64,000 bases of DNA, taken from Haloferax sp. Q22 (lineage in GTDB: Archaea > Halobacteriota > Halobacteria > Halobacteriales > Haloferacaceae). Positions 1-64,000 of the stretch are shown here, in pieces (within the stretch, counting starts at the first letter, position 1; each line of letters starts with the position of its first letter). The notes below the pieces were generated by a model. That model saw only the letters and a list, made by a program, of their open reading frames with translations, made no database searches and was not told the DNA's origin. The DNA lies in contig NZ_LOEP01000033.1 of the NCBI RefSeq assembly GCF_001482285.1, positions 62,001 through 126,000 of the forward strand, in the 5' to 3' direction. The translations under genes and the position numbers were made by a program.

Positions 1-1322
1 CGGGCCTCATCGTGCTGGTTCTCCTCGCGACGTACCTCGCGTACGTCCTCGCGGGGCTCGTCCTCGGATACACGCTCCGCGGACAGCTCAACTCCATCGC
101 GACGCTGACGTTCTACATCGGCGTCTTCGCCATGCTGTCGCTCGCGCTCAACCTCCATTGGGGGTACACCGGGCTGTTCAACATCGGTATTGTCGGCTTC
201 ATGGCCGTCGGCGTCTACGTCACGGCCATCGTGACGAAGCCGACGTACGTCGCCGGCGGCGCAGCGCAGGTCGGCGGCCTCGGCCTGCCGCTTTGGGTCG
301 GCATCCTCGCTGGGATGCTCGCGGCCGCGCTCTTGGGACTCGTGGTTGCGCTCCCGGCGCTCCGGTTGCGGGCGGACTACTTGGCTATCGTCACCATCGC
401 CATGTCGGAAATCGTCCGGTTCAGCTTCCTCTCGGGCGAACTCCAGCAGTTCCAGCTGTTCGGTAACCGCGTCGGATTCGGCGGCGGGTCGGGTCTCATC
501 CTCGACTTCGCTCCGCCGCTGGAGGCGCTGCTTCGCGGCGTCGGTCTCTGGAACGGGTATCTCGGCTTCGTCGATGCCTTCCAAGTCCTCGTGCCGAGGA
601 ACCCCAAGCCAGTCGTCGACGGCCTCGTCTACGGGCTGTTGCTCCTCGGGTTCGTCGCGGCGTTCTACTGGCTTCTCAAGCGCACCGGCGAATCGCCGTT
701 CGGTCGCGTGCTGAAGGCCATCCGCGAGGACGAGGACGTCGCGAACGCCCTCGGAAAGAACACCGACCGGTTCAAAATCAAGTCGTTCATGCTCGGCTGT
801 GCGCTCATGGGGCTCGCCGGCATCCTCTGGCTCGTCCCGCAGGGCGCGGTGACCCCGAACTTCTTCCGCCCGCGCGTGACGTTCTTTGTCTGGATCGCAC
901 TCATCATCGGCGGGGCCGGTTCGAACACGGGGAGCGTCCTCGGCGGCGCCGTCTTCGCGGCGGTGCTCTACCAGGGGCCGCGGTACTTCCAGAACCTCGT
1001 GTCGGCGGTGTTCCCCAACCTCGACTCGCCGTCCGGCTTCGGGCAGGCCATCTCGCCGCTCATCTCGCAGTTCGACCCCGTGCCGTTCCTCCTGTACACG
1101 GTCGACAGCATCCGGCAGCTCCAACTGGTCGTGATGGGGCTCGTGCTCATCTGGCTGATGCACAACCGGCCGGAGGGGATGCTCGGCTACCGCAAGGAGA
1201 CGGCGTCCGTCATCCCGCTGTCGCGGCCGAAGTCGATGGCCGCCGACGGCGGCAGCGACGACTCGGTCCGCACCGACGGCGGCGTCGATTCCCCGGCTCA
1301 GGGAGGTGAGACCGATGAGTGA
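1..1322 (+). CDS. livM: Branched-chain amino acid ABC transporter permease LivM (5' partial)
   Basis: Membrane permease of a high-affinity branched-chain amino acid (or related amide) importer. The reading frame is open to the first base of the window, so the true start lies upstream; the first in-window start-like codon is GTG at 12. Hydrophobic segments fill most of the protein, and an N-terminal segment reads LHWGYTGLFNIGIVGF, typical of LivM. A polar tail of about 45 residues after the last helix (HNRPEGMLGYRKE) is acidic and probably cytoplasmic. The stop overlaps the livG start by 8 bases, so the genes are translationally coupled. A LivH-type permease is expected just upstream, outside the window. 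Confidence 0.93.
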   Translation, partial: GLIVLVLLATYLAYVLAGLVLGYTLRGQLNSIATLTFYIGVFAMLSLALNLHWGYTGLFNIGIVGFMAVGVYVTAIVTKPTYVAGGAAQVGGLGLPLWVGILAGMLAAALLGLVVALPALRLRADYLAIVTIAMSEIVRFSFLSGELQQFQLFGNRVGFGGGSGLILDFAPPLEALLRGVGLWNGYLGFVDAFQVLVPRNPKPVVDGLVYGLLLLGFVAAFYWLLKRTGESPFGRVLKAIREDEDVANALGKNTDRFKIKSFMLGCALMGLAGILWLVPQGAVTPNFFRPRVTFFVWIALIIGGAGSNTGSVLGGAVFAAVLYQGPRYFQNLVSAVFPNLDSPSGFGQAISPLISQFDPVPFLLYTVDSIRQLQLVVMGLVLIWLMHNRPEGMLGYRKETASVIPLSRPKSMAADGGSDDSVRTDGGVDSPAQGGETDE

Positions 1323-2178
1323 CGCCGCGGACCAGCCGGTCGAAGACGTAGCAAACAAGGTCGACGAAGGGGCGCTCGGCGCGTTCGCCTCCGGCGTCGA
1401 AACGTCGGTCGACTACCCGCTTCAGGTCGAAGGTCTGGAGAAGTCCTTCGGTGGCATCACCGCCGTCGACGGGGCCAGCTTCGAGGTCGAAGCCGGGTCG
1501 CTCACGGGTCTCATCGGCCCCAACGGGGCCGGCAAGTCGACGACGTTCAACCTCATCACGGGCATGCTCAAGCCCGACGCCGGCACGGTCACGTTCAACG
1601 GCGAGGACATTACCGGCGAGGAGCCGCACGAAATCGCCAATCGGGGGATGGTTCGGACGTTCCAGATCGCCCGCGAACTGAGCGAGATGACCGTCCTCGA
1701 GAACATGATGCTGGCGCCGAAACACCAGCGCGGCGAGACGCTGTGGCGCTCCGTCATGCCGGGCGTCCGCGACGACGTCCGCGAACAGGAAGAGGAACTG
1801 CTCGAACGCGTCTGGGAGGTGCTCGACTTCTTCGACATCGCCCACATCGCAGAGGAGTACGCGGGTAACCTCTCCGGCGGGCAGCGCAAGCTTCTCGAGA
1901 TGGCGCGGGCGCTTCTGACCGACCCAGACATGCTGCTCTTGGACGAGCCGTTCGCCGGGGTCAACCCCACACTGGAGAAGAAACTGCTCGAACACGTACA
2001 CGAACTCCGCGAGCAGGGCTACACGTTCCTGCTCGTCGAACACGACATGGACCTCATCATGAACAACTGTGAACACGTCATCGTCCTCCACCAGGGCTCG
2101 GTGCTCACGGAGGGGACGCCGGACGAGATTCGGAGCAACGAAGAGGTCATCGAGGCCTACCTCGGGGGCAACGTATGA
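1315..2178 (+). CDS. livG: Branched-chain amino acid ABC transporter ATP-binding protein LivG
   Basis: One of two cytoplasmic ATPases that drive the Liv importer. Visible motifs are Walker A GPNGAGKST, signature LSGGQRK, Walker B LLLDEPFAG and the switch histidine in LLVEHDMD. The 287-residue length includes an N-terminal acidic extension of about 35 residues before the ABC core (YPLQVEGLEKSFGG). I chose ATG 1315 because a purine-rich GGGAGGTGAG lies just before it; a GTG at 1306 is also in frame. The gene overlaps livM upstream and livF downstream (ATGA), so the three form one operon. Confidence 0.95.
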   Translation: MSDAADQPVEDVANKVDEGALGAFASGVETSVDYPLQVEGLEKSFGGITAVDGASFEVEAGSLTGLIGPNGAGKSTTFNLITGMLKPDAGTVTFNGEDITGEEPHEIANRGMVRTFQIARELSEMTVLENMMLAPKHQRGETLWRSVMPGVRDDVREQEEELLERVWEVLDFFDIAHIAEEYAGNLSGGQRKLLEMARALLTDPDMLLLDEPFAGVNPTLEKKLLEHVHELREQGYTFLLVEHDMDLIMNNCEHVIVLHQGSVLTEGTPDEIRSNEEVIEAYLGGNV

Positions 2179-2936
2179 GCGTCGACGCCAACACCGACGC
2201 GACGAGCGGTGCGGGCGTCGAAGGACGCGACGACGTGCTCCTTCGCGTCCGCGACCTCGACGCCGGCTACGGCGACCTCCAGATTCTCACCGACGTCGAC
2301 ATGGACGTGTTCGACGGCGAGTACGTCACCATCGTCGGGCCGAACGGGGCCGGCAAGTCGACGACGATGAAGTCGGTCTTCGGCCTGACCGCCCACATGG
2401 GCGGAACGGTCCAGTTCAAAGACGAGGATATCACCGGGCGTCGACCCGAAGACATCATCCACGTCGGCATCGGCTACGTCCCGCAGAACGACAACATCTT
2501 CCCGACGCTGACGGTCGAGGAGAACCTCGAGATGGGCGCGTACATCCTCGACGAGGTGCCACAGGACGCCATGGAGGCGGTCTACGAGCGGTTCCCCATC
2601 CTCAGAGAGCGGAAAGACCAGAAGGCGGGTACCATGTCCGGCGGGCAACAGCAGATGCTCGCGATGGGTCGCGCGCTCATGCTCGAACCCGACCTACTGC
2701 TCTTGGACGAGCCCTCGGCGGGCCTCGCACCCGACCTCGTCAAGGAGATGTTCGACAAAATCGACGAGATTAACGAGGCCGGCACGGCCATCCTGATGGT
2801 CGAACAGAACGCGAAGGAGGCGCTCCGGCGCTGCGACCGCGGCTACGTCCTCGCCAACGGACAGAACCGCTACATGGACACCGGCACCGCGCTTCTCGAA
2901 GACGAACAGGTCCGGCAGGACTTCCTCGGCGGATAG
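2175..2936 (+). CDS. livF: Branched-chain amino acid ABC transporter ATP-binding protein LivF
   Basis: Second ATPase of the Liv importer, expected to pair with LivG as a heterodimer under the LivH/LivM permeases. It shows Walker A GPNGAGKST, signature MSGGQQQML, Walker B LLLDEPSAGLAP and the typical LivF segment GIGYVPQNDNIFPTLTVEEN. Its 253 residues include a short acidic N-terminal extension common in haloarchaea. ATG 2175 overlaps the livG stop. The gene ends 40 bases from the end of the convergent lipoprotein gene, with a possible terminator in between. Confidence 0.95.
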   Translation: MSVDANTDATSGAGVEGRDDVLLRVRDLDAGYGDLQILTDVDMDVFDGEYVTIVGPNGAGKSTTMKSVFGLTAHMGGTVQFKDEDITGRRPEDIIHVGIGYVPQNDNIFPTLTVEENLEMGAYILDEVPQDAMEAVYERFPILRERKDQKAGTMSGGQQQMLAMGRALMLEPDLLLLDEPSAGLAPDLVKEMFDKIDEINEAGTAILMVEQNAKEALRRCDRGYVLANGQNRYMDTGTALLEDEQVRQDFLGG

Positions 2937-2940
2937 TCCG

Positions 2941-2969
2941 TACCGCCGTCGGGCGGCCGCGGTATTTTT
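2941..2969 (+). terminator. Possible terminator after livF
   Basis: A 5-bp GC hairpin (CCGCC at 2943-2947, GGCGG at 2952-2956) is followed by a run of five T at 2965-2969. It lies between the convergent ends of livF and the lipoprotein gene. T-runs are the main archaeal terminator signal; the hairpin may be incidental. Confidence 0.4.
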
Positions 2970-2975
2970 CGGTCG

Positions 2976-4136
2976 TCAGTCGCAGACGTACTGGAACGAC
3001 TCGACAGAGAGTCCGCCATCGAGCGTCACCGTCGTGTTCGTGTTCCAGCAGTAACACGCCGCGTAGGCGACCGTCTCCGACCCCACGGGCGTCTCGATGG
3101 TCAACTGGTACTTGTCGCCGATTGGAACGTCGAACGCGACGTTCGACTCGCCGGGTGGGACGGTCTGCGTCGTCTCCGAGACGACCGCGTCCTCGGAGCC
3201 GGTCCCGTCAGCGTCCGAGTCGCCACCACCGGCGTCCCCGGCGTCGGGTCGGAGGAGCGTCAGGGTCACGTCGCGTTCCGTCTCACCCTCGTTTTTCACG
3301 TGAACTGAGGCCCGTTTCGGCCACGCACAGCCGACTCGGATCGAACCGTCTTCCGCGACGAGGACCGCGAGCGTCGGCCACGCCCACTTCTCCGGGATGT
3401 GCCACTCGTGGGCCACGGTGCGTCCGTCTTCGGCCTCTACGAACACCTCGTAAGTGCCGTGGGACTTCACGAGCGCCGGCGTCGAAATCTCTCGGTCGGT
3501 CGCCGCGTCGAAGGCGTGTTCGAAAAAGCGAGTCCCGTCGTGTTCGATGGCGACGGTGAGCCGAACGTCGTCGTCGCTCCGGTTTCGAATCTTCGCGGTC
3601 GGCGGCGCGAAGATGTCCGTCGTGTCCGGAAACGAGTACGGGAGGTCGGCGTCGTCGAGGTCCGGCGTCACGCGCTGCCGCGGTTCGAGGACGGCGTCGG
3701 ACGTGACGACGAGTTCGAGGTGGCGCGCCTCGTCTGTGACCGTCCACTCGTAGTCGAGCGTCGCACCCGTTTCGAGTTCCGCGACGACGCGGAAGGAACC
3801 CTCACCGACGAGGTCGTTCTCGACACTCCGCCCGCGGCCGGGTCCCGCTCCGATGTCGAACGAACCGTCGAAGTGCGTCTCGTCGCCGTCGGTCACTCGG
3901 ACCGACAGCGTGTGTGACTCGTCGTCCTCGTTGACGACCGAGAGGCCGATGCTGGAGTCCGGCTCCGGTTCCGACGTGTCCGTCTCGGTCGTCGAATCAG
4001 TCGGCGAGTCAGTCGTCGCCGTGGTCGTCTGTGGGTTCGCGGGAGTCTCGACCGACTCGTCCGAGTCGCCGAGACAGCCGCCGACGAGCCCGAGGGCCGA
4101 GCCGGCGACCGTCGAGAGGAGGGCGCGGCGCTTCAT
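2976..4136 (-). CDS. Predicted Tat-exported lipoprotein with beta-sandwich repeats
   Basis: I do not recognise a named family. The N-terminus MKRRALLSTVAG, a hydrophobic stretch and the lipobox LVGGC (Cys21) indicate a haloarchaeal lipoprotein exported by the Tat route and anchored outside the cell. A Thr/Ser/Asp-rich spacer (about residues 25-60) follows. Then come three similar beta-rich stretches of about 100 residues whose wording (VVNEDDESHTLSVRV, IRNRSDDDVRLTVAIEH, VHVKNEGETERDVTLTL) suggests repeated Ig-like domains. A cysteine pair CYC lies near the end and another Cys is the next-to-last residue. Start 4136 is chosen because it gives the signal peptide; a longer frame begins at 4181. 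It is convergent with livF and not obviously part of the transporter. Confidence 0.8.
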   Translation of the reverse strand: MKRRALLSTVAGSALGLVGGCLGDSDESVETPANPQTTTATTDSPTDSTTETDTSEPEPDSSIGLSVVNEDDESHTLSVRVTDGDETHFDGSFDIGAGPGRGRSVENDLVGEGSFRVVAELETGATLDYEWTVTDEARHLELVVTSDAVLEPRQRVTPDLDDADLPYSFPDTTDIFAPPTAKIRNRSDDDVRLTVAIEHDGTRFFEHAFDAATDREISTPALVKSHGTYEVFVEAEDGRTVAHEWHIPEKWAWPTLAVLVAEDGSIRVGCAWPKRASVHVKNEGETERDVTLTLLRPDAGDAGGGDSDADGTGSEDAVVSETTQTVPPGESNVAFDVPIGDKYQLTIETPVGSETVAYAACYCWNTNTTVTLDGGLSVESFQYVCD

Positions 4137-4292
4137 CGACGTACACCTGTCAGCGGTCGTATGAGTGTCTTGTGCCGTCATGGACGCTCGGCGGGAGCGT
4201 GGTGGAACTGTGGTGGAGGCGTGACGCGGTGACCGAGCGCGGCCGCTCGTGGCGGCGGCGACGAAAGAAAAGTCGGGCCTGTCGGGTCGGTC

Positions 4293-5606
4293 TTAGTTCT
4301 CCGGGCCGGACAGCGCCGTCTCGATGACCGAGGAGTACGACGACTCGCCGATGTTGAACGCGACCTGATTGTACACTTCGCCGTCGAACGAGTCGCTGAA
4401 CACGTTCGAGAAGCGCTCCGAGAGCTGCTGGCCGTAGTCGTTGTTGACGTACAGCGTCGAGACCGAACTGACTTCGAGGCGCTCGGCCATGACCTGCGCC
4501 ATGACGCGGCCCTGCAGGAAGTCGGACGGTGCAGTCCGGAAGATGAAGTCGTTGTCTTCGAGGTTCGAGACGGACAGCGCCGTCGAGGACGGCGAGCAAC
4601 CGACGATTTCGTTCGGGATGAACGCCTGCTGTGAGACGGGGACGTTCACGCCGGACGACGCGGAGCCACAGACGGACGGGACGCCCGCGGAGACGAGCGA
4701 CTGCGCGGCGGAGACACCGGCGTCCGGGGACGTTTGGGTGTCTTCGATTTGCGCGTTAACGGAGAGTCCGGCCGGGTTGGCATCGTTGACCTGTATGACC
4801 GGAATCTGTGCGGCCTGAATCATCGGCGCACCGACGGCCGCGAGGTCACCAGTTTCGGGCAGGAGGATGCCGACCGACATCTCGCGGTCGGAACCGCCCG
4901 GGCCGCTGTCCGCGGACGGGCCGTTCCCGTCGGGGTTCTCGCCGGCGAACGACTGCGTCTCGACGCTCGACGTGGCGTTGTTCTCGGCGTCGAACTCCCA
5001 GATGGCGTACGCGGCTTCTGCCGGGTCGCCGTTCTCGTCGAAGTTAACCGACGAGGACGCGCCCTGGTAGTCGATGTCTTCGCCGTTCGCGGCAGCCTCG
5101 ATACCCTCGACGAGGTTGTCCGGTCCGACGGTCATTCCGCCGGGGTTCGCCATCCGGCGCATCTGGTCTTTGATGGCCGGACCGGAGTTCTCGCCGGCCG
5201 CAGCGTTCGAGAGCAGTTGAATCGCGACCGAGTCGTACGTCTGCGACGTGAAGACGCCAGGTGCAGAGCCGTATTCGTCCTGGAACAGCTGGTTGAACGT
5301 GTCTTGGTTCGGACCGCCGGCCGCCGGGGCCGTCCCGGTGACGTTCTCCATGTCGTTGCCGACCTGTCCGGGCATCGACCCAGAGCGCATTCCGTCGGGC
5401 ACGAGTATCTCCTCGCTCCCGTCGGACGCGCTGTAGTAGTCACGGAACAGTTGAATACCACTTTCGGGGTAGCCGATGACGACGAGCCCTTCGGGACCGC
5501 CGCCACCGCCACCGCCACCGATGCATCCGGATAAGCCAGTCAAGCCTGCCGCGCCCGCGGCTCCCACTCCCTTGAGGAAGTCGCGGCGTACGATATCACG
5601 TACCAT
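4293..5606 (-). CDS. livJ: Branched-chain amino acid ABC transporter substrate-binding lipoprotein, circularly permuted
   Basis: Extracellular binding protein expected to deliver substrate to the Liv permease. Residues 1-28 form a Tat lipoprotein signal (RRDFLKG, then LSGC with Cys28), followed by eight glycines. The order of the mature part is unusual. Residues about 38-225 (PEGLVVIGYPESG to DIDYQGASSSVNFDENGDP) correspond to the C-terminal half of the LivJ family. Residues about 243-437 (MSVGILLPETGDLAAVG, IEDTQTSPDAGVSAA, TLYVNNDYGQQL, ending ALSGPEN and stop) correspond to the N-terminal half. The normal junction would read GPEN-PEGLVV, so the halves are swapped around a Gly/Ser/Pro linker. 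Both halves are full length, in one frame and without stops. The gene is transcribed separately from livMGF. Confidence 0.93.
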   Translation of the reverse strand: MVRDIVRRDFLKGVGAAGAAGLTGLSGCIGGGGGGGGPEGLVVIGYPESGIQLFRDYYSASDGSEEILVPDGMRSGSMPGQVGNDMENVTGTAPAAGGPNQDTFNQLFQDEYGSAPGVFTSQTYDSVAIQLLSNAAAGENSGPAIKDQMRRMANPGGMTVGPDNLVEGIEAAANGEDIDYQGASSSVNFDENGDPAEAAYAIWEFDAENNATSSVETQSFAGENPDGNGPSADSGPGGSDREMSVGILLPETGDLAAVGAPMIQAAQIPVIQVNDANPAGLSVNAQIEDTQTSPDAGVSAAQSLVSAGVPSVCGSASSGVNVPVSQQAFIPNEIVGCSPSSTALSVSNLEDNDFIFRTAPSDFLQGRVMAQVMAERLEVSSVSTLYVNNDYGQQLSERFSNVFSDSFDGEVYNQVAFNIGESSYSSVIETALSGPEN

Positions 5607-5629
5607 GTGAAAGGCAATGGCAACTCCTA

Positions 5630-5639
5630 CTTATAAAAC
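5630..5639 (-). promoter_or_regulatory. TATA-like box of the livJ-type gene
   Basis: Read on the minus strand, an AGTTTTATAA element centres about 28 bases before ATG 5606. This spacing would start transcription at or next to the start codon, so the mRNA is probably leaderless. Confidence 0.6.
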
Positions 5640-5792
5640 TTACTCCCTACGTTTGAAAAGCCATGATAATTGCGACCGACGGCGGTGCGAGAATCGGCTG
5701 TGTGAGAACGTCAGACATCGTGTTTTATATACGACCGCGCCGAAGCCGGTGAACCGCTGCGTTCAAACCCGTTCGCGGGCGTCTTTGGAACA

Positions 5793-6488
5793 ATGACTAT
5801 CCCGTCGTTCGTTATCGGTATCGCGGGGGGGAGCGGTGCCGGCAAGACCACCGTGGCCCGACTCATCACGGAGAACGTCGGCGAGTCCGTGACGCGGATT
5901 CCGATTGATAACTACTACAAAGACCAGAGTCACTTGGAGATGGACGAACGCGAGCAGGTGAACTACGACCACCCCTCGGCGTTTGAGTGGGGCCTCCTGT
6001 ACGAACAGCTCTCGGAGCTACTGGAGGGGAGAGCCGTCGAGATGCCGCAGTACGACTTCGAGATACACAACCGGAAACCCGAGCGGAACACCGTCGAACC
6101 GACCGACGTCATCATCCTCGAAGGGATTCTCGCGCTCTACGACGAGGACGTAAACGAGATGCTCGACCTCCGACTCTACGTCGAGACTGACGCCGACGTT
6201 CGCATCCTCCGGCGCATCCAGCGCGACGCTATCGACCGCGGACGCGACCTGCAGGGCGTCATCGACCAGTACCTCTCGACGGTCAAGCCGATGCACGAGC
6301 AGTTCATCGAGCCGACGAAGAAACACGCGGACCTCATCATTCCCGAGGGAGCCAACAGCGTCGCCGTCACGCTGCTCGAAGAGAAAGTCCAAGCGGAAGT
6401 CGAAGGCGACGAGACGCGCACCTGGGAGCGCGACGCTATCGAACGGAAAGTCCAAGAGCGGACCTCGTCCCGCGGGCCCGACAACTAA
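5793..6488 (+). CDS. udk: Uridine kinase
   Basis: Phosphorylates uridine (and probably cytidine) with a nucleoside triphosphate in pyrimidine salvage. The P-loop GIAGGSGAGKTTVARL is near the N-terminus, followed by IPIDNYYKDQSHL and the uridine-binding region YDHPSAFEW, then YDFEIHNRKPERNTVEP and DVIILEGILAL, all in family order. The 231-residue length is normal for the family. A TTTTATAT element at 5723-5730 would give a leader of roughly 40 bases. The gene stands alone, divergent from the livJ-type gene. Confidence 0.95.
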   Translation: MTIPSFVIGIAGGSGAGKTTVARLITENVGESVTRIPIDNYYKDQSHLEMDEREQVNYDHPSAFEWGLLYEQLSELLEGRAVEMPQYDFEIHNRKPERNTVEPTDVIILEGILALYDEDVNEMLDLRLYVETDADVRILRRIQRDAIDRGRDLQGVIDQYLSTVKPMHEQFIEPTKKHADLIIPEGANSVAVTLLEEKVQAEVEGDETRTWERDAIERKVQERTSSRGPDN

Positions 6489-6524
6489 CGCGGCGTCGCG
6501 GGTCGAAAATCGGGGTCTCGAAGC

Positions 6525-6845
6525 TTACGCCTTCTTGCCGGTGACGAACTGCGCTGCGCCCTCGTAGAACCAGAAGTCGTTTTCGCGCATCGCCTTGCCG
6601 ACTGCCTTGTGCAGTTCGATGAAGTCCCCGAACTCCTCGCCTTCGACGTGCTCGAAGATGTCCGCGAGCGAGACAACGCGTTCGTAGTCGAGTCGGATGG
6701 GGTGGTCGCCGAACTCCTCGACGAACTCCGCTTTGTTCAGCGGGAAGTCCTCGTCTTCGTTGACCTTCTTCGCGATGACTGCCTGGCCGTACTTGCGTCC
6801 GCCTTCGCTCCCCTCTTCGCCGTCCGGGTCGTGTGGCCAATCCAT
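6525..6845 (-). CDS. Conserved small haloarchaeal protein (probably DUF5785)
   Basis: A 106-residue acidic protein beginning MDWPHDPDGEEGSEGG. I recall this opening from a haloarchaeal family annotated DUF5785, but cannot confirm it. The middle (DEDFPLNKAEFVEEFGDHP) and the C-terminus (MRENDFWFYEGAAQFVTG) look folded, with no signal peptide, membrane segment or cysteine. The 6845 start is preferred over 6884 because a minus-strand TTTGAAT at 6868-6874 lies about 27 bases upstream. Function is unknown; it is convergent with udk. Confidence 0.8.
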   Translation of the reverse strand: MDWPHDPDGEEGSEGGRKYGQAVIAKKVNEDEDFPLNKAEFVEEFGDHPIRLDYERVVSLADIFEHVEGEEFGDFIELHKAVGKAMRENDFWFYEGAAQFVTGKKA

Positions 6846-6959
6846 ACCCGAGTGTTGGCAGGCCGATTCAAAGCCGTTACGCATTTGTGGGGATTTGTCA
6901 CGCGGAACGTCGCGGTCGAGCCGCCTCGTCTACTCGTGCCGTTTGCTACCGATGAACAA

Positions 6960-6968
6960 GAAATATAC
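6960..6968 (+). promoter_or_regulatory. TATA-like box before the winged-helix/GNAT gene
   Basis: AAATATACG centred about 32 bases before ATG 6996, supporting that start and a leaderless or nearly leaderless mRNA. Confidence 0.5.
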
Positions 6969-6995
6969 GCGTGGCACGCCATCGTTCTTGGAGTC

Positions 6996-7727
6996 ATGCG
7001 AGCGACCGAGCGCCCGACGTTCGAATCCGAGGCCAGCAAGCTGATTTACGAGTACGTCGAGCGGCATGGCACCGCCAAGCGAAACGTCCTCCTCGACGTT
7101 GCGCCCGTCTCGTCCGACGAGTTCAGAACCGAACTGGAGCGGCTGAAATCCCGCGGTTATCTCCAAGAAGACGGCGGCACGCTCCAGTTGGCGCTCGACG
7201 TGGGCGCTATCGAGGAACACGAGACCGACGCGGGAATCGTCACCATCCGACCGGGTCGCCAGCGGGACTTCGAGGGCCTCGTCGACGCGATTCGCGACGT
7301 GACCTCCGAAGAGACGTACGTCGTCGCCGAGACAATCGCCGAGCAACTCCTCTACGACGAGGCGGTCACGCGCCACAACCGGGTGGAGTCTCGGGTGTTC
7401 TTCGTGGCCACTATCGGCGAGGAGGTCGTCGGCTGGACGCACCTCGAACTCCCGCAGGTGTCGCGCATCCGCGAGACCGCCCAGCAGACCGTCGGCGTCA
7501 AGGAGGACTACCGCGGGTTGGGCATCGGGAGCCTCCTGCTTCGTCGCGGCCTCGACTGGGCCGAAGCCAACGGTTTCCGGAAGGTGTACAACAGCGTTCC
7601 GATGACGAACGACCGCGCGCTGGAGTTCCTCGGCGACCACGGCTGGGAGACCGAAGCGATTCGCAGGGACCACTACACCATCGGCGACGAGCACGTCGAC
7701 GAAGTGATGATGGCGTACCAGTTCTGA
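6996..7727 (+). CDS. Winged-helix/GNAT fusion protein
   Basis: A 243-residue protein with an N-terminal helix-turn-helix-like region (about 1-65: EASKLIYEYVERHGTAKRNV, then LERLKSRGYLQED). It is followed by a GNAT acetyltransferase domain (about 80-240). The acetyl-CoA loop reads VKEDYRGLGIGSLLLRRGLD, followed by NGFRKVYNSVPMTNDRALEF and LGDHGWETEAIRRDHY. It may be a regulator whose activity depends on acetyl-CoA, or an acetyltransferase that binds nucleic acid; the substrate is unknown. ATG 6996 fits an AAATATACG box at 6960-6968, about 32 bases upstream. A close paralog lies at 59997-60731. Confidence 0.88.
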   Translation: MRATERPTFESEASKLIYEYVERHGTAKRNVLLDVAPVSSDEFRTELERLKSRGYLQEDGGTLQLALDVGAIEEHETDAGIVTIRPGRQRDFEGLVDAIRDVTSEETYVVAETIAEQLLYDEAVTRHNRVESRVFFVATIGEEVVGWTHLELPQVSRIRETAQQTVGVKEDYRGLGIGSLLLRRGLDWAEANGFRKVYNSVPMTNDRALEFLGDHGWETEAIRRDHYTIGDEHVDEVMMAYQF

Positions 7728-7784
7728 GCGGGTTGTGGGCGGTGGGTCGCTTTTTGCGGGGTCGTTGGTGTCGCTTAGCGAGGG

Positions 7785-7809
7785 TGCGGTGGGACTGGGA
7801 TTTAAACCC
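7785..7809 (-). repeat. Partial copy of the 3' end of tRNA-Ser(UGA)
   Basis: Twenty-five bases match the 3' end of the neighbouring tRNA gene (7925-7949), with one mismatch at 7804 versus 7944. The match covers the T-arm, acceptor strand, discriminator base and two flanking bases, in the same orientation, 140 bp away. A further inverted copy of 12 bases (7850-7861) can pair with 7792-7803. Duplicated tRNA 3' ends are classic marks left by integrating elements, but the space between is too small to hold one now. Confidence 0.75.
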
Positions 7810-7926
7810 CACTCGCTCCGCTCACGTCGTTCGCTCCGCTCGCTGCTTCAAATCCCAGTCCGTCTCCGATTTCCACTCACAGAGCCGCGCAGATGCCACT
7901 GCGCGGCGTAGGATTCGTGGAAAATG

Positions 7927-8010
7927 CGGTGGGACTGGGATTTGAACCCAGGATTCCGTGAGGAAACCTGCTTTCAAGGCAGGCGCGTTAGGCCACTCCG
8001 CCATCCCACC
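7927..8010 (-). tRNA. tRNA-Ser (anticodon UGA)
   Basis: The minus strand folds into a complete class II tRNA. The acceptor pairs GGTGGGA with TCCCACC, with G as discriminator base. The anticodon stem-loop CCTGCCTTGAAAGCAGG carries anticodon TGA. A long variable arm, as expected for serine, is followed by the T-arm CTGGGTTCAAATCCCAG. It reads UCA codons. CCA is not encoded. It stands alone between the winged-helix/GNAT gene and the DUF2064 gene. Confidence 0.95.
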
Positions 8011-8056
8011 TTCGCACGACAGTTTTGCGTCGGATACCTAAGTGTTGTCGCTTCGC

Positions 8057-8812
8057 TCAGTCGCGGACGAGTTCCAACACGCCGTCCGTCGATTCGACTC
8101 GAAGCCCCTTCTCGAAGACGAACGTCGTCGTGTGCTCGGGGACGAGGCGCTCGGATTCGACCCGGGAGCGGAGCATCGGGACGACCGTGGCGAGGTCCGC
8201 GCCGGTTTCGAGGACGGGAAGCATCGGGACGTAGTCGAGGCCGTGGCCCGCGTCGTCGGCGCGCTCGGCGAGCGTCTCGACTTCCGGCTCCGCGTAGGCG
8301 TCGGTGAAGTCGATGGGGTCGAGGAAGCCCGAGAAGTAGACGCGCCCTTCCGTCGAGGGCCCGAGGACGACCGGCGTGCTCCGGAGTTTCATCGCCGCGC
8401 TGTCGATGTGGGTGCGCCCGAGAAGCGGCGCGACCGGGCGGACGACGGCGACCGAGTGGACCTCCTCCTCGTTGAGGAGATGCGAGACGGTGTTGCCCGC
8501 GCGGGCGGAGAACGACGACCCGACCTGCGGTTCGAACCGCGCGTCGTCGGTGCCGCCGAGGGCGTCGGCGACGACGCTCCGAATCTCGGCCTCCGAGTCG
8601 TGGTCCCCGGCGAACTCGTCGGGGATGTCGTCCTCGGTGCGGTAGTTGACGAGGAGGTCGCCGCCCGACCGCTCGACGGCGATACAGACGTCTTTGAGCA
8701 TCGCGGCGTAGAGCTCCGCGGCTTCGGCTTCGGTGAGCGGACTCGTCTCCGCGAGTTCCGAAAGCACCAGTCCCGGCCGCGGCGGTTCGGCGAGTACGGC
8801 GATGACCGTCAT
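8057..8812 (-). CDS. DUF2064 family protein (glycosyltransferase-like)
   Basis: A 251-residue protein resembling DUF2064, a family with a nucleotide-diphospho-sugar transferase-like fold whose reactions are mostly unproven. It begins MTVIAVLAEPPRPGLVL and contains LTEAEAAELYAAMLKD, the strand GGDLLVNYR and VLGPSTEGRVYFSGF, matching the arrangement in that family. No signal peptide or membrane segment is visible. It may form a unit with the uracil-DNA glycosylase upstream on the same strand (gap about 96 bp), but the functional link is unclear. Confidence 0.82.
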   Translation of the reverse strand: MTVIAVLAEPPRPGLVLSELAETSPLTEAEAAELYAAMLKDVCIAVERSGGDLLVNYRTEDDIPDEFAGDHDSEAEIRSVVADALGGTDDARFEPQVGSSFSARAGNTVSHLLNEEEVHSVAVVRPVAPLLGRTHIDSAAMKLRSTPVVLGPSTEGRVYFSGFLDPIDFTDAYAEPEVETLAERADDAGHGLDYVPMLPVLETGADLATVVPMLRSRVESERLVPEHTTTFVFEKGLRVESTDGVLELVRD

Positions 8813-8908
8813 ACCCTCCCCTCGCGCCGGGGAACCCTTGAACCCGCCGCTTGTGGCCCGGCGAATCGGAGGCCGGCGAAGACTGGACCCTCCGCGTACC
8901 GCCCCGTC

Positions 8909-9550
8909 TCAGCGACTCTGCCGACCCTTCGTCTGTCGGTAGTCTCGGCCGAACACCGACTCGCGGACGTGTTCGACGAACGCCTCGGCGTCGGCGTCGG
9001 TCAGGCGCTCCGGCTCCTTCATCGGGACGAGTTCGAAGCCGCGGCCGCGGATGGTCGTCGCGTGCTCCGCGTCCACGTCGAAGCTGTCGGCCGCGCGCGT
9101 GGTGTAGTCAAACGCGAGCGCCTCCAGCGCGGCCTGCCCGACGGGGACGATGATGTGCGGGTTTATCATCCGAATCTCCGCGTTCAGGTAGGGTTCGCAG
9201 GTCGCGACTTCGTTATCGGTCGGCCCGCGGTCGGGGTGGCGACAGCGCGTGAGATACGTGAAAAAGACGTTCTGCACGTCCGGCTCCTCGGCGTCAGGCT
9301 CGGACCGGACGAACCCGAGGTCGCCAAGAATGTGCTGGACGCGCTCGCCAGCCTCGTCGCCGGTGAAGGGGACGCCCGTCCGCTCCGCGGCCCCGGTCGG
9401 AGCCTCGCCGACGAACAGGAACTCCGCGCCCACGTCGCCGTAGCCGTGGACGACCTGCTCGCGCGTCTCGCAGAGCGCCGAGCAGTTCGTGCAGTCGGTG
9501 TCCATCGAGAAGGGGTTCCGGAACTGGCGTTGGTGTGCGTCCACACCCAC
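8909..9550 (-). CDS. udg: Uracil-DNA glycosylase, Fe-S type (family 4/5-like)
   Basis: Removes uracil from DNA as the first step of base-excision repair. CTNCSALC near the N-terminus gives cysteines of the [4Fe-4S] cluster; further cysteines lie in YLTRCRHPD and ATCEPYL. The active-site region reads FLFVGEAPTGAAERTGVPF and the later strand HIIVPVGQAALEAL. Start 9550 is used because a minus-strand TTTTGG at 9572-9577 lies about 25 bases before it; an internal ATG at 9505 is possible. Length is 213 residues. Confidence 0.92.
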   Translation of the reverse strand: MGVDAHQRQFRNPFSMDTDCTNCSALCETREQVVHGYGDVGAEFLFVGEAPTGAAERTGVPFTGDEAGERVQHILGDLGFVRSEPDAEEPDVQNVFFTYLTRCRHPDRGPTDNEVATCEPYLNAEIRMINPHIIVPVGQAALEALAFDYTTRAADSFDVDAEHATTIRGRGFELVPMKEPERLTDADAEAFVEHVRESVFGRDYRQTKGRQSR

Positions 9551-9741
9551 GAATTCGGCTCCGGGACCAAAACCCGCCCGGTCCGCGCAGATAATCGAGT
9601 CGCACCCTCGCTGACGGGGGGCAGCCGAGTCGGCGAGTGCGTGGTGAAAGTAAACACGGGGCGAACAGGCGGAGACGTGTGTAAAGACGGCGCAGTCGCT
9701 CGAACCGCGGAATCGAGAAAAGCGGAAGTGAATCGACTGGC

Positions 9742-9796
9742 GTCGGTTGTGGGTCGGTTGCGGGTCGGTTGCGGGTCGGTTGCGGGTCGGTTGCGA
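9742..9796. repeat. Five tandem 11-bp repeats
   Basis: The unit GTCGGTTGCGG starts at 9742, 9753, 9764, 9775 and 9786. Copy 1 has T in place of C at position 9 and the last copy ends in A. The period is close to one DNA helical turn. The array lies in the non-coding gap between the stop of the small Mrp-linked gene and the glycosylase gene, downstream of the former and about 190 bp upstream of the latter. Confidence 0.9.
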
Positions 9797-9837
9797 GGCG
9801 GGGGAGAGGCACGAAGCGGGCGGTCGGGGGAGTCAGC

Positions 9838-10155
9838 TCAGCGGTCGATGCCGCCCTGCGCCTTGATGTCCATGATGTGGCGGACGTTCAGGTAAATCTC
9901 CTCGGGCGAGGTGTCGCCGTCGGGGTCGTAGAGGTCGCTGACGCGGTAGAGGATGGCCGACACCTGCCGGCTCTCGGAGGACTCGCCGTAGATGTCGTCG
10001 GCGATTTCGCGGAGGAACGCGACGCGCTCTGGGTCCGCGGGGAAGTCGGCGTCCGAGTCTGGAGCCATCTCCCAGTCGACCTCCTCGGAGTCCGCGCCGG
10101 GGGCGGCGTCCGCATCGGCGTCCCCGCCCGCGTCGGGCCGTCCGTCGTCGCTCAT
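9838..10155 (-). CDS. Small conserved protein coupled to Mrp
   Basis: I do not recognise a family. The 105-residue protein has a disordered acidic first third (DAGGDADADAAPGADSEEVD). A compact helical part follows, with DPERVAFLREIADDIYGES, RQVSAILYRVSDLYD and EEIYLNVRHIMDIKAQGG. There are no cysteines and no membrane segment. Its ATG overlaps the stop of the Mrp-type ATPase gene by four bases, so the two are translated together. This suggests a role beside Fe-S carrier activity, but nothing in the sequence states the function. Confidence 0.8.
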   Translation of the reverse strand: MSDDGRPDAGGDADADAAPGADSEEVDWEMAPDSDADFPADPERVAFLREIADDIYGESSESRQVSAILYRVSDLYDPDGDTSPEEIYLNVRHIMDIKAQGGIDR

Positions 10156-11192
10156 CGCTCGCTGACGGTCCGCCGCTGGACAACGCCGACCATGTCGGCG
10201 ATGTTCTCGGTCATCACGCGGAACGCGTCGGCGGTCTCGTCGTCGTCTTCGAGGACGATGGGCTTGCCGCCGTCGCCGCCCTCGCGGACGGCCGGGTCGA
10301 GCGGGAGCGCCCCGAGGAACGGCAGGTCGTTCGACGCGGCGAACTCGCGGCCGCCGCCCGCGCCGAAGATGTCGTGGCGGTTCCCGCAGTCGGGACACCG
10401 GAACGTGCTCATGTTCTCGACGATGCCGAGGACGTTCGTGTCGTGCTTGCCGAACATCCGAAGCCCCTTGTTGGCGTCGTCGAGGGCGACGTTCTGCGGG
10501 GTCGTGACGATGACTGCGCCCGTGAGCGGGAGCGTCTGGAGGATGGACAGTTGGGTGTCTCCCGTGCCCGGCGGGAGGTCGAGGACGAGGTAGTCGAGGC
10601 TGCCCCACTCCACGTCCTCGACGAGCTGCGTGAGAAGTTGGTGGACCATCGGGCCGCGCCAGATGACCGGGTCGTCGTCGCCGACGAGGAAGGCCATCGA
10701 CATGAGTTTCATCCCGTACTTCTCGGGCGGGACGATGGTCTGGTCTTGGGTCGCCTGCGGCGCTTCCTCGGCGGCGACCATCCGCGGGACGTTCGGCCCG
10801 TAGATGTCGGCGTCGAACAGGCCGACGCGCGCGCCGAGTTTCGAGAGGCCCGCCGCGAGGTTCACGGCGACCGTCGACTTCCCGACGCCGCCCTTCCCGG
10901 AGGCGACGGCGATGATGTTCTTCACGCCGGGGAGGACCTCCTCGTCGGGGTCGCGGTCGCTCGGAATCTTGGCGGTGAGGTCGGCCTCTAGTCCGTCCTC
11001 GGCGAGGACCTCGCGGATTCGACGGCCGATGTCCGTCTCCGCCGGGGAGTACGGGGCACCGAGCGCGAGCGAGATGCGGGCGGTGTCGCCGTCGACCTCG
11101 ACGGCGTTCACGAGCCCGAGCGAGACGATATCGTCTCCGAGGTCTGGGTCCTCGACCGCACGCAAGCGGTCGCGTACGTCGGCTTCGTCCAT
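10152..11192 (-). CDS. mrp: Mrp/NBP35-family Fe-S cluster carrier ATPase
   Basis: A cytoplasmic P-loop ATPase that assembles or transfers [4Fe-4S] clusters to target proteins. Residues about 1-80 form an MIP18/DUF59-type domain (VEDPDLGDDIVSLGLVNAVE). The ATPase domain follows, with deviant Walker A SGKGGVGKST, GLFDADIYGPN, DYLVLDLPPGTGD and the cluster motif CPDCG. The 346-residue length is normal. Start 11192 (MDEADVRD) is chosen because upstream residues look non-coding and a CTTATC box lies about 25 bases before it. It is followed by the overlapping small gene at 9838-10155. Confidence 0.94.
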   Translation of the reverse strand: MDEADVRDRLRAVEDPDLGDDIVSLGLVNAVEVDGDTARISLALGAPYSPAETDIGRRIREVLAEDGLEADLTAKIPSDRDPDEEVLPGVKNIIAVASGKGGVGKSTVAVNLAAGLSKLGARVGLFDADIYGPNVPRMVAAEEAPQATQDQTIVPPEKYGMKLMSMAFLVGDDDPVIWRGPMVHQLLTQLVEDVEWGSLDYLVLDLPPGTGDTQLSILQTLPLTGAVIVTTPQNVALDDANKGLRMFGKHDTNVLGIVENMSTFRCPDCGNRHDIFGAGGGREFAASNDLPFLGALPLDPAVREGGDGGKPIVLEDDDETADAFRVMTENIADMVGVVQRRTVSER

Positions 11193-11285
11193 GTCCGTCA
11201 CTCCGGCGGTGCGGCCGATAAGAGTTTTGTAAGGCCCAGTCGGGAATGGCGACCGAGACAGTCCCGACGGCCGCACCCGAAGACG

Positions 11286-11293
11286 TTTAAATC
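11286..11293 (+). promoter_or_regulatory. TATA-like box for the beta-propeller lipoprotein gene
   Basis: A TTTAAATC element centres about 25 bases before GTG 11314, which argues for a leaderless transcript beginning with GTG. Confidence 0.5.
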
Positions 11294-11313
11294 CTGTCTG
11301 GGACCAAACATTA

Positions 11314-12684
11314 GTGCCCTCCACTCACGGTCCCTGTGCCGGCGGCCAAGCCCTCTCCAGACGACGACTCCTCGCGGCGCTCGGAACCGGCGCGACGGTT
11401 TCACTCGCGGGGTGTTCGGCGACGAATCGTCGCACGACTGTCACCGGGTCGTGGCAGACGCGCGGCTACGACCCTGCTCGTACTGGCGCACCTGAAGACG
11501 TATCTGGACCAGAGCCACCACTTGACCGGCGGTGGAAAGCCGACTTCGTCGGTGACTGGAACCAAACCTCACCAATCGTCGTCGGCGACACCGTCTACCT
11601 CGGGTCGATGACCGGGGGGATGTCGGGGAGAGAAGCCGAAACCTATCTCAACGCCTTCGACGCCAGTACTGGGGAGGTTCGGTGGACGCGGTCCATAGAG
11701 CAACACACCCCGAAATACAACAGTTCGTACGCTGACTCCCTCACCGCTAGTGACGACGGCCTCTTCATCCAGACGTTCCGTGGCCTCCGCGCGCTTGACT
11801 TCGACGGCACCGAACGATGGACGTTCGAGAACACGGGTCCTCGGTTTCTCGCAGACATCTGCCACCCGGCGGTCGTCGACGGCGTCGTGTACACCGGAAC
11901 CTATGGGTCGACACGAGTTCGGGGTGACGGCGACGAGTACCGCGGCTCAGAAGGACTGTTCGCTCTCGACGCCGCAGACGGGAGTCTCCTGTGGAAGTAC
12001 AAGCCGGACGAGTACGCGACCGACCTGACGTTCAGTCCGACTGTCGCCGATGGAACGGTCTATCTCTGCTTTCTCGGACGCGCTCTCGTCGCGCTCGACA
12101 CCGCCGACGGCGAGGTGCAGTGGACGAGAGCGGTTCCTGCGGACACACCCGCAACCGTGCGAAACGGAACGGCGTACGTCGCAACGCAAGTCTTCCACGA
12201 GCGTGACGACACGTACGAGTACAGACTGTACGCGTTAGACGCCGAGACCGGCGAGACGGTCTGGGACCGACCTGTCGGTGGTGCGTGGTCGTCACGGGGT
12301 ATCTCACACGACGGGTCTGCGCTCTACCTCTCGAGTGACCACCACCTGGTTTCGCTCGACGCCGAGACCGGTGAGCCGCGGTGGCGTGCCTTCAGCGATG
12401 CGAGCGACTGGTCCGAGATTGGGTGGTTCGACGATGACCACGCACCGATTGCCGGGTGGGGTGTCCCCGTCGTTATCGACGATGTGGTCTATGCGGGCGA
12501 CGGCGAGTACGGAACACTCGTCGCGCTCGAGAGTGACACGGGCGAACCCCTCGATGCCGCACCGCACCGACGATGGGGCGCGAGCGGCACAGAAGGCTCG
12601 CCTGCAGTCGCAGACGGTGTGGCGTTCTACACGACACCGCACTTCCTCCACGCCGTCGATACGAACGCCTTCGAGTTCTGGTGA
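11314..12684 (+). CDS. PQQ-like beta-propeller repeat lipoprotein
   Basis: A secreted lipoprotein of 456 residues. The twin-arginine signal SRRRLLAALGTGATVSLAGC places the lipid-modified Cys near residue 34. The mature part consists of repeats in the style of PQQ/BamB propellers: FDASTGEVRWTRS, LDAADGSLLWKYK, LDTADGEVQWTRA, LDAETGETVWDRP and LDAETGEPRWRAF. Such propellers are usually binding or scaffold domains; the PQQ cofactor itself is not implied. The GTG start fits the upstream TATA-like box. No operon partner is evident; the next gene has its own promoter-like element. Confidence 0.88.
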   Translation: MPSTHGPCAGGQALSRRRLLAALGTGATVSLAGCSATNRRTTVTGSWQTRGYDPARTGAPEDVSGPEPPLDRRWKADFVGDWNQTSPIVVGDTVYLGSMTGGMSGREAETYLNAFDASTGEVRWTRSIEQHTPKYNSSYADSLTASDDGLFIQTFRGLRALDFDGTERWTFENTGPRFLADICHPAVVDGVVYTGTYGSTRVRGDGDEYRGSEGLFALDAADGSLLWKYKPDEYATDLTFSPTVADGTVYLCFLGRALVALDTADGEVQWTRAVPADTPATVRNGTAYVATQVFHERDDTYEYRLYALDAETGETVWDRPVGGAWSSRGISHDGSALYLSSDHHLVSLDAETGEPRWRAFSDASDWSEIGWFDDDHAPIAGWGVPVVIDDVVYAGDGEYGTLVALESDTGEPLDAAPHRRWGASGTEGSPAVADGVAFYTTPHFLHAVDTNAFEFW

Positions 12685-12760
12685 GTGGTAACCGATATCA
12701 GTTACTCCGATCCAGTCATCGACAGCGAATTTATCAACGTACACTCCCAGGATTCGGTAT

Positions 12761-13723
12761 ATGGTGCTGGTGGACGACTTTGGCCGCGAGGTAACCGGCG
12801 TTCGAATCTCTCTGACCGACCGGTGTAACTTCGACTGCGTCTACTGCCACAACGAGGGCTTGGGCGACACGCGCGGGCCGATGGACCCCGCTGACGAGGA
12901 GATGAGCGCCGATGACGTGGTCCGTTTTCTCGAAGTCGTCGAGGAGTACGGCGTCGAGAAAGTGAAGTTCACCGGCGGGGAGCCGATGCTCCGCGCGGAC
13001 CTCGAAGAGATTATCCGCCGGACGCCCGACTCGATGGAGACCTCGCTCACCACGAACGGGACGTTCCTCGGCGACCGCGCCGAGGACCTCGTCGCGGCCG
13101 GACTCGACCGCGTGAACGTCTCGCAGGACGCCCTCGACCCCGAGGCGTTCGCCCAAATCACGAAGTCCGGCGCGTACGACAAGGTGATGGAGGGCGTCAA
13201 GGCCGCGGTCGACGCCGGTCTCACGCCCGTGAAGCTCAACATGGTCGTGTTCACGAAGACCGCGGGCCACGTCGAGGAGATGGTCGAGTACGTCGCCGAA
13301 AACGAGGGGCTACAGCTCCAGCTCATCCAGTACATGCCCGAACTGACGGGGCGCCCGGAGTGGAACATCGACATCGAGCGCGTCCACCGGTGGCTGGCCG
13401 ACCTCGCCGACGAGGTCGAGGTTCGCGACATGCATCACCGACGCCGCTACTACGTCGGCGAGGGGATGGTCGAAATCGTCGACCCCGTGGAGAACCCCGA
13501 GTTCTGCGCCAACTGCCATCGCGTGCGCGTAACACACCAAGGCTACCTCAAGGGCTGTCTCAACCGCAACGACGACCTCCGTCCGATGGGCGAGATGACG
13601 CGGGAGGAAATCCGCGAGACGTTCGAGGCGGTCGTCGCCAACCGCGTGCCGTACTACGGCGAGTACCTCGTCCGCGACGACGACGACGGCTGGACCATCA
13701 ACGAAGAGTACATCGGGGCCTGA
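12761..13723 (+). CDS. moaA: GTP 3',8-cyclase MoaA-like radical SAM enzyme
   Basis: Radical SAM enzyme for the first step of molybdopterin cofactor synthesis, converting GTP to the 8-cyclo precursor. The SAM-cluster motif is CNFDCVYC (Cys22, 26, 29), followed by [11 protein letters not shown] second C-terminal cluster is indicated by [18 protein letters not shown], the arrangement typical of MoaA. The 320-residue length fits. An AATTTAT element at 12728-12734 lies about 30 bases before ATG 12761. No other molybdopterin gene is nearby, which is common in haloarchaea. Confidence 0.93.
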
Positions 13724-13777
13724 GCGCCGGTCGCCCCGACGCGCGAGCTTTTGTCCTCTGACGACTTTTCGGAGCCC

Positions 13778-14671
13778 ATGACTGTCACCGTCGAGCGGGT
13801 GGTCCTCGCGACGGACGGAAGCGCCCCCGCGGCGACCGCCGCGGCCCACGCGCTGTTTCTCGCCCGCGTCCTCGACGCGTCGCTCCACGTCGTCTCCGCG
13901 ACCGGGACGCCGCCGGCCGCTGCCGAGACCGTTGAGACCGCCGAGCCGTCCGTAAGCGCCGCCTTCGAAGCGGAGGAGGCCGTCGGAACGGTCGTCCGCC
14001 GTGCGCTCCTCGCGGAGGTCCGAACGACCTCGGAAGTCGCCGACGGTCCGGCAGCGGCCGTCGTGGAGCGCGCCGTCGGCGAGGGAGACCTACTCGTCCT
14101 CGGACGGCACGGACAGACCGGTTCCGGCCAGTTTCTCGTCGGGTCGGTCGCGGAGCGACTTCTCGACGCGCCGCCGGTCCCGACGCTCGCGGTTCCGGCG
14201 GCGGCCACCGAGCCGAACTACCGGACGGTTGCGCTTCTCGCGGACGGCGAGTCGTCGGCGGGGTCGGTCGCGCCGCTCGCCCGCCGTATCGCCGCGGCGA
14301 CCCGCGCGACGCTCCAACCGCTCGCCATCGTAGACGGTCGCGATGCCGCAATCGCGTCGCCGGAGAACCTCCGAGCGCTCGAAACCGAAGCGCGAGCCCG
14401 ACTGAACGACGTCGTCGCCGCGGCCGCGAGAGACGCCGTGGAATCCGGAGGAACCGTCCAAACCGGCGAGCCCGCGGCCGAACTGCTGGCACACGTCGAA
14501 CGGGTGGGGGCCGACGCGGTTGTCCTCGGTGTCGCGGGGGCCGGCGGCGGAACCCGGCGAACCCGGCGCACGGAACACCGCGCCGGCGGGGTCGTCGCCA
14601 GTCGAGTCGTCCGCCACGCAGGAGTTCCGGTTCTCGTCGTCCCGAGCGGGAGTAACGGTGCAAAACGCTGA
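13778..14671 (+). CDS. Tandem universal stress protein (two UspA domains)
   Basis: A cytoplasmic protein of 297 residues with two UspA-like domains. The first (about 1-145) begins VERVVLATDGSAPA and has the nucleotide-binding loop GRHGQTGSGQFLVGSVAERL followed by VPTLAVP. The second (about 150-297) begins YRTVALLADGESSAG, but its loop is altered (GVAGAGGGTRRTRR), so it may not bind ATP. Such unequal tandem Usp proteins are common in haloarchaea. ATG 13778 is preferred over the TTG at 13751. Its role in stress is inferred from family only. Confidence 0.88.
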   Translation: MTVTVERVVLATDGSAPAATAAAHALFLARVLDASLHVVSATGTPPAAAETVETAEPSVSAAFEAEEAVGTVVRRALLAEVRTTSEVADGPAAAVVERAVGEGDLLVLGRHGQTGSGQFLVGSVAERLLDAPPVPTLAVPAAATEPNYRTVALLADGESSAGSVAPLARRIAAATRATLQPLAIVDGRDAAIASPENLRALETEARARLNDVVAAAARDAVESGGTVQTGEPAAELLAHVERVGADAVVLGVAGAGGGTRRTRRTEHRAGGVVASRVVRHAGVPVLVVPSGSNGAKR

Positions 14672-14845
14672 ACTAGTTTTTAGAAGTTCCATTCAATTTA
14701 TACGTCCCCACTACTCAGGGTAGCGTGTTGATTGTACGTTCAGTCAGCCGCCGTTCGGCGTGGACGTACGACCGCGTTCGTCTCTCCCCCATCCCCACCG
14801 GCGGACGCGATTCAACATCCGCACCCCACCACCCCTCTACACTCC

Positions 14846-16471
14846 ATGAAACTCTCACGTGCACTCGTGGTCTTGCTGGTCGTCTTGGTCGCCGTACCGA
14901 GCCCAGCGATGGCCGGTATCGTCGGCGAACCGAACCTTCAGGCGTACGCGCCGAGCAACAAACTCGTTCCCGGGCAGGAGACCTCCCTGAATGTCGTCGT
15001 AACTAACTACGGCGGCGACAGCGAATACCGGAAGTTCTCCTCGGCCGAAAGCGCCGCGTCGCTGAGCGACCAGCAGCGCTCGGCGCTCGAAGCCCAGGTC
15101 AAATCGACGCGGAACGTCAGGCTCACACTCGAATCCGGTGACGCGCCGGTCGAGGTGAACACCGCGACACTCCCGGTCGGCGACATCCCGCACGCGACCC
15201 AGCGGGACGCCTCGTTCTCCGTCTCAGTCAAGGAGAACGCCACGCCGGGGACCTACGAGATGACGCTCGTCGCGAAGTACGAACACGACTCGTCCGTCCG
15301 CGACGACGGTGACGTGCAGAACGAAGAGGAGAACACCGAAGAGATTCCCGTGACCGTCGTTGTCGAGCAGGCCCCGCGCTTCGAGGTCGTCTCCGTGAAC
15401 ACGACCGCGCAGGTCGGCGGCAGCGGGACGACCACCGTCACGATGCGCAACGTCGGGACGCTCCCCGCGTTCGACTCCTCCGTCACCGCGACCTCGCAGA
15501 ACCCCTCGATAACGTTCGGTCAGTCCGCCTCCGCGACTCGGTACGCCGGTTCGTGGGGCGTCAACGAGACGCGCCGGATCGAATACGAGACGAGCGTCGC
15601 GTCCAGCGCCGCCGTCCAGCAGTACGCTCTCTCGCTGGGGGTGAGCTACGAGGACGAAGACGGCGTCGCCAAGCAGTCGAAGAATATCGCCACCGGCGTG
15701 AGGCCGGTGGCCGAACAGGAGTTCTCCATCGACGCCGAGCAGTCGACGCTCCGCGTCGGCCGCGAGACCACCGTCAGCGGAACGCTCACGAACGACGGCC
15801 CGCAAACGGCTCGCGACGCCGTGCTCACTATCTCCTCGAAGTCGCCGAACACGAACATCAAGGAGACCGAGTACGCGCTCGGAACCCTCGGAGTCGGCGA
15901 GTCCTCGGACTTCTCGTTCTCGGTCGAAGTGACCGACTCTGCGGACGCCGGCCAGCGGCAACTGAGCTACACGGTTGAGTACCGAAACTCCGAGGGCGAC
16001 ACCCAGCAGTCGAAGTCTCTCCTGATGAACGCCGAGGTGAAACCAAAGCAGAACCTCTTCGGCGTGACCACGAAGAACGGGAGCATCGAGGCGGGCGGCT
16101 CGCAGACCGTCACGCTCGTCGTGACCAACAACGGCGACGAGACCTACCGCAACATCGACGCCAAAGCCTTCGCCGACAGCCCGCTGACGCTTACCGACGA
16201 CACCGCGTTCATCCAAGAACTCGGCCCCGGCGAGTCAACCGAGATTCCCCTCGAACTGAGCGTCGGTTCCTCGGCCAACCCGAAGGTCTACTCCTTCGAC
16301 ATCGACTTCCAGTACGAAAACGAGGACGGCGAGCGCAAGCTCTCCGACCAGTATCCGGTCGCTATCGACGTCACCGAAGCGAGTGGCGGCGGCGGCCTCT
16401 CGATGCCCCTCGTCGGCGGTCTCGTCGTCGTCGGACTCGGCGTCGTCGGCTTCCTCTGGTACCGCCGCTAA
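14846..16471 (+). CDS. Secreted, membrane-anchored CARDB/S-layer-like protein (COG1361 type)
   Basis: A 541-residue cell-surface protein. Residues 1-23 form a Sec signal (MKLSRALVVLLVVLVAVPSP, then AMA). Several beta-sandwich domains follow, with recurring CARDB-like phrases NVVVTNYGGDSEYR, TVTMRNVGTLPAFDSSV, TVSGTLTNDGPQTARDAV and TLVVTNNGDETYRNIDA. A C-terminal helix (LVGGLVVVGLGVVGFLWYRR) would anchor it with the bulk outside. It lies 21 bp before an RND/MMPL transporter gene, a pairing I recall as recurrent in archaea, which suggests an accessory exterior subunit of that exporter. Start 14846 is chosen for the signal peptide. Confidence 0.85.
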   Translation: MKLSRALVVLLVVLVAVPSPAMAGIVGEPNLQAYAPSNKLVPGQETSLNVVVTNYGGDSEYRKFSSAESAASLSDQQRSALEAQVKSTRNVRLTLESGDAPVEVNTATLPVGDIPHATQRDASFSVSVKENATPGTYEMTLVAKYEHDSSVRDDGDVQNEEENTEEIPVTVVVEQAPRFEVVSVNTTAQVGGSGTTTVTMRNVGTLPAFDSSVTATSQNPSITFGQSASATRYAGSWGVNETRRIEYETSVASSAAVQQYALSLGVSYEDEDGVAKQSKNIATGVRPVAEQEFSIDAEQSTLRVGRETTVSGTLTNDGPQTARDAVLTISSKSPNTNIKETEYALGTLGVGESSDFSFSVEVTDSADAGQRQLSYTVEYRNSEGDTQQSKSLLMNAEVKPKQNLFGVTTKNGSIEAGGSQTVTLVVTNNGDETYRNIDAKAFADSPLTLTDDTAFIQELGPGESTEIPLELSVGSSANPKVYSFDIDFQYENEDGERKLSDQYPVAIDVTEASGGGGLSMPLVGGLVVVGLGVVGFLWYRR

Positions 16472-16492
16472 CCGCCCCACTTTCCCCCCACA

Positions 16493-18970
16493 ATGATAGA
16501 CTACGAAGTGTACGTCGACCGCCTCGGCGGGTTCATCGTCGAGAACCCCGGGAGAGTCGTGGCGCTGTTCTTCGTGCTGACGCTCGTCTTCGGGGCCGGA
16601 CTCGGAAACATCTCGACCGACTCCGGCACCTCGCAGTTCACCGAGGACTCGCCCGCACAGGAAGCCCTCGACGACGTCAACCGGGAGTTCTCACCCGCGT
16701 TCGAGACGAGTTCGGGGAGCACCCAACTCATCCAACGGGACGATAACGTCCTCTCGAAACCGGCGATGCTCGACATGTTGCGGCTCCAAGAGCGCATCTT
16801 GAGCCGGCCCGACCTCCGGGCGACCTCCGCGTCGAGCGTCGCGTCCACGGTCGCCCAGACGCTCGACCCGTCGGCGACGACCATCGACGAACAGATAGAC
16901 GCGCTCGAATCGGCCTCGCCAAGCGAGGTCCGCGCCGCGGCCAAGCAGGCGACCGCGAGCCCGCAGGTCTCGTCGCTTCTGAGCGACGACTTCAACCGCC
17001 AGTCCGTCGAGGCCTCCTCGACCATCGGCGTCGTGAGTCACGAGGTTCCCGGCCTCTCGTCGAGCGCCGGCACCTCCGGAACCAGCCCGATGACGGGCAT
17101 TCAAGAGGAGATTCAAACGATGACTTCCGTCTCGGACAGCGACATCCGCGTGTTCGGGAGCGGCATCATCTCCAGCGAGTTGGGCAACGTCATCGCCGAC
17201 TCGCTCTTACTCGTGGTTCCGGCGGCGGTGCTCCTCATCTTCGGGTTCCTCGTCGTCGCCTACCGCGACCCCATCGACCTGCTCCTCGGCGTCGTCTCGC
17301 TCATCATCGCCGTCGTCTGGACGTTCGGGTTCATGGGCCTCGCGGGTATCGCGTTTAGCCAGATGCTCATCGCGGTGCCGCCGCTGTTGCTCGCGGTCGG
17401 CATCGACTTCGGGCTTCACGCGGTGAACCGCTACCGCGAAGAGCGCGTCAAAGACCTCGCGCCGGTCCCCTCGATGCGGACCACCATCAAACAGCTCTCG
17501 GTCGCGTTCTTCATCGTCACCGGCACGACGGTCCTCGGGTTCCTCGCGAACGCCACGAGTGACCTCGCGCCCATCCGCGACTTCGGTCTCGTCGCGGCGG
17601 TCGGCATCATCTTCACGTTCCTCGTCTTCGGGGTGTTCCTCCCCGCGGCGAAGCTCTACGCGGACGAACTCCGCGAAAAGTACAACGTCCCCGAGTTCGC
17701 CTCCCAACCCCTCGGAAGCGAGGGCGGCCTGCTCGCGCGGGTCCTGTCGGGCGGCGTCATCATCGGTCGGAAGGCCCCGCGGGCGTTCCTCGTGGTCATC
17801 CTGCTCACGACGGTCGTCGCCGGCGCGTACGGGACCGGCGTCGATACGACGTTCTCCCAGGAGGACTTCCTTCCGCCGGAGGACCAACCCGCTTACCTCC
17901 AACAGCTCCCAGAGCCGTTCAAACCCGGCGTCTACACCGTCACGAAAGACCTGAACTTCCTCGAAGACAACTTCGAGAGCACGCAGGGTGACAGCGTGAC
18001 AATATACGTCGAGGGACAGTTACGGCAGGACTCGTCCCTCGAGATGATTCACCGCGCCGGCGAGGACCCACCGGAGTCGTTCGTCACCGACGACCGGCGT
18101 GCGGAGACGACGAGCATCGTCACAGTCATCCAGAGCTACGCGGAACAGAACCCTGAGTTCGCCGCGCTCGTCGCCCGGAACGACGCCGACGGTAACGGCG
18201 TCCCGGACGACAACCTTGAGACGATATACGACGAACTCCTCAGTTCGCCGGTCTCCGACCAGGCGTCGTCGTACATCACAGAGGACTACCGCAAGACTCG
18301 CGTGGTCTACACCGTTGAGGGCGACGCCACACAGGACGCCATCGTCGCAGACGGGAAACTCGTCGCTGAGCGTCTCCGTATGGACGCCACGGCGACCGGG
18401 AGCACCGTCGTCTTCAAGGGAGTCTCCGACACGATCTTCCTGTCGGCCATCGAGAGCCTCGCCGTCGCGCTCGCCGCGACCGCGCTGTTCCTGGTGTTTA
18501 TCTACCAGATGCTTGAAGGACAGTGGACGCTCGGCGTGGTGAACCTCGTGCCAATCATCGTCTCCATTGCGCTCCTCGCCGGGACGATGCGCTATCTCGG
18601 CATCCCGCTGAACGCGTTGACGGCGACGATTCTCGCTATCGCCATCGGGCTGGGCATCGACTACTCGGCCCACGTGGTCCACCGGTTCGCCGACGAGTAC
18701 AACGCCGAAGGCCACGACCTCGACGAGGCGCTTCGGCTGACCGTCGGCGGGACCGGGGGTGCACTCACCGGGAGTATGCTCACCACGACCACGGGCCTCG
18801 GCGTCCTCGCCATCGCCATCACCCCCGTCCTCGGACAGTTCGGGGTCGTGACCGCGCTGAGTATCTTCTACTCGTATCTCACCGCGCTCCTCGTCACGCC
18901 CTCGGCCATCGTCCTCTGGGAGCGGTTGACCCAGCAGGACACCGCCACCGCGGCACCAACGTCCCCCTGA
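16493..18970 (+). CDS. RND/MMPL-family transporter
   Basis: An 825-residue membrane protein of the RND superfamily (MMPL/SSD type), expected to export lipids or other hydrophobic substrates using the ion gradient. It has the duplicated architecture. A first membrane helix (about 18-38) precedes a large outer loop with FTEDSPAQEALDDVN. A helix bundle at about 230-385 includes GIDFGLHAVNRYREER. A second outer domain follows, then a second bundle at about 650-815 with GLGIDYSAHVVHRFADEYN. The Gly-Ile-Asp signature appears once in each half. It lies between the CARDB protein and the zinc-ribbon and TetR genes on the same strand. Substrate unknown. Confidence 0.92.
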   Translation: MIDYEVYVDRLGGFIVENPGRVVALFFVLTLVFGAGLGNISTDSGTSQFTEDSPAQEALDDVNREFSPAFETSSGSTQLIQRDDNVLSKPAMLDMLRLQERILSRPDLRATSASSVASTVAQTLDPSATTIDEQIDALESASPSEVRAAAKQATASPQVSSLLSDDFNRQSVEASSTIGVVSHEVPGLSSSAGTSGTSPMTGIQEEIQTMTSVSDSDIRVFGSGIISSELGNVIADSLLLVVPAAVLLIFGFLVVAYRDPIDLLLGVVSLIIAVVWTFGFMGLAGIAFSQMLIAVPPLLLAVGIDFGLHAVNRYREERVKDLAPVPSMRTTIKQLSVAFFIVTGTTVLGFLANATSDLAPIRDFGLVAAVGIIFTFLVFGVFLPAAKLYADELREKYNVPEFASQPLGSEGGLLARVLSGGVIIGRKAPRAFLVVILLTTVVAGAYGTGVDTTFSQEDFLPPEDQPAYLQQLPEPFKPGVYTVTKDLNFLEDNFESTQGDSVTIYVEGQLRQDSSLEMIHRAGEDPPESFVTDDRRAETTSIVTVIQSYAEQNPEFAALVARNDADGNGVPDDNLETIYDELLSSPVSDQASSYITEDYRKTRVVYTVEGDATQDAIVADGKLVAERLRMDATATGSTVVFKGVSDTIFLSAIESLAVALAATALFLVFIYQMLEGQWTLGVVNLVPIIVSIALLAGTMRYLGIPLNALTATILAIAIGLGIDYSAHVVHRFADEYNAEGHDLDEALRLTVGGTGGALTGSMLTTTTGLGVLAIAITPVLGQFGVVTALSIFYSYLTALLVTPSAIVLWERLTQQDTATAAPTSP

Positions 18971-19155
18971 CGCATCGCCTTCCAACCCCCACGCTGACGC
19001 ACCGCCTTCCCAAATTCAGTTTGCCCCTGCCCCGGCCCCTACGCCCGCATCGCTCGCAAAACAGCCCACACGGTCGAAACGAACGCCAAACAGCCCACGA
19101 CGAATCGCACGCGACCCGCCCACGACTCCCACGACACACCACGAACGGAACCCTC

Positions 19156-19650
19156 ATGAGCGAGAATCAATCGAGTCCACGTATGTCCGCACTCACGAAG
19201 GTCCGCCCCTGGCTCGCCGCGATACTCGGGCTGGCGATTACCGGACTCGGCCACCTGTACCTGCGGCGCTGGCGACGGGCCGCGATGTGGGTGCTTCTCA
19301 CCCTCGCGGTGTCCGCGCTGTTCGTCCCCCCGGAGGCGCTCGAATCGCTGTCCAACGCCGGGACGATGCCGCCGTCGGAGTTCGTATCGATTCTCACCGA
19401 ACTGCTTCCCATCCTCGCGGTGAGCCTCGTGAGCGTCCTCGACGCCTTCTTCCTCGGCCTACAGCAGGCCGCCGAGCGGGCGGCGCGCTCCGCCGCTGAC
19501 GACGTCGACGCCGCCGACGGCTCGGTGGCGGCCGTTTCCGACGCCGAGTCGGACGAGGCCACGTGCCCCGAATGTGGCCGCGAGGTCGACGCCGACCTCG
19601 ATTTCTGCCATTGGTGTACCACCCGCCTCGACGAACCAACTGACGACTGA
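19156..19650 (+). CDS. Membrane protein with C-terminal zinc ribbon
   Basis: A 164-residue protein with hydrophobic segments at about 17-31 (WLAAILGLAITGLGHLYL), 38-55 (AMWVLLTLAVSALFV) and 80-105 (LLPILAVSLVSVLDAFFLGL). An acidic linker and a zinc ribbon CPECG...CHWC near the C-terminus follow. The layout matches small haloarchaeal membrane zinc-ribbon proteins (I recall the label DUF7575, unconfirmed). It lies between the MMPL transporter and the TetR gene, 20 bp before the latter, so it is probably co-regulated with them. Function unknown. Confidence 0.85.
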   Translation: MSENQSSPRMSALTKVRPWLAAILGLAITGLGHLYLRRWRRAAMWVLLTLAVSALFVPPEALESLSNAGTMPPSEFVSILTELLPILAVSLVSVLDAFFLGLQQAAERAARSAADDVDAADGSVAAVSDAESDEATCPECGREVDADLDFCHWCTTRLDEPTDD

Positions 19651-19670
19651 GAACCCCAACGAGACACATC

Positions 19671-20387
19671 ATGGACGACGACCGAATCGACACCGGCCGA
19701 AGCGAGACCGAGCAGGCGATTATGGACGCCACGCTCCGGGCGCTCGCGAAACACGGCTACGCCGACCTCTCGATAAAGAACATCGGCACGGAGTTCGAAA
19801 AGAGCACCTCGCTTCTGTACTACCACTACGAGAACAAAGACGAACTCCTGCTCGCGTTCCTCGACTACATCATCGACCTGTTCGTCGAGACCATCGACCC
19901 GGAGGCCGACGACCCCGACACCGAGCTTCGCGACTTCGTCGAGTACGTCCTCCCCCCGGAGGGTAACCTTTCGACCTGCGAGTCGGTCCCTTCCGGCGTT
20001 CCGGAGGTGGTCGCGGACAACGGCAGCGTTGACCCGTTCCAGCGGGCCATCTTCGAACTCCGCACGCAGACCGTCCACGACGAGCAGTACCGAAAGAAGT
20101 TCCGGCGCATGGAGACGCACATGGTCGAGACGGTCGCGACGCTCATCGCTCGGGAGATGGAGTCGGGTCACTACCGCGAGATGAACGCCGAGATGATGGC
20201 CGAGAATCTGATGGCCTTCCTCTTTCGGAGCCTGGACGTGCGCGTCACCGGGACGCGGCTCGAATCGGCGTACGCGATGCGCGACTCGGTGTACTTCCTT
20301 CTCGACAACGTGATGCCGAAAGGGAGCCACCCGGGCGAGGCCGCCGCGCGAGACGCCGACGGTAATGACGCGGACTACGACGCGTAA
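19671..20387 (+). CDS. TetR/AcrR-family transcriptional regulator
   Basis: A 238-residue one-component regulator. The N-terminal helix-turn-helix (about 12-58) reads ETEQAIMDATLRALAKHGYA, then DLSIKNIGTEFEKSTSLLYY and HYENKDELL, the TetR pattern. The helical C-terminal domain is expected to bind a small ligand. It ends the cassette of surface protein, MMPL transporter and zinc-ribbon protein, which mirrors the many TetR regulators that control neighbouring exporters. I did not find a clear palindromic operator before 14846. Confidence 0.9.
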   Translation: MDDDRIDTGRSETEQAIMDATLRALAKHGYADLSIKNIGTEFEKSTSLLYYHYENKDELLLAFLDYIIDLFVETIDPEADDPDTELRDFVEYVLPPEGNLSTCESVPSGVPEVVADNGSVDPFQRAIFELRTQTVHDEQYRKKFRRMETHMVETVATLIAREMESGHYREMNAEMMAENLMAFLFRSLDVRVTGTRLESAYAMRDSVYFLLDNVMPKGSHPGEAAARDADGNDADYDA

Positions 20388-20414
20388 CCCGCGTCGCCGC
20401 GCCGAACAAACTCC

Positions 20415-20765
20415 TTATCGCTCGTCGTTCTCGACGAAGTCCACTACCGCCTGTGCCCCCTGGAAGCCGTCGGCGAGGCGGTCGACGAGTTCGCCGTCCT
20501 CGAACAGGAGGAGCGTCGGGACGCTCCGAATCGTGTATCGCTCTGCGATCGACATGTCCGTTTGCGGATTTATCATCGCGACGACTACGTCGGTCGCCTT
20601 CGCGACGTTGCCCAGCACCGGCTCGATGCTCTGGCACAGCGTGCAGCCCTTAGTGTAGATGTCGAGGAGGACGCGGTCGTGCTCGTCAACGAGGGCGTCG
20701 AGCTCCTCGGCGGTCTCGATCCGGACCGGCTTCGTCGCCTCGGTAGCGGGCTCTGTCGAACTCAT
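20415..20765 (-). CDS. Thioredoxin-like protein with CTLC active site
   Basis: A 116-residue thioredoxin-fold protein. The core reads RVLLDIYTKGCTLCQSIEPV, then VVVAMINPQ and the cis-proline segment SVPTLLLFEDGELVDRL. The redox motif is CTLC instead of the usual CGPC, so its potential and partners may differ from a general thioredoxin. Start 20765 (MSSTEPATE) is favoured by a minus-strand TCATAATAA element about 25 bases upstream; a longer frame begins at 20825. It is divergent from the tRNA-Ser(GCU)/rpsM unit. Confidence 0.9.
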   Translation of the reverse strand: MSSTEPATEATKPVRIETAEELDALVDEHDRVLLDIYTKGCTLCQSIEPVLGNVAKATDVVVAMINPQTDMSIAERYTIRSVPTLLLFEDGELVDRLADGFQGAQAVVDFVENDER

Positions 20766-20971
20766 TGACGAGAATACGTAACCGTAGTTATTATGATTTT
20801 GGTGAGATTGTGTACCACACCACAATTCGGCAGCGAGCGACGGTGACTCGGCCTGTCACGCGAGGGGGCTTTCGTGATGTTTAAGTAATGCCCCCGTCTC
20901 GTAACGGATGCAATCGATGTAGGGGAATGTCGTCCCCGAGTCCGGAAGGGCGAAACTAACACGACCGAAGT

Positions 20972-21056
20972 GTTGCGGTAGCCAAGCCTGGCCCAAGGCG
21001 CTGGGTTGCTAACTCAGTGGCGTCAAGCCCCCGGGGTTCGAATCCCCGCCGCAACG
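20972..21056 (+). tRNA. tRNA-Ser (anticodon GCU)
   Basis: A class II tRNA: acceptor GTTGCGG pairs with CCGCAAC, discriminator G. The anticodon arm CTGGGTTGCTAACTCAG carries GCT, and a long variable arm and T-arm GGGGTTCGAATCCCC follow. It reads AGC and AGU codons. CCA is not encoded. A GTTTAAGTAA element at 20879-20888 may be the promoter. The tRNA ends only 23 bases before the rpsM start, so the two are probably on one primary transcript. Confidence 0.96.
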
Positions 21057-21079
21057 CTCACAACACGACTTCCAAAGTC

Positions 21080-21583
21080 ATGAGTGCAGAAGAACCACAG
21101 GACGGCTCTCCGGAGGAGGAAGAGGACCTCCGTTACTTCATCCGAATTGGTCAGACCGACCTTGACGGAACGAAGACGGTAGAGCGCAGTCTGACGGACA
21201 TGAAGGGTATCGGCAAGCGCACAGCGCGCATCATCGCCGACGCCGCGGAAGTGAACCGAACGGCGCTGTTCGGTAAGCTCCCCGAAGACGAGATCGACTC
21301 CGTTGTCGATGTCGTCGAGAACTTCGAGGACCACGCCCCCGAGTGGATGGCAAACCGACGGAAGGACTTCTTCTCCGGTGAGACCGACCACATCACGGGT
21401 TCGGACCTCGAAGAAAAGCGGCGGCATGATATCAACCGCATGAAGATGATCAGCTCCTACAAGGGCGTTCGACACCAGCGCGGCCAGAAGGTTCGCGGCC
21501 AGCGGACGAAGTCCACTGGACGTACCGAAGGCACCATCGGTGTCAACGTCGAGGAGATCAAGGAGGCGCAGGCTGAAGAATGA
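21080..21583 (+). CDS. rps13: 30S ribosomal protein uS13
   Basis: Small-subunit head protein contacting the P-site tRNA and the inter-subunit bridge. Recognisable regions are DLRYFIRIGQTDLDGTKTVE, DMKGIGKRTARIIADAA (helix-hairpin-helix) and the basic tail SSYKGVRHQRGQKVRGQRTK. The 167-residue length, including an acidic N-terminal extension, is normal for haloarchaea. ATG 21080 follows tRNA-Ser(GCU). It overlaps rps4 by four bases and starts the conserved archaeal S13-S4-S11-RpoD cluster. Confidence 0.97.
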   Translation: MSAEEPQDGSPEEEEDLRYFIRIGQTDLDGTKTVERSLTDMKGIGKRTARIIADAAEVNRTALFGKLPEDEIDSVVDVVENFEDHAPEWMANRRKDFFSGETDHITGSDLEEKRRHDINRMKMISSYKGVRHQRGQKVRGQRTKSTGRTEGTIGVNVEEIKEAQAEE

Positions 21584-22107
21584 CGACGGGTAACAACACC
21601 AAGTTCTACGAGACCCCGAACCACCCGTTCCAGGGCGAGCGTATCGCGCAGGAATCGGACCTCCTCTCTCGGTACGGTCTCAAGAACAAGGAAGAACTCT
21701 GGCGCGCGCAGTCCGAACTGCGCAACCTCCGCCGCGAGGCGCGACGCCTCCTCGGCGAGGCCCAGGGTGACGTCGAAGAAGCCGAGTCGCTCGGTGCCGA
21801 GTTCATGGCGCGCATGCGCCGCTACGGCATCCTCTCTGCGGAGGACGACATCTCCCAGACGCTGCGTCTCGACGTGACCGACATCCTCGAACGTCGGTTC
21901 CAGACGGTCGCCTACCGCAAGGGGCTCGCACAGACGCCCCAGCAGGCCCGTCAGTTCATCGTCCACGGTCACGTGACCGTCGACGGTGCTCGGACGACCG
22001 TCCCCTCCCGCAAGGTCGAGGTCGACGAAGAGGACACCGTGGCGTTCGACGAGACGTCGAAGCTCGCGGATGAACTGCACCCTGAGCGCGCGGAGGCCCA
22101 AGAATGA
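21580..22107 (+). CDS. rps4: 30S ribosomal protein uS4
   Basis: Primary 16S rRNA-binding protein of the 30S body. The 175-residue archaeal form begins [17 protein letters not shown] and holds the S4 RNA-binding domain in its C-terminal half ([20 protein letters not shown]). It overlaps rps13 and rps11 by ATGA junctions, indicating tight translational coupling. No unusual features are seen. Confidence 0.97.
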
Positions 22108-22496
22108 GCGAATCCGAAACCGGTGACAAGTGGGGCATCGCCCACGTTCACGCATCGTTCAACAACACGCTCATCACGGTGACTGACATCACGGGCGCCG
22201 AGACGATCGTCAAGTCGTCCGGCGGTTCCGTCGTCAAGCAGAACCGTGACGAGGCATCTCCGTACGCGGCCATGCAGATGGCAGAGAGCGTCGCCGACCA
22301 GATCAAGGCGGCCGGTATCGCCGGTCTGCACGTCCGCGTCCGCGGTCCCGGTGGCAACGGTAACAAGAGCCCCGGACCCGGCGCACAGGCAACGATTCGC
22401 GCCCTCGCTCGCGCCGGTCTCGAGATCGGTCGCATCGAGGACGTGACGCCGATTCCGCACGACGGAACTCGCGCGCCGAAAAACAGCCGACTCTAA
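22104..22496 (+). CDS. rps11: 30S ribosomal protein uS11
   Basis: Platform protein of the small subunit. The 130-residue sequence contains [36 protein letters not shown] and [19 protein letters not shown], and ends with the conserved [13 protein letters not shown]. It overlaps rps4 and lies 6 bp before rpoD. Confidence 0.98.
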
Positions 22497-22502
22497 CACA
22501 CC

Positions 22503-23282
22503 ATGGTAAACGACTTCCAGGTCGAGTTCATCGAACGCGAAGACCGACGCGCCCGTTTCGTCGCGCGCGGTCTGACCCCGGCGCTAGCCAACGGTATTCG
22601 CCGGGCGATGGTCGCCGACGTGCCGACGTTCTCCATCGACACCGTTCGGTTCGTGGAGAACACCTCGGTCATGTTCGACGAGATGATCGGGCTTCGTCTC
22701 GGTCTGGTTCCGTTGACCACGCCTCTCGATGACTTCGAGCCCGGTGACACCGTCACCGTCGCGCTCGAAGTCGACGGGCCGGCAACCGCCTACTCCGGGG
22801 ACATCGAATCCGCGGACGACATGGTCGTCCCGGCGGACGAGAACATCCCCATCATCGAGCTGAAGGAGGGCCAGCGCCTCGAGTTCGAGGCCGACGCCGT
22901 CCTCGGCTACGGAAAGGACCACGCCAAGAACCAAGGCGGGGTCGCCGTCGGCTACCGACACCTCCAGCGCGTGGAGGTCGTCGGCGACGCCGGCGAGTTC
23001 GATGAACAGGAACCGAACATTCTCCGCGGCGTCATCGAAGAGGCCGCGGCGGAGCACGCCGAGGGGGACGCCGAAGACGGCGACCTCGTCGCGACGGAAA
23101 CGTTCGGGAACGACCTGACGGAGCGGTACCCCGGTAAAGAGGTCGAAGTACACGACGTGCCCGGAGCGTTCGTCTTCAGTGTGGAGACGGACGGTTCGTT
23201 CGACGTCGACGAACTCGTGACCCGCGCTGTCGCCTCCTTGGGTGACCGCGCGGCCGAGCTCGAAGAGAAGGTCGCACTGTAA
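22503..23282 (+). CDS. rpoD: DNA-directed RNA polymerase subunit Rpo3 (RpoD), cysteine-free form
   Basis: Forms the polymerase assembly platform with Rpo11, Rpo10 and Rpo12. The 259-residue protein shows [20 protein letters not shown] and [20 protein letters not shown] near the N-terminus and a ferredoxin-like insertion at about 165-210. The protein contains no cysteine at all, so the [4Fe-4S] cluster found in this insertion in many archaea is absent. It is co-located with ribosomal proteins S13, S4 and S11, a conserved archaeal arrangement. Confidence 0.96.
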
Positions 23283-23390
23283 GAATGAATACTGCCCCGT
23301 CTCAACACCGACGTTCGCCCGCCCCACGAGGGGTTACAGCCACCGATAGCGTGGCGTGTGACTCCCTCACGGCGGCGGGTCGGACCGAAG

Positions 23391-23400
23391 GTGTTTTTAC
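23391..23400 (+). promoter_or_regulatory. Possible promoter element of tRNA-Leu(CAG)
   Basis: GTGTTTTTAC centres about 30 bases before the tRNA 5' end. It could equally act as a T-rich terminator for the rps13-rpoD unit. Confidence 0.35.
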
Positions 23401-23426
23401 GGGGCATGAAGTACAGCGGAATGCTT

Positions 23427-23511
23427 GCAGGGATAGCCAAGTCTGGCCAACGGCGCAGCGTTCAGGGCGCTGTCTCATAGGAGTCCGCAGGTTCAAATCC
23501 TGCTCCCTGCA
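23427..23511 (+). tRNA. tRNA-Leu (anticodon CAG)
   Basis: A class II tRNA: acceptor GCAGGGA pairs with TCCCTGC, discriminator A. The anticodon arm GCAGCGTTCAGGGCGCTG carries CAG, and a long variable arm and T-arm GCAGGTTCAAATCCTGC follow. It reads CUG, a major leucine codon in GC-rich genomes. CCA is not encoded. It lies between rpoD and rpl18e, 26 bases before the latter. Confidence 0.96.
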
Positions 23512-23537
23512 CTCCGCTTTCTCTCTGGAGGTAGACA

Positions 23538-23888
23538 ATGAGTAAGACGAACCCGAGACTCAACAGTCTCATCGCCGAGCTGAAGGCGGTCTCGCGTGAG
23601 TCCGGTGCCAACGTCTGGCAGGATGTCGCGGACCGTCTCGAAAAGCCACGGCGCACCCACGCGGAAGTCAACCTTGGTCGTATCGAACGATACGCTCAGG
23701 AAGACGAGACCGTCGTCGTGCCCGGCAAGGTGCTGGGTAGCGGTGTGCTGCAGAAGAACGTCACAGTCGCGGCCGTGGACTTCTCGTCCACCGCTCGAAA
23801 GAAGATCGAGCAGGTCGGCGACACCGTGACGCTAGAACAACTCGCTGAACAGAACCCCGACGGGTCCAACGTACGGGTGATCCGATGA
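23538..23888 (+). CDS. rpl18e: 50S ribosomal protein eL18
   Basis: Archaeal/eukaryotic large-subunit protein of 116 residues: [40 protein letters not shown] and the tail [11 protein letters not shown] purine-rich GGAGGTAGAC precedes ATG 23538, suggesting a leadered message, possibly a read-through from the tRNA-Leu transcript. It overlaps rpl13 by four bases. Confidence 0.97.
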
Positions 23889-24322
23889 GCCTCGCAGAAT
23901 TCGACGCAGACGTCGTCGTCGACGCTCGAAACTGCATCGTCGGCCGCGTCGCCTCGGAGGTCGCACAGCGCGCCCTCGCAGGCGAGACGGTCGCCGTCGT
24001 CAACGCGGAAGACGCCGTCATCACGGGCTCGGAACAGGACGTGATGGCTAAGTACAGAAAGCGCGTCGAAGTCGGTTCGGACCAGGGTCCGTACTACCCG
24101 AAGCGTCCCGACCGCATCTTCAAGCGTGCCATCCGCGGCATGCTTCCGTACAAGAAGCCCCGCGGCCGCGAGGCGCTCTCGAACGTCCGCGTCTACGTCG
24201 GCAATCCGTACGACGAAGACGGCGAGATGCTCGAAGACACCTCGCTGGACCGACTTTCGAACATCAAGTTCATCTCGCTCGGAGAGGTCTCCGAGAAGCT
24301 GGGTGCTAACGTCACATGGTAA
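23885..24322 (+). CDS. rpl13: 50S ribosomal protein uL13
   Basis: An early-assembly large-subunit protein of 145 residues. It shows [20 protein letters not shown], then [20 protein letters not shown], the archaeal uL13 pattern. It overlaps rpl18e upstream and rps9 downstream (7 bases), within one operon. Confidence 0.97.
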
Positions 24323-24714
24323 CGAACACGTCCGGTAAGAAGAAGACCGCAATCGCCCGCGCCACCGTGCGCGAGGGCGAAGGTCGAGTCCGAATCAACT
24401 CCCAGCCGGTCGAGCTGGTCGAGCCGGAGATGGCCCGCCTCAAGATGCTGGAACCGTTCCGCATCGCAGGCGAGGACCTCCGCTCGCAGGTCGACATCGA
24501 CGTGCGCGTCAACGGCGGCGGCGTGGCCGGTCAGGCCGACGCAGTCCGCACCGCGCTCGCTCGTGGCCTGGTGCAGTACCTGAACGACGCGGAGCTTCGC
24601 GACGCGTACATGGAGTTCGACCGCTCGCTTCTGGTCAACGACGTTCGCCAGTCCGAACCCAAGAAGTGGGGCGGACCGGGCGCACGCGCTCGTTACCAGA
24701 AGTCCTACCGCTGA
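24316..24714 (+). CDS. rps9: 30S ribosomal protein uS9
   Basis: A small-subunit head protein whose C-terminal tail reaches the P-site tRNA. The 132 residues include [40 protein letters not shown] and the terminal [13 protein letters not shown] with the conserved final Lys-Ser-Tyr-Arg. It starts 7 bases before the rpl13 stop. Confidence 0.98.
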
Positions 24715-24726
24715 GGTGATCTAACC

Positions 24727-24921
24727 ATGATGATTCCCGTCCGGTGTTTCACCTGCGGCACAGTGATCGGCGAACACTGGGACGAGTTCAAAGCCCGTGC
24801 TCGCGAGGGAGACGAGGACCCCGCTGACGTCCTCGACGACCTCGGGGTCACCCGTGCTTGCTGCCGGCGGATGATGGTGTCGCACAAGGACCTCGTGGAC
24901 GTCGTATCTCCCTACCAATGA
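24727..24921 (+). CDS. rpo10: DNA-directed RNA polymerase subunit Rpo10 (RpoN)
   Basis: A small zinc-binding polymerase subunit of the assembly platform. The 64 residues carry the atypical zinc site: CFTCG near the N-terminus and the adjacent pair in [20 protein letters not shown] sequence at about 24713 is a likely ribosome-binding site. The first two codons are both ATG, so the start may be 24727 or 24730. It overlaps rpo6 by ATGA. Confidence 0.97.
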
Positions 24922-25094
24922 TTCAACGATACAACCGATACGAGAAGGCACGCATCCTCGGCGCACGAGCGCTGCAGGTATCCTACGGCGCGCCCGTACT
25001 CGTCGATTCGGAACAGACCGAACCGATATTAATCGCCGCTGAGGAGTACGACGCAGGTGTACTTCCGTTCACCGTCAAACGAGAGGGTAAGTGA
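24918..25094 (+). CDS. rpo6: DNA-directed RNA polymerase subunit Rpo6 (RpoK)
   Basis: The archaeal RPB6/omega counterpart that stabilises the polymerase. It has 58 residues, [20 protein letters not shown], then [20 protein letters not shown]. The short form without a long acidic N-terminus is usual in archaea. The ATG overlaps the rpo10 stop, and enolase follows 4 bases after its own stop. Confidence 0.97.
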
Positions 25095-25098
25095 CAAC

Positions 25099-26298
25099 AT
25101 GACTCGAATCACATCCGTAGCTCTGCGCCGCGTGCTCGACTCCCGTGGGAACCCGACGGTCGAAGCCGACGTGCTCACCGAATCCGGTGGGTTCGGTCGC
25201 GCTGCGGCCCCGAGCGGGGCGTCCACCGGCGAGTACGAGGCAATCGAACTGCCGCCGACCGAAGCCATCGCCGCCGCGCGGCGACACGCCGTTCCCCGAC
25301 TCGTGGACGAGGTCCACGCGGGCAACCAGCGCGAGGTCGACGCGACGCTCCGCGCCGCAGACGGCTCCGAGAACTTCTCGGAAATCGGCGCGAACAGCGC
25401 GGTCGCCATCTCGATGGCGGCCGCGAAGGCCGGTGCCGACGTGCTCGGTGCACCCCTGTACCAGCACCTCGGCGGCGCGTTCCGCGGCGACAACTTCCCG
25501 ACGCCGCTCGGGAACGTCATCGGTGGCGGTGAACACGCCAAGGAAGCGACGAACATCCAGGAGTTCCTCGCCGCGCCCGTCGGCGCGCCGAGCGTCTCCG
25601 AAGCCGTCTTCGCCAACGCGAAGGTCCACGCCCGCGCGTCCGAGATTCTCGACGAGCGCGGCGTGCCCGCCGCGAAGGGCGACGAGGGTGCGTGGGCACC
25701 GCCGGTTTCGGACGCCGACGCGTTCGAAATCATGTCCGAAGCGGTCTCCGACGTCGAGGACGAACTCGGCTTCGAGATTCGCTTCGGCCTCGACATCGCG
25801 GCCTCGGAGATGTTCGAAGACGGCGTCTACCACTACGGTGACGAGACGAAGACGACGGACGAGCAGATCGACTACGTCGCCGAGATGGTCGACGAGTACG
25901 ACCTCGTCTACGTCGAAGACCCCCTCGACGAGAACGACTACGAGGGCTTCGCGGAACTCACAGAGCGCGTGGGCGACCGCACGCTCATCTGCGGTGACGA
26001 CCTGTTCGTCACCAACGTCGACCGTCTGCAGGACGGCATCGACGTGGGCGCCGCGAACTCCATCCTCATCAAGCCGAACCAGATCGGGACGCTGACCGAC
26101 GCGTTCGACGCCGTCGAACTCGCCTCCCGAAACGGGATGGACGCCGTCATCTCTCACCGCTCCGGTGAGACGGAAGACGCGACCATCGCACACCTCGCCG
26201 TCGCAACCGACGCGCCGTTCATCAAGACTGGCACGGTGCAGGGCGAGCGAACCGCCAAACTGAACGAACTCATCCGCATCGCGGACGACGCAGTATGA
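25099..26298 (+). CDS. eno: Enolase
   Basis: Interconverts 2-phosphoglycerate and phosphoenolpyruvate in glycolysis and gluconeogenesis. The 399 residues contain [32 protein letters not shown], the metal-site segment [21 protein letters not shown] with the following [15 protein letters not shown], and [18 protein letters not shown]. It sits between rpo6 and rps2, a recurrent archaeal placement. It overlaps rps2 by four bases. Confidence 0.97.
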
Positions 26299-27077
26299 GC
26301 GACAACGAAAACGACGCGGTGGAGGTCGCCGACGAGGAACCCGAGACGGAGACCGAAGCGGTCACCGAGACGGAACCCGCCGAGGCCGCCACCGAAGACG
26401 AGACAGCAGAGACCGCTGAGGCGGCCGACGAAGCCGCCGAAGCCGAAGAAGCAGAGCCGGAACCGGCCTTCGACGAGGACGTTATGCCCGACGAAGACGC
26501 CGACCTGCTCATCCCGGTCGAGGACTACCTGGCCGCCGGTGTCCACATCGGTACCCAGCAGAAGACCAAGGACATGGTCCGGTTCATCCACCGTGTCCGC
26601 GACGACGGGCTCTACGTGCTCGACGTCAGCCAGACGGACTCGCGAATCCGCACCGCCGCGGACTTCCTCGCGAACTACAGTCCGGAGCAGATTCTGGTCA
26701 CGTCCTCGCGCCAGTACGGTCGCTTCCCGGCCGAGAAGTTCGCCGACGCCGTCGGCGCTCGAGCCCGCACGGGCCGCTTCATCCCGGGAACCCTGACGAA
26801 CCCCGACTACGCCGGCTACATCGAACCCGACGTGGTCGTCGTCACCGACCCGATTGGTGACGCGCAGGCCGTCAAGGAGGCCATCACGGTCGGCATCCCG
26901 GTCATCGCGATGTGCGACTCCAACAACCAGACGTCGAACGTCGACCTCGTCGTCCCGACGAACAACAAGGGTCGACGCGCGCTGTCGGTCGTCTACTGGC
27001 TCCTCGCCAACGAGACGCTCGACCGCCGCGGCTCCGACACCGTCTACGCCCTCGAAGACTTCGAGGCCGAACTGTAG
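26295..27077 (+). CDS. rps2: 30S ribosomal protein uS2
   Basis: Small-subunit protein of 260 residues. About the first 65 residues form a very acidic extension rich in Glu, Ala, Thr and Asp. The folded uS2 domain follows: [60 protein letters not shown] and [20 protein letters not shown]. The extension resembles those of haloarchaeal salt-adapted ribosomal proteins. It is the last gene of the rpl18e-rps2 unit. Confidence 0.97.
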
Positions 27078-27252
27078 TCCGGGACGACCTTTCGATTCGA
27101 CTTTTCTGACGCCCGCCCGGTGAGCGGCGGCGCTTTCGCCCGATTCGATGCAGTCACGACGCCGCCGACCGCGCGTCGGGTCGATGCCACGCGAGACCAC
27201 AGACCCGAGTCCGCCACAAACGGTTTTGTGCGTTGTTCCCATAGCTAACCAC

Positions 27253-28413
27253 ATGAGTAAACTCCTCCACCAACTCACCGTGACCGAACTCGCGGACCGA
27301 CTCGACGCGGGTGATTCGTTCACCGTGGTCGACACGCGACCACCGGAGAGCTTCGACGCGTGGCACATCGAGGGCGCGGTCAACGTCCCGTTCCACCCCG
27401 TCGACGGACTCGGCGGCGACTGGGACTGGGACCGCGTCGACGACCTCGCCGAGGAAGGGCCGGTCGTCGCCATCTGCGGGAAAGGGCTGTCTTCGACGTC
27501 GTTCGGCTTCGAACTCGCGGCGCGGGGATACGACGAGGTTGAGGTCGTCAAAGGCGGCATGGAGGACTGGAGCAAGCTGTACGAGGTGGTCGAACTCGAC
27601 ACCGGCAACGACGACTTGTTCGTCGCGCAGGTCCAGCGGCGCGCGAAGGGCTGTCTCGGCTACGTCGTCGGCTCGCGGTCGGCCCGCGAGGCGGTCGTCG
27701 TGGACCCGACCCGGCAGGTCCACGAGTTCGAACTCGTCGCCGCTGACGCCGGTATGACGGTCTCGGGTGTGCTCGACACGCACGTCCACGCCGACCACGT
27801 CTCGGGCGGCCGGGCCCTCGCCGACCGACTCGGCGTGCCGTACTACCTCGGTTCGGAGGCGACGGACCGCGACGTCGAATACGAGTTCACCGCGCTCGAC
27901 GACGGCGAGACGCTGGCCGTCGGCGACTACGATATCGAAGCGATTCACGCGCCGGGCCACACCTCGGACATGACGAACTACCTCGTCGACGGTCGGTTCC
28001 TCTGCACCGGCGACACGTTGTTCGTCGAGTCGGTCGGCCGGACGGAGCTCCAGTTCGGCGACGCCGACGCGGCGACGGGCGCGGAACTCCTCTACGAGAC
28101 GCTCCACGACACGCTGTTGTCGCTCCCCGACGAGACGCGCGTCCTCCCCGGGCACGTCTCAGTCGGGACGGACGGGCGCTACGGCGTCGCCGCACCGGGC
28201 GAACTCGTGAGCGCGACCCTCGGCGACCTGCGCGCGGACCTCGACCTCCTGTCGATGGACGAGTCGGCGTTCGTGGACCGCGTGGCCGGGGACACGCCCG
28301 AGAAGCCGGTGAACTACGAGCGCGTCATCGCTATCAACACCGGACGGGCCTCGGTCGGCGACGAGGAGGAGGCGACCGAACTCGAACTCGGACCGAACAA
28401 CTGCGCCGCCTGA
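27253..28413 (+). CDS. Rhodanese/metallo-beta-lactamase fusion (persulfide dioxygenase-like)
   Basis: A 386-residue two-domain enzyme. Residues about 5-115 form a rhodanese domain with the likely catalytic Cys in VVAICGKGLSS. Residues about 120-330 form a metallo-beta-lactamase domain with the metal motif THVHADH, GHTSDM, the aspartate region CTGDTLFVE and the late GHVSVG. This is the layout of sulfur-transfer persulfide dioxygenase-like proteins, but here the rhodanese is N-terminal. It probably handles glutathione-like or protein persulfides, though this is family inference. ATG 27253 is about 30 bases after a GTTTTGTG element. Confidence 0.88.
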   Translation: MSKLLHQLTVTELADRLDAGDSFTVVDTRPPESFDAWHIEGAVNVPFHPVDGLGGDWDWDRVDDLAEEGPVVAICGKGLSSTSFGFELAARGYDEVEVVKGGMEDWSKLYEVVELDTGNDDLFVAQVQRRAKGCLGYVVGSRSAREAVVVDPTRQVHEFELVAADAGMTVSGVLDTHVHADHVSGGRALADRLGVPYYLGSEATDRDVEYEFTALDDGETLAVGDYDIEAIHAPGHTSDMTNYLVDGRFLCTGDTLFVESVGRTELQFGDADAATGAELLYETLHDTLLSLPDETRVLPGHVSVGTDGRYGVAAPGELVSATLGDLRADLDLLSMDESAFVDRVAGDTPEKPVNYERVIAINTGRASVGDEEEATELELGPNNCAA

Positions 28414-28470
28414 GCCGACCGTCGGACTTCTGCTCGCGATTCAGGGCGGTTCGAGTCGGATCGGGGCGAC

Positions 28471-29289
28471 TCAGGGGAGTTCCACCACGCCCAATCGACC
28501 TTCGAACAGGTCGTGGTCGAACCACGCCATGTGGCGGTCGCTGTAGCGAATCCGGGGACCGAGCGACAGCGAGTTCCGCGCCCGGTCGAGGTCGGTGACG
28601 CCGACGAGGAACGCGCACGGTCCCTCGCCGACCTCGTCGATGCGCTCCCCGAGCGCGCCGCCACCGGGTTCGCACAGGGCGAGTGGCGTGCCGGGAACGG
28701 CGGCGAACTCGGAGAACGGGCCGTTGATATCGACCGGCGAGGGGTAGCGGTGCCGCCGGGCGAACAGCGCCGCGGTCGTCTCGCGGTCCCGGGTGGCGAC
28801 GACGACGGTTTGGAGTCCGCGAACGGCGGCGTTTCGCGCGGCTTTCGGGACGCGGTAGCTCCGCGGGGTGCGGTCGCGGATGAAGAAGGGAAGTCGCTGG
28901 TCCGCGCCTTCGAAGCACATGTCCCACTCGACGAGGCGGCCGTCCGGCCGGGCGCGGGAGGCCTCGTGGGGGCCGTCGACGGGGAGGCCGGCATCGATGG
29001 CGCTTTTGGCGGTGGCGGCGGCGTCGTCGGTCTCCAGACACCACGATGCGGGGCCGGCGTCGGTCGCGAGGTGGTCTGGCCAGAAGCCAGCGTCTTCGGC
29101 GTCGGTCCCAAGCGTCGGCGCGATGAGTTCGAGGTACGACCCGTCGGGGAACGGGACGACGGCCATGTGTGTCGTTCCAGTCCCGTGTTCGCCGCCGTAC
29201 GTCGGCGTGAGACCGACCTCGTTCGCGGCCGCCCGAAGTTCGTACAGTTCGGTACCACCGAACGCGACGTGGTCGATGGTTCGGTCCAT
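28471..29289 (-). CDS. VOC/glyoxalase-like family protein
   Basis: A 272-residue protein with the fold signature of the vicinal-oxygen-chelate superfamily. It starts TIDHVAFGGTELYELR, with HMAVVPFPDGSYLELIAP and a second module TVVVATRDRETTAALFARRH. Conserved metal-type residues include His7, His42 and Glu55. I recall the subgroup as Glyoxalase_3-like, whose reactions are unknown. A minus-strand ACTATACC at about 29310-29317 lies about 25 bases before the start. It is divergent from the metalloprotease gene. Confidence 0.85.
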   Translation of the reverse strand: MDRTIDHVAFGGTELYELRAAANEVGLTPTYGGEHGTGTTHMAVVPFPDGSYLELIAPTLGTDAEDAGFWPDHLATDAGPASWCLETDDAAATAKSAIDAGLPVDGPHEASRARPDGRLVEWDMCFEGADQRLPFFIRDRTPRSYRVPKAARNAAVRGLQTVVVATRDRETTAALFARRHRYPSPVDINGPFSEFAAVPGTPLALCEPGGGALGERIDEVGEGPCAFLVGVTDLDRARNSLSLGPRIRYSDRHMAWFDHDLFEGRLGVVELP

Positions 29290-29399
29290 ACGCTCCCCAC
29301 GTCAGACTCGGTATAGTGTTTAGGGGCGTCGTGTCTGCGAATCAGAGGGTTCGTTCCGCCCGACCGAAGCGTTTTGCGTCCGGCCCACCACGATACCGT

Positions 29400-30362
29400 A
29401 TGAACCTCTTTCGGAGCGTCAAAGCGGTCGCGGACGCTTCGGCGACCGGCTCCGGCACCATCGACTGGGACGCCGTCGCCGAGGCCGCAAAAGCCGCGAC
29501 CGACCCCAGTTCGCTCGACCTCTCGGAGGCGGAGCGAGCGGGGTACGCCGCGGACGTTCGCGACGCGCGCGACCGCCTTTCGACCGTCGCCGAGGTGGAG
29601 TTCGACGTGCCCGAAGTCGTCGAAGTCCAGAACCGACACCACTGGATAGACGCGAACGTGGCGACGTTCCGCCGGGTGATGCTCCCGTTCGAGGAACACG
29701 GCCCCGCGCTCCTTCCCGGTGTCACCCGCGCCGTCAACACCGGTTCGTTCGCCTTCGTCCTCTCGTTCCTCGGGAACAACGTCCTCGGGCAGTACGACCC
29801 GCTGCTCCTCGCCGAGGGCGACGACGACCACGGCCTGTACTTCGTCCACCCGAACATCCGCCGGGTCGCCGACAGCCTCGACGTGGACTACCCGCGGTTC
29901 CGCCGCTGGATTGCCTTCCACGAGGTGTCCCACGCCGCGGAGTTCGGCGCGGCCCCGTGGCTCTCGACGCACCTCGAATCGCGGATGCAACGCGGCGTCG
30001 ACGCGCTCGTCGAAGGCGACCTCGACCGCGACGCGTTCCGCGAACTCGACACGGCGATGACCGCCGTCGAGGGCTACGCGGAACTGCTGATGGACCGGGC
30101 GTTCGACGACGACTACGAGGACCTCCGCCGAAAGCTCGACGAGCGACGACAGGGCGGCGGCCCAGTCGCGAAGCTCGCGCGGCGGCTCCTCGGACTCGGA
30201 CTTAAGCGCCGGCAGTACGAACGCGGCGCTCGGTTCTTCGAACACGTCGCTGACGAACGCGGCGTCGCGGCCGCTTCGCGGGTGTGGGATCATCCGGAGA
30301 ACTTACCGACCGACGCGGAATTGGACGCACCCGAGCGATGGATCGCGCGGGTGTCGCCCTGA
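29400..30362 (+). CDS. Zinc-dependent metalloprotease, DUF2342 (zincin) family
   Basis: A 320-residue protein of the DUF2342 zincin-like group, seen in actinobacteria and haloarchaea. The zinc site is HEVSH within RRWIAFHEVSHAAEFGAAPW, and a likely third ligand lies in AMTAVEGYAELLMDRAF. The N-terminal part contains LPFEEHG and an FVLSFLGNNVLGQYDPLLLA segment. Substrate unknown; some relatives are annotated as linked to F420 metabolism, which I cannot confirm here. ATG 29400 is preceded at about 27-30 bases by GCGTTTTGCG. Its stop codon overlaps the proposed structured RNA region. Confidence 0.88.
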   Translation: MNLFRSVKAVADASATGSGTIDWDAVAEAAKAATDPSSLDLSEAERAGYAADVRDARDRLSTVAEVEFDVPEVVEVQNRHHWIDANVATFRRVMLPFEEHGPALLPGVTRAVNTGSFAFVLSFLGNNVLGQYDPLLLAEGDDDHGLYFVHPNIRRVADSLDVDYPRFRRWIAFHEVSHAAEFGAAPWLSTHLESRMQRGVDALVEGDLDRDAFRELDTAMTAVEGYAELLMDRAFDDDYEDLRRKLDERRQGGGPVAKLARRLLGLGLKRRQYERGARFFEHVADERGVAAASRVWDHPENLPTDAELDAPERWIARVSP

Positions 30363-30543
30363 GGAGACTGCAACTCCATCTTAACATGCGTACCCGATGC
30401 CCGAGCCCTGCTCGGGTCGCGTACGTACCTTGGGTAGGACGCTGTGTTGCATCGAAGGCCCAATTCCGGTGCCCCACAGCGCTCTCCGGTGAATAACCAG
30501 GTCATTGCCCCTGCCCTGGTTACCGGCGAAAGCCCCTCCTCAG
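30359..30543 (-). ncRNA. Candidate structured non-coding RNA (strand uncertain)
   Basis: The gene-free gap contains an RNA-like fold. An 8-bp closing helix (30359-30366 with 30536-30543) encloses three hairpins. One is 30389-30425, with inner stem 30400-30406/30410-30416. One is 30440-30446 with 30475-30481. One is 30486-30490/30522-30526 continuing into 30495-30501/30515-30521. The minus strand is favoured because TATA-like stretches lie at 30551-30560 and 30590-30599, upstream on that strand. It does not show the conserved cores I know for 7S RNA or RNase P RNA. Transcription is unproven. Confidence 0.5.
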
Positions 30544-30550
30544 AGGACGG

Positions 30551-30600
30551 GTATATACTCTGCGATTCGTTCCCATACGGTTAATATGGAATATATATCT
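30551..30600 (-). promoter_or_regulatory. AT-rich promoter-like region beside the candidate RNA
   Basis: Contains GTATATAC and AATATATATC within 50 bases, sharply AT-rich against the surroundings. Read on the minus strand, either could serve as a TATA box for the structured region. On the plus strand no gene follows. The small membrane protein gene ends at 30630 on the other side. Confidence 0.45.
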
Positions 30601-30629
30601 GTGTTCGAAATTCACAACAGACGATACGT

Positions 30630-30842
30630 CTAGCGTCGGTTCACCGCGGTGAACTCCTGGGCCCAGCGGCCCAGATACCACGTGAGGAGCCCGCCGACGG
30701 CCAGGCCGGCGAGGAGCGCGATTGCGCCCTGAACGAGCGTCGCTCCGGCTTGGACAGCGACGAGTCCGGCCGACGCGCCGACCAACAGGACGAATCCGAT
30801 TTTGATTCGATTGTTGGCGAGCCGCGTCTCCTCGTCGCTCAT
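30630..30842 (-). CDS. Small two-helix membrane protein
   Basis: A 70-residue protein, MSDEETRLANNRIKIGFVLL, with two hydrophobic helices (about 15-31 and 35-55) and a final NRR. It looks like a haloarchaeal integral membrane protein of unknown function. The shorter start at 30842 is chosen over 30857 because it follows the family-like acidic opening. Nothing in the context suggests a role. Confidence 0.7.
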   Translation of the reverse strand: MSDEETRLANNRIKIGFVLLVGASAGLVAVQAGATLVQGAIALLAGLAVGGLLTWYLGRWAQEFTAVNRR

Positions 30843-30957
30843 GCTGGAACCGACCATCGTTCCTCCGAAATCACGCCGTTGGGCGGTTTTCGCGACCGCC
30901 CGCGGAGTCTATCGTCCATAGCTGTCCATTGGGTTGGGAGGGTTTGAAACCGATGTC

Positions 30958-31536
30958 TCACTGGAACCCGCGGTCGACGCCGTCGGACTCGATGAGGTCG
31001 TCGAGGTCCGTGGACAGCAGTTCGTCAGCGTCGGCGAACTCGTCTGCGAGGTCGTCGAGGCGGTCGGGCCGGGCGTCGAACTCGTAGTCCATCGGGCCGA
31101 ACGCCGGACTTTCGAGCGCCTCCATCACGTCGGTGAAGAAGTCGTCGGCGGTGGTCGGCGCGTCGGCGTGGACTTTCACAGTTTCTTCGAGTCGCCGCGC
31201 CATCGACTCGGCCTGTGACTCATCTTCGGGGGGTCGCTGGACGGCGAACCGGCCGGCGTCGCTCTCGCCGTGCTCGTCACCGCGCCGGTGGGGGAACAGC
31301 GGGTCGAGGTCGTCGTCGATGCGACGGGCGACGCGAGCGCCGACGCCGCGGACCTCGTAGGGGTTCTTCGCGTACGTCTTCAGTTGGTAGACTCCGGCGT
31401 TTGGGTGGGCGAGAAAGAGGTCCTCGCCGAGGCTCCGTCGCCGGGTGCCCGCGACGGCCCGCCACGCGTCGGGGTCGCGGTCGCGGCCGTCTTCGACGAC
31501 CTCCGAGAGGATGTCCTGCCAATCTCTGACGCGCAT
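30958..31536 (-). CDS. Uncharacterised conserved haloarchaeal protein
   Basis: I do not recognise a family for this 192-residue protein. It begins MRVRDWQDILSEVVEDGRDR and contains EDLFLAHPNAGVYQLKTYAK, NPYEVRGVGARVARRIDDDL and a helical acidic second half. The segment HPNAGVYQLKTYAKNPYEVR followed by the helix GVGARVARR hints at a helix-hairpin-helix or nucleic-acid-linked role, but that is weak. It is divergent from the Dna2-like gene, with about 120 bp between starts. Confidence 0.75.
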   Translation of the reverse strand: MRVRDWQDILSEVVEDGRDRDPDAWRAVAGTRRRSLGEDLFLAHPNAGVYQLKTYAKNPYEVRGVGARVARRIDDDLDPLFPHRRGDEHGESDAGRFAVQRPPEDESQAESMARRLEETVKVHADAPTTADDFFTDVMEALESPAFGPMDYEFDARPDRLDDLADEFADADELLSTDLDDLIESDGVDRGFQ

Positions 31537-31658
31537 GGTTGGGCGTACCACGCGGGGGAGAAAGAGCGTGACGGTCGGGGGAATTCGTGTACGCGAACCA
31601 CCACGGGACTCACACCCCACCGACGGCTATTTGGCCGCGCCTCACCGACGGTTCGGAC

Positions 31659-34313
31659 GTGAACCTTCGCGGTCCGCTCGTCGAGGTCGGCGAGCCGCGT
31701 GACGTCGAAACGAAGTACGGCGAGCGCTCGCTGGCGGAGGTGACGCTCCGCCCCGAGCGCGGGACCGGAGAGCCAGTCACCGTCACCCTCTGGGGGAAGT
31801 GGACCCACGCCGCCGAACACGCCGAGCCGGGCATGGATATCCTCGTCACCGACGCCGAGGAGTCCGAGTACCGCGGCGAGACGACGTACTCGACCGGCTC
31901 CGAGTCGTTCGTCGTCGTCGAGCCCGATTTCCTCGTCGACGTGACCGACATCCGCTCGTGGGTGCAGTGCTCGCGGATGTACTACCTGAACAAGCTCTCG
32001 GGCATCCCGCTGAACTACCCGGTGGTGAAAGGGACCATCGTCCACGACGTGTTCGGCGACCTCCTCCGCGGCCGCGACCTCGACTCGTCCATCGACGAGC
32101 GCATCGACGAGCGCGGCCTCGAACTCGGCCTGCTCGGCCGCGAGGTCGACGAAGTCGCAGACGAGGTGCGCCGCAACGCCGCCGCCATCGAAGGCTGGCT
32201 CTCGCAGGGCGTCCTCACGGACGAAGACGAGTGGCGCTCGGAGTACACCCTCATCTCGCCGACGTTCGGCATCAAGGGCCGCGCCGACGCCCTCCGGCGG
32301 GGGTCGCCCGTCGAACTCAAGACCGGCAAGAACCTCAACCGCGACCCGCGGTTCCAGGACAAGATTCAGGCCGCCTCCTACGCGCTCATCCTCGAAGAGC
32401 GGGGCGTGCCGGTCGACACGGGGACGCTCCTCTACACGAAGAACACGACGCTCGACCGCACCGAGGAATCCGGCGATCTCTCGCCTGCGAAGGACTTCTC
32501 CATCGGTCGCGGGCTCCTCGAATTCGTCGTCCGCACCCGCAACGAAATCGCGGCGATGGAACACGACGCGTCGGTGCCGACCGGCTACGAGGTGAACTCG
32601 AAGTGCGAGTACTGCTTCGAGAAGGACACCTGCATGGTCGTCTCTGGCAGACTCGACCAGGAGTCGAAAGCCGGCGCAATCGGGCAGCCGGTCCCCGAGG
32701 ACGAACGCGACTACTTCGACCGGTTCTACCGCGCCGTCGAAGAAGAGCGCCGGGCGGTCCACAACGAGTACCGAAAGCTCTGGGACCAGAGCGCCGAGGA
32801 GCGCGCCGACGACGACCGGGCGCTCATCGGTCTCGAACCCCTCGGCCAGACTGAGCGCCCCGACGGCACGTGGGAACTCCGAGCCAAACAGACCGACGAC
32901 GCGGTGTCGAAACTCCGCGCCGGCGACGTGGCGCTCGCCAGCGACGGCCACCCCGTCGAGGGGCACGCCGAACTCGCGCGCATCGTCGAACTCGGCGACG
33001 AGATCGTCGTCACAACCGACGAACCCGTGCCGCTCCGCCGTCTCGACGTGTACCCCTCCGAACTCACCGTCGACCGCTTGCTCACCGCGCTCCACGACGC
33101 GGTGCTCAAAGGCTCGCCCGGCCGGAAAGACGTGCTGTTCGGCCGCCGCGACCCCGACTTTTCGGACCGCTCTGCGGGCCGCACGTTCATCGACAACAAC
33201 GACGCGCAGGACGACGCGGTGCGCCTCGCGGTCGACGCCGACGACCTCGCGCTCATCCACGGGCCGCCGGGGACGGGCAAGACCTACACCATCGCCCGGA
33301 CCATCCGCGCGCTCGTCGAGGACGGCAACCGCGTCCTGCTTTCGGCCTTCACGAACCGCGCGGTCGACAACGCGCTGGAGGCCCTGCGCGACCAAGGGTT
33401 CGAAGATATCGTCCGCGTCGGCACCGAATCGGGCGTCCGCGAGGACATGCAGGACGTGCGTCTCTCACGGAGCGGCGACCCGAACGCGCTCGCCGCCGCC
33501 CTCCACGACGCGCCGGTAGTCGCCGCGACCACCGCCTCCTGCGGGTCGCGCGTGATGCGCGAGCAGTCGTTCGACGTGGCGCTCGTCGACGAGGCGTCCC
33601 AGATAACCGAACCGGGGACGCTCGCCGCCGTCAATCTCGCCGACCGGTTCGTCCTCGTCGGCGACCACAAACAGCTTCCGCCGGTCGTCCGCGCCGAAAA
33701 CGACCTCCAGAAATCGCTGTTCCAGCGACTCATCGAGACGTACCCCGACGCCTCGGTCATGCTCGACCGCCAGTACCGCATGTCCCAGCGGATTCAGGCC
33801 TTTGCCTCCAAGGAGTTCTACGACGGTGCGCTCCGCCCGGCGACGGGGGCCGTCGCCGCCCAACATCTCCGCGACCTCGGCGTCGACACCGCGGACCTCC
33901 CCGCCGAACTCGCGGACCAAGTCGCCTTCGTCGACCCCGACGGCCGGCGCGTCGGCAACACGAACCCCGTCGAAGCCGACCGCGTGGCCGAAGTCGTCGC
34001 CGCCTATGAGGCCGCCGGTGTCGACATCGACGACATCGGCGTCATCGCCCCGTTCCGGGCGCAGGTCGCCGAAATCTCCCGCCGAACCGACGCGACCGTG
34101 GACACGGTCGACCGGTTCCAGGGCTCCTCGAAGGAGGTCATCGTCGTCTCCTTCGTCGCCACCGGCGAGTTAGACGGCCCGCTGTTCGAGGACCACCGTC
34201 GTATCAACGTCGCCCTCACGCGGGCGAAGAAGGCGCTGTGTCTCGTCGGCGACGCCGACGCGCTCGAATCCGACCCGTTCTACGACCGGATGCTCGCGTG
34301 GGCGCGGCGGTAG
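31659..34313 (+). CDS. Dna2-like nuclease-helicase
   Basis: An 884-residue DNA repair or replication protein. The N-terminus (about 1-85) looks like an OB-fold (LVEVGEPRDVETKYGERSLA). A PD-(D/E)XK nuclease of the Cas4/Dna2 type follows, with its first iron-sulfur Cys in WVQCSRMYYL, catalytic GRADAL...VELKTGK, and the other three cysteines in CEYCFEKDTCMV. A superfamily 1 helicase completes it: IHGPPGTGKTYTI, LVDEASQITEPGTLA, LVGDHKQLPPVV, LDRQYRMSQRI and NVALTRAKKALCLVGD. GTG 31659 is chosen because a CTATTTGG element lies about 30 bases upstream; GTG 31587 is also possible. Confidence 0.9.
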   Translation: MNLRGPLVEVGEPRDVETKYGERSLAEVTLRPERGTGEPVTVTLWGKWTHAAEHAEPGMDILVTDAEESEYRGETTYSTGSESFVVVEPDFLVDVTDIRSWVQCSRMYYLNKLSGIPLNYPVVKGTIVHDVFGDLLRGRDLDSSIDERIDERGLELGLLGREVDEVADEVRRNAAAIEGWLSQGVLTDEDEWRSEYTLISPTFGIKGRADALRRGSPVELKTGKNLNRDPRFQDKIQAASYALILEERGVPVDTGTLLYTKNTTLDRTEESGDLSPAKDFSIGRGLLEFVVRTRNEIAAMEHDASVPTGYEVNSKCEYCFEKDTCMVVSGRLDQESKAGAIGQPVPEDERDYFDRFYRAVEEERRAVHNEYRKLWDQSAEERADDDRALIGLEPLGQTERPDGTWELRAKQTDDAVSKLRAGDVALASDGHPVEGHAELARIVELGDEIVVTTDEPVPLRRLDVYPSELTVDRLLTALHDAVLKGSPGRKDVLFGRRDPDFSDRSAGRTFIDNNDAQDDAVRLAVDADDLALIHGPPGTGKTYTIARTIRALVEDGNRVLLSAFTNRAVDNALEALRDQGFEDIVRVGTESGVREDMQDVRLSRSGDPNALAAALHDAPVVAATTASCGSRVMREQSFDVALVDEASQITEPGTLAAVNLADRFVLVGDHKQLPPVVRAENDLQKSLFQRLIETYPDASVMLDRQYRMSQRIQAFASKEFYDGALRPATGAVAAQHLRDLGVDTADLPAELADQVAFVDPDGRRVGNTNPVEADRVAEVVAAYEAAGVDIDDIGVIAPFRAQVAEISRRTDATVDTVDRFQGSSKEVIVVSFVATGELDGPLFEDHRRINVALTRAKKALCLVGDADALESDPFYDRMLAWARR

Positions 34314-34337
34314 GGCAGCCTCACGACCGATCGACTG

Positions 34338-37094
34338 TCAGTCCACGTCGATGCCGAGGTCCGCCTCGTCGTCGCCGATTTCGGCCTTGACGCGCTCGTG
34401 AAACTCCCGGAGCGCCGCGCTCTCGTCCTCGGCGAGGACCACGTCGCTCGCCGTCAGCGTGGCGAGGCCGAACGCCCGCGGCGTCGGCGACGAGACCTGG
34501 TGGCCGACCACGCCCACGTCGCCCGTTTGAATCGCCGCGACCACGTCCTCGATGGCGTCGAGGTTCAGCTTGTCTTCGAGAATCTCGCGGTAGGTCTCTT
34601 CCATCACGGCGAACTCGTCGAGGTCCTGCGCGAACGACAGCAGCATCTCCGAGGAGACCTGCTGTTGGGCGGCGGACTTCTCGTAGCCCTTGTAGCGCTT
34701 GAGAATCATGAGCGAGCGCGTCGCGTTGATGCGGAAGTACCGCTTCAGGAGGTCCGTCCCGTCGAGGGCGGCCCGTAAGTCGTCCTCGACTTCCTCGGGT
34801 TCGAGGTCGCGGAGGACCCCCGCGAGGTCGACCTTGCGGTTGAGCGGCATCGAGAGCGAAAAGCCGTTGTCGGCGACGGCGACCTGTACGTTCGCGTTCG
34901 TCCGGCGGGCCGCGTGGTAGGCGAGGAGCCGCGAGAGGCCGTCGTTGAACCGCCGCCCGTAGGTACAGTGGACGTAGAAATGTCGGCGATAGGTGTCGCG
35001 GTCGAGTTCGGTCTCCACGACGAGTCTGTCGGGGGTCACCACGCTCTCGGGGCCGGCGTACCTGACCTGCTCGTCGAACATCCGCGTGACGGCGCGGACG
35101 CTGTTCTCGTCGAGCGGGAACTCCCGGAGCCACGACCTGACGGCGGGCGCGCCGCCGGCGTCGAGTCGGTCCACGAGGTCGGCCTGAAACGCCGCGAGTT
35201 CGCGGCCGAGGTCGTACGAAAGCGGCAGGCGCTCGGAGAACCACGACGGGACCGTCGGGCGCTGAGAGGTGCGGTCGACGTACACCTTCGACCCGCGGCG
35301 GTAGCGGTACGCGAAGTGGTCGCCGCCGAGGACGAACACGTCGCCTTTCTCCAGCGTGTCGAGGTAGCCCTCGTCGAGCGTGCCGACCCACTGGTCGGCC
35401 CCGCGGACCAGCACGTCGCAGGTGAACGAATCGGGAATCGTGCCGATGTTGGTCATGTAGATGACGCGGGCCATCCGGCCGCGTTTGCCGACGAGGGGCT
35501 CGCCCACGGGGTACTCCTCGTAGTGGTGTTCGCCGTCCGGCGGGTCGTTGGTGTCGCGCCAGATCTTCGCGTAGACGTTCTTGTCTTCGAGGCCGTCGTA
35601 GTCGGCGGTGAGATAGCGGAACAGCCGCTCGAAGTCGTCGTCTGAGAAGTTCCGGTAGGGGTAGGCCCGACGGAGCGTCTCGCGGAGTTCCGACTCGGGG
35701 CGAATGGCGTTGATGGCCATCCCGTACACCTGCTGGGCGGCCACGTCGAAGGCGTTCTCGGGGATGAACACCCGGTCGACGAACCCCGATTCGGCCTTCG
35801 AGAGCATCACCGCGCACTCGACGAGTTCGTCCCTGTCGAGGGCGATGACGCGGCCTTCGACCGTCTGGCCGAGTTGGTGGCCGGCCCGGCCGACCCGCTG
35901 GAGGAGCGCGGCGACCGACTTGGGAGAGCCGACCTGCACGACGAGGTCGATGTGGGGCATGTCGATGCCGAGTTCGAGGCTCGTGGAGGTGGTGACGACG
36001 CGCAACTCGCCCGCCTTCAGCTTCGACTCTATCTCCTGTCTGCGCTCTTTCGAGAGGCTTCCGTGGTGGCAGCCGGAGTTCGACTCGTCGATGTCGTCGA
36101 ACTCCTCGCGGAGGTTGTGGAGGACGCGCTCCGCGCCCGACCGCGTGTTGGTGAACACGAGCGTGTTCGTGTGCGAGGCGACGAGTTCGTGCAGGCGGTC
36201 GTAAAACCGGCTCTGGACCTCGCTTCGGGGCGTCCGAATCAGGTCGTCGGTCGGACACTCCAGTCGGACGTCGAAGTCGCGGACGAACCGCGTGTCCACG
36301 AGTTCGTAGTCGCGGGGCTCGCCGCCCTCGCAGCCGACGAGGAACTCCGCGACCGTGTCGAGCGGTTCGACGGTGGCCGAACAGCCGATGCGCGTCGGCG
36401 ACGACTCGGCGAGGTCCTCCAACCGCTCCAGCGACACCGACAGGTGCGTGCCGCGTTTGTTCTCCGCGAGGCTATGAATCTCGTCGACGACGACGTACTC
36501 GACGGTCCGGAGCTTCTCTTTGAACTTCGGCGAGTTGAGCAGAATCGCCAGCGTCTCGGGCGTCGTGTTGAGGATGTGTGGCGTCTCCGAGAGCATCTTC
36601 TGGCGGTCCGCAGAGGAGGTGTCGCCGTGGCGGATGGCGTGTTTGATATCCGCCGTCTCGCCGCGGCCCTCGGCGATGTCGGCGATGCCCGAAAGCGGTT
36701 CGGTCAGGTTCCGGTGGATGTCGTTAGCGAGTGACTTCAGCGGCGAGACGTAGAGGCAGTACACCGAGTTGTCGAGGCCGTCGGGCGACTCGCGCTCCCG
36801 GCGGAACAGCTCGTTGATGATGGCGGTGAAGGAGGCGAGCGTTTTGCCCGACCCCGTCGGCGCGCAGATGAGGGCGTTGTCGCCGTCGTAGATGCGGGGA
36901 ATGGCCCCGCGCTGTGGCGGGGTGAAAAAGCCGCCGTTGCCGGGGACGAACTCCCCGAACCGGTCGACCCACCACTCCTGCACGGCGGGCTCCAGCAGGT
37001 CGAGCACGTCCTCGTCGGCGACCGACACCGACTCGGGGTCGAACTCGTAGTCGCCGCCTCTCGACGCGAGAAGCGAGCGGCCGCGCCGGGTCAT
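34338..37094 (-). CDS. lhr: Lhr-type large DEAD/DEAH helicase
   Basis: A 918-residue superfamily 2 helicase implicated in DNA repair or RNA metabolism in archaea. Visible motifs are the Q-motif-like FFTPPQRGAIPRI, Walker A APTGSGKT, YVSPLKSLANDI, DEIHSLAENKRG (motif II DEIH), IGCSATV, and the second RecA domain with LVFTNTRSGAERVLHNL, STSLELGIDMPHIDLVVQ and QRVGRAGH. A long Lhr-specific C-terminal region follows. A longer frame extends over the opposite-strand hydrolase gene and is rejected. Its end is 24 bp from the convergent Dna2-like gene. Confidence 0.93.
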   Translation of the reverse strand: MTRRGRSLLASRGGDYEFDPESVSVADEDVLDLLEPAVQEWWVDRFGEFVPGNGGFFTPPQRGAIPRIYDGDNALICAPTGSGKTLASFTAIINELFRRERESPDGLDNSVYCLYVSPLKSLANDIHRNLTEPLSGIADIAEGRGETADIKHAIRHGDTSSADRQKMLSETPHILNTTPETLAILLNSPKFKEKLRTVEYVVVDEIHSLAENKRGTHLSVSLERLEDLAESSPTRIGCSATVEPLDTVAEFLVGCEGGEPRDYELVDTRFVRDFDVRLECPTDDLIRTPRSEVQSRFYDRLHELVASHTNTLVFTNTRSGAERVLHNLREEFDDIDESNSGCHHGSLSKERRQEIESKLKAGELRVVTTSTSLELGIDMPHIDLVVQVGSPKSVAALLQRVGRAGHQLGQTVEGRVIALDRDELVECAVMLSKAESGFVDRVFIPENAFDVAAQQVYGMAINAIRPESELRETLRRAYPYRNFSDDDFERLFRYLTADYDGLEDKNVYAKIWRDTNDPPDGEHHYEEYPVGEPLVGKRGRMARVIYMTNIGTIPDSFTCDVLVRGADQWVGTLDEGYLDTLEKGDVFVLGGDHFAYRYRRGSKVYVDRTSQRPTVPSWFSERLPLSYDLGRELAAFQADLVDRLDAGGAPAVRSWLREFPLDENSVRAVTRMFDEQVRYAGPESVVTPDRLVVETELDRDTYRRHFYVHCTYGRRFNDGLSRLLAYHAARRTNANVQVAVADNGFSLSMPLNRKVDLAGVLRDLEPEEVEDDLRAALDGTDLLKRYFRINATRSLMILKRYKGYEKSAAQQQVSSEMLLSFAQDLDEFAVMEETYREILEDKLNLDAIEDVVAAIQTGDVGVVGHQVSSPTPRAFGLATLTASDVVLAEDESAALREFHERVKAEIGDDEADLGIDVD

Positions 37095-37196
37095 TACCTC
37101 GGGGTTAGCCTGCGCGGGTATGAGGGTTGTGCCTGTGCCGCGGCGGCCGACCCAGCGAGCACAAGGACTAACGCCGCCGCCGTGGTAGCTCTGCGC

Positions 37197-37943
37197 ATGC
37201 GCGTCACGTTCCTCGGAACCGGTAGTGCGATGCCCGTCACCGGCCGCGCCCAGACCGGGCTCCTCCTCGAATCGGACGGCAACGCCCTCCTCGTGGACTG
37301 CGGGTCGGGCGTCCTCGCCCGCCTCGCCGAGACGGAGGTCGGCTACGAGGGCGTCTCGTCGGTCCTCCTCACGCACCACCACCTCGACCACGTCTCGGAC
37401 CTGATGGCGCTCGTGAAAGCCCGGTGGCTCGCCGGGCAGGACCGCCTCGAAATCGTCGGTCCGGAGGGGACCGAAAAACTCGTCGAGGGACTGCTCGACG
37501 TCCACGACTACCTCCGAGGCCGCCTCGACATCCAGATTCGGGAGGTCGGCCCGACCGAGTTCGGCGTCGCCGGCTTCGACGTGATGGGGTTCGAGGTCCG
37601 CCACTCGATGCCGACGCTCGCCTACCGCTTCAGCAACGAGCGGGGCGAGGCCGACTTCGTCTTCTCGGGAGACACCGAGGCGTTTTCCGCCCTCGGCGAC
37701 TTCGCCGACGGCGCGAGCGTCCTCGCGCACGACTGCTCGTTCCCGGACGACGTGGACGTGTCGAACCATCCGACACCGTCGCAGGTGGGCGAGGCGCTCG
37801 CCGGGTGGGACATCGACTCGGTCTACCTGACGCACCTCTACCCGCACGCCGACCGCGTCACCGACGACCTGCGGGCGAGCGTGAGCGAACACTTCGACGG
37901 CGAGGTCCGGGTCGCAAAAGACGGCTTGGTCGTCGAACTCTGA
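37197..37943 (+). CDS. Metallo-beta-lactamase fold hydrolase, tRNase Z-like
   Basis: A 248-residue MBL-fold protein, MRVTFLGTGSAMPVTGRAQT. The metal-binding signature is THHHLDHVSD, with FSGDTEAF supplying the bridging Asp and YLTHLYPHAD a late His. The HxHxDH motif and the opening GTGSAMP match the tRNase Z/ElaC branch, but the length is short for a full tRNase Z, so it may be a related hydrolase. ATG 37197 is chosen over 37182. It is divergent from lhr and convergent with the isopentenyl phosphate kinase gene. Confidence 0.88.
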   Translation: MRVTFLGTGSAMPVTGRAQTGLLLESDGNALLVDCGSGVLARLAETEVGYEGVSSVLLTHHHLDHVSDLMALVKARWLAGQDRLEIVGPEGTEKLVEGLLDVHDYLRGRLDIQIREVGPTEFGVAGFDVMGFEVRHSMPTLAYRFSNERGEADFVFSGDTEAFSALGDFADGASVLAHDCSFPDDVDVSNHPTPSQVGEALAGWDIDSVYLTHLYPHADRVTDDLRASVSEHFDGEVRVAKDGLVVEL

Positions 37944-37955
37944 GTTCGGTTCCGA

Positions 37956-38702
37956 CTACTCTCCGCGGATGACGGTCCCCGGCGACTCGCCGGCGACGAA
38001 CGCCGACAGCCCCTCGGGGCCGAAGACGTGCGCCGGCGCGCCGAGCGCGAGCAGTTTTCTGACTTTCGCGGCCATGCCGCCGGTCACGTCGGTCGAGTCA
38101 GACCCGCCGAGCGCGTCAGCCGCGTCCGCGAACGCCGTAATCTCGGGAATCACATCGCCGTCGGCGTCGAGCACGCCGGGAACGGTCGAACAGAGGCCGA
38201 CGCGGTCCGCACCGAGTCCGGACGCGAGCGACACCACGAGGTCGTCGCCGCTGACGATGGTCGCGCCCTTTCCCGCGTGCGCGATGACATCACCATGGAG
38301 GACCGGGACGAATCCCTCGTCGAGCATCGTCTCGGTCGCCGCGAGGGGAAGCGACAGCGAGTCGTCGGCCTCGCGCGCGCCGGCGGAAAGCGGGTGGACC
38401 GGCAGGGCCGCGACGCCGCGGTCCGCGAGGGTGTCAAGGACGGCGTCGTTGAGGCGCTTCATCGCGTCGTGGATGGCGCGGACGCCGAGGGCGTCGTGGC
38501 TTCCAGACTCCGAGGAGACGCCGTGTTCGGCGGCGTGGTGGTGACCGAAGCTCCCGCCGCCGTGGACGACGGCGACGCGGCCCGACTCGGCGAGGGTCGC
38601 GACCGCGTCCGCCGCGGCCGCCAGACCCGCCTCGTCCACCGTCTCCGGTTCGTCCTTGTCGGTGACGACGCTCCCGCCGAGTTTGAGGACGACGAGGCTC
38701 AC
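37956..38702 (-). CDS. ipk: Isopentenyl phosphate kinase
   Basis: Phosphorylates isopentenyl phosphate to isopentenyl diphosphate in the archaeal mevalonate pathway. The 248-residue amino-acid-kinase-fold protein begins LVVLKLGGSVVTDKDEPETV. It contains the substrate histidine region VVHGGGSFGHHHAAEHG, LHGDVIAHAGKGATIVSGDD and the TDVTGGMAAKVRKLL lysine segment. The GTG start overlaps the mevalonate kinase stop (GTGA), so the two isoprenoid enzymes are co-translated. Confidence 0.94.
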   Translation of the reverse strand: MSLVVLKLGGSVVTDKDEPETVDEAGLAAAADAVATLAESGRVAVVHGGGSFGHHHAAEHGVSSESGSHDALGVRAIHDAMKRLNDAVLDTLADRGVAALPVHPLSAGAREADDSLSLPLAATETMLDEGFVPVLHGDVIAHAGKGATIVSGDDLVVSLASGLGADRVGLCSTVPGVLDADGDVIPEITAFADAADALGGSDSTDVTGGMAAKVRKLLALGAPAHVFGPEGLSAFVAGESPGTVIRGE

Positions 38703-39757
38703 GCCGACCCCTCCCCGTCGGAGTCGCGCTCGGCCTCGGGCGGGACCTCGACTCTGACGCCCTCGGTGGCGAGTTCGGCGCGGAAGGCGTCCTCGCAGCC
38801 GGGGGTGAATCGGAGCGCGGTCTGGGTCTCGGGCGTCGGGTCCAAGGAGACGATACAGCCGCCGCCGCCCGCGCCGGTCAGTTTCGCGCCGTACGCGCCG
38901 GCCTCGCGGGCGGCCCACACCATCGAGTCGAGCGAGCGAGAGGAGACGCCGAGGGCCTCCAGCAGGCCGTGGTTGAAGTTCATGAACCGGCCGAGTTCGG
39001 AGAGGAGTTCCTCGGGCGGTTCGTCGGCGTCGGGGTCCGCCTCGGCGAGGAGTTCCTCACCCCGGCGGACGATGTCGCCAACGGTCGAGACGGTGTCGGC
39101 GGCGAAGTCGTACTCCTCGCGGAGCGCGCGGACGCCGGAGACGAGCGCGCCGGTGTCGCCCGCGCCGCCGTCGAAGCCGATGACGAACGGGAGGGGTGGC
39201 GCGTCGATGGTCCGGCAGTCGTCGCCCTCGACGCGGACGGCTCCGCCCATCGCGGAGCAGAAGGTGTCGGCGCGGGACGCCTGTCCGTCTTGGACCTCGT
39301 GTTCGGCTTGGTAGGCGCGTTCCGCGATTTCGCGGGGCGTAAGTTCGACGCCGAGTTCGCGGGTCGCGGCGTCGATGCCGGCGACGACGACGGCCGCGGA
39401 GGAGCCGAGGCCGGCCCCGAGCGGGATGTCGCTTTCGACGGTGATGTCGAAGCCGGCGTCGGGCGCGTCGGCGGCGTCGCGGGCCTGGTCGACCGCGGCG
39501 TCGATGTAGCCCATCGCAGCCTCCACGAGCGGTGCCGGAACGTCCACGTCGGGCCGGTCGCCGGTCGAGCCGCGGTACTCGACGGTGAAGCCGTTGAGAC
39601 TCAGGTCCTCGGCGCGGACGCGGACGTGGTCGTCGTCACGGGCGGCGACGGTGACGGTCGCCCGGCGCTCGACCGCGCAGGGGACCGCCGGTTCGCCGTA
39701 GACGACTGCGTGCTCCCCGAACAGGTACACCTTGCCGGGAGCGCTCGAAACGGTCAT
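38699..39757 (-). CDS. mvk: Mevalonate kinase
   Basis: GHMP-family kinase that phosphorylates mevalonate on the route to archaeal ether lipids. The 352 residues begin VSSAPGKVYLFGEHAVVYGE, with the ATP loop DIPLGAGLGSSAAVVVAGID and C-terminal AKLTGAGGGGCIVSL. A TTAAGC-type element about 27 bases before the start suggests a leaderless mRNA. It forms an operon with ipk. Confidence 0.95.
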   Translation of the reverse strand: MTVSSAPGKVYLFGEHAVVYGEPAVPCAVERRATVTVAARDDDHVRVRAEDLSLNGFTVEYRGSTGDRPDVDVPAPLVEAAMGYIDAAVDQARDAADAPDAGFDITVESDIPLGAGLGSSAAVVVAGIDAATRELGVELTPREIAERAYQAEHEVQDGQASRADTFCSAMGGAVRVEGDDCRTIDAPPLPFVIGFDGGAGDTGALVSGVRALREEYDFAADTVSTVGDIVRRGEELLAEADPDADEPPEELLSELGRFMNFNHGLLEALGVSSRSLDSMVWAAREAGAYGAKLTGAGGGGCIVSLDPTPETQTALRFTPGCEDAFRAELATEGVRVEVPPEAERDSDGEGSA

Positions 39758-39878
39758 ACCCCGGAGTTGCTACGGGATTCGCTTAAGGGTATCCGACCGC
39801 GGTCGAACCCGGCGGTGGTCGGCGGTGAAGGCTGTCGGTGGGAACGGTCGCAGAAAAACGGTGTTCGGAGACGCCGAC

Positions 39879-40223
39879 TCAGGCGTCGATTTCGACTTCG
39901 TCGCGTTCCTCGTCGTCGTCGAGGTCGGCGAGTTCATCGAGGTCGTCGCCGCCGCGGATGTACCGGACCGCCGCCGCGATGCCGACGAGGAGGACCAGTC
40001 CGACGAGGAGCCCCAGTCCGGGGCGGCCGCCCGACTCGTCCGATTCGGCCTCGGCCTCGTCGTCGTCGAACTCGACATCGTAGTCGTCGTAGTCGTCGTG
40101 CGATTCGTCGTCGGCTTCGAGCGCATCCTCGCCGCGGCCCGTGGAGAGGAGCGGCGAACTGTTGGTCGGGCTGAACTCGAATCCGTCGTGCAGGTGGACC
40201 TCGAAGAGGGTGAAGTCGGCCAT
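39879..40223 (-). CDS. Small single-pass membrane protein with acidic tail
   Basis: A 114-residue protein starting MADFTLFEVHLHDGFEFSP. A strongly acidic spacer (Asp/Glu/Tyr rich, about 40-66) is followed by one membrane helix (about 72-91, LGLLVGLVLLVGIAAAVRYI) and an acidic tail. I do not recognise the family by name. The start at 40223 is preferred over 40241. It is divergent from the M42 peptidase gene, and its function is unknown. Confidence 0.75.
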   Translation of the reverse strand: MADFTLFEVHLHDGFEFSPTNSSPLLSTGRGEDALEADDESHDDYDDYDVEFDDDEAEAESDESGGRPGLGLLVGLVLLVGIAAAVRYIRGGDDLDELADLDDDEERDEVEIDA

Positions 40224-40373
40224 ACCAATCAGTACGCTCACAAGATGGATATGCCTTGTGGCGACGGGGCGGTGCGGACCGCCGCGGGACGCGACGGCAT
40301 CGCTCCGCGGCGACTCCCGGTGGGGTGTGCTGGATTCGCTGTGTTCTTGTCCCGCCGCCCGTCAACGTCTCGT

Positions 40374-41438
40374 ATGGACGACGATCGACGCGCCTTCCTC
40401 GAAGACCTGCTCACCACACCCAGCCCGTCCGGCTACGAGGTCGACGGCCAGCGCGTGTGGGTGGACTACGTCTCGCAGTTCGCCGACGACGTAACGGTCG
40501 ACGACTACGGCAACGCCGTCGCGGTCCACGAAGGCACCGGCGAGGGCCCCGAAATCGCGTTCACCGGCCACGCGGACCAAATCGGCTACATCGTCCGCGA
40601 CATCGACGACGACGGCTTCGTCCGCATCGGCCCCATCGGCGGCGCGGACCGCACCGTCTCGAAGGGCCAGCACGTGACGGTCCACGGCGACGGCGGCGAC
40701 GTGGCGGGCGTCATCGGTCAGACCGCTATCCACCTCCGAGACGTGGGAAGCGAGGAGTACGACGACCTCGAAGAGCAGTTCGTCGACATCGGTGCGACGA
40801 GCAAGGGCGACGCGAAGGACCACGTCGAAGTGGGCGACCCCGTGACGGTCGAAGCGCGGGTCCGCGACCTCGCGGGCGACCGCGTCGCGGCTAACGGGAT
40901 GGACAACCGCGTCGGCACGTGGTCGGCCGCTGAGGGCCTGCGCGCCGCCGTCGAGGCCGACGTGGACGCGACGGTGTACGCCGTCAGCACCGTTCAGGAG
41001 GAAGTCGGCGTGCAGGGGGCGAAGATGGTCGGCTACGACCTCGACCCCGACGCGATGGTCGCCGTCGACGTGACTCACGCGACGGACAACCCCGACGTGC
41101 CCGGCAAGCGCAAAGGCCCCGTCGAACTCGGCGAGGGACCGGTCGTCTCTCGCGGGAGCGCGAACCACCCGAACGTCGTCTCACTCGCCCGTGACGCGGC
41201 CGCGCAGGCCGACATCGGCGTGCAGTTACAGGCCGCCGGCATCCGCACGGGCACCGACGCGGACGCCTTCTACACGAGTCGCTCCGGCATCCCCTCGCTC
41301 AACATCGGCATCCCGAACCGCTACATGCACACGCCCGTCGAAGTGGTCTCCACGAGCGACCTCGACGACGTGGCCGAACTGCTCGGGACGATGGCCGCGC
41401 TCGCGGGCGACGTGGAGTCGTTCGGCGTCGAACTGTAA
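40374..41438 (+). CDS. M42-family metallopeptidase (tetrahedral aminopeptidase type)
   Basis: A 354-residue cytoplasmic aminopeptidase of the M42 family, thought to finish degradation of peptides released by the proteasome. The likely metal and catalytic residues lie in FTGHADQIG, GMDNRVGTW, TVQEEVGVQGA, VDVTHATDNPD and YMHTPVEVV. The start ATG 40374 opens with MDDDRRAFLEDLLTTPSPSG. The final conserved region is SGIPSLNIGIPNRYMHTP. Some relatives are labelled glucanases, which I consider unlikely. Confidence 0.92.
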   Translation: MDDDRRAFLEDLLTTPSPSGYEVDGQRVWVDYVSQFADDVTVDDYGNAVAVHEGTGEGPEIAFTGHADQIGYIVRDIDDDGFVRIGPIGGADRTVSKGQHVTVHGDGGDVAGVIGQTAIHLRDVGSEEYDDLEEQFVDIGATSKGDAKDHVEVGDPVTVEARVRDLAGDRVAANGMDNRVGTWSAAEGLRAAVEADVDATVYAVSTVQEEVGVQGAKMVGYDLDPDAMVAVDVTHATDNPDVPGKRKGPVELGEGPVVSRGSANHPNVVSLARDAAAQADIGVQLQAAGIRTGTDADAFYTSRSGIPSLNIGIPNRYMHTPVEVVSTSDLDDVAELLGTMAALAGDVESFGVEL

Positions 41439-41502
41439 TCGGGCGGACGGTGGTCCCGCGCGCTGTGCGTAGTTGTCGCACACGACTCCGGGCGAAAGAA
41501 AA

Positions 41503-41516
41503 CCGTTAAAAGTCGC
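41503..41516 (+). promoter_or_regulatory. Promoter block of rpl11, shared with the zinc-finger gene
   Basis: GTTAAAAGTCGC starts at 41505, exactly 30 bases before ATG 41535. The same 12 bases start at 45886, exactly 30 bases before ATG 45916. The TTAAAA part is a plausible TATA box giving leaderless messages. Confidence 0.65.
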
Positions 41517-41534
41517 CACACGGTGTTTCCACGT

Positions 41535-42014
41535 ATGGCTGGAACTATCGAAGTACTCGTTCCCGGCGGGAAGGCGAACCCCGGTCCGCCGCTCGGCCCG
41601 GAACTCGGCCCGACCCCCGTCGACGTGCAGGACGTCGTCAACGACATCAACGACCAGACGGCTGCCTTCGACGGCATGGAAGTCCCCGTCACCGTCGAGT
41701 ACGACGACGACGGCTCGTTCAGCATCGAAGTCGGCGTCCCGCCGACGGCGGCGCTCATCAAGGACGAAGTCGGATTCGACACCGGCAGCGGCGAACCCCA
41801 GAAGAACTTCGTCGCCGACATGTCCATCGAACAGCTGAAGAAGGTCGCAGAGCAGAAGTCCTCTGACCTGCTCTCGTACGACCTCAAGAACGCCTCGAAG
41901 GAGGTCGCCGGGACGTGCGCGTCCCTCGGCGTCACCATCGAGGGCGAAGACGCCCGCACGTTCAAACAGCGCATCGACGGCGGCGACTTCGACGACCACT
42001 TCGACGACGAGTAA
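41535..42014 (+). CDS. rpl11: 50S ribosomal protein uL11
   Basis: A stalk-base protein of the factor-binding region. The 159 residues include EVLVPGGKANPGPPLGPELG, GSGEPQKNFVADMSIEQLK and KEVAGTCASLGVTIEGEDA. It stands apart from rpl1 by a 305-bp gap and has its own promoter, as described for haloarchaea. Confidence 0.97.
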   Translation: MAGTIEVLVPGGKANPGPPLGPELGPTPVDVQDVVNDINDQTAAFDGMEVPVTVEYDDDGSFSIEVGVPPTAALIKDEVGFDTGSGEPQKNFVADMSIEQLKKVAEQKSSDLLSYDLKNASKEVAGTCASLGVTIEGEDARTFKQRIDGGDFDDHFDDE

Positions 42015-42180
42015 TCGTCTCGGAACCGTCTCGGCGGTTCGAACCGCCCTTTCCGTCGGGCCGAGTCGACTCGGCCCGCTTTCTTCTCTCCACCGACCCG
42101 ATTCGACCCGGAGCGGCCCGACCGTCGACGACCTCGAATCGCTCGCGTGCTCGCCAGCCCGCATGTGTGGCTGTGGCACG

Positions 42181-42206
42181 CGAAACCCCCGAATTCGGGG
42201 GTTTCG
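42181..42206. repeat. 26-bp perfect palindrome upstream of rpl1
   Basis: Each 13-base arm is CGAAACCCCCGAA or its complement, meeting at GAATTC. No T-run follows, so it is not a standard terminator. It lies about 20 bp before the TATA-like element of the rpl1 operon, so it could be a dimeric protein-binding site or an mRNA-end hairpin for rpl11. Confidence 0.85.
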
Positions 42207-42240
42207 GCTCCCGTAGTTCGACGGACTTAAGTTGAGCCTA

Positions 42241-42316
42241 CTCGTCCTGCCGGACGAGGCAGGCAGTAGCCTGTTTCACTGACCCGTAGGAGCAATCCTG
42301 CGTACTACGGAGGTGA
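42241..42316 (+). promoter_or_regulatory. Leader of the rpl1-rpl10-rpl12 message
   Basis: From a start near 42250 predicted by the TTAA box at 42227-42230, a leader of roughly 65-75 bases precedes rpl1. The hairpin CTCGTCC/GGACGAG (42241-42258) and the ribosome-binding site GGAGGTGA are visible. In Halobacterium the equivalent leader is reported to resemble the L1 site on 23S rRNA; whether this one does needs a fold comparison. Confidence 0.5.
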
Positions 42317-42319
42317 ATA

Positions 42320-42958
42320 ATGGCAGACACAATAGTTGACGCAGTCTCTCGCGCACTCGACGAGGCACCCGGGCGGAACTTCCGCGAAACGGTTGACCTC
42401 GCCGTGAACTTGCGAGACTTAGATCTTAACGACCCGTCGAAGCGTGTCGACGAGAGCATCGTGCTCCCGTCTGGCACCGGCCAGGACACCCAGATTGTGG
42501 TGTTCGCGACCGGTGAAACCGCGCTCCGCGCAGAGGATGTCGCCGACGAAGTTCTCGGGCCCGATGAGCTCGAAGACTTCGGCGACGACACCGATGCGGC
42601 GAAAGACCTTGCCGACGAGACCGACTTCTTCGTTGCCGAGGCAGGACTGATGCAGGACATCGGTCGCTACCTCGGTACCGTGCTCGGTCCCCGTGGTAAG
42701 ATGCCGACCCCGCTTCAGCCCGACGACGACGTCGTCGAGACGGTGAACCGGATGAAGAACACGGTGCAGCTCCGTTCGCGTGACCGTCGTACGTTCCACA
42801 CGCGCGTCGGCGCAGACGACATGACGCCCGACGAGATCGCGGAGAACATCGACGTCATCGTCCGTCGTCTCGAAGCGACGCTCGAAAAGGGCCCGCTCAA
42901 CATCGATTCCGTCTACGTGAAGACGACGATGGGGCCGTCCGTGGAGGTGCCCGCATGA
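42320..42958 (+). CDS. rpl1: 50S ribosomal protein uL1
   Basis: L1-stalk protein of 212 residues, and likely repressor of its own operon as in other archaea. It contains [20 protein letters not shown], the segment [20 protein letters not shown] and the C-terminal [17 protein letters not shown]. Unlike most genes here it has a good Shine-Dalgarno sequence, GGAGGTGA, 4 bases before the start codon, fitting a leadered and regulated message. It overlaps rpl10 by ATGA. Confidence 0.97.
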
Positions 42959-44001
42959 GCGAGTCCGAGGTTCGGCAGACCGAGGTTATCCCGCAGTGGA
43001 AGCGTGAAGAGGTCGACGAGCTCGTCGACTTCATCGAATCCTACGAATCCGTCGGCGTCGTCGGCGTCGCGGGCATCCCGAGCCGCCAGCTCCAGGCCAT
43101 GCGCCGCGAGCTTCACGGCTCGGCCGCGGTGCGCATGAGCCGTAACACGCTCGCGAACCGCGCGCTCGACGAAGTCGACGACGGCTTCGAGGAACTCAAG
43201 GAGTACATCGCCGGGCAGGTCGCCCTCATCGGCACGAACGACAACCCGTTCGCCCTGTACAAGGAGCTCGAGGCGTCGAAGACGCCCGCGCCCATCAACG
43301 CCGGTGAAGTCGCCCCGAACGACATCGTCATCCCCGAGGGTGACACCGGTGTCGACCCGGGTCCGTTCGTCGGCGAACTCCAGCAGGTCGGGGCGTCCGC
43401 CCGCATCATGGACGGCTCGATCAAGGTGACGGAAGACTCCAACGTCCTTTCCGCGGGCGAGGAAGTCTCCGAGGAACTCGCGAACGTCCTGGCGGAACTC
43501 GGCATCGAGCCCAAGGAGGTCGGTCTCGACCTCCGCGGCGTCTTCTCCGAAGGCGTCCTGTTCGAGCCCGACGAACTCGCCATCGACGTGGACGAGTACC
43601 GCGCCGACATCCAGTCGGCCGTCTCCGCCGCGACGAACCTGTCGGTCAACGCGGTCTACCCGACCGCCCAGACCGCGCCGACGCTCATCGCCAAGGCGAC
43701 GAGCGAGGCCAAGGCCGTCGGTCTGTTCGCCAACATCGAGAGCCCGGACTTCATGCCCGAGCTCATCTCGAAGGCGGACGCCCAGCTTCGGGCGCTCGCG
43801 GCGAACATCGACGACGAAGAGGCGCTTCCCGAGGAACTCCGCGGCGTGTCCGCGGCTGACACGGGTGCCGCCGAGGAAGAAGAATCGACTGACGAAGAAG
43901 CAGCGGACGCCGACGAGGCAGACGCCGACGCCGACGAAGACGCCGCCGAAGACGACGGCGACGACGAAGACGCTGGCGACGCCCTCGGCTCCCTGTTCTA
44001 A
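42955..44001 (+). CDS. rpl10: 50S ribosomal protein uL10 (P0)
   Basis: Stalk scaffold that binds L11/rRNA and several L12 dimers. The 348 residues begin [20 protein letters not shown] and include [19 protein letters not shown] and [14 protein letters not shown]. Alanine-rich helices for P1 binding follow, then an acidic tail of about 60 residues ending DALGSLF, similar to the L12 C-terminus. It overlaps rpl1 and lies 21 bp before rpl12. Confidence 0.97.
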
Positions 44002-44022
44002 CAACACACAAGGTACACAACA

Positions 44023-44361
44023 ATGGAATACGTCTACGCTGCGCTCATCCTGAACGAGTCGGACGAAGAGGTCAACGAAGAGAACATCACCGCGGTCCTC
44101 GAGGCCGCCGGTGTCGATGTCGAGGAGTCCCGTGTCAAGGCGCTCGTCGCCGCGCTCGAGGACGTCGACATCGAAGAGGCCATCGAGACGGCCGCCGCTG
44201 CCCCCGCGCCCGCCGCGGGCGGTTCCGCCGGTGGCGAGGTCGAGGCCGCTGACGACGACGACGAGGAAGACGCCGAAGAAGAGGCCGCTGACGAAGGCGG
44301 CGACGACGACGACGACGACGAAGAAGCCGACGGCGAGGGCCTCGGCGCGCTCTTCGGCTAA
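44023..44361 (+). CDS. rpl12: 50S ribosomal protein P1 (L12)
   Basis: Archaeal P1-type stalk protein of 112 residues that recruits translation factors. The N-terminal dimer domain reads [40 protein letters not shown]. It continues into an Ala/Gly hinge and a highly acidic tail ending EGLGALFG, the factor-binding motif. It is the last gene of the rpl1 operon. Confidence 0.97.
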
Positions 44362-44548
44362 CTCCCGCGAGACCCCGCCGCATCCGCGGCGACGCTCGCT
44401 TCGAAACTCCGATTTCTTTCGACGCAACTCACCAGCGGCGGCGTCGGTCGCACGCCCAACGACTCGGACGCGGGCCACGGCGCAGTCGGTGTCTGTGTCG
44501 GTGCCGAGCGCGTAGCTTCATACCGGAAGCCGTGGCCACTTCGGCGCG

Positions 44549-45832
44549 ATGTTCCTCACCGGCGGGGCAGTCGTCTCCCTGTTCGCTCAAGCGGCGGCAC
44601 TCGCGTCGCCCGTCACGGCGGATCCGACGACCGCCGCCCTCCTCGGTGTGGTCGTCGGCGTCTGCCTCGGGACCTGCTCGGGCCTCATTCCCGGTCTCCA
44701 CGCGAACGCATTCGCGCTGCTCCTCGCCGGCGTCGCGTCCGAGTTCCCCGGCCCGCCGGTCGCCGTCGCGGCCGCCGTCCTCGCCGCGTCGACCGTCCAC
44801 ACCTTCCTCGACGTGGTGCCGGCGCTGACGCTCGGCGTGCCCGACGCCGCGCTCGCGCCGGGGGCGTTGCCGGCGCACAAACTCGTTCTCGGCGGGCGGG
44901 GACGCGAGGCGCTCAGGCTATCGGCGCTCGGGAGCGGCGCGGCGCTCTGTCTGGCGGTGCCGGTCGCGGTCCCGCTCACGGCGGTGTTGGTCGAGGGCTA
45001 TCCCGTCGTCCGGAGTCACCTGTGGGTGGTGCTCGCCGCCGTCGCCGCCGCGCTCGTCTGGACCGAACCGAGCCGGCGGGCGAGGCTGGCGGCCTGCGTG
45101 ACTATCGCCGCCTCGACGGGGCTGGGTCTCGCGGTCCTCGACCGGCCGTTCGGGGGGCCGCTTCCGGTCGGTGGCGTGTTGGCCCCGCTCTTGGCTGGAC
45201 TGTTCGGCGTGCCGGTCCTCTTGGCGGCGCGACGTGGCGGGGGCGTTCCGCCGCAGGGTGATGCCGCGCTCGCGACGTCGCCGCGTTCGGTCGCGCGGAG
45301 CGTCGTGGCGGGTGCCGGCGGCGGGGCGTTCGTCGGCTACCTCCCGGGCGTTTCCGCCGGCGTCGCCGGAACGCTCGCGCTCGCGGCTCTCCCCAAAGCC
45401 GACCCAGACGAGTCGACCCGGGCCTACGTCACAGCGACGAGCGCCGCCACGACGGCGACGACGGTGTTCGCGCTGTTCGCGCTCGCCGGGTTGGGGGCGC
45501 CCAGAACAGGCGCGCTCGTCGCGCTCACCGAGGCGGAACTCCCGACCGGACTCGGTCTCGCGGTGCCGGTGACGGTCGCCTCGGGGCTCTGCGGGGCGGT
45601 GTTGGTGCCGGTCGTTGGCGACCGGGCGCTTGCGTTCGTCGGGAGGCTCGACCAGCGCCGACTCGTCACCGCCGTCTGCGCCCTCCTCGTCGTTCTTTCG
45701 TGGGCGTTCGCGGGAGTCGGCGGCGTCGCCGTCCTCGTCGCCGCCGGGGCCGTCGGTCACCTCCCCATCCGGTTCGGGTGTCGGCGGGTCCACCTGATGT
45801 GTGTCCTCATGGGGCCGCTGGCGCTCGGGTGA
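44549..45832 (+). CDS. TctA-like membrane permease (COG1784 type)
   Basis: A 427-residue, almost wholly hydrophobic protein with about ten membrane helices. The segments [20 protein letters not shown] and, in the second half, [20 protein letters not shown] are matched glycine-proline repeats. This is the signature of the TctA/DUF112 permease fold with an internal duplication. It resembles archaeal relatives of tripartite tricarboxylate transporter large subunits; no binding protein or small subunit is adjacent. Substrate unknown. Confidence 0.85.
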
Positions 45833-45885
45833 GTCGTGTCCACGCGGGCCACGGGTTTCCCCCAGCAGAACCCGGAAAGACAACG

Positions 45886-45897
45886 GTTAAAAGTCGC
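45886..45897 (+). promoter_or_regulatory. Promoter block of the zinc-finger/aEF1B unit
   Basis: GTTAAAAGTCGC, identical in sequence and in distance to the start codon (30 bases) to the block upstream of rpl11 at 41505-41516. Confidence 0.65.
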
Positions 45898-45915
45898 GCG
45901 CCGGTTTATGAGCGT

Positions 45916-46095
45916 ATGAGCGAGTCCGAACAGCGACACGCGCACCAGTGTGTGTCCTGTGGCATCAACATCGCCGGCATGAGCGCGGCGACGTTCAAGT
46001 GCCCCGACTGTGGCCAGGAGATTTCGCGTTGTTCCAAGTGCCGCAAGCAGAGCAACCTCTACGAGTGTCCCGACTGCGGATTCATGGGTCCATAA
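45916..46095 (+). CDS. Small zinc-finger protein (HVO_2753-like, 59 residues)
   Basis: A 59-residue protein with four CxxC-type pairs: CVSC, CPDC, CSKC and CPDC, forming two zinc-binding sites. Length and motifs match what I recall of H. volcanii HVO_2753, a studied zinc-finger micro-protein. Its cellular job is not settled to my knowledge. It ends two bases before aEF1B and is almost certainly co-transcribed with it, which points to translation. Its promoter shares 12 bases with rpl11. Confidence 0.93.
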
Positions 46096-46097
46096 TC

Positions 46098-46364
46098 ATG
46101 GGAAAAGTAGCTGCTAAAATCAAGGTCATGCCGAACAGCCCCGAGCTCGACCTCGACAACCTCGAGGACGCGCTCGAAGACTCCCTTCCCGAGGGTGCGA
46201 AAATCAAGGGCTTCGAACGCGACGACGTCGCGTTCGGTCTCGTCGCCCTCCTGCCGACGGTCATCGTCCCCGACGACGCCGGTGGCACTGAGGCCGTCGA
46301 AGAGGCGTTCATCGAAGTCGAAGGCGTCGAGAGCGTCTCCGTCGAGAACGTCGGCCGTATCTGA
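46098..46364 (+). CDS. ef1b: Translation elongation factor aEF1B
   Basis: The nucleotide-exchange factor that recharges aEF1A with GTP. The 88-residue archaeal form reads [40 protein letters not shown] and [15 protein letters not shown]. The start follows the zinc-finger stop by two bases. Confidence 0.95.
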
Positions 46365-46378
46365 ACTGACGACCGACC

Positions 46379-46383
46379 TTTTT
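46379..46383 (+). terminator. T-run after aEF1B
   Basis: A run of five T (with CC before and CG after) 15 bases after the aEF1B stop, in a short convergent gap. It is a plausible archaeal terminator. Confidence 0.35.
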
Positions 46384-46421
46384 CGAAGTCCCGTCCCCGG
46401 AGCGACCGCGTTCGTCCGCCG

Positions 46422-46679
46422 TCAGCGGTGCTCCATGAAGTAGACGCCGAGGACGACGCCGAACGTGAGCCCGAGCATCACGCCGATGGCCAGGGAGTCG
46501 CCGATAACGCCCGCGACGCCGCCGAGGAGGAAGCCGATGGCCAGCCCGATACCGAACTGCTCGGCGCTGTGGCTCGACCCCTCGTGGTCGTCGGAATCGA
46601 CCATCACGCGGTCTGTGGGTTCGGTGTAGCTCTGTCGCTGTACGGACTCCGCGCTCAGGGTGACTGACTCCTGGGACAT
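46422..46679 (-). CDS. Small membrane protein with glycine-rich helices
   Basis: An 85-residue protein. The first 38 residues are polar and acidic; two glycine-rich hydrophobic helices follow (FGIGLAIGFLLGGVAGVIG and LAIGVMLGLTFGVVLGVYF), ending MEHR. I do not recognise the family. The upstream region on the minus strand is AT-rich (46690-46710), compatible with its own promoter. Confidence 0.75.
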   Translation of the reverse strand: MSQESVTLSAESVQRQSYTEPTDRVMVDSDDHEGSSHSAEQFGIGLAIGFLLGGVAGVIGDSLAIGVMLGLTFGVVLGVYFMEHR

Positions 46680-46798
46680 ACATCATTATTCATCGTGCTA
46701 TTCAATAACCCTTACCCGCGTTCTCAACCTTCGGCAACGGCTGGTACGGAAAGAGGTGCGAGGGCGCGTAAGGACGAGCCGACGCGGACTTAGACGCC

Positions 46799-47959
46799 TC
46801 AGAACGCCGCGTCGAACGCCCGCTGGAGGTCCGCCTTCATGTCGTCGATGTGCTCGATGCCGACGGAGACGCGGACCAGACCGTCGGTGAGTCCCGCTTC
46901 GAGCCGTTCTTCGCGGGGGATGGCCGCGTGGGTCATCGCCGCGGGCTGTTCGATGAGGCTCTCGACGCCGCCGAGGCTCTCGGCGAGCGTGAACACCTCG
47001 GTCTCCTCGACGACGGTCGAGGCCTGTTCGAGCGAGCCGTCGAGTTCGAACGAGAGCATCCCGCCGAAGTCGTCCATCTGTTCGGCCGCGAGGTCGTGTT
47101 GCGGGTGAGAGTCGAGGCCGGGGTAGAACACCTCGGAGACCGCCTCGTGGCCGTCGAGCCACGCAGCGAGCTCGCGGGCGTTGTCGCAGTGGCGGTCCAT
47201 CCGGACCGGGAGCGTCTTCGTCCCGCGGAGGACGAGGAAGCAGTCGAACGGCGAGGGCGTCGCGCCGACGGAGTTCTGGTAGAACGCGATCTCCTCATCG
47301 AGGTCCGCGTCGTCGGTGACGAGCGCGCCGCCGACGACGTCGGAGTGGCCGCCGAGGTACTTCGTCAGCGAGTGCGAGACGATGTCCGCGCCGTGGTCGA
47401 GGGGACGCTGGAGGTACGGCGTGGCGAAGGTGTTGTCGACGGCGCAGAGCGCGTCCACCTCGTGGGCGATGTCGGCGAGCGCGCCGATGTCGTTGACGCG
47501 CATGAGGGGGTTCGTCGGCGTCTCGACCCACACGAGTTCGGTGCCGTCGCGGACGGCGTCGCGGACGGCGTCGTGGTCGGTGGTGTCGACGAAGTCGAAC
47601 TCGAGGTCGTACTTCTCGTACACCTGGGTGAATATGCGGTGGGTGCCGCCGTACACGTCGTTGCCGGCGACGACGTGGTCGCCCGCTTCGAGGAGGTTGA
47701 GCACGGTGTTTATCGAACCCATCCCCGAGGCAAAGGCGCGGCCGTGCGAGCCGTTTTCGAGCGCCGCGAGGTTCGATTCGAGGTCGGTTCGGGTCGGGTT
47801 CCCCGTGCGGGAGTACTCGTAGCCGCGGTGGTCACCCGGCCCGTCTTGGGCGTACGTCGAGTTCGCGTAGATGGGCGTCATGAGCGCCCCCGTCTCCTCA
47901 TCGGGCTCCTGTCCCGCGTGGATGGCGCGCGTCTCGATGCGTCGCTCGTCTTCGGACAT
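46799..47959 (-). CDS. Cystathionine gamma-synthase/lyase family enzyme
   Basis: A PLP-dependent Cys/Met metabolism enzyme of 386 residues. It contains [68 protein letters not shown] and the lysine segment [18 protein letters not shown], where Lys forms the Schiff base. Sequence alone cannot separate gamma-synthase from gamma-lyase or sulfhydrylase activity. A TTAACC-type box about 27 bases before the start suggests a leaderless mRNA. It is divergent from rpl21e. Confidence 0.92.
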
Positions 47960-48082
47960 ACGAGAAGCGCCGCGCCGACTCGGGTTAAGTCCGTCCCTCC
48001 CGCGCGACCACGCGGGAGACACACACGCGCGGTTCGTAACGTGCAATTTATAATGGCGACGCAAGTATTCGTTCTCACGACT

Positions 48083-48373
48083 ATGCCGAGCTCCAACGGT
48101 CCAATGAAGGGGACGCGAGGAAAGCTCTCGAACAAGCCGCGCGAGCGCGGCACTTCGCCGCCGCAGCGCGCTATCGCGGAATTCGAGGAGGGCCAGAAGG
48201 TCCACCTCAACATCGACCCGAGCGTTCGCGAGGGTCGCTTCCACCCGCGCTTCAACGGTCTCACCGGCGAGGTCCTCGGGAAGCAGGGCCGCGCGTTCAA
48301 GGTGCAGATCAACGACGGCGGCAAAGAAAAGACGGTCATCGTCCGACCCGCTCACCTGCGCGCCCAGCAGTAA
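48083..48373 (+). CDS. rpl21e: 50S ribosomal protein eL21
   Basis: A 96-residue archaeal/eukaryotic ribosomal protein, [20 protein letters not shown], with [28 protein letters not shown] box at 48047-48053 implies a very short leader. It is followed 3 bases later by rpo4, the usual archaeal pairing. Confidence 0.96.
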
Positions 48374-48376
48374 GCG

Positions 48377-48733
48377 ATGACCATCTTCAAAGAAAAGCTC
48401 GACGAGGAGTATCTGACGACCTCCGAGGTCAAGGAACTGCTCGCCGAGGTTGAGGCGGAACGCGCCGCCGACGAAGAGCGCGAGATGCGCTACGAACTGG
48501 CCCGTGCGATAGAACACGTCAACCGGTTCGCCCACCTCGACCCCGAGGAATCTCGCGAACTCGTCGAGGAGCTCGCCGAGCTCGAGAAGGTCGACGGTCC
48601 GACCGCCATCAAAATCGCGGACCTCCTCCCGCAGTCGCGCGACGAACTCCGCGCGGTGTTCGCCCAGCAGCGCTACGCGCTCTCGGGCGACGAACTCGAC
48701 GAAATCCTCAACGTCGTCGCGAAGTACGTCTGA
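48377..48733 (+). CDS. rpo4: RNA polymerase subunit Rpo4 (RpoF)
   Basis: An Rpb4-family stalk subunit that pairs with Rpo7 to bind nascent RNA. The 118 residues are MTIFKEKLDEEYLTTSEVKE, RYELARAIEHVNRFAHLDPE and the HRDC-like DGPTAIKIADLLPQSRDELR. Its position after rpl21e and before DUF655 and ksgA is a conserved archaeal order. Confidence 0.94.
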   Translation: MTIFKEKLDEEYLTTSEVKELLAEVEAERAADEEREMRYELARAIEHVNRFAHLDPEESRELVEELAELEKVDGPTAIKIADLLPQSRDELRAVFAQQRYALSGDELDEILNVVAKYV

Positions 48734-48754
48734 CCGCGTGACAGCGCGGCCAAC

Positions 48755-48764
48755 TATTTAAATA
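48755..48764 (+). promoter_or_regulatory. TATA box of the DUF655 gene
   Basis: TATTTAAATA, a near-consensus element, centred 27 bases before ATG 48787, giving a leaderless message. Confidence 0.7.
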
Positions 48765-48786
48765 TCGGCTCGCCGTAACTACTGAC

Positions 48787-49380
48787 ATGACACGTACGGA
48801 GAGCGGTGACGCCGACGCCACGACCGAGTACGTCGTCGTACTCGACGTACTCCGCCACGGGCGTCAAGGAGACGACCGACGGCGCTTCGACGCGGCACCC
48901 ATCGCGTACGCGCTCGGAGAGTCCGACTTCCGTCTCCTCGAGTTGACCCTCGTCGAAGACGCCGACGTGAGCATCGGCGACCGGCTCGTCGTCTCGCCGG
49001 TCGCCGACCGCGAGCTGATTCAGTCCGTCGAAGAACTCTCGTACGGCGACCTCTCGAACACGGCGACGGCCGAAGTCGACTACGTCGTCGAGGACATCGT
49101 CGAGGCCAACGAACGGCGGTTCGTGGACTTCTACAACGACGCACAGCCCATCACGCTGCGGCTCCACCAACTCAACTTGCTGCCCGGCATCGGGAAGAAG
49201 CTCCGCGACAAGATTCTCGAATCGCGCAAGCGACAGGGGCCGTTCGAGTCGTTCGAGGACCTCGAAGAGCGCGTCTCCGGGCTCCACCGCCCGAAGGAGG
49301 TCATCGTCGAGCGCATCCTCGACGAACTCCGCGACAACGACGTGAAGTACAAGACGTTCGTCGGTCGCGACGGGCGGTAG
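48787..49380 (+). CDS. DUF655 family RNA-binding protein
   Basis: A 197-residue conserved archaeal protein. The N-terminal part (YVVVLDVLRHGRQGDDRRRF) looks like an OB-type domain. The C-terminal half has a helix-hairpin-helix, LNLLPGIGKKLRDKILESRK. The usual placement between Rpo4 and KsgA, also seen here, suggests a role in rRNA maturation, but biochemical function is unknown. Confidence 0.9.
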   Translation: MTRTESGDADATTEYVVVLDVLRHGRQGDDRRRFDAAPIAYALGESDFRLLELTLVEDADVSIGDRLVVSPVADRELIQSVEELSYGDLSNTATAEVDYVVEDIVEANERRFVDFYNDAQPITLRLHQLNLLPGIGKKLRDKILESRKRQGPFESFEDLEERVSGLHRPKEVIVERILDELRDNDVKYKTFVGRDGR

Positions 49381-49422
49381 CGGAACGGGACTTTTACCCG
49401 CTCCCGCGCGATACCTCTCCCA

Positions 49423-50286
49423 ATGACGAGCGACGGCAGCGAACAGGTCCGCGGGGCCGGCGCGCGCGACCCGGACGCCCTCATCCGACGGGCGGGCGCT
49501 CGCGGGAACCCGGACCACGACCAGCATTTCCTCGTCGACGACCGCGTCGTCGACCGAATCCCGACGTATCTCCCCGAGGACGCGGACCGCTCGCACGTCC
49601 TCGAAATCGGCGGCGGGCCGGGCGTCCTCACGGACCGACTGCTCGGCGTCGCCGACCGCGTGACCGTCGTCGAACAGGACCGAACGTTCGCCGAGCACCT
49701 GCGCCGCGAGTTCGCCGAGGAGGTCGAATCGGGGCGGCTCACCGTCGTCGAGGGCGACGCGCTCGACGTCGACCTGCCCGAGTTCACCGCCTGCGTCTCG
49801 AACCTCCCGTACGGCATCTCCTCGGAGATTTCGTTCCGCCTGCTCCCCCGCGGGAAGCCGCTCGTGTTGATGTTCCAAAAGGAGTTCGGCGAGCGGATGG
49901 CCGCCGAGGCGGGAACCTCGGAGTACGGCCGCCTCTCGGTGAGCACCCAGCACTACGGCGACGTCGAGGTCTGCGAGCACGTCCCCCGGGAGGCGTTCGA
50001 CCCCAAGCCCGCGGTCCAGAGCGTTATCGTCCGTATCACGCCGCGCGACCCGGAGTACGAGGTCGAAGACGAAGCGTTCTTCCTCGACTTCGTGAAGGCG
50101 CTTTTCACCCAGCGACGGAAGACTATCAGAAACGGCATCCGCAACACGGCGCACATCTCCGGACTGTCGGACCCCGAAGCGGTCGTCGAGGCCGCGGACG
50201 AGGACGTACTGCGCAAGCGCGCCGGCAACATGGCTCCCGCGGAGTTCGCCGAACTCGCGGAACTCGCCGCGTCAGTCGGCTTATAA
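49423..50286 (+). CDS. rsmA: rRNA adenine dimethyltransferase KsgA/RsmA
   Basis: Dimethylates the two adjacent adenines near the 3' end of 16S rRNA, a late 30S assembly step. The 287 residues contain DQHFLVDDRVVDRI, the SAM motif VLEIGGGPGVLTDRLL, VVEQDRTFAEHL, VEGDALDVDLP and catalytic NLPYGISSEI. It lies after DUF655 and is followed 3 bases later by the mscS gene. Confidence 0.95.
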   Translation: MTSDGSEQVRGAGARDPDALIRRAGARGNPDHDQHFLVDDRVVDRIPTYLPEDADRSHVLEIGGGPGVLTDRLLGVADRVTVVEQDRTFAEHLRREFAEEVESGRLTVVEGDALDVDLPEFTACVSNLPYGISSEISFRLLPRGKPLVLMFQKEFGERMAAEAGTSEYGRLSVSTQHYGDVEVCEHVPREAFDPKPAVQSVIVRITPRDPEYEVEDEAFFLDFVKALFTQRRKTIRNGIRNTAHISGLSDPEAVVEAADEDVLRKRAGNMAPAEFAELAELAASVGL

Positions 50287-50289
50287 CCC

Positions 50290-51525
50290 ATGACGCTCCC
50301 CGCACTCGCCGCCGTTCTCCTCCGCCTCGCCTCGACGGGAACCCTCCTCCAGAGCGGTACGGTCCTCGACACCGCGTCGTTGTTCCCGACGTTCGAACTC
50401 CGCGTCGCCGCGAGCGTCCTCGTGACCGTCGCCGTCGTCGCCGTCTGGCGACTCGGCGCTCGGCTCCACGACAAGGAGGTAGACTTCGTTTCGATGCCGG
50501 TGTGGCACCTCTCGGTGACAGTCCTCCGACTCGTCGTCGTCGGCGGCGGCGGGGCGTTCGTCTTCACGGTCTGGTCGCTGTCGGGCGACATCGGCACGAT
50601 TTCGGCACAGTACGATCTCAACAGACAGACGTTCGTCCGCATCGTCCTCTCGCTGGCGTTCGTCGTCGGCGCGTACGTCCTCACGACCGTCCTCGGCCGG
50701 TTCATCGGCGAGATTGCGAGCACGCGCCCGGAGATTTCGGACCACCAGCGCGAAATCATCTACCGCATCGCGCAGGTGACGACCTATCTGGCGACCCTCG
50801 CGGTCATCCTTGGTATCTGGCGGGCCGACCTCGGCGGCTTCCTCGTCGGCGCTGGTTTCCTCGGTATCGTGGTCGGTATGGCCGCGAGACAGACCCTCGG
50901 CGCGCTCATCGCGGGCTTCGTCATCATGTTCTCTCGGCCGTTCGAAATCGGCGACTGGGTCGAGGTCGGCGACCACGAGGGTATCGTCACCGAAATCACG
51001 GTCGTGAACACGCGCATCCAGACGTTCGACGGCGAGTTCGTGATGATTCCGAACGACGTGGTGAGTTCGGAGAGCCTCGTCAACCGCAGTCGCAAGGGTC
51101 GACTCCGCCTTGATGTCGAGGTCGGCGTCGATTACGAGACCGACCTCGATCGCGCCGCCGACGTGGCGCAGTCAGCGGTCGAAGACCTCGACGAGGTGCT
51201 GTCGGTGCCGAAGCCGCAGGTCGTCGCCAAGCAGTTCGGCGACTCGGCGGTCGTCCTCGGGGTGCGTCCGTGGATAGACCGTCCGAGCGCCCGCCGGTGG
51301 TGGCGCGCGCGGACCGCGACCATCTCGGCCGTCAGCGAGGCCTTCGCCGAGGAGGACATCACCATCCCGTTCCCGCAGCGCGAACTGTCCGAACGGAACC
51401 CCTCGCGACCGGTTCCGCTCACCGACCAGCAACCCGAAGCGAGCCCCGAAGCCGACGGCGGCGTCGAGGACGGTGAAGGCGGCGACGGCGACGCCTCGGC
51501 CGGCTCCAAGGGGGCGGACGAATGA
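50290..51525 (+). CDS. mscS: MscS-family mechanosensitive channel
   Basis: A 411-residue membrane channel that releases solutes under osmotic downshock. About four membrane helices precede the pore-lining helix FLVGAGFLGIVVGMAARQTL, GALIAGFVIMFSRPFEIGDW, and the cytoplasmic beta domain VVNTRIQTFDGEFVMIPND. A disordered acidic tail of about 40 residues ends the protein. ATG 50290 lies right after the KsgA stop, and the end overlaps the HemK2-type gene by ATGA, so these are co-transcribed. Confidence 0.93.
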   Translation: MTLPALAAVLLRLASTGTLLQSGTVLDTASLFPTFELRVAASVLVTVAVVAVWRLGARLHDKEVDFVSMPVWHLSVTVLRLVVVGGGGAFVFTVWSLSGDIGTISAQYDLNRQTFVRIVLSLAFVVGAYVLTTVLGRFIGEIASTRPEISDHQREIIYRIAQVTTYLATLAVILGIWRADLGGFLVGAGFLGIVVGMAARQTLGALIAGFVIMFSRPFEIGDWVEVGDHEGIVTEITVVNTRIQTFDGEFVMIPNDVVSSESLVNRSRKGRLRLDVEVGVDYETDLDRAADVAQSAVEDLDEVLSVPKPQVVAKQFGDSAVVLGVRPWIDRPSARRWWRARTATISAVSEAFAEEDITIPFPQRELSERNPSRPVPLTDQQPEASPEADGGVEDGEGGDGDASAGSKGADE

Positions 51526-52118
51526 CCGACCTCGCCGAGCGCCGCGGGATGAACACCTCGGTCTACCAGCCCGCGGAGGACTCCGGACTGCTCGCGCAGG
51601 CCGCGGTCGGGCGCGTCTCGGGGCGCGTCCTCGAAGTCGGCACCGGCTCGGGCTGGGTCGCGGAGCAGCTCGCGACGAAGACCGACGCCGACGTGGTCGC
51701 GAGCGACCTCAACCCACACGCCTGTCGGCAGGCGGCCGAGCGCGCCGCCGCCCTCCGGGCCGACGGCCACCGCGGCTTCGAGGTCGTTCGCGGGAGCCTC
51801 GTCGAACCGTTTCGCGACGACGCCTTCGACGCGGTGGCGTTCAACCCGCCGTACCTCCCCGAGGACCTCGAAGCCGCGCGCGACGACTGGATGGAGGTCG
51901 CGCTCACCGGCGGCGAGGACGGCCGCGAAATCATCGACCCCTTCCTCGACACGGTCGGGCGCGTCCTCAAGCCGGGTGGCACCGTCTTCCTCCTCGTGAG
52001 TAGCTTCACCGGCTACGACGAGGTGCTTGCCCGCGCCGAGGCGAACGGCTTCGGCCACGAGGTCGTCGTCCAGGAGTCGTACCCCTACGAGACGCTCACG
52101 GTGCTCGCGTTGGAATAA
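51522..52118 (+). CDS. HemK2/Mtq2-type protein methyltransferase
   Basis: A 198-residue SAM-dependent methyltransferase. The SAM motif is VLEVGTGSGWVAEQLATK, and the catalytic tetrapeptide NPPY in VAFNPPYLPEDLEA. The archaeal/eukaryotic HemK2 group methylates the glutamine of the GGQ motif in release factor 1, which fits length and motif. It overlaps the end of the mscS gene. Confidence 0.9.
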   Translation: MTDLAERRGMNTSVYQPAEDSGLLAQAAVGRVSGRVLEVGTGSGWVAEQLATKTDADVVASDLNPHACRQAAERAAALRADGHRGFEVVRGSLVEPFRDDAFDAVAFNPPYLPEDLEAARDDWMEVALTGGEDGREIIDPFLDTVGRVLKPGGTVFLLVSSFTGYDEVLARAEANGFGHEVVVQESYPYETLTVLALE

Positions 52119-52177
52119 CCAATGCGCATATGTTGATACAGGAAATATTATACACCGTCATTTCTTAGCGAGAGGTG

Positions 52178-53185
52178 ATGACTGAACTCGTCTCGACGAC
52201 ACCGGGACTGTATCCCCTCCCGGATTGGGCGAAACAGGAGCTTTCCGACCTCAAGGGTCACCAGAAACACGACCTCATCTCCGGTACCGAGGGCGCGGAC
52301 ATCGTGAGCGCGTACGACCGCGCTCGCGAGGAAGTCGTCTCCGAGCAGACTGACGCCGGCCTCGACCGCGTCGTCGAGGGGCAACTCCGCTGGGACGACA
52401 TGCTCGCGCACCCGCTGACGGTCCACGAGAACGTCGAGACCGGCGGCATCGTCCGCTACTACGACAACAACAACTTCTACCGCGACCCGCAGGTCCGCGG
52501 CGAACTCACCTTCTCCGGCGACGTCGCGGCCGAACTCGACGCCACCGCCGACCTCCTCGGCGACGAGTCGCTGCAGGCGGTCCTCCCCGGCCCGTACTCG
52601 CTTTCGGACCTCGCCACGGACGAGCACTACGGCGACGAGGCCGACTTCCTCGACGCCGTGAGCGAGTTCCTCGCGGGCGAGGTCGACGCCTTCCCCGACC
52701 ACGAGACGCTGTTCCTCCTCGAACCCTCGCTCGTGTTCTCGCCGCCGGGCGAGGACGTCGACGAGCGCGTCCCCGAGGCCATTTCCGCCGTCTCCGACGC
52801 GACCGACGCCGACGTGGTCGTCCACACCTACTGGGGCGCGCTCGACGAGAAGGTCTACGCGCACCTCATGGACGCCGACGTGGACGCCATCGGCTTCGAC
52901 TTCGTCGCCGGTGACCGCGACCAGACGCTCTACAACGTCAACGAGTACGGCACGAAAGACGACATCGCTCTGGGTCTCGTCGACGGCCAGAACACGCTGG
53001 TCGAAGACCCCGAGACGGTCCGCGAGCGCGTCGAGTGGACGCTCGACAACATCCAGAGCCAGACGTTCGACACCGCCTACGTGACCTCCAACACCGAACT
53101 GTTCTACCTGCCGGAGAACCGCGCGACGGAGAAGCTCGCCGCCCTCGCGGCCGCCACCGAGGACGAACTGGAGGTGGAAGCATGA
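52178..53185 (+). CDS. MetE-like protein, N-terminal half type, without zinc ligands
   Basis: A 335-residue protein of the UROD/MetE fold, probably working with the next gene as a split cobalamin-independent methionine synthase. It contains STTPGLYPLPDWAKQELSDL, VLPGPYSLSDLATDEHYGD and DAIGFDFVAGD. The expected zinc residues are missing: the equivalent of HxC reads VVHTYWG and there is no later Cys. It may be structural, regulatory or a substrate-binding partner. ATG 52178 is chosen over the GTG at 52175; AAATATTATAC at 52143-52153 is the likely TATA box. Confidence 0.88.
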   Translation: MTELVSTTPGLYPLPDWAKQELSDLKGHQKHDLISGTEGADIVSAYDRAREEVVSEQTDAGLDRVVEGQLRWDDMLAHPLTVHENVETGGIVRYYDNNNFYRDPQVRGELTFSGDVAAELDATADLLGDESLQAVLPGPYSLSDLATDEHYGDEADFLDAVSEFLAGEVDAFPDHETLFLLEPSLVFSPPGEDVDERVPEAISAVSDATDADVVVHTYWGALDEKVYAHLMDADVDAIGFDFVAGDRDQTLYNVNEYGTKDDIALGLVDGQNTLVEDPETVRERVEWTLDNIQSQTFDTAYVTSNTELFYLPENRATEKLAALAAATEDELEVEA

Positions 53186-54255
53186 GCCGCGACGCCGAGA
53201 ACCGCGAGCAGTTCCGCCCCGAGAACCACGACAACGAGCACTTCCTGCTCACCACCGTCGTCGGCTCCTACCCGAAGCCCAAGTGGCTCAACCGCGCCAA
53301 CGACCTCGCGGAGGACCCCGACTCCAAGTTCACGCAGGAGCACCTCCACGAGGCTCACGACGACGCTTGTCGCGTCATCACCCACGAGCACGAGCGCTCC
53401 GGCCTCGACACCGTCGTGGACGGCGAGATGCGCCGCGAGGAGATGGTCGAGTACTTCGCCCACCGCATCCCCGGCTACGAGTTCAACGGCCCGGTGAAGG
53501 TGTGGGGCCACAACTACTTTGACAAGCCCTCTGTCGTCGGCGAGGTCGAGTACGACGAGCCGTGGCTGGTCGACGAGTTCGAGTTCACGAGCGACGTGGC
53601 CTCCAAGCCCGTCAAGGTACCCATCACGGGTCCCTACACGCTCGCTAGCTGGTCGTTCAACGAGCACTACGACTCCGAGGCGGACCTCGCGTACGCGCTG
53701 GCCGACCTCGTCAACGAGGAGATCGAGAAACTCGTCGAGGCGGGCGCGACCTACATCCAGATCGACGAGCCCGCGCTGGCGACGACGCCGGACGACCACG
53801 CCATCGTCGGCGAGTGTCTCGAACGCATCGTCGCGGGAATCTCCGACGAGGTCCGCATCGGCCTCCACGTCTGTTACGGCGACTACTCCCGCATCTACCC
53901 CGAACTCAACGACTACCCTATCGACGAGTTCGACGTGGAACTCTGCAACGGCGGCTACGAGCAGATCGACGTGTTCACCGACCCCGAGTTCGAGCCGGAC
54001 CTCGCGCTCGGCGTCCTCGACGTGCACACCACCGAAGTCGAGACCGTCGAAGAGATTAAAGAGAACATCAAGCAGGGCCTGAAGGTCGTCCCGCCGGAGA
54101 AGCTCACCGTCTCGCCCGACTGCGGCGTGAAGCTCCTCCCCCGCGAGGTCGCCTACCAGAAGATGGAGAACATGGTTCAGGCCGCCCGCGAGGTCGAAGC
54201 CGAACTCGACGCCGGCGAAATCGACCTCGACGCGCCCGTCCCGCAGGCCGACTGA
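53182..54255 (+). CDS. metE: Methionine synthase, cobalamin-independent, C-terminal type
   Basis: Expected to transfer a methyl group to homocysteine to make methionine. The 357 residues include LLTTVVGSYPKPKWLNRAND, VPITGPYTLASWSFNEHYD, TYIQIDEPALATTPDD and the zinc site: His-Val-Cys in IGLHVCYGDYS plus the late Cys in VSPDCGVKLLP. It overlaps the preceding MetE-like gene by ATGA, so the two products are likely made in step. The physiological methyl donor in haloarchaea is not settled by sequence. Confidence 0.93.
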   Translation: MSRDAENREQFRPENHDNEHFLLTTVVGSYPKPKWLNRANDLAEDPDSKFTQEHLHEAHDDACRVITHEHERSGLDTVVDGEMRREEMVEYFAHRIPGYEFNGPVKVWGHNYFDKPSVVGEVEYDEPWLVDEFEFTSDVASKPVKVPITGPYTLASWSFNEHYDSEADLAYALADLVNEEIEKLVEAGATYIQIDEPALATTPDDHAIVGECLERIVAGISDEVRIGLHVCYGDYSRIYPELNDYPIDEFDVELCNGGYEQIDVFTDPEFEPDLALGVLDVHTTEVETVEEIKENIKQGLKVVPPEKLTVSPDCGVKLLPREVAYQKMENMVQAAREVEAELDAGEIDLDAPVPQAD

Positions 54256-54398
54256 GCGACTCGACCCGTCGTTCCCCGTTCGTTCTTTTGTAGCCGCATC
54301 GAGCACCGAGTCTCCCGACCGCGTTCTCGCTGCCGTGAGTGTCACGGCTCTCGCCACGTTAAATAAATGTTAACACACCACATGGCGTATCGTTCGAT

Positions 54399-54911
54399 AT
54401 GGGAACCGAATCAGTCGCACCGGAACGGGCGAACGTCGAACTGTGCCGCCGATACGTCGAGGAGTTCGTCAACGAGGGGGACGCGACCGCGGCCGAGGAG
54501 TTGGTCCACGAGGACGTCGTCACTCACCAGTTGGGCGTCGACGCCGACAGAGTAGGGAGAGACGCGCTGGTCGACCAGATACTCGGCTTCCGCGGGGCGG
54601 TCCCCGACTGGCACCTCGCGGTCGAAGACGTCGTTGGCGAGGGTGACCGGGTGATGATGCGACTCACGGCGCGGGGGACGCCGCAGGAGCCGTGGGGGAA
54701 CCTCGTCCCGACCGGGAAGTCGTTCGAGCAGCCGGCGTTCTTCGTCTTCCACCTCGAAGACGGCCGCATCGTCGAGCAGTGGAACCTCGTGAACCTGATG
54801 GGAATCGCGCGCCAACTCGGCTTGCTCCCGCCGGGGCCGCGGGTCATCGCCAAGGTGGCGGCCCACCGTATTCGGTCACGCCTCGGCGGCGGTCGGCGAC
54901 GACGCGCCTGA
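54399..54911 (+). CDS. SnoaL-like (ester cyclase fold) protein
   Basis: A 170-residue protein of the NTF2-like SnoaL family. It contains VELCRRYVEEFVNEGDATAA, DVVTHQLGVDAD, ILGFRGAVPDWHLAVEDVV and FFVFHLEDGRIVEQWNLVNL, the family order. Most members have unknown substrates. The C-terminus is a basic tail with a hydrophobic helix and RRRRA. A TTAAATAA element at 54359-54366 may be its promoter. It stands alone. Confidence 0.85.
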   Translation: MGTESVAPERANVELCRRYVEEFVNEGDATAAEELVHEDVVTHQLGVDADRVGRDALVDQILGFRGAVPDWHLAVEDVVGEGDRVMMRLTARGTPQEPWGNLVPTGKSFEQPAFFVFHLEDGRIVEQWNLVNLMGIARQLGLLPPGPRVIAKVAAHRIRSRLGGGRRRRA

Positions 54912-54937
54912 CGACCCGCCAGTACCGGTTGCGCGAA

Positions 54938-55510
54938 TTAGACGCGCTCGGTCTCGAACGAGCGTTCCCGAGTCGCGTCGTCTCCAACGTCGGAACCACC
55001 GAGTCCGCGGTGGCTCCCGTTTTCGACGCGCCATCCGCCGTCGGAACCGCGCACTAGCGGAAGCTCCGCGCCGACGGCGTCCGAAATCTCTTCGGGGGCC
55101 ACGTCGCACGCCGCTGCGATGCGCTCGAACCGCGAGCCGCCGGTCAGCGTCTCGGGTACCGGCACCCAGACGGTCGCGGTCCGGTCGTCGGGCGTCGCGA
55201 GCGCAAGATCGAGTCGCACGCCGTCTCGGCGAGAGAACCGGGCGAGTCCGCTCGCGCCGCGCCGCCGCTCGGGGACGACGTTCGTGACGACGCCCGAATC
55301 GACGTGGTCGAGCGCGCGCAGGCCGGCCACGCGGAGTTCGACGTCGTGGATGTCGGTCGGCCCGAGGACGACCGGTCGCACGAGCGTCGAGAGCGTCGCC
55401 ACCAGCCGCGTGGCCGTCCACGCCGCCACCGCGGTCGCGCCGAGCATCGCCACCGCGCCGACGACGAACAGCGCCGCGAGCGCGAGGAGTACGAGTTCCA
55501 TTTCGACCAT
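54938..55510 (-). CDS. Uncharacterised single-pass membrane protein
   Basis: A 190-residue protein with one hydrophobic N-terminal stretch (about 5-35, VLLALAALFVVGAVAMLGAT), followed by a soluble part with VRPVVLGPTDIHDVELRVAG and LDLALATPDDRTATVWVPVP. I do not recognise it. The overlapping alternative minus frame is arginine-rich and unlikely. Convergent with the SnoaL-like gene. Existence is likely but not certain. Confidence 0.6.
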   Translation of the reverse strand: MVEMELVLLALAALFVVGAVAMLGATAVAAWTATRLVATLSTLVRPVVLGPTDIHDVELRVAGLRALDHVDSGVVTNVVPERRRGASGLARFSRRDGVRLDLALATPDDRTATVWVPVPETLTGGSRFERIAAACDVAPEEISDAVGAELPLVRGSDGGWRVENGSHRGLGGSDVGDDATRERSFETERV

Positions 55511-55725
55511 GTGACACGTTTCGCCGGGTGACGAGAAAACCGTTGTTCGCCGCGTGGTAGACGGTCAGGTCGCGGAGACGGTCGTCACCGGCCGCGGATG
55601 ACCGATGGTAGAATCCCGCACACCGAACCGACGAGAACGTCCTCTCGGCGGCTGGAGCGCGGACGAGAGGGGAGACGTGGCCGTCGCTCCTCTCGGAAGA
55701 AAGCGTGAGAACCGCGAGACGAGAC

Positions 55726-56190
55726 TTACTCGTAGAGCCAGGTCTCGTCGATGCGCTCGTAGTCGACGAGTTCGTCCTCGTCGAAGAAGAGCGCGATTTC
55801 GCGCTCGTTCGCGCCCTCGTCCTCGTGGTCGGAGCCGTGGATGACGTTCCGGCCGAGGTCGAGACCGTAGTCGCCGCGGATGGTGCCGGGAGCGGACTCT
55901 GCGGGGTCCGTCTCGCCCATCATGCCGCGGACCTGTCGCGTCGCGTCCTGTCCTTCCCAGACCATCGCGAAGACGGGACCGGACGTGATGAAGTCGACGA
56001 GACCCTCGAAGAAGGGCTTGCCCTCGTGCTCACCGTAGTGGTCGTGGGCGAGCTCCTCGTCGATCTGCATGAACTTGCCGCCGACCATCTTCAGACCGCG
56101 GTCCTCGAAGCGGGAGACGATGTCTCCGATGAGGCCGCGCTGGACGCCGTCGGGCTTGACCATCACGAAGGTGCGCTCTGCGTCGGACAT
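55726..56190 (-). CDS. ndk: Nucleoside diphosphate kinase
   Basis: Transfers phosphate from ATP to other nucleoside diphosphates. The 154 residues contain [39 protein letters not shown] and the active-site His in [20 protein letters not shown]. The start 56190 overlaps the rpl24e stop by one ATGA. It is the last gene of the L7Ae-S28e-L24e-Ndk operon, conserved in archaea. Confidence 0.97.
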
Positions 56191-56390
56191 CAGTTGTCCT
56201 CCGACTTGCCGCTCGCGCGGCGGCCGGCCTCCGTCCACTCGAGGTCGCGGGCCTCGCGGCCGAGGAAGTAGTTCTTCTCGGCCTTCGAGTCCTTGAAGTG
56301 GAGGATGGTGCCGTCGGTCTTGACGTACATCGTGCCCGTGCCGGGCTCGATCTCTTCACCGCTGTAGTCGCACGTGCGCTTCTCGACCAT
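56190..56390 (-). CDS. rpl24e: 50S ribosomal protein eL24, reduced zinc site
   Basis: A 66-residue ribosomal protein, [20 protein letters not shown], then [20 protein letters not shown]. Archaeal eL24 normally has four zinc cysteines (CxxC and CxxxC); here only the first Cys remains, the others being replaced by Ser, Lys and Ala. The protein must fold without zinc. It overlaps ndk by four bases and follows rps28e by 2 bases. Confidence 0.94.
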
Positions 56391-56392
56391 TG

Positions 56393-56617
56393 TTACTGCC
56401 CTCCGATGGAGTCGGCGTCACGCTGAGTCTCGCGGAGCTGGAGGATGTCGCCCTCGCGGACGGGACCCAGCACGTTTCGCGTGATGATACGGCCCTGGTT
56501 GGAGCCTTCGCGGATGCGGCACTTGACCTGCATGGCCTCGCCGTGCATCCCAGTCTTTCCAACGACTTCGATGACTTCGGCAGGCGTCGAGTCGCTGGCT
56601 TGTTCGTCCGCGCTCAT
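56393..56617 (-). CDS. rps28e: 30S ribosomal protein eS28
   Basis: A 74-residue OB-fold ribosomal protein. It shows [40 protein letters not shown] and [16 protein letters not shown]. It lies between rpl7ae and rpl24e in the operon, 6 bases after rpl7ae. Confidence 0.97.
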
Positions 56618-56623
56618 GGTCGG

Positions 56624-56986
56624 TTATCGAAGGTCCTCGACCTTAGTCGCGATGTCCTCGACATCGTCGGACGCGTCGCCGGCGTCGACGATGGCGGCCG
56701 CGGCACTGCCGACTTCGAGGCCGGCGGCGTGGCCGATGTCGTCCTGCGTCTCGACGAAGATGAACGGAATGCCCTTCTCGTCTGCGAGTTCGGGCAGGTG
56801 CATGACGATCTCCTCGGGGGAGACGTCTTCCGCGATGAGGACGAGCTGGGCGTTGCCCCGCTCGATGGACTTGGTCGTTTCGTTGGTTCCTTTCTTCACG
56901 ATACCAGTATCTCGGGCGACCTCGAGCGCTTCGACGGCGCTGTCAGCGAGGTCGGCCGGTACGTCGAAGTCTACGTAGACAGCCAT
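56624..56986 (-). CDS. rpl7ae: 50S ribosomal protein L7Ae
   Basis: K-turn-binding protein of the ribosome, box C/D and H/ACA particles and RNase P. The 120 residues contain [40 protein letters not shown] and the K-turn loop. First gene of its operon. A leader of about 120 bases precedes it, unusual for this genome. Confidence 0.97.
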
Positions 56987-57358
56987 TGTTGTTCACCTAT
57001 ATCCTGCTCGCGGGCTCGACTCCCTCGCCGGTATCACACCGGTCGGTCGGTTGCGACCGGTCAACGATTTCCCTACGGCGAGGAGGTTCATCAACCCCGG
57101 ACAGGCTGTAACCACTCTTTGCTTCGGCCCCCATAAAAGCGCTTTCAAAATCGTACCGGCGTGCGACGCGTCCGCACGACCCGCGAAACACCCGATTTCT
57201 CGCCGACCGAAGCGCCGCGAATTCTCGTGTCGATTGCTCACACGAAACACTCGTAGCAGGGTGTGAAGCCCCACCAAAACCACCGCTGTGCCGACCGGAT
57301 TGCGAGTCGCTCGCACCCGACCGAAGGAAGTGAATAGTCGCGCCGGCGTATCGCACCC
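56987..57358. other. Divergent gap between rpl7ae and tmcA
   Basis: No gene is visible. A minus-strand TTTTATG element at 57132-57138 predicts transcription of the rpl7ae operon from about 57108, giving the long leader. A TGAATAG element at 57331-57337 centres about 25 bases before the tmcA ATG. Between them I see nothing further. Confidence 0.6.
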
Positions 57359-59623
57359 ATGACCGAACTCGGCGACGACCCCGACGTCGAGGCGCTCGCC
57401 GCCGCCCGCCGAGAGGAGGCGCTGGCGACGAACCAGCGACGCCTCCTCGTCCTCGCCGGCGACCATGACGCCGGCATCGACGCCGCCTTCGACGCGGTCC
57501 GCGGGGCCGACGTGCCCGACGACGAGGTGACGTTCGTCACCGCCCGCGAGGGCTTTCGCTTCCACCGCGTCGAACCGAAGCGCGCCTCGTCGCTCCTCGG
57601 CACGACTCGTACGCTCGTCGTCTTCGACGCCCACGAGGAGTTCTCGGCGAACGCGCTCGGCCGCGTCGCCGGCGCTGTCGACGGCGGCGGCCTGCTCGTC
57701 CTGCTTACCCCGTCGCTCGACGACTGGCCGACCCGTCGCGATTCGTTCGACGAGCGATTGGCGGTTCCGCCGTTCACAGTCGACGACGTGACCGGTCGCT
57801 TCCGCGGTCGACTCGTCTCGACGCTCCGGGACCACCCCGGCGTCGCCCTCGTCGACCTCGATTCGGGGACCGTCGAGCGCGACGGCGCGTACCGACAGGG
57901 AATCAGTTTCGACGCCGCGCCGCCGCGGATACCGAGAGAGAAGAACCGAAGGTTCCCGCGGCGCGCCTACGAGGACTGTCTCACCGCCGACCAGTCGGAC
58001 GTGCTCGCCTCCCTCGAAGCCTTGGCTGAACCGGGCACCGCCGTCGTCGTGGAGGCCGACCGCGGCCGCGGGAAGTCGAGCGCGGCGGGTCTCGCCGCCG
58101 GGAGTCTCGCCGCCGAGGGCGCGGACGTGGTCGTGACCGCGCCCGGGAAGCGAAACGCCGCCGAGGTGTTCGCCCGCGCCGAGCGACTCCTCTCCGAACT
58201 CGGCGCGCTCCGAGGCGGCGGCGCGGACGACTTCGACATCTTGTCCGAGAGCGGCGGGCGCGTCCGGTACGTCCCGCCGACAGAGGCCGGCGCGGCGGCG
58301 GCAGACGCCGACGCGCTCGTCGTGGACGAGGCGGCCGCCCTGCCCGTCAGGCTCCTCGAATCGTTCCTCGCCGCGCCCGCGGTCGCCTTCTGTACGACCG
58401 TTCGGGGCTACGAGGGAGCGGGTCGCGGCTTCGCCGTCCGCTTCCGCGACCGCCTCGACGACGCGGACCGCGAGGTGACCGACGCGCGCCTCGATGACCC
58501 GATTCGCTACGCCGCCGGCGACCCCGTCGAGTCGTGGACGTTCCGCGCGCTCCTCCTCGACGCCCGGCCCCCGGTCGACCAGCTCGTCGCGGACGCGACG
58601 CCGGAGTCCGCGTCCTACCGGGCGCTTTCACCCGACGACCTGCTGGCGGACGAACACCTGCTCCGCGAGGCGTTCGGCCTGCTCGTCCTTGCGCACTACC
58701 GGACCGAACCGGACGACCTCGCCCGCCTCCTCGACGCCCCGAACCTGACGCTCCGGGCGCTCACTCACGAGGGACGCGTCGTCTCGGTCGCGCTGCTCGC
58801 CCGCGAGGGCGGCCTCGGCCCCGACACCCGCCGGCACATGTACGACGGCGGCCGCATCCGGGGGAACATGCTCCCCGACGTGTTCACGAGCCAACTCCGC
58901 GACGAGGACGCGGGCGTCCCCGTCGGCTACCGCGTGATGCGCATCGCCACCCACCACGCGGTCCGGTCGTCTGGTCTCGGTTCGCGGCTCCTCTCGGCGA
59001 TACGCGACGAGTTCGCGGGCGACGCGGACTACCTCGGCGTCGGGTTCGGCGCGACGCCCGAACTCCTCTCGTTCTGGCGCGACAACGGCTACGGCACGGT
59101 CCACCTCTCGACCACCAGAAACGACACCAGCGGCGAGTACTCGGCGCTCATGATGCGCCCGCTGTCGCCCGCCGGCCGCGACCTCCGTAACCGCCACGCA
59201 GCGTGGTTCCTCGGCCGCGTCGGCGACGTGCTCGGCGACGCCCTCTCGGACCTCGACGCCGACGTGGCGCGGGCCGCCCTCGCCGCCGTCGATCGCACCT
59301 CCTCGCCGGACCTCTCCGAGTACGAGTGGCGCGTCGTTGTGAGCGCGTCCTACGGCCCGGGGCTCTACACGACCGCGCCCGGCGCGTTCCGGCGACTCAG
59401 CCTCGCGCACCTCACGAACCCCGAGCGGGCCTCGCTCACGCCCCGAGAGGAGCGACTGCTGGTCCGCAAGGTCCTCCAGACGCGGCCGTGGGACGCCGTC
59501 GCCGACGAACTCGACTTCCACTCGACCGCGGGTGCCATGCGCGCGCTCGGCGACGCCTACGAACCGCTCGTGGACGAGTACGGCACCGACGCAGCCCACG
59601 AGGAACGCGAGCGATTCCGGTGA
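57359..59623 (+). CDS. tmcA: tRNA(Met) cytidine acetyltransferase TmcA
   Basis: Acetylates cytidine in the tRNA(Met) anticodon; archaeal and eukaryotic relatives of TmcA/NAT10 can also act on other RNAs. The 754 residues hold an N-terminal domain, the RNA helicase domain with P-loop EADRGRGKSSA and LVVDEAAALP, a GNAT domain with VMRIATHHAVRSSGLGSRLL, and a C-terminal RNA-binding region. The start is supported by the TATA-like element at 57331. Confidence 0.95.
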   Translation: MTELGDDPDVEALAAARREEALATNQRRLLVLAGDHDAGIDAAFDAVRGADVPDDEVTFVTAREGFRFHRVEPKRASSLLGTTRTLVVFDAHEEFSANALGRVAGAVDGGGLLVLLTPSLDDWPTRRDSFDERLAVPPFTVDDVTGRFRGRLVSTLRDHPGVALVDLDSGTVERDGAYRQGISFDAAPPRIPREKNRRFPRRAYEDCLTADQSDVLASLEALAEPGTAVVVEADRGRGKSSAAGLAAGSLAAEGADVVVTAPGKRNAAEVFARAERLLSELGALRGGGADDFDILSESGGRVRYVPPTEAGAAAADADALVVDEAAALPVRLLESFLAAPAVAFCTTVRGYEGAGRGFAVRFRDRLDDADREVTDARLDDPIRYAAGDPVESWTFRALLLDARPPVDQLVADATPESASYRALSPDDLLADEHLLREAFGLLVLAHYRTEPDDLARLLDAPNLTLRALTHEGRVVSVALLAREGGLGPDTRRHMYDGGRIRGNMLPDVFTSQLRDEDAGVPVGYRVMRIATHHAVRSSGLGSRLLSAIRDEFAGDADYLGVGFGATPELLSFWRDNGYGTVHLSTTRNDTSGEYSALMMRPLSPAGRDLRNRHAAWFLGRVGDVLGDALSDLDADVARAALAAVDRTSSPDLSEYEWRVVVSASYGPGLYTTAPGAFRRLSLAHLTNPERASLTPREERLLVRKVLQTRPWDAVADELDFHSTAGAMRALGDAYEPLVDEYGTDAAHEERERFR

Positions 59624-59701
59624 TACCCGCCGGGGGAGCGGCCGCGTCTCAGCCGCTTGCCCGCCGACACACCGATAGTCGTCGGTGCCGACGCTCCCCC
59701 T

Positions 59702-59866
59702 ATGGCCGAGTGTAGCGAACCCGACTGCGAGAACGTCGCGGCCGTCAGGCTCTACGTGCCGTGGGACGCCGACAGGAACGTCTGTACGGCCCACGCGAGG
59801 GCGCTCGTCCAGCAGGACGGCGTCGTCGCCGAGCCCCTCGACGGGGCCGAAGACGACTGGTCGTAG
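59702..59866 (+). CDS. Small zinc-finger-like protein
   Basis: A 54-residue protein, MAECSEPDCENVAAVRLYVP, with Cys4, Cys9 and a later C-T-A-H (VCTAHARAL). Four Cys/His in CxxxxC and CxxH spacing could bind one zinc. It is conserved in haloarchaea as far as I recall but has no known function. It lies about 80 bp after tmcA on the same strand. Confidence 0.7.
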   Translation: MAECSEPDCENVAAVRLYVPWDADRNVCTAHARALVQQDGVVAEPLDGAEDDWS

Positions 59867-59996
59867 TGCGACCGGCCGGGAACGTGGCAGTCGCAAGCGG
59901 GGCAGTCACAAACGGGGCAGTCGAAAGCCGACGCGTCGCTGGCGGGGAGAGACAGCGCGCAGAAATTTCGGGGTCAGGGACGGGACGAGTCCGCGC

Positions 59997-60731
59997 TCAC
60001 CGGAGCGAGACGGCCATCATCACTTCGTCGACGTAGTCGCCGTCTATCTTGTAGTGGCCGTCGCGGACGGCTTCGGTCTCCCAGCCGTGGCCTTCGAGGA
60101 ACGCGATGGCCTCCTCGTTGGTCGCCGGAACGCTGTTGTAGAGCTTCTCGAAGCCGCGCTCGCGAGCCCACTCGACGCCGCGGTCGAGGAGTTTGCTCCC
60201 GACGCCGTGGCCGCGGAACTCCGGTCGCGTGCCGACCGTCAGGACGGCGGTGTGGCTCAGCTTCTCTGCCTCGGGCAGATCGAGGTGGACCCAGCCGGCG
60301 AGTTCGTCGCCGACGGTGGCGACGAACACCATCCGGGAACTGACCTCGTTGTGTCGGAGGACGACCTCCTCGTGGTCGAGTAGGTCCGCGACCGTCTCGG
60401 CCTCGATGTACCGGCCCTCGTCCGCGACCTCGTGGATGGCGTCGACGAGGCTCTCCAAGTCGACGTTCTGGGCCATCCGAATCGTCACGTCGAGGTCGCC
60501 GAGTTCCACCGTCTCCTCCTCGCCGGGCGCGTAGGCCACCTCCACGTGGTTGCCGACCTTTCGGATGTAGCCGTCCCGTCGCAGGACGGTCAGGTGCGCC
60601 CCCAGCGCCGCCGGCTCGAAGTTGAGCGCCCGCCGTACCTCGTCCTCGCGGACGGTCCCGTGGCGCTCGATGTACTCGTAGATGTCCTTGCGGTCTTTGT
60701 GTCCGAAGTTGAGACTGTCAGTTACTTCCAT
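59997..60731 (-). CDS. Winged-helix/GNAT fusion protein, second copy
   Basis: A 244-residue paralog of the protein at 6996-7727. The DNA-binding-like part reads KDRKDIYEYIERHGTVREDE, LTVLRRDGYIRKVGNHVEVA. The acetyltransferase part has VGTRPEFRGHGVGSKLLDRG, RGFEKLYNSVPATNEEAIAF and HGWETEAVRDGHYKIDGDYV, closely parallel to the first copy. Start 60731 (MEVTDSLN) is chosen over 60740. Acyl acceptor and targets are unknown. It stands between the small zinc-finger gene and the ETF cluster. Confidence 0.87.
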   Translation of the reverse strand: MEVTDSLNFGHKDRKDIYEYIERHGTVREDEVRRALNFEPAALGAHLTVLRRDGYIRKVGNHVEVAYAPGEEETVELGDLDVTIRMAQNVDLESLVDAIHEVADEGRYIEAETVADLLDHEEVVLRHNEVSSRMVFVATVGDELAGWVHLDLPEAEKLSHTAVLTVGTRPEFRGHGVGSKLLDRGVEWARERGFEKLYNSVPATNEEAIAFLEGHGWETEAVRDGHYKIDGDYVDEVMMAVSLR

Positions 60732-60828
60732 GGTACACAATCACACTCATGATTTATAATTGTTGTTCGTGCCGGACCCGACGACAGTCGGTGGAGCCGA
60801 CGGGTGAATCGGGGCCCGTGCGCCGCCC

Positions 60829-61269
60829 TCAGCGCCTCTCGGGGACGCAGGTCAGCAGTTGGGCGGTGTCGAGCACGTCGTGGGTCCGCAGCAGGACTTC
60901 GGCGGCCTCTCGGACCGTGAAGTCCGCGTCGAGGTCGACGCCGTAGCACCGGGCGTACATGGTGAGCCAGTCGTTCATCGCCCGGTGGAGCAGTTCGAAC
61001 TCCTCGCCGGTAAAGGAGACCTGCCGGTCGCCCGTCCGCGCGCTGACGTAGAGCGACACCGCCGGGCCGACGCCGTCGCGGGCGCATTCGAGCGCGCGCT
61101 GGTCCGCGGCCGACGGCGGCGGCGGGTCGAACGACTCCCGGGCCTCTCGGGCCTCGTCGGCGAGGGCTCTTGCGCGCTCCCCGAACCGAACGTCTTCGGG
61201 GTGGCGCTCCTCGGCCCCTCGACCGTCGGCGACGGTGCGGGACTCCGATTGGGTCACGTCGCGACTCAC
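60829..61269 (-). CDS. Uncharacterised protein linked to the ETF operon
   Basis: A 146-residue protein with GTG start. The N-terminal half is polar. The C-terminal half is folded-looking: AVSLYVSARTGDRQVSFTGE, LLHRAMNDWLTMYARCYGVD, then VREAAEVLLRTHDVLDTAQL. I do not recognise it. It starts 13 bases after the fixC-fixX stop on the same strand, so it is co-transcribed with the ETF genes and may assist that complex. Confidence 0.75.
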   Translation of the reverse strand: MSRDVTQSESRTVADGRGAEERHPEDVRFGERARALADEAREARESFDPPPPSAADQRALECARDGVGPAVSLYVSARTGDRQVSFTGEEFELLHRAMNDWLTMYARCYGVDLDADFTVREAAEVLLRTHDVLDTAQLLTCVPERR

Positions 61270-61282
61270 GGGCTCACCTCGG

Positions 61283-62947
61283 TCATCCCCACTTGAACTC
61301 GACGCCCTTGTCGCCGCGCGGGTGGGTCCACTCGGTGTCGGCGACGACGGCGCAGGTGCCGCACTCGACGCAGGGCTGGGTGTCGAGGCTGACGACGCGC
61401 TCCTCCGAGCCGTTGGTCCGGACGACCTCCTCGCGGTAACAACCGCCGCCGAAGTCGACCGCGGAGACGGGGCAGGCCGCCACCGCGGCCCCGCTGGCCT
61501 CGTAGGACTCGTCGCGAAGCGTGATGTGCGGGTTGCCGATGTCGGTGTCGTAGGTCAGTTCGCCGATGCGGGCTTCGAGGTCCGGCGGCGTCACCGAACT
61601 CTTGTCGCGGACCCGCGTCCCCAACTCCTCGGCGATGACCGTCGGGAGCGTGACGTAGGGCGTCCGCGTGTCCGGCATCAGCGCCGACAGCGTCGGGACG
61701 TTGTAGAGGCGTTCGAGCCGCCCGGAGAGCGCGCGGATACCGGCGCGCCCGACCGCCGAGGTGAGTACAGTATCGACCACGTTGGTCACGCCGTCATCCT
61801 CGGCGACGCCGCGGAGCAGTTCGTAGCCGCGGGGCCGGAGCTTCTTCATCACGCCCTCGCTCCGGAGTTTGCGGGCGTAGCGGGTTCCCGCCTTCTCCGG
61901 TTCGTTGCGCGATTTGGCCTGCGCGTACGACTCCGCGGCGAGTGCCCCGGCGGTGACGGCGTGGTTCATCCCCTTGATGATGGGCCCCTGCGCCTGCATC
62001 TGGCCGGCCGCGTCGCCGACGAGGAGTAGGCGACCGAAGTGCGGTTCGCGCAGGGCGACCTTCTTGGAGTCGGGCACGAGTTTCGCGCTGTACTCCAGTT
62101 CGGTGTAGTCGTCGCCGAGCCACTGTGCGAGCAACGGGTGGGTCAGAAGCCCGTCCAGTAGCTCGTGCGGCTCCGCCTCCTCCGCGACGAGGCTGTCGAG
62201 GTGGAACACCGTCCCGAGCGACAGCGTGTCGCGGTTCGTGTAGAGGAAGCCGCCGCCGCGGACGCCCTCGAACAGGTCGCCCGAGAACAGGTGCGCCGCC
62301 CCCTCGTCTTCCGCCACGTCGAATCGGTCGGCGATGGCGTCTTCCGGCATGTCGACGACCGCCTTGACGCCCTGGAACCACTCGTCTGGCTCGTCCCAGT
62401 CCATCAGGCCCGCGTCGCGGGCGAGTTCGGAGTTCACCCCGTCGGCCGCGACGATGATATCGGCGGTTATCGGGTCGAGTTCGTCCAGCGTGACGCCGAC
62501 GATGCGGCCCTCCTCGCGGAGCAGGCCGTTGACGTGGACGCCCGTCAGGAGGCCGCCGCCGGTCTCGCGGGTCCGCTCGTGGACGCGGTCTTCGAGCCAC
62601 GAGTCCATCTTCCGCCGGAGGACGGAGTCGGACCACTCGGTGTCGTGTTCGTGGAGGTCCGTGAGGTCGAACGACTCGACCTTGTCGCCGGCGATGTTGT
62701 GGATGCGGTACTTCGTGATGGGCCGCTCGGCGGCCGCCTCGCGGAACCCCGGAAAGAGGTCGTCGATGGTGTACGGCGCGGACTCCTCGGCGTAGATGAG
62801 CCCGCCCGAGACGTTCTTCGACCCGGCCTCGACGCCGCGTTCGAGGACGAGCGTCTCGATGCCGTAGTTGGCGAACGTCGCGGCCGCCGCCGCCCCGCCG
62901 GGACCCGCCCCGACGACCAGCGCCTCGTAGTGTTCGTAATCGCTCAT
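61283..62947 (-). CDS. fixCX: FixC-FixX fusion: ETF:quinone oxidoreductase with ferredoxin domain
   Basis: A 554-residue flavoprotein that passes electrons from the electron-transfer flavoprotein to quinone. The FAD-binding part (about 1-430) begins ALVVGAGPGGAAAAATFANY, with RGVEAGSKNVSGGLIYAEES and LLVGDAAGQMQAQGPIIKG. The C-terminal part (about 470-554) is a FixX-like ferredoxin: CPVSAVDF and CVECGTCAVV provide four likely [4Fe-4S] ligands. The protein ends WTHPRGDKGVEFKWG, the usual FixX terminus. In nitrogen fixers FixC and FixX are separate. It overlaps fixB by ATGA. Confidence 0.92.
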   Translation of the reverse strand: MSDYEHYEALVVGAGPGGAAAAATFANYGIETLVLERGVEAGSKNVSGGLIYAEESAPYTIDDLFPGFREAAAERPITKYRIHNIAGDKVESFDLTDLHEHDTEWSDSVLRRKMDSWLEDRVHERTRETGGGLLTGVHVNGLLREEGRIVGVTLDELDPITADIIVAADGVNSELARDAGLMDWDEPDEWFQGVKAVVDMPEDAIADRFDVAEDEGAAHLFSGDLFEGVRGGGFLYTNRDTLSLGTVFHLDSLVAEEAEPHELLDGLLTHPLLAQWLGDDYTELEYSAKLVPDSKKVALREPHFGRLLLVGDAAGQMQAQGPIIKGMNHAVTAGALAAESYAQAKSRNEPEKAGTRYARKLRSEGVMKKLRPRGYELLRGVAEDDGVTNVVDTVLTSAVGRAGIRALSGRLERLYNVPTLSALMPDTRTPYVTLPTVIAEELGTRVRDKSSVTPPDLEARIGELTYDTDIGNPHITLRDESYEASGAAVAACPVSAVDFGGGCYREEVVRTNGSEERVVSLDTQPCVECGTCAVVADTEWTHPRGDKGVEFKWG

Positions 62948-64000
62948 TTCGACTCACCCCGTTCGTCCGCAGCCGCGACATCGCCGGGCGTTCCGATCGG
63001 CGCGGTTCCCCCGTCGCTGGCGACCGCTGCCTCGAATCGGCCCTCCTTGAGCGCCGTCGTCAGCCGCGGCAGCACCTCGAAGAGGTCGCCCTCGATGAAG
63101 TAGTCCGAGAAGTCGCGGATGCGGGCGTCGGGGTCGGTGTTGACGGCGACGATGGTGTCCGACTCGTCCATGCCGACCTTGTGCTGGACCGCGCCGGAGA
63201 TACCCGCCGCGATGTAGAGTTTCGGCGCGACGACCTGCCCCGTCTCGCCGATTTGTCTGTCCTCGTGGGTGTACTGCTCGACGTGGCCGTCGAAGTTGAA
63301 CGACCCCGTGACGATGCCGCGGGTGACGCCGACCTCGGCGTCCTCGAACTGGTCGGCGAGGTCCAAGGCGAGTTCGATACCCTTCGTCGGGTCGTCGTCG
63401 ATGCCGCGGCCGACCGCGACGATGACGTCGTGGCCGGTCAGGTCGATACCCTCGTCCAGCTGGTCGAAGTCCGTGACGGTGACGCGGAACCAGTCGTCGT
63501 CGAGCGGGGCGTCGTGTTCGACCACGAGGCCCTCGCGGTCGGCGTCGGGTTCGGGCAGGTCGAAGCTCCCCGGGATGACCGACGCGCCCTGCGGGTGGAA
63601 CTCCCGCGTCGGGTTGTCGATACAGAGGATGGTCGAGTATTCGAAGCCTGAGAAGTCCGGCCGCTTCATGTGCAGGACGCGCTGGAACTCCTTTTTCTCA
63701 CCGGCGACGCCGGTCTTGACCGGGTTCGAGATGACCTCCTCCGTGATGTAGAGCCCAGAGCAGTCGCTGGCGAGACCGGAGTCGAGTTCGGCCTGCACGA
63801 GCGCCGAGAGGTCCCGGCCGTTGTTCGTCGCCGGGAACAGCACGTACCGCGGCTTGTCGTAGTCGCGCCACGGTTCGTCGCGGCCGCCTTGGACCTCGAA
63901 GTTCTGGTGGGTGGCACCCGCGCGAGCCATGTCGCAGAATATCTCGGTGTACGGCTTGTGCTGGAAGCGTTCGAGTCGGTCGTCCTCGCGGACGACGGCC
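62944..64000 (-). CDS. fixB: Electron transfer flavoprotein alpha subunit FixB (5' partial)
   Basis: The reading frame is open to the window edge: codons upstream of the ATG at 63930 continue without a stop and read EIFCDMARAGATHQNFEVQG, so the start lies beyond 64000. The protein binds FAD at its C-terminus, with GVTRGIVTGSFNFDGHVEQY, IGETGQVVAPKLYIAAGISG and the region AVQHKVGMDESDTIVAVN. A FixA (beta subunit) gene is expected just upstream. The stop overlaps the fixCX start. Confidence 0.93.
   Translation of the reverse strand, partial: AVVREDDRLERFQHKPYTEIFCDMARAGATHQNFEVQGGRDEPWRDYDKPRYVLFPATNNGRDLSALVQAELDSGLASDCSGLYITEEVISNPVKTGVAGEKKEFQRVLHMKRPDFSGFEYSTILCIDNPTREFHPQGASVIPGSFDLPEPDADREGLVVEHDAPLDDDWFRVTVTDFDQLDEGIDLTGHDVIVAVGRGIDDDPTKGIELALDLADQFEDAEVGVTRGIVTGSFNFDGHVEQYTHEDRQIGETGQVVAPKLYIAAGISGAVQHKVGMDESDTIVAVNTDPDARIRDFSDYFIEGDLFEVLPRLTTALKEGRFEAAVASDGGTAPIGTPGDVAAADERGESK

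Follow-up and report, generated by a model that had tools for sequence, protein, structure and literature searches.

A Naturally Circularly Permuted LivJ-Type Lipoprotein beside livMGF Genes in Haloarchaea, with Probably Recurrent Permutation at One Loop

Introduction

Can a substrate-binding protein (SBP) of the LivJ type (type I, Venus-flytrap) have the two halves of its chain exchanged, or does such an order betray a faulty sequence? The question is raised by a lipoprotein gene of Haloferax sp. Q22, located in a window of 64,000 nucleotides (the whole stretch of DNA that was analysed). The initial annotation proposed that the half which normally ends the chain (B) here precedes the half which normally begins it (A), and it named a chimeric assembly or a rearranged locus as the alternative. 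Hundreds of circular permutations are known from protein evolution (PMC3320104), and cpRAS is one of the natural cases (PMC2430557). A search of the open-access literature, with subscription papers and preprints outside its scope, found no account of a LivJ-type protein with permuted halves.

The Permuted Gene and Its Neighbours

The open reading frame starts with ATG, and its product carries a Tat lipobox signal, RRDFLKGVGAAGAAGLTGLSGC, at the N-terminus; the Pfam TAT_signal profile matched residues 7-24 weakly, below its cut-off. The B half opens with PEGLVVIGYP and keeps the canonical C-terminal tail. The A half ends with SSYSSVIETALSGPEN, and the new C-terminus lies at the canonical junction between A and B. 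The coordinates of all parts are collected in Table 1.

Table 1. Positions in the window of the permuted gene, its parts, and the neighbouring genes.
Feature	Position	Strand	Basis or remark
LivM-type permease	12..1322	+	PF02653; best NCBIfam match LivM, below cut-off
LivG-type ATPase	1306..2178	+	PF00005 and PF12399; best NCBIfam match LivG, below cut-off
LivF-type ATPase	2175..2936	+	PF00005; best NCBIfam match LivF, below cut-off
Permuted LivJ-type substrate-binding lipoprotein	4293..5606	-	437 aa; signal, then B, the linker, and A
A half (canonical N-terminal half), residues 241-437	4296..4886	-	PF13458 3-186; structural superposition
Linker from former C-terminus to former N-terminus, residues about 213-240, SSVETQSFAGENPDGNGPSADSGPGGSD	4887..4970	-	Low pLDDT, relaxed selection
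B half (canonical C-terminal half), residues 38-226	4929..5495	-	ANF_receptor profile 233-351; colinear with canonical orthologs over their C-terminal half
Tat signal peptide, lipobox Cys (residue 28), and Gly-rich spacer, residues 1-37	5496..5606	-	Sequence
Uridine kinase (udk), marking the orthologous locus in canonical-order genomes	5793..6488	+	NCBIfam udk above cut-off; synteny

The gene is convergent with livM-livG-livF and divergent from udk. It is thereby linked to genes of a branched-chain amino acid ABC transporter, whose Liv matches all lie below the NCBIfam cut-offs. Orthologs with the canonical order, which share the same type of Tat lipoprotein signal, adjoin livF at the same place, and five of them (L072, L073, L074, L076, and L090) also adjoin udk. 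The swap therefore arose within this operon setting or entered it by exchange. Between livF and the SBP gene lies a predicted lipoprotein gene without a Pfam match (2976-4181, minus strand); among the loci compared, a relative at the matching place was seen in L054 only.

Order of the Two Halves

The 437-aa protein clearly belongs to the family, exceeding the cut-offs of PF13458 (Peripla_BP_6; 89 bits against 31.7) and PF01094 (ANF_receptor; 61 bits against 25.4). Nevertheless, it does not have the colinear chain order of LivJ-type proteins and must be regarded as a permuted relative, with B (residues 38-226) before A (239-437). Profile positions 3-186 of PF13458 fall on protein residues 244-431, meaning that the N-terminal part of the profile lies at the C-terminal end of the protein. 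When the halves were scanned separately, the A half matched PF13458 3-186 and PF01094 13-164, and the B half matched positions 233-351 of the 353 in PF01094. In the canonical ortholog L072, PF13458 1-312 was matched as a single colinear stretch. Sequence matches to solved LivJ-type proteins agree: query residues 242-429 correspond to chain residues 5-194, and 4gnr gave a second match, of query residues 103-159 to chain residues 266-320.

A scan of 114 proteins with half profiles found 57 permuted chains and 57 canonical ones, with near-full coverage. The permuted gene is matched by canonical orthologs at about 45-58% identity per half. The initial annotation would have failed if family members of canonical order had aligned colinearly over the full length; they align only as two swapped pieces, and the proposed swap is borne out by the Pfam profiles, the separate scans, the solved proteins, and the half-profile counts alike. 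Each half is thus homologous to the half at the other end of a relative, both belong to one gene product, and the old termini are joined within it.

Occurrence among Haloarchaea

The comparison with other Haloferax genomes proposed at the outset gave a uniform result. All 15 Haloferax species searched have the full-length gene, colinear with the query at 88-99% identity and therefore with the same half order. An intact colinear copy was present in 109 of 170 genomes of the family, and one further copy was interrupted by an insertion; some of the remaining genomes matched as two halves with their positions exchanged. When the order was sampled evenly, genomes with permuted copies came from no fewer than nine family codes (f1, f4, f5, f6, f7, f8, f11, f12, and f17). 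A search of named genomes yielded 79 loci with 84 SBP proteins, every one of them permuted and some encoded on closed chromosomes (CP071306, CP040678, and NZ_CP085301 among them). The genera concerned include Haloferax, Haloarcula, Halorubrum, Haladaptatus, Haloquadratum, Halobellus, Halorussus, and Actinarchaeum.

In Haloferax and its neighbours, dN/dS was about 0.12-0.3 in the halves and about 0.4-0.5 in the linker, values which indicate that both halves are under purifying selection and the linker less so. An assembly chimera or a strain-specific rearrangement of this one locus, for which only the oddity itself and the draft state of the source genome (56 contigs) speak, can be dismissed, because full-length colinear copies recur in each of the 15 Haloferax species, in numerous independent assemblies of this and other families, and on closed chromosomes, and because selection acts along the whole gene. 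The arrangement is fixed in natural lineages, and natural circular permutation is the right reading of the gene.

Outside Halobacteriales, the search covered a phylum sample and plasmid records. No permuted form was seen in the phylum sample or by tblastn against 72,556 plasmid records. The full-length hits among the plasmids were each split in two, and three of them, on checking, proved canonical.

Several individual loci deserve mention. Five genomes (G134, G090, G164, G188, and G146) hold both permuted and canonical-order LivJ-type genes and can be used as internal controls. In G120, of the Halorubrum-type group, a transposase gene assigned to the ISH3 family by an NCBIfam match above the cut-off splits a permuted SBP gene, with remnants on either side (L070:5076-7874). 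In a Haloquadratum-type genome, another permuted copy lies some 11 kb away from the first, its A half cut by a run of Ns (L060:15940-17757). Haladaptatus-type loci (L151, L152, and L153) carry a tandem pair of permuted SBP genes, e.g., L151:6071-7450 and 7557-8882; the second copy has no recognisable lipobox Cys, so its product may be secreted free rather than anchored.

The Break and the Linker

In canonical proteins, which have A before B and no inner linker, the end of the A profile and the start of the B profile are separated by exactly three residues in all cases (e.g., SALSDD-PDLLVVIGYP). In permuted chains, the tail beyond A is only 1-5 residues long, with the exception of one copy cut by assembly Ns, and B begins at P[DE], behind the signal and spacer. 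Consequently, the chain is broken precisely at the loop that leads from helix to strand in canonical proteins (...SALS-x-x-PDLLVVIGYP), and a flexible linker of 26-31 aa bridges the old termini. This linker opens with the tail of the native C-terminus (ET.DT..FE) and leads into strand 1 of the native protein (R[TE]....VGIL). Linkers are conserved within each permuted group and differ among groups. No break at any other site was seen among the 114 proteins.

The proposal of a clean break at the normal junction holds as far as the position is concerned, since the break sits at the canonical A/B junction. The part of it that relied on the C-terminal GPEN does not hold: this tail is limited to Haloferax and a few near relatives, and other proteins end in SN, SSGN, SE, or SAPDS. 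The similar ENPDG of the linker had been suggested as a scar of recombination. This idea was rejected, as ENPDG is the ordinary linker of the main permuted group and not a copy of the junction, GPEN is unconserved past Haloferax and its near relatives, and no meaningful DNA repeat was found at the break.

Predicted Fold

An AlphaFold2 model, built with 52 permuted homologs and numbered from PEGLVV, is a confident prediction of canonical type (pLDDT 86.9, pTM 0.88). Only one stretch of three or more residues falls below pLDDT 50, namely residues 184-191 in the linker. With VIA-align, model residues 204-399 superposed in shifted register on residues 1-195 of LivJ-type structures at an rmsd of 2.0-2.5 Å. 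The superposition on 4n0q_B 23-216 gave Z 15.2 and rmsd 2.0 Å over 193 residues, and 3ipc and 3ip5 behaved alike. The two-lobe flytrap fold is seen in the predicted model, with the B half placed by its sequence and by the joint model. A model of a group ii protein (see below; pLDDT 83, pTM 0.80) showed the same shifted register with a lower Z. Foldseek and VIA-align are sequential and match one half at a time; for this reason, the missing full-length structural match is no evidence against the fold.

The first element of the model is a strand (3-7) and the last is a helix (388-395), which places the new termini in a helix-to-strand loop. Loops of this kind in Rossmann-like lobes are found at the pole that faces away from the ligand cleft, and in lobe I the corresponding pole holds the canonical N-terminus. 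The motifs SPSST, ASS, YGQ, and GYP.SG are conserved in both chain orders, and some of them line the cleft in LivJ. Taken together, the two halves share their relatives and are kept conserved by purifying selection, and the predicted fold is that of the canonical protein.

One Origin or Several

For the SBP trees, permuted halves were first restored to canonical order. In the trees of the halves as well as in the livMGF trees, the permuted proteins fall into three or four groups that canonical proteins keep apart. Group i, the main permuted group, comprises Haloferax and most others. Group ii consists of part of Halorubrum and relatives, with L076, L090, L198, and L169 as its closest canonical proteins. 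Group iii is Haloarcula, and group iv is Actinarchaeum, which forms a long branch; according to the livMGF tree, groups iii and iv may be one group.

The careful tree of A and B together required four changes of order, all four forced by the starred branches, and a single permuted clade appeared in 0% of 200 bootstrap trees. The A-half tree required four changes, three of them forced. As an independent check, the livMGF tree joined group ii with L076/L090/L198 and groups iii and iv with L087/L170, a split that matches the SBP tree. In AU tests, which are weakened because the groups were defined only once the first tree had been inspected, one permuted clade was rejected for livMGF (p 0.00027), for SBP and livMGF combined (p about 1e-142), and modestly for SBP alone (p 0.035), and groups i and ii together gave p 0.038 for SBP.

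The alternative is a single ancient permutation in a haloarchaeal ancestor, followed by several reversions to canonical order, or by gene conversion or operon exchange involving canonical copies; the groups would then merely seem separate. All groups share one break position, give or take a few residues, linker lengths are alike, and the group iv linker GGSDGGGGSDSIPGSSSDR resembles some group i linkers SPDGSGPSADSIPGG, as one origin would lead one to expect. The B-half tree, with three changes of which one is forced, does not by itself require more than one origin, and canonical and permuted genes coexist in G134, G090, G164, and G188. Against this, the linkers of groups i, ii, and iii have no clear homology, the outgroups outside Halobacteriales are all canonical, and the tree then needs more reversions than gains. 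Gene conversion would, moreover, have to affect both halves and yet leave the partner livMGF genes concordant. A single origin is therefore unlikely, and recurrent permutation at one site, to which the scattering of permuted groups among canonical proteins points, is the better supported and a probable account.

Mechanism, Function, and Retention

The protein is very probably a functional natural circular permutant of a LivJ-type lipoprotein that is partnered with the adjacent livMGF genes; the permutation is probably recurrent, and the anchor would be shifted. Because the tail of the native C-terminus and the start of native strand 1 both survive in the linker, each event may have proceeded through in-frame tandem duplication (permutation by duplication), in which two copies fused head to tail would once have been present and would have given rise to the present linker. 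No duplicated intermediates (ABAB, ABA, or BAB) were seen in the 114-protein set or among the 84 SBPs of named genomes, and tandem permuted genes were seen in Haladaptatus only.

The protein is predicted to bind an amino acid or a similar ligand and to deliver it to LivHMGF, as in other LivJ proteins. The ligand cleft would be unchanged. The lipid anchor, however, would leave the outer pole of lobe I for that of lobe II: the lipid-anchored N-terminus now enters lobe II, and the receptor would hang by the other lobe beside the transporter. As for livJ genes in general, several of those of H. walsbyi are expressed above average (PMC5496347).

Why the permuted order was kept is a separate matter. 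The permutation may be neutral: termini are tolerated in this loop, liv clusters often undergo tandem duplication, and drift would have fixed the new order in several lineages with function unchanged. This is quite plausible, if a little short of probable, and, since it concerns only retention, it is compatible with a functional, recurrent permutant in everything except the anchor step. A loop within a helix-strand unit is a usual site of tolerated permutation, tandem SBP genes do occur at the permuted locus in Haladaptatus, and the ligand-side motifs are common to both orders. Neutrality explains less readily why the same loop was used each time, with no other break in 114 proteins, where selection or strong structural constraint fits better, and why the order has been retained so widely over many genera. 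A more tentative suggestion is that the permutation is convergent and selected, the same loop having become the termini three or four times because moving the anchor from lobe I to lobe II alters presentation to LivHM at the cell surface.

Conclusions

The permuted protein resembles LivJ/LivK (PF13458 and PF01094; PDB 4n0q, 3ipc, and 4gnr) in both halves, in the order of motifs within each half, in its predicted fold, and in its livMGF neighbours. It differs in its swapped halves, its termini in what is probably a lobe II loop, its extra linker, and an anchor that would sit on the other lobe. Other natural circular permutants, such as saposin/swaposin, transhydrogenases, DNA methyltransferases, and cpRAS, represent the same kind of event, and duplication is the route usually proposed for them. 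In contrast to those, the present case concerns a lipid-anchored transport receptor, operons that are close relatives carry one order or the other, and three or four groups have the same break.

Although natural circular permutants are familiar, cases in which genetically tractable organisms have both orders in closely related operons, and in which several lineages show the same break, are uncommon. Colinear searches and annotation split permuted proteins into two half-matches and thus hide the relationship. These proteins offer natural examples of tolerated termini in the flytrap scaffold, which is widely used for biosensors. Since the same operon can take either order, the reason why haloarchaea keep the permutation becomes testable.

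Follow-up and report, generated by a model that had tools for sequence, protein, structure and literature searches.

What lies between the zincin-like metallopeptidase gene and the 75-aa ORF that converge in this part of the Haloferax sp. Q22 genome? The two genes, on the plus and minus strands respectively, flank the interval at the same place in all 12 genomes that carry the element described here. A preliminary description of the window (the whole 64-kb stretch of DNA analysed, haloarchaeal in content) proposed that positions 30359-30543 form a multi-helix RNA with helices hard to explain by chance. The interval folds far better than its dinucleotide shuffles on both strands (-82.8 versus -57.7 kcal/mol, z -6.15, on the plus strand; -86.9 versus -66.8 kcal/mol, z -4.45, on the minus strand). 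Compensatory changes in relatives, named at the outset as the observation that would support the RNA, do occur.

These changes were read from an alignment of the 12 carrier sequences in the minus sense, in which variable stems lie between invariant blocks. RNAalifold, given no preset structure, returned 56 pairs, 13 of them with changes on both sides. In the four-hairpin structure of Table 1, 97.5% of 529 cells pair, a value that falls to 30-39% when partners are slid by 1-3 columns. Two-sided changes with pairing retained occur in 14 of its 45 pairs (35 cells); none of 500 shuffles equals this, a figure that is not a probability because the sequences are related, and on one measure, further pair types, the value of the structure is reached in 36 of the 500. 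Most of the covariation signal comes from hairpin 2 (10/14 pairs). Because hairpins 1 and 4 are almost constant, covariation offers little test of their pairs; the GGAG/CTCC helix of hairpin 4 is unchanged in 11 of 12 sequences, with a single G-U in the twelfth.

The strand had been left open. Read in the minus sense, the aligned helices contain 38 G-U and 5 A-C cells, and the figures swap in the plus sense, from which it follows that the RNA under selection is the minus-strand one; a plus-strand RNA is ruled out by its 38 A-C versus 5 G-U cells. Judged by these comparisons, the fold is real and conserved, and its sense is minus. The original picture of a domain with three internal hairpins closed by eight base pairs survives in part. 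Its three inner hairpins exist, as does the exact 8-bp repeat (CTGAGGAG/CTCCTCAG, 30359-30366 with 30536-30543), but the closing helix is not conserved, with between 2 and 8 of its 8 pairs kept per sequence (73 of 96 cells), and we rejected it. Its second arm belongs to hairpin 4.

Table 1. Features of the RNA gene and its surroundings (window positions)
Feature	Position	Strand	Remarks
Zincin-like metallopeptidase	29316..30362	+	PF10103, TIGR03883; convergent neighbour, last codons overlap the RNA
Structured ncRNA gene, ~175 nt	about 30355..30528	-	Placed by covariation, G-U/A-C cells, fixed TATA distance and zincin synonymous changes
Hairpin 4	30361..30380	-	GA-U-GGAG / CUCC-UC; invariant loop UUGCAGU; overlaps zincin stop codon
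Hairpin 3	30389..30425	-	Two stacked stems, asymmetric internal loop
Linker CCUACCCAAGGU	30427..30438	-	Invariant from CUACCCAAGGU onward
Hairpin 2	30440..30481	-	Variable stem, two-sided changes in 10/14 pairs; invariant loop UUGGGC
Hairpin 1	30486..30526	-	CCGGU-AACCAGG stem; 13-nt loop GCAGGGGCAAYGA, one row off by one base; 4-nt variable bulge
5' arm (minus sense) of 8-bp helix	30536..30543	.	Between TATA box and inferred start; not conserved
TATA-like box TATATA	30552..30557	-	First T exactly 30 nt before G of GCCGG, 12/12
Upstream element GAATCGCAG	30560..30568	-	Varied in 2/12 rows
75-aa ORF, upstream neighbour	30630..30857	-	No Pfam or NCBIfam match

Several further contacts can be drawn between these parts. 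CGCC at the start of the RNA can pair with GGCG at its end in all 12 sequences (one U-G), and the linker could pair with UUGGG of hairpin 2, without covariation. The possible long-range contacts GCAAY/GUUGC (5 pairs) and UUGGG/CCCAA are compatible with the rows and show no two-sided change.

An AT-rich, promoter-like block on the minus strand had been pointed out beside the interval; it is present, and it behaves like a promoter. TATATA or TATTTA keeps its distance to GCCGG in 12/12 sequences though the spacer bases vary, and the combination of the TATA box with GAATCGCAG is unique in the genome. A spacing of 30 bases fits an archaeal TATA box. By its position and constancy, the block looks like the RNA's own promoter, and its distance places the start at ~30528. 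Synonymous changes in the zincin gene resume at the third-last codon, which puts the 3' border near 30355. The gene is therefore slightly shifted from the borders first given, and spans about 30355-30528, so that the 3' end of the RNA would fall within the final codons of the zincin gene. Ahead of the TATA box, at 30560-30580, most carriers have two conserved blocks, one AACGTGTG-like and the other GAATCGCAG, which suggests a regulator site or an unusual BRE. A near-perfect 12-bp hairpin with a 2-base loop (30328-30353, CACCCGAGCGAT/ATCGCGCGGGTG) lies in the last zincin codons, right past the inferred 3' end; it may have arisen by chance from the coding sequence, or it may signal the 3' end.

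Does the RNA belong to a known class? The preliminary description had seen neither a 7S RNA nor an RNase P core in it, rightly: RNase P RNA (RF00373) and SRP RNA (RF01857) have no match in the window, and the genome's own genes for both lie on other contigs. Like the Haloferax RNA, these two are structured and multi-helix. A search of the 64-kb window against Rfam 15, another check put forward initially, returned three tRNAs only at gathering score; no family matches the RNA, and the best sub-threshold match in its interval reaches 15.3 bits where the cut-off is 70 (E 0.16). The same genome, given as 99.9% complete, yielded no 23S rRNA match with RF02540, probably owing to missing contigs. Elsewhere in the window, a 908-aa ORF at 31587-34313 has the Pfam domains Dna2, AAA_11 and AAA_12 and a weak NCBIfam Cas4 match, and is a possible Dna2-type nuclease-helicase.

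Guide RNAs can be compared by their boxes. The consensus of box C is RUGAUGA and that of box D is CUGA; RTGATGA occurs in none of the 12 rows. Archaeal H/ACA guide sRNAs resemble the Haloferax RNA in being small and stable, with one to three hairpins. According to PMC7991803, their ACA box comes directly 3' of a hairpin and is separated from the modified site by 14-16 nt, and a K-turn or K-loop sits 5-6 nt above the pocket. Unlike them, the Haloferax RNA has no Rfam match and no shared ACA box (ACA stands at no position common to the 12 rows, and at none after hairpin 1, 3 or 4). By eye, no K-turn (tandem G-A pairs with a 3-nt bulge) was seen in the 12-row alignment. The intergenic sRNAs of haloarchaea are a nearer comparison: the 88 of H. 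mediterranei are, from what the available portion of PMC5852579 gives, likewise stand-alone, intergenic and of comparable length. They are known from homology and RNA-seq, the Haloferax RNA from covariation; the starting point of their list was homology with sRNAs from four other species, and no entry in that portion could be placed at the RNA locus. Nor did the literature, so far as its text was accessible, yield a description of the RNA. Orphan structured RNA motifs from comparative genomics share its definition by covariation and its variable stems with fixed loops; unlike them, it lies outside Rfam 15 and was found in a single archaeal genus. What the gene does appear to have, judged from the alignment, is a fold conserved by compensatory changes together with a promoter of its own.

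How far does it extend? The gene is single copy in its genome, and 12 of the 15 genus genomes have it, with an intact hairpin-1 motif, at one and the same locus. When 98 relatives were searched at the DNA level, 13 had a match, all within the genus: the 12 true carriers, and one (G014) whose match consists of 24 bases of the zincin end only. The 23-base hairpin-1 motif, searched with up to 3 mismatches in 170 family genomes, matched with zero mismatches in the 12 carriers only; all other matches had three, and a reversed control matched at a similar rate. A covariance model run on the same number of family genomes produced 12 strong matches, all with E at or below 3.6e-36, plus two that were weak (E 0.02 and 0.15); deeper scoring of 12 and then 30 more genomes added weak matches only (best E 0.02). 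At 18 zincin loci without the RNA (3 from the genus, 15 others), with filters off, nothing scored better than E 0.08, and at the 15 that belong to other genera the RNA was not seen. When 84,980 species genomes were scanned with a gapped pattern built from the invariant blocks, the eight records that matched were all Haloferax (marisrubri, gibbonsii, marinum, larsenii, elongans, mucosum, prahovense and profundi). Large-scale scans score a limited number of candidates in each genome and could pass over a strongly diverged homolog. The weak matches at L027, L028, L037, L038, L039, L116 and L117 were aligned and taken as chance; that at L116 lies within an argininosuccinate-synthase-like ORF, and that at L038 within an ABC-ATPase-like frame. 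Among the genomes examined, these searches indicate that the RNA is restricted to Haloferax, at a single locus.

In the three genus genomes without the RNA (G001, G003 and G014), the zincin stop is followed by some bases and then the end of the next gene, and covariance searches of these genomes gave weak matches only (E 0.15 to 0.34). A tree of zincin genes from 20 of 30 loci, five of them from other genera, places the three non-carriers in one clade beside a gibbonsii-like group, with the other carriers across the outgroup; support is 0.975 and 0.855 around the root and 0.494 for one inner branch. On this tree, the simplest account is that the genus gained the RNA once, at its base, and lost it once. 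Since three related genomes lack it, the RNA is dispensable there.

Could the element act in cis on a coding sequence? It may be a riboswitch-like leader of a short ORF antisense to the zincin gene, with ATG GAG TTG CAG at hairpin 4 as the start of a small protein. The ATG is in place, followed by an open frame of 29 to 101 codons, in 12/12 sequences, and riboswitches typically combine variable stems with fixed loops. However, the ORF length differs between rows (29, 88 or 101), and the frame runs wobble-to-wobble against the zincin gene, which by itself keeps it open. Codons of the ORF outside the zincin gene have no synonymous change in the 12 rows, where the sole change (CCT to CTT, in L003) alters the amino acid, and zincin synonymous variation near that end is not clearly below that elsewhere. 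Directly downstream on the minus strand there is no same-strand gene, and the absence of any frames other than those antisense to zincin makes a riboswitch less likely; taken together, we consider a leader improbable. An sRNA that controls mRNAs in trans by base pairing, with short seeds located in its loops or in the linker, deserves more credit, and we would still call it unlikely. Exposed invariant segments are present, and haloarchaea have many sRNAs, as the accessible portion of PMC5852579 reports, but just two of the 15 genus genomes contain, once each and outside the RNA gene, a sequence exactly complementary to the 13-nt loop of hairpin 1. By exact match, this loop (the one segment searched) is thus no conserved antisense guide.

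The position between convergent genes and the ability to fold on both strands also fit a 3'-end or barrier element of the zincin and 75-aa genes, acting as DNA or in their mRNAs. Such an element would not account for a promoter-like box at a fixed distance or for the G-U strand bias, and it is cleanly absent from three genomes in which both genes still stand side by side, some bases apart; we give it little weight. Least credible of all is a MITE-like remnant of a mobile element or virus with ends CTGAGGAG/CTCCTCAG, an idea that draws on the inverted repeat at both ends and the presence or absence of the element among genomes. Against it stand the single copy at a fixed locus, a terminal repeat that is not conserved while the helices covary, and the lack of any match to the RNA in plasmids, phages and viral contigs.

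We therefore consider it probable that the locus holds a free-standing minus-strand RNA gene with its own TATA promoter, whose four-hairpin product works in trans as a regulator or scaffold and is probably bound by protein. Transcription from this promoter would begin at about 30528 and yield an RNA of ~175 nt, the ends of which are probably brought together by CGCC/GGCG. The RNA would work through its shape and its loops, given that GCAGGGGCAAYGA, UUGGGC, UUGCAGU and the linker CUACCCAAGGU are almost fixed while the stems vary. Fixed loops on variable stems point to recognition of shape and loops, most simply by a protein, and one or more proteins most likely bind the RNA, which would serve a regulatory or scaffold role in trans and be useful, not essential. 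Transcription, the exact ends, protein binding and the mode of action are steps that we infer from the sequence comparisons. A bolder and doubtful extension would make it an archaeal RNA machine of a new class: the 13-nt loop would touch the loop of hairpin 4 (GCAAY/GUUGC), UUGGG would meet CCCAA, either in the linker or on a second molecule, and the resulting tertiary or dimeric fold, lost in one Haloferax clade, would bind a specific protein or ligand.

With three related genomes lacking the RNA, work confined to a non-carrying species would miss it. To our knowledge, archaea have few RNAs of complex architecture whose function is unknown. This one occupies a fixed locus in haloarchaea that can be cultured, and nature provides both carriers and non-carriers for comparison.
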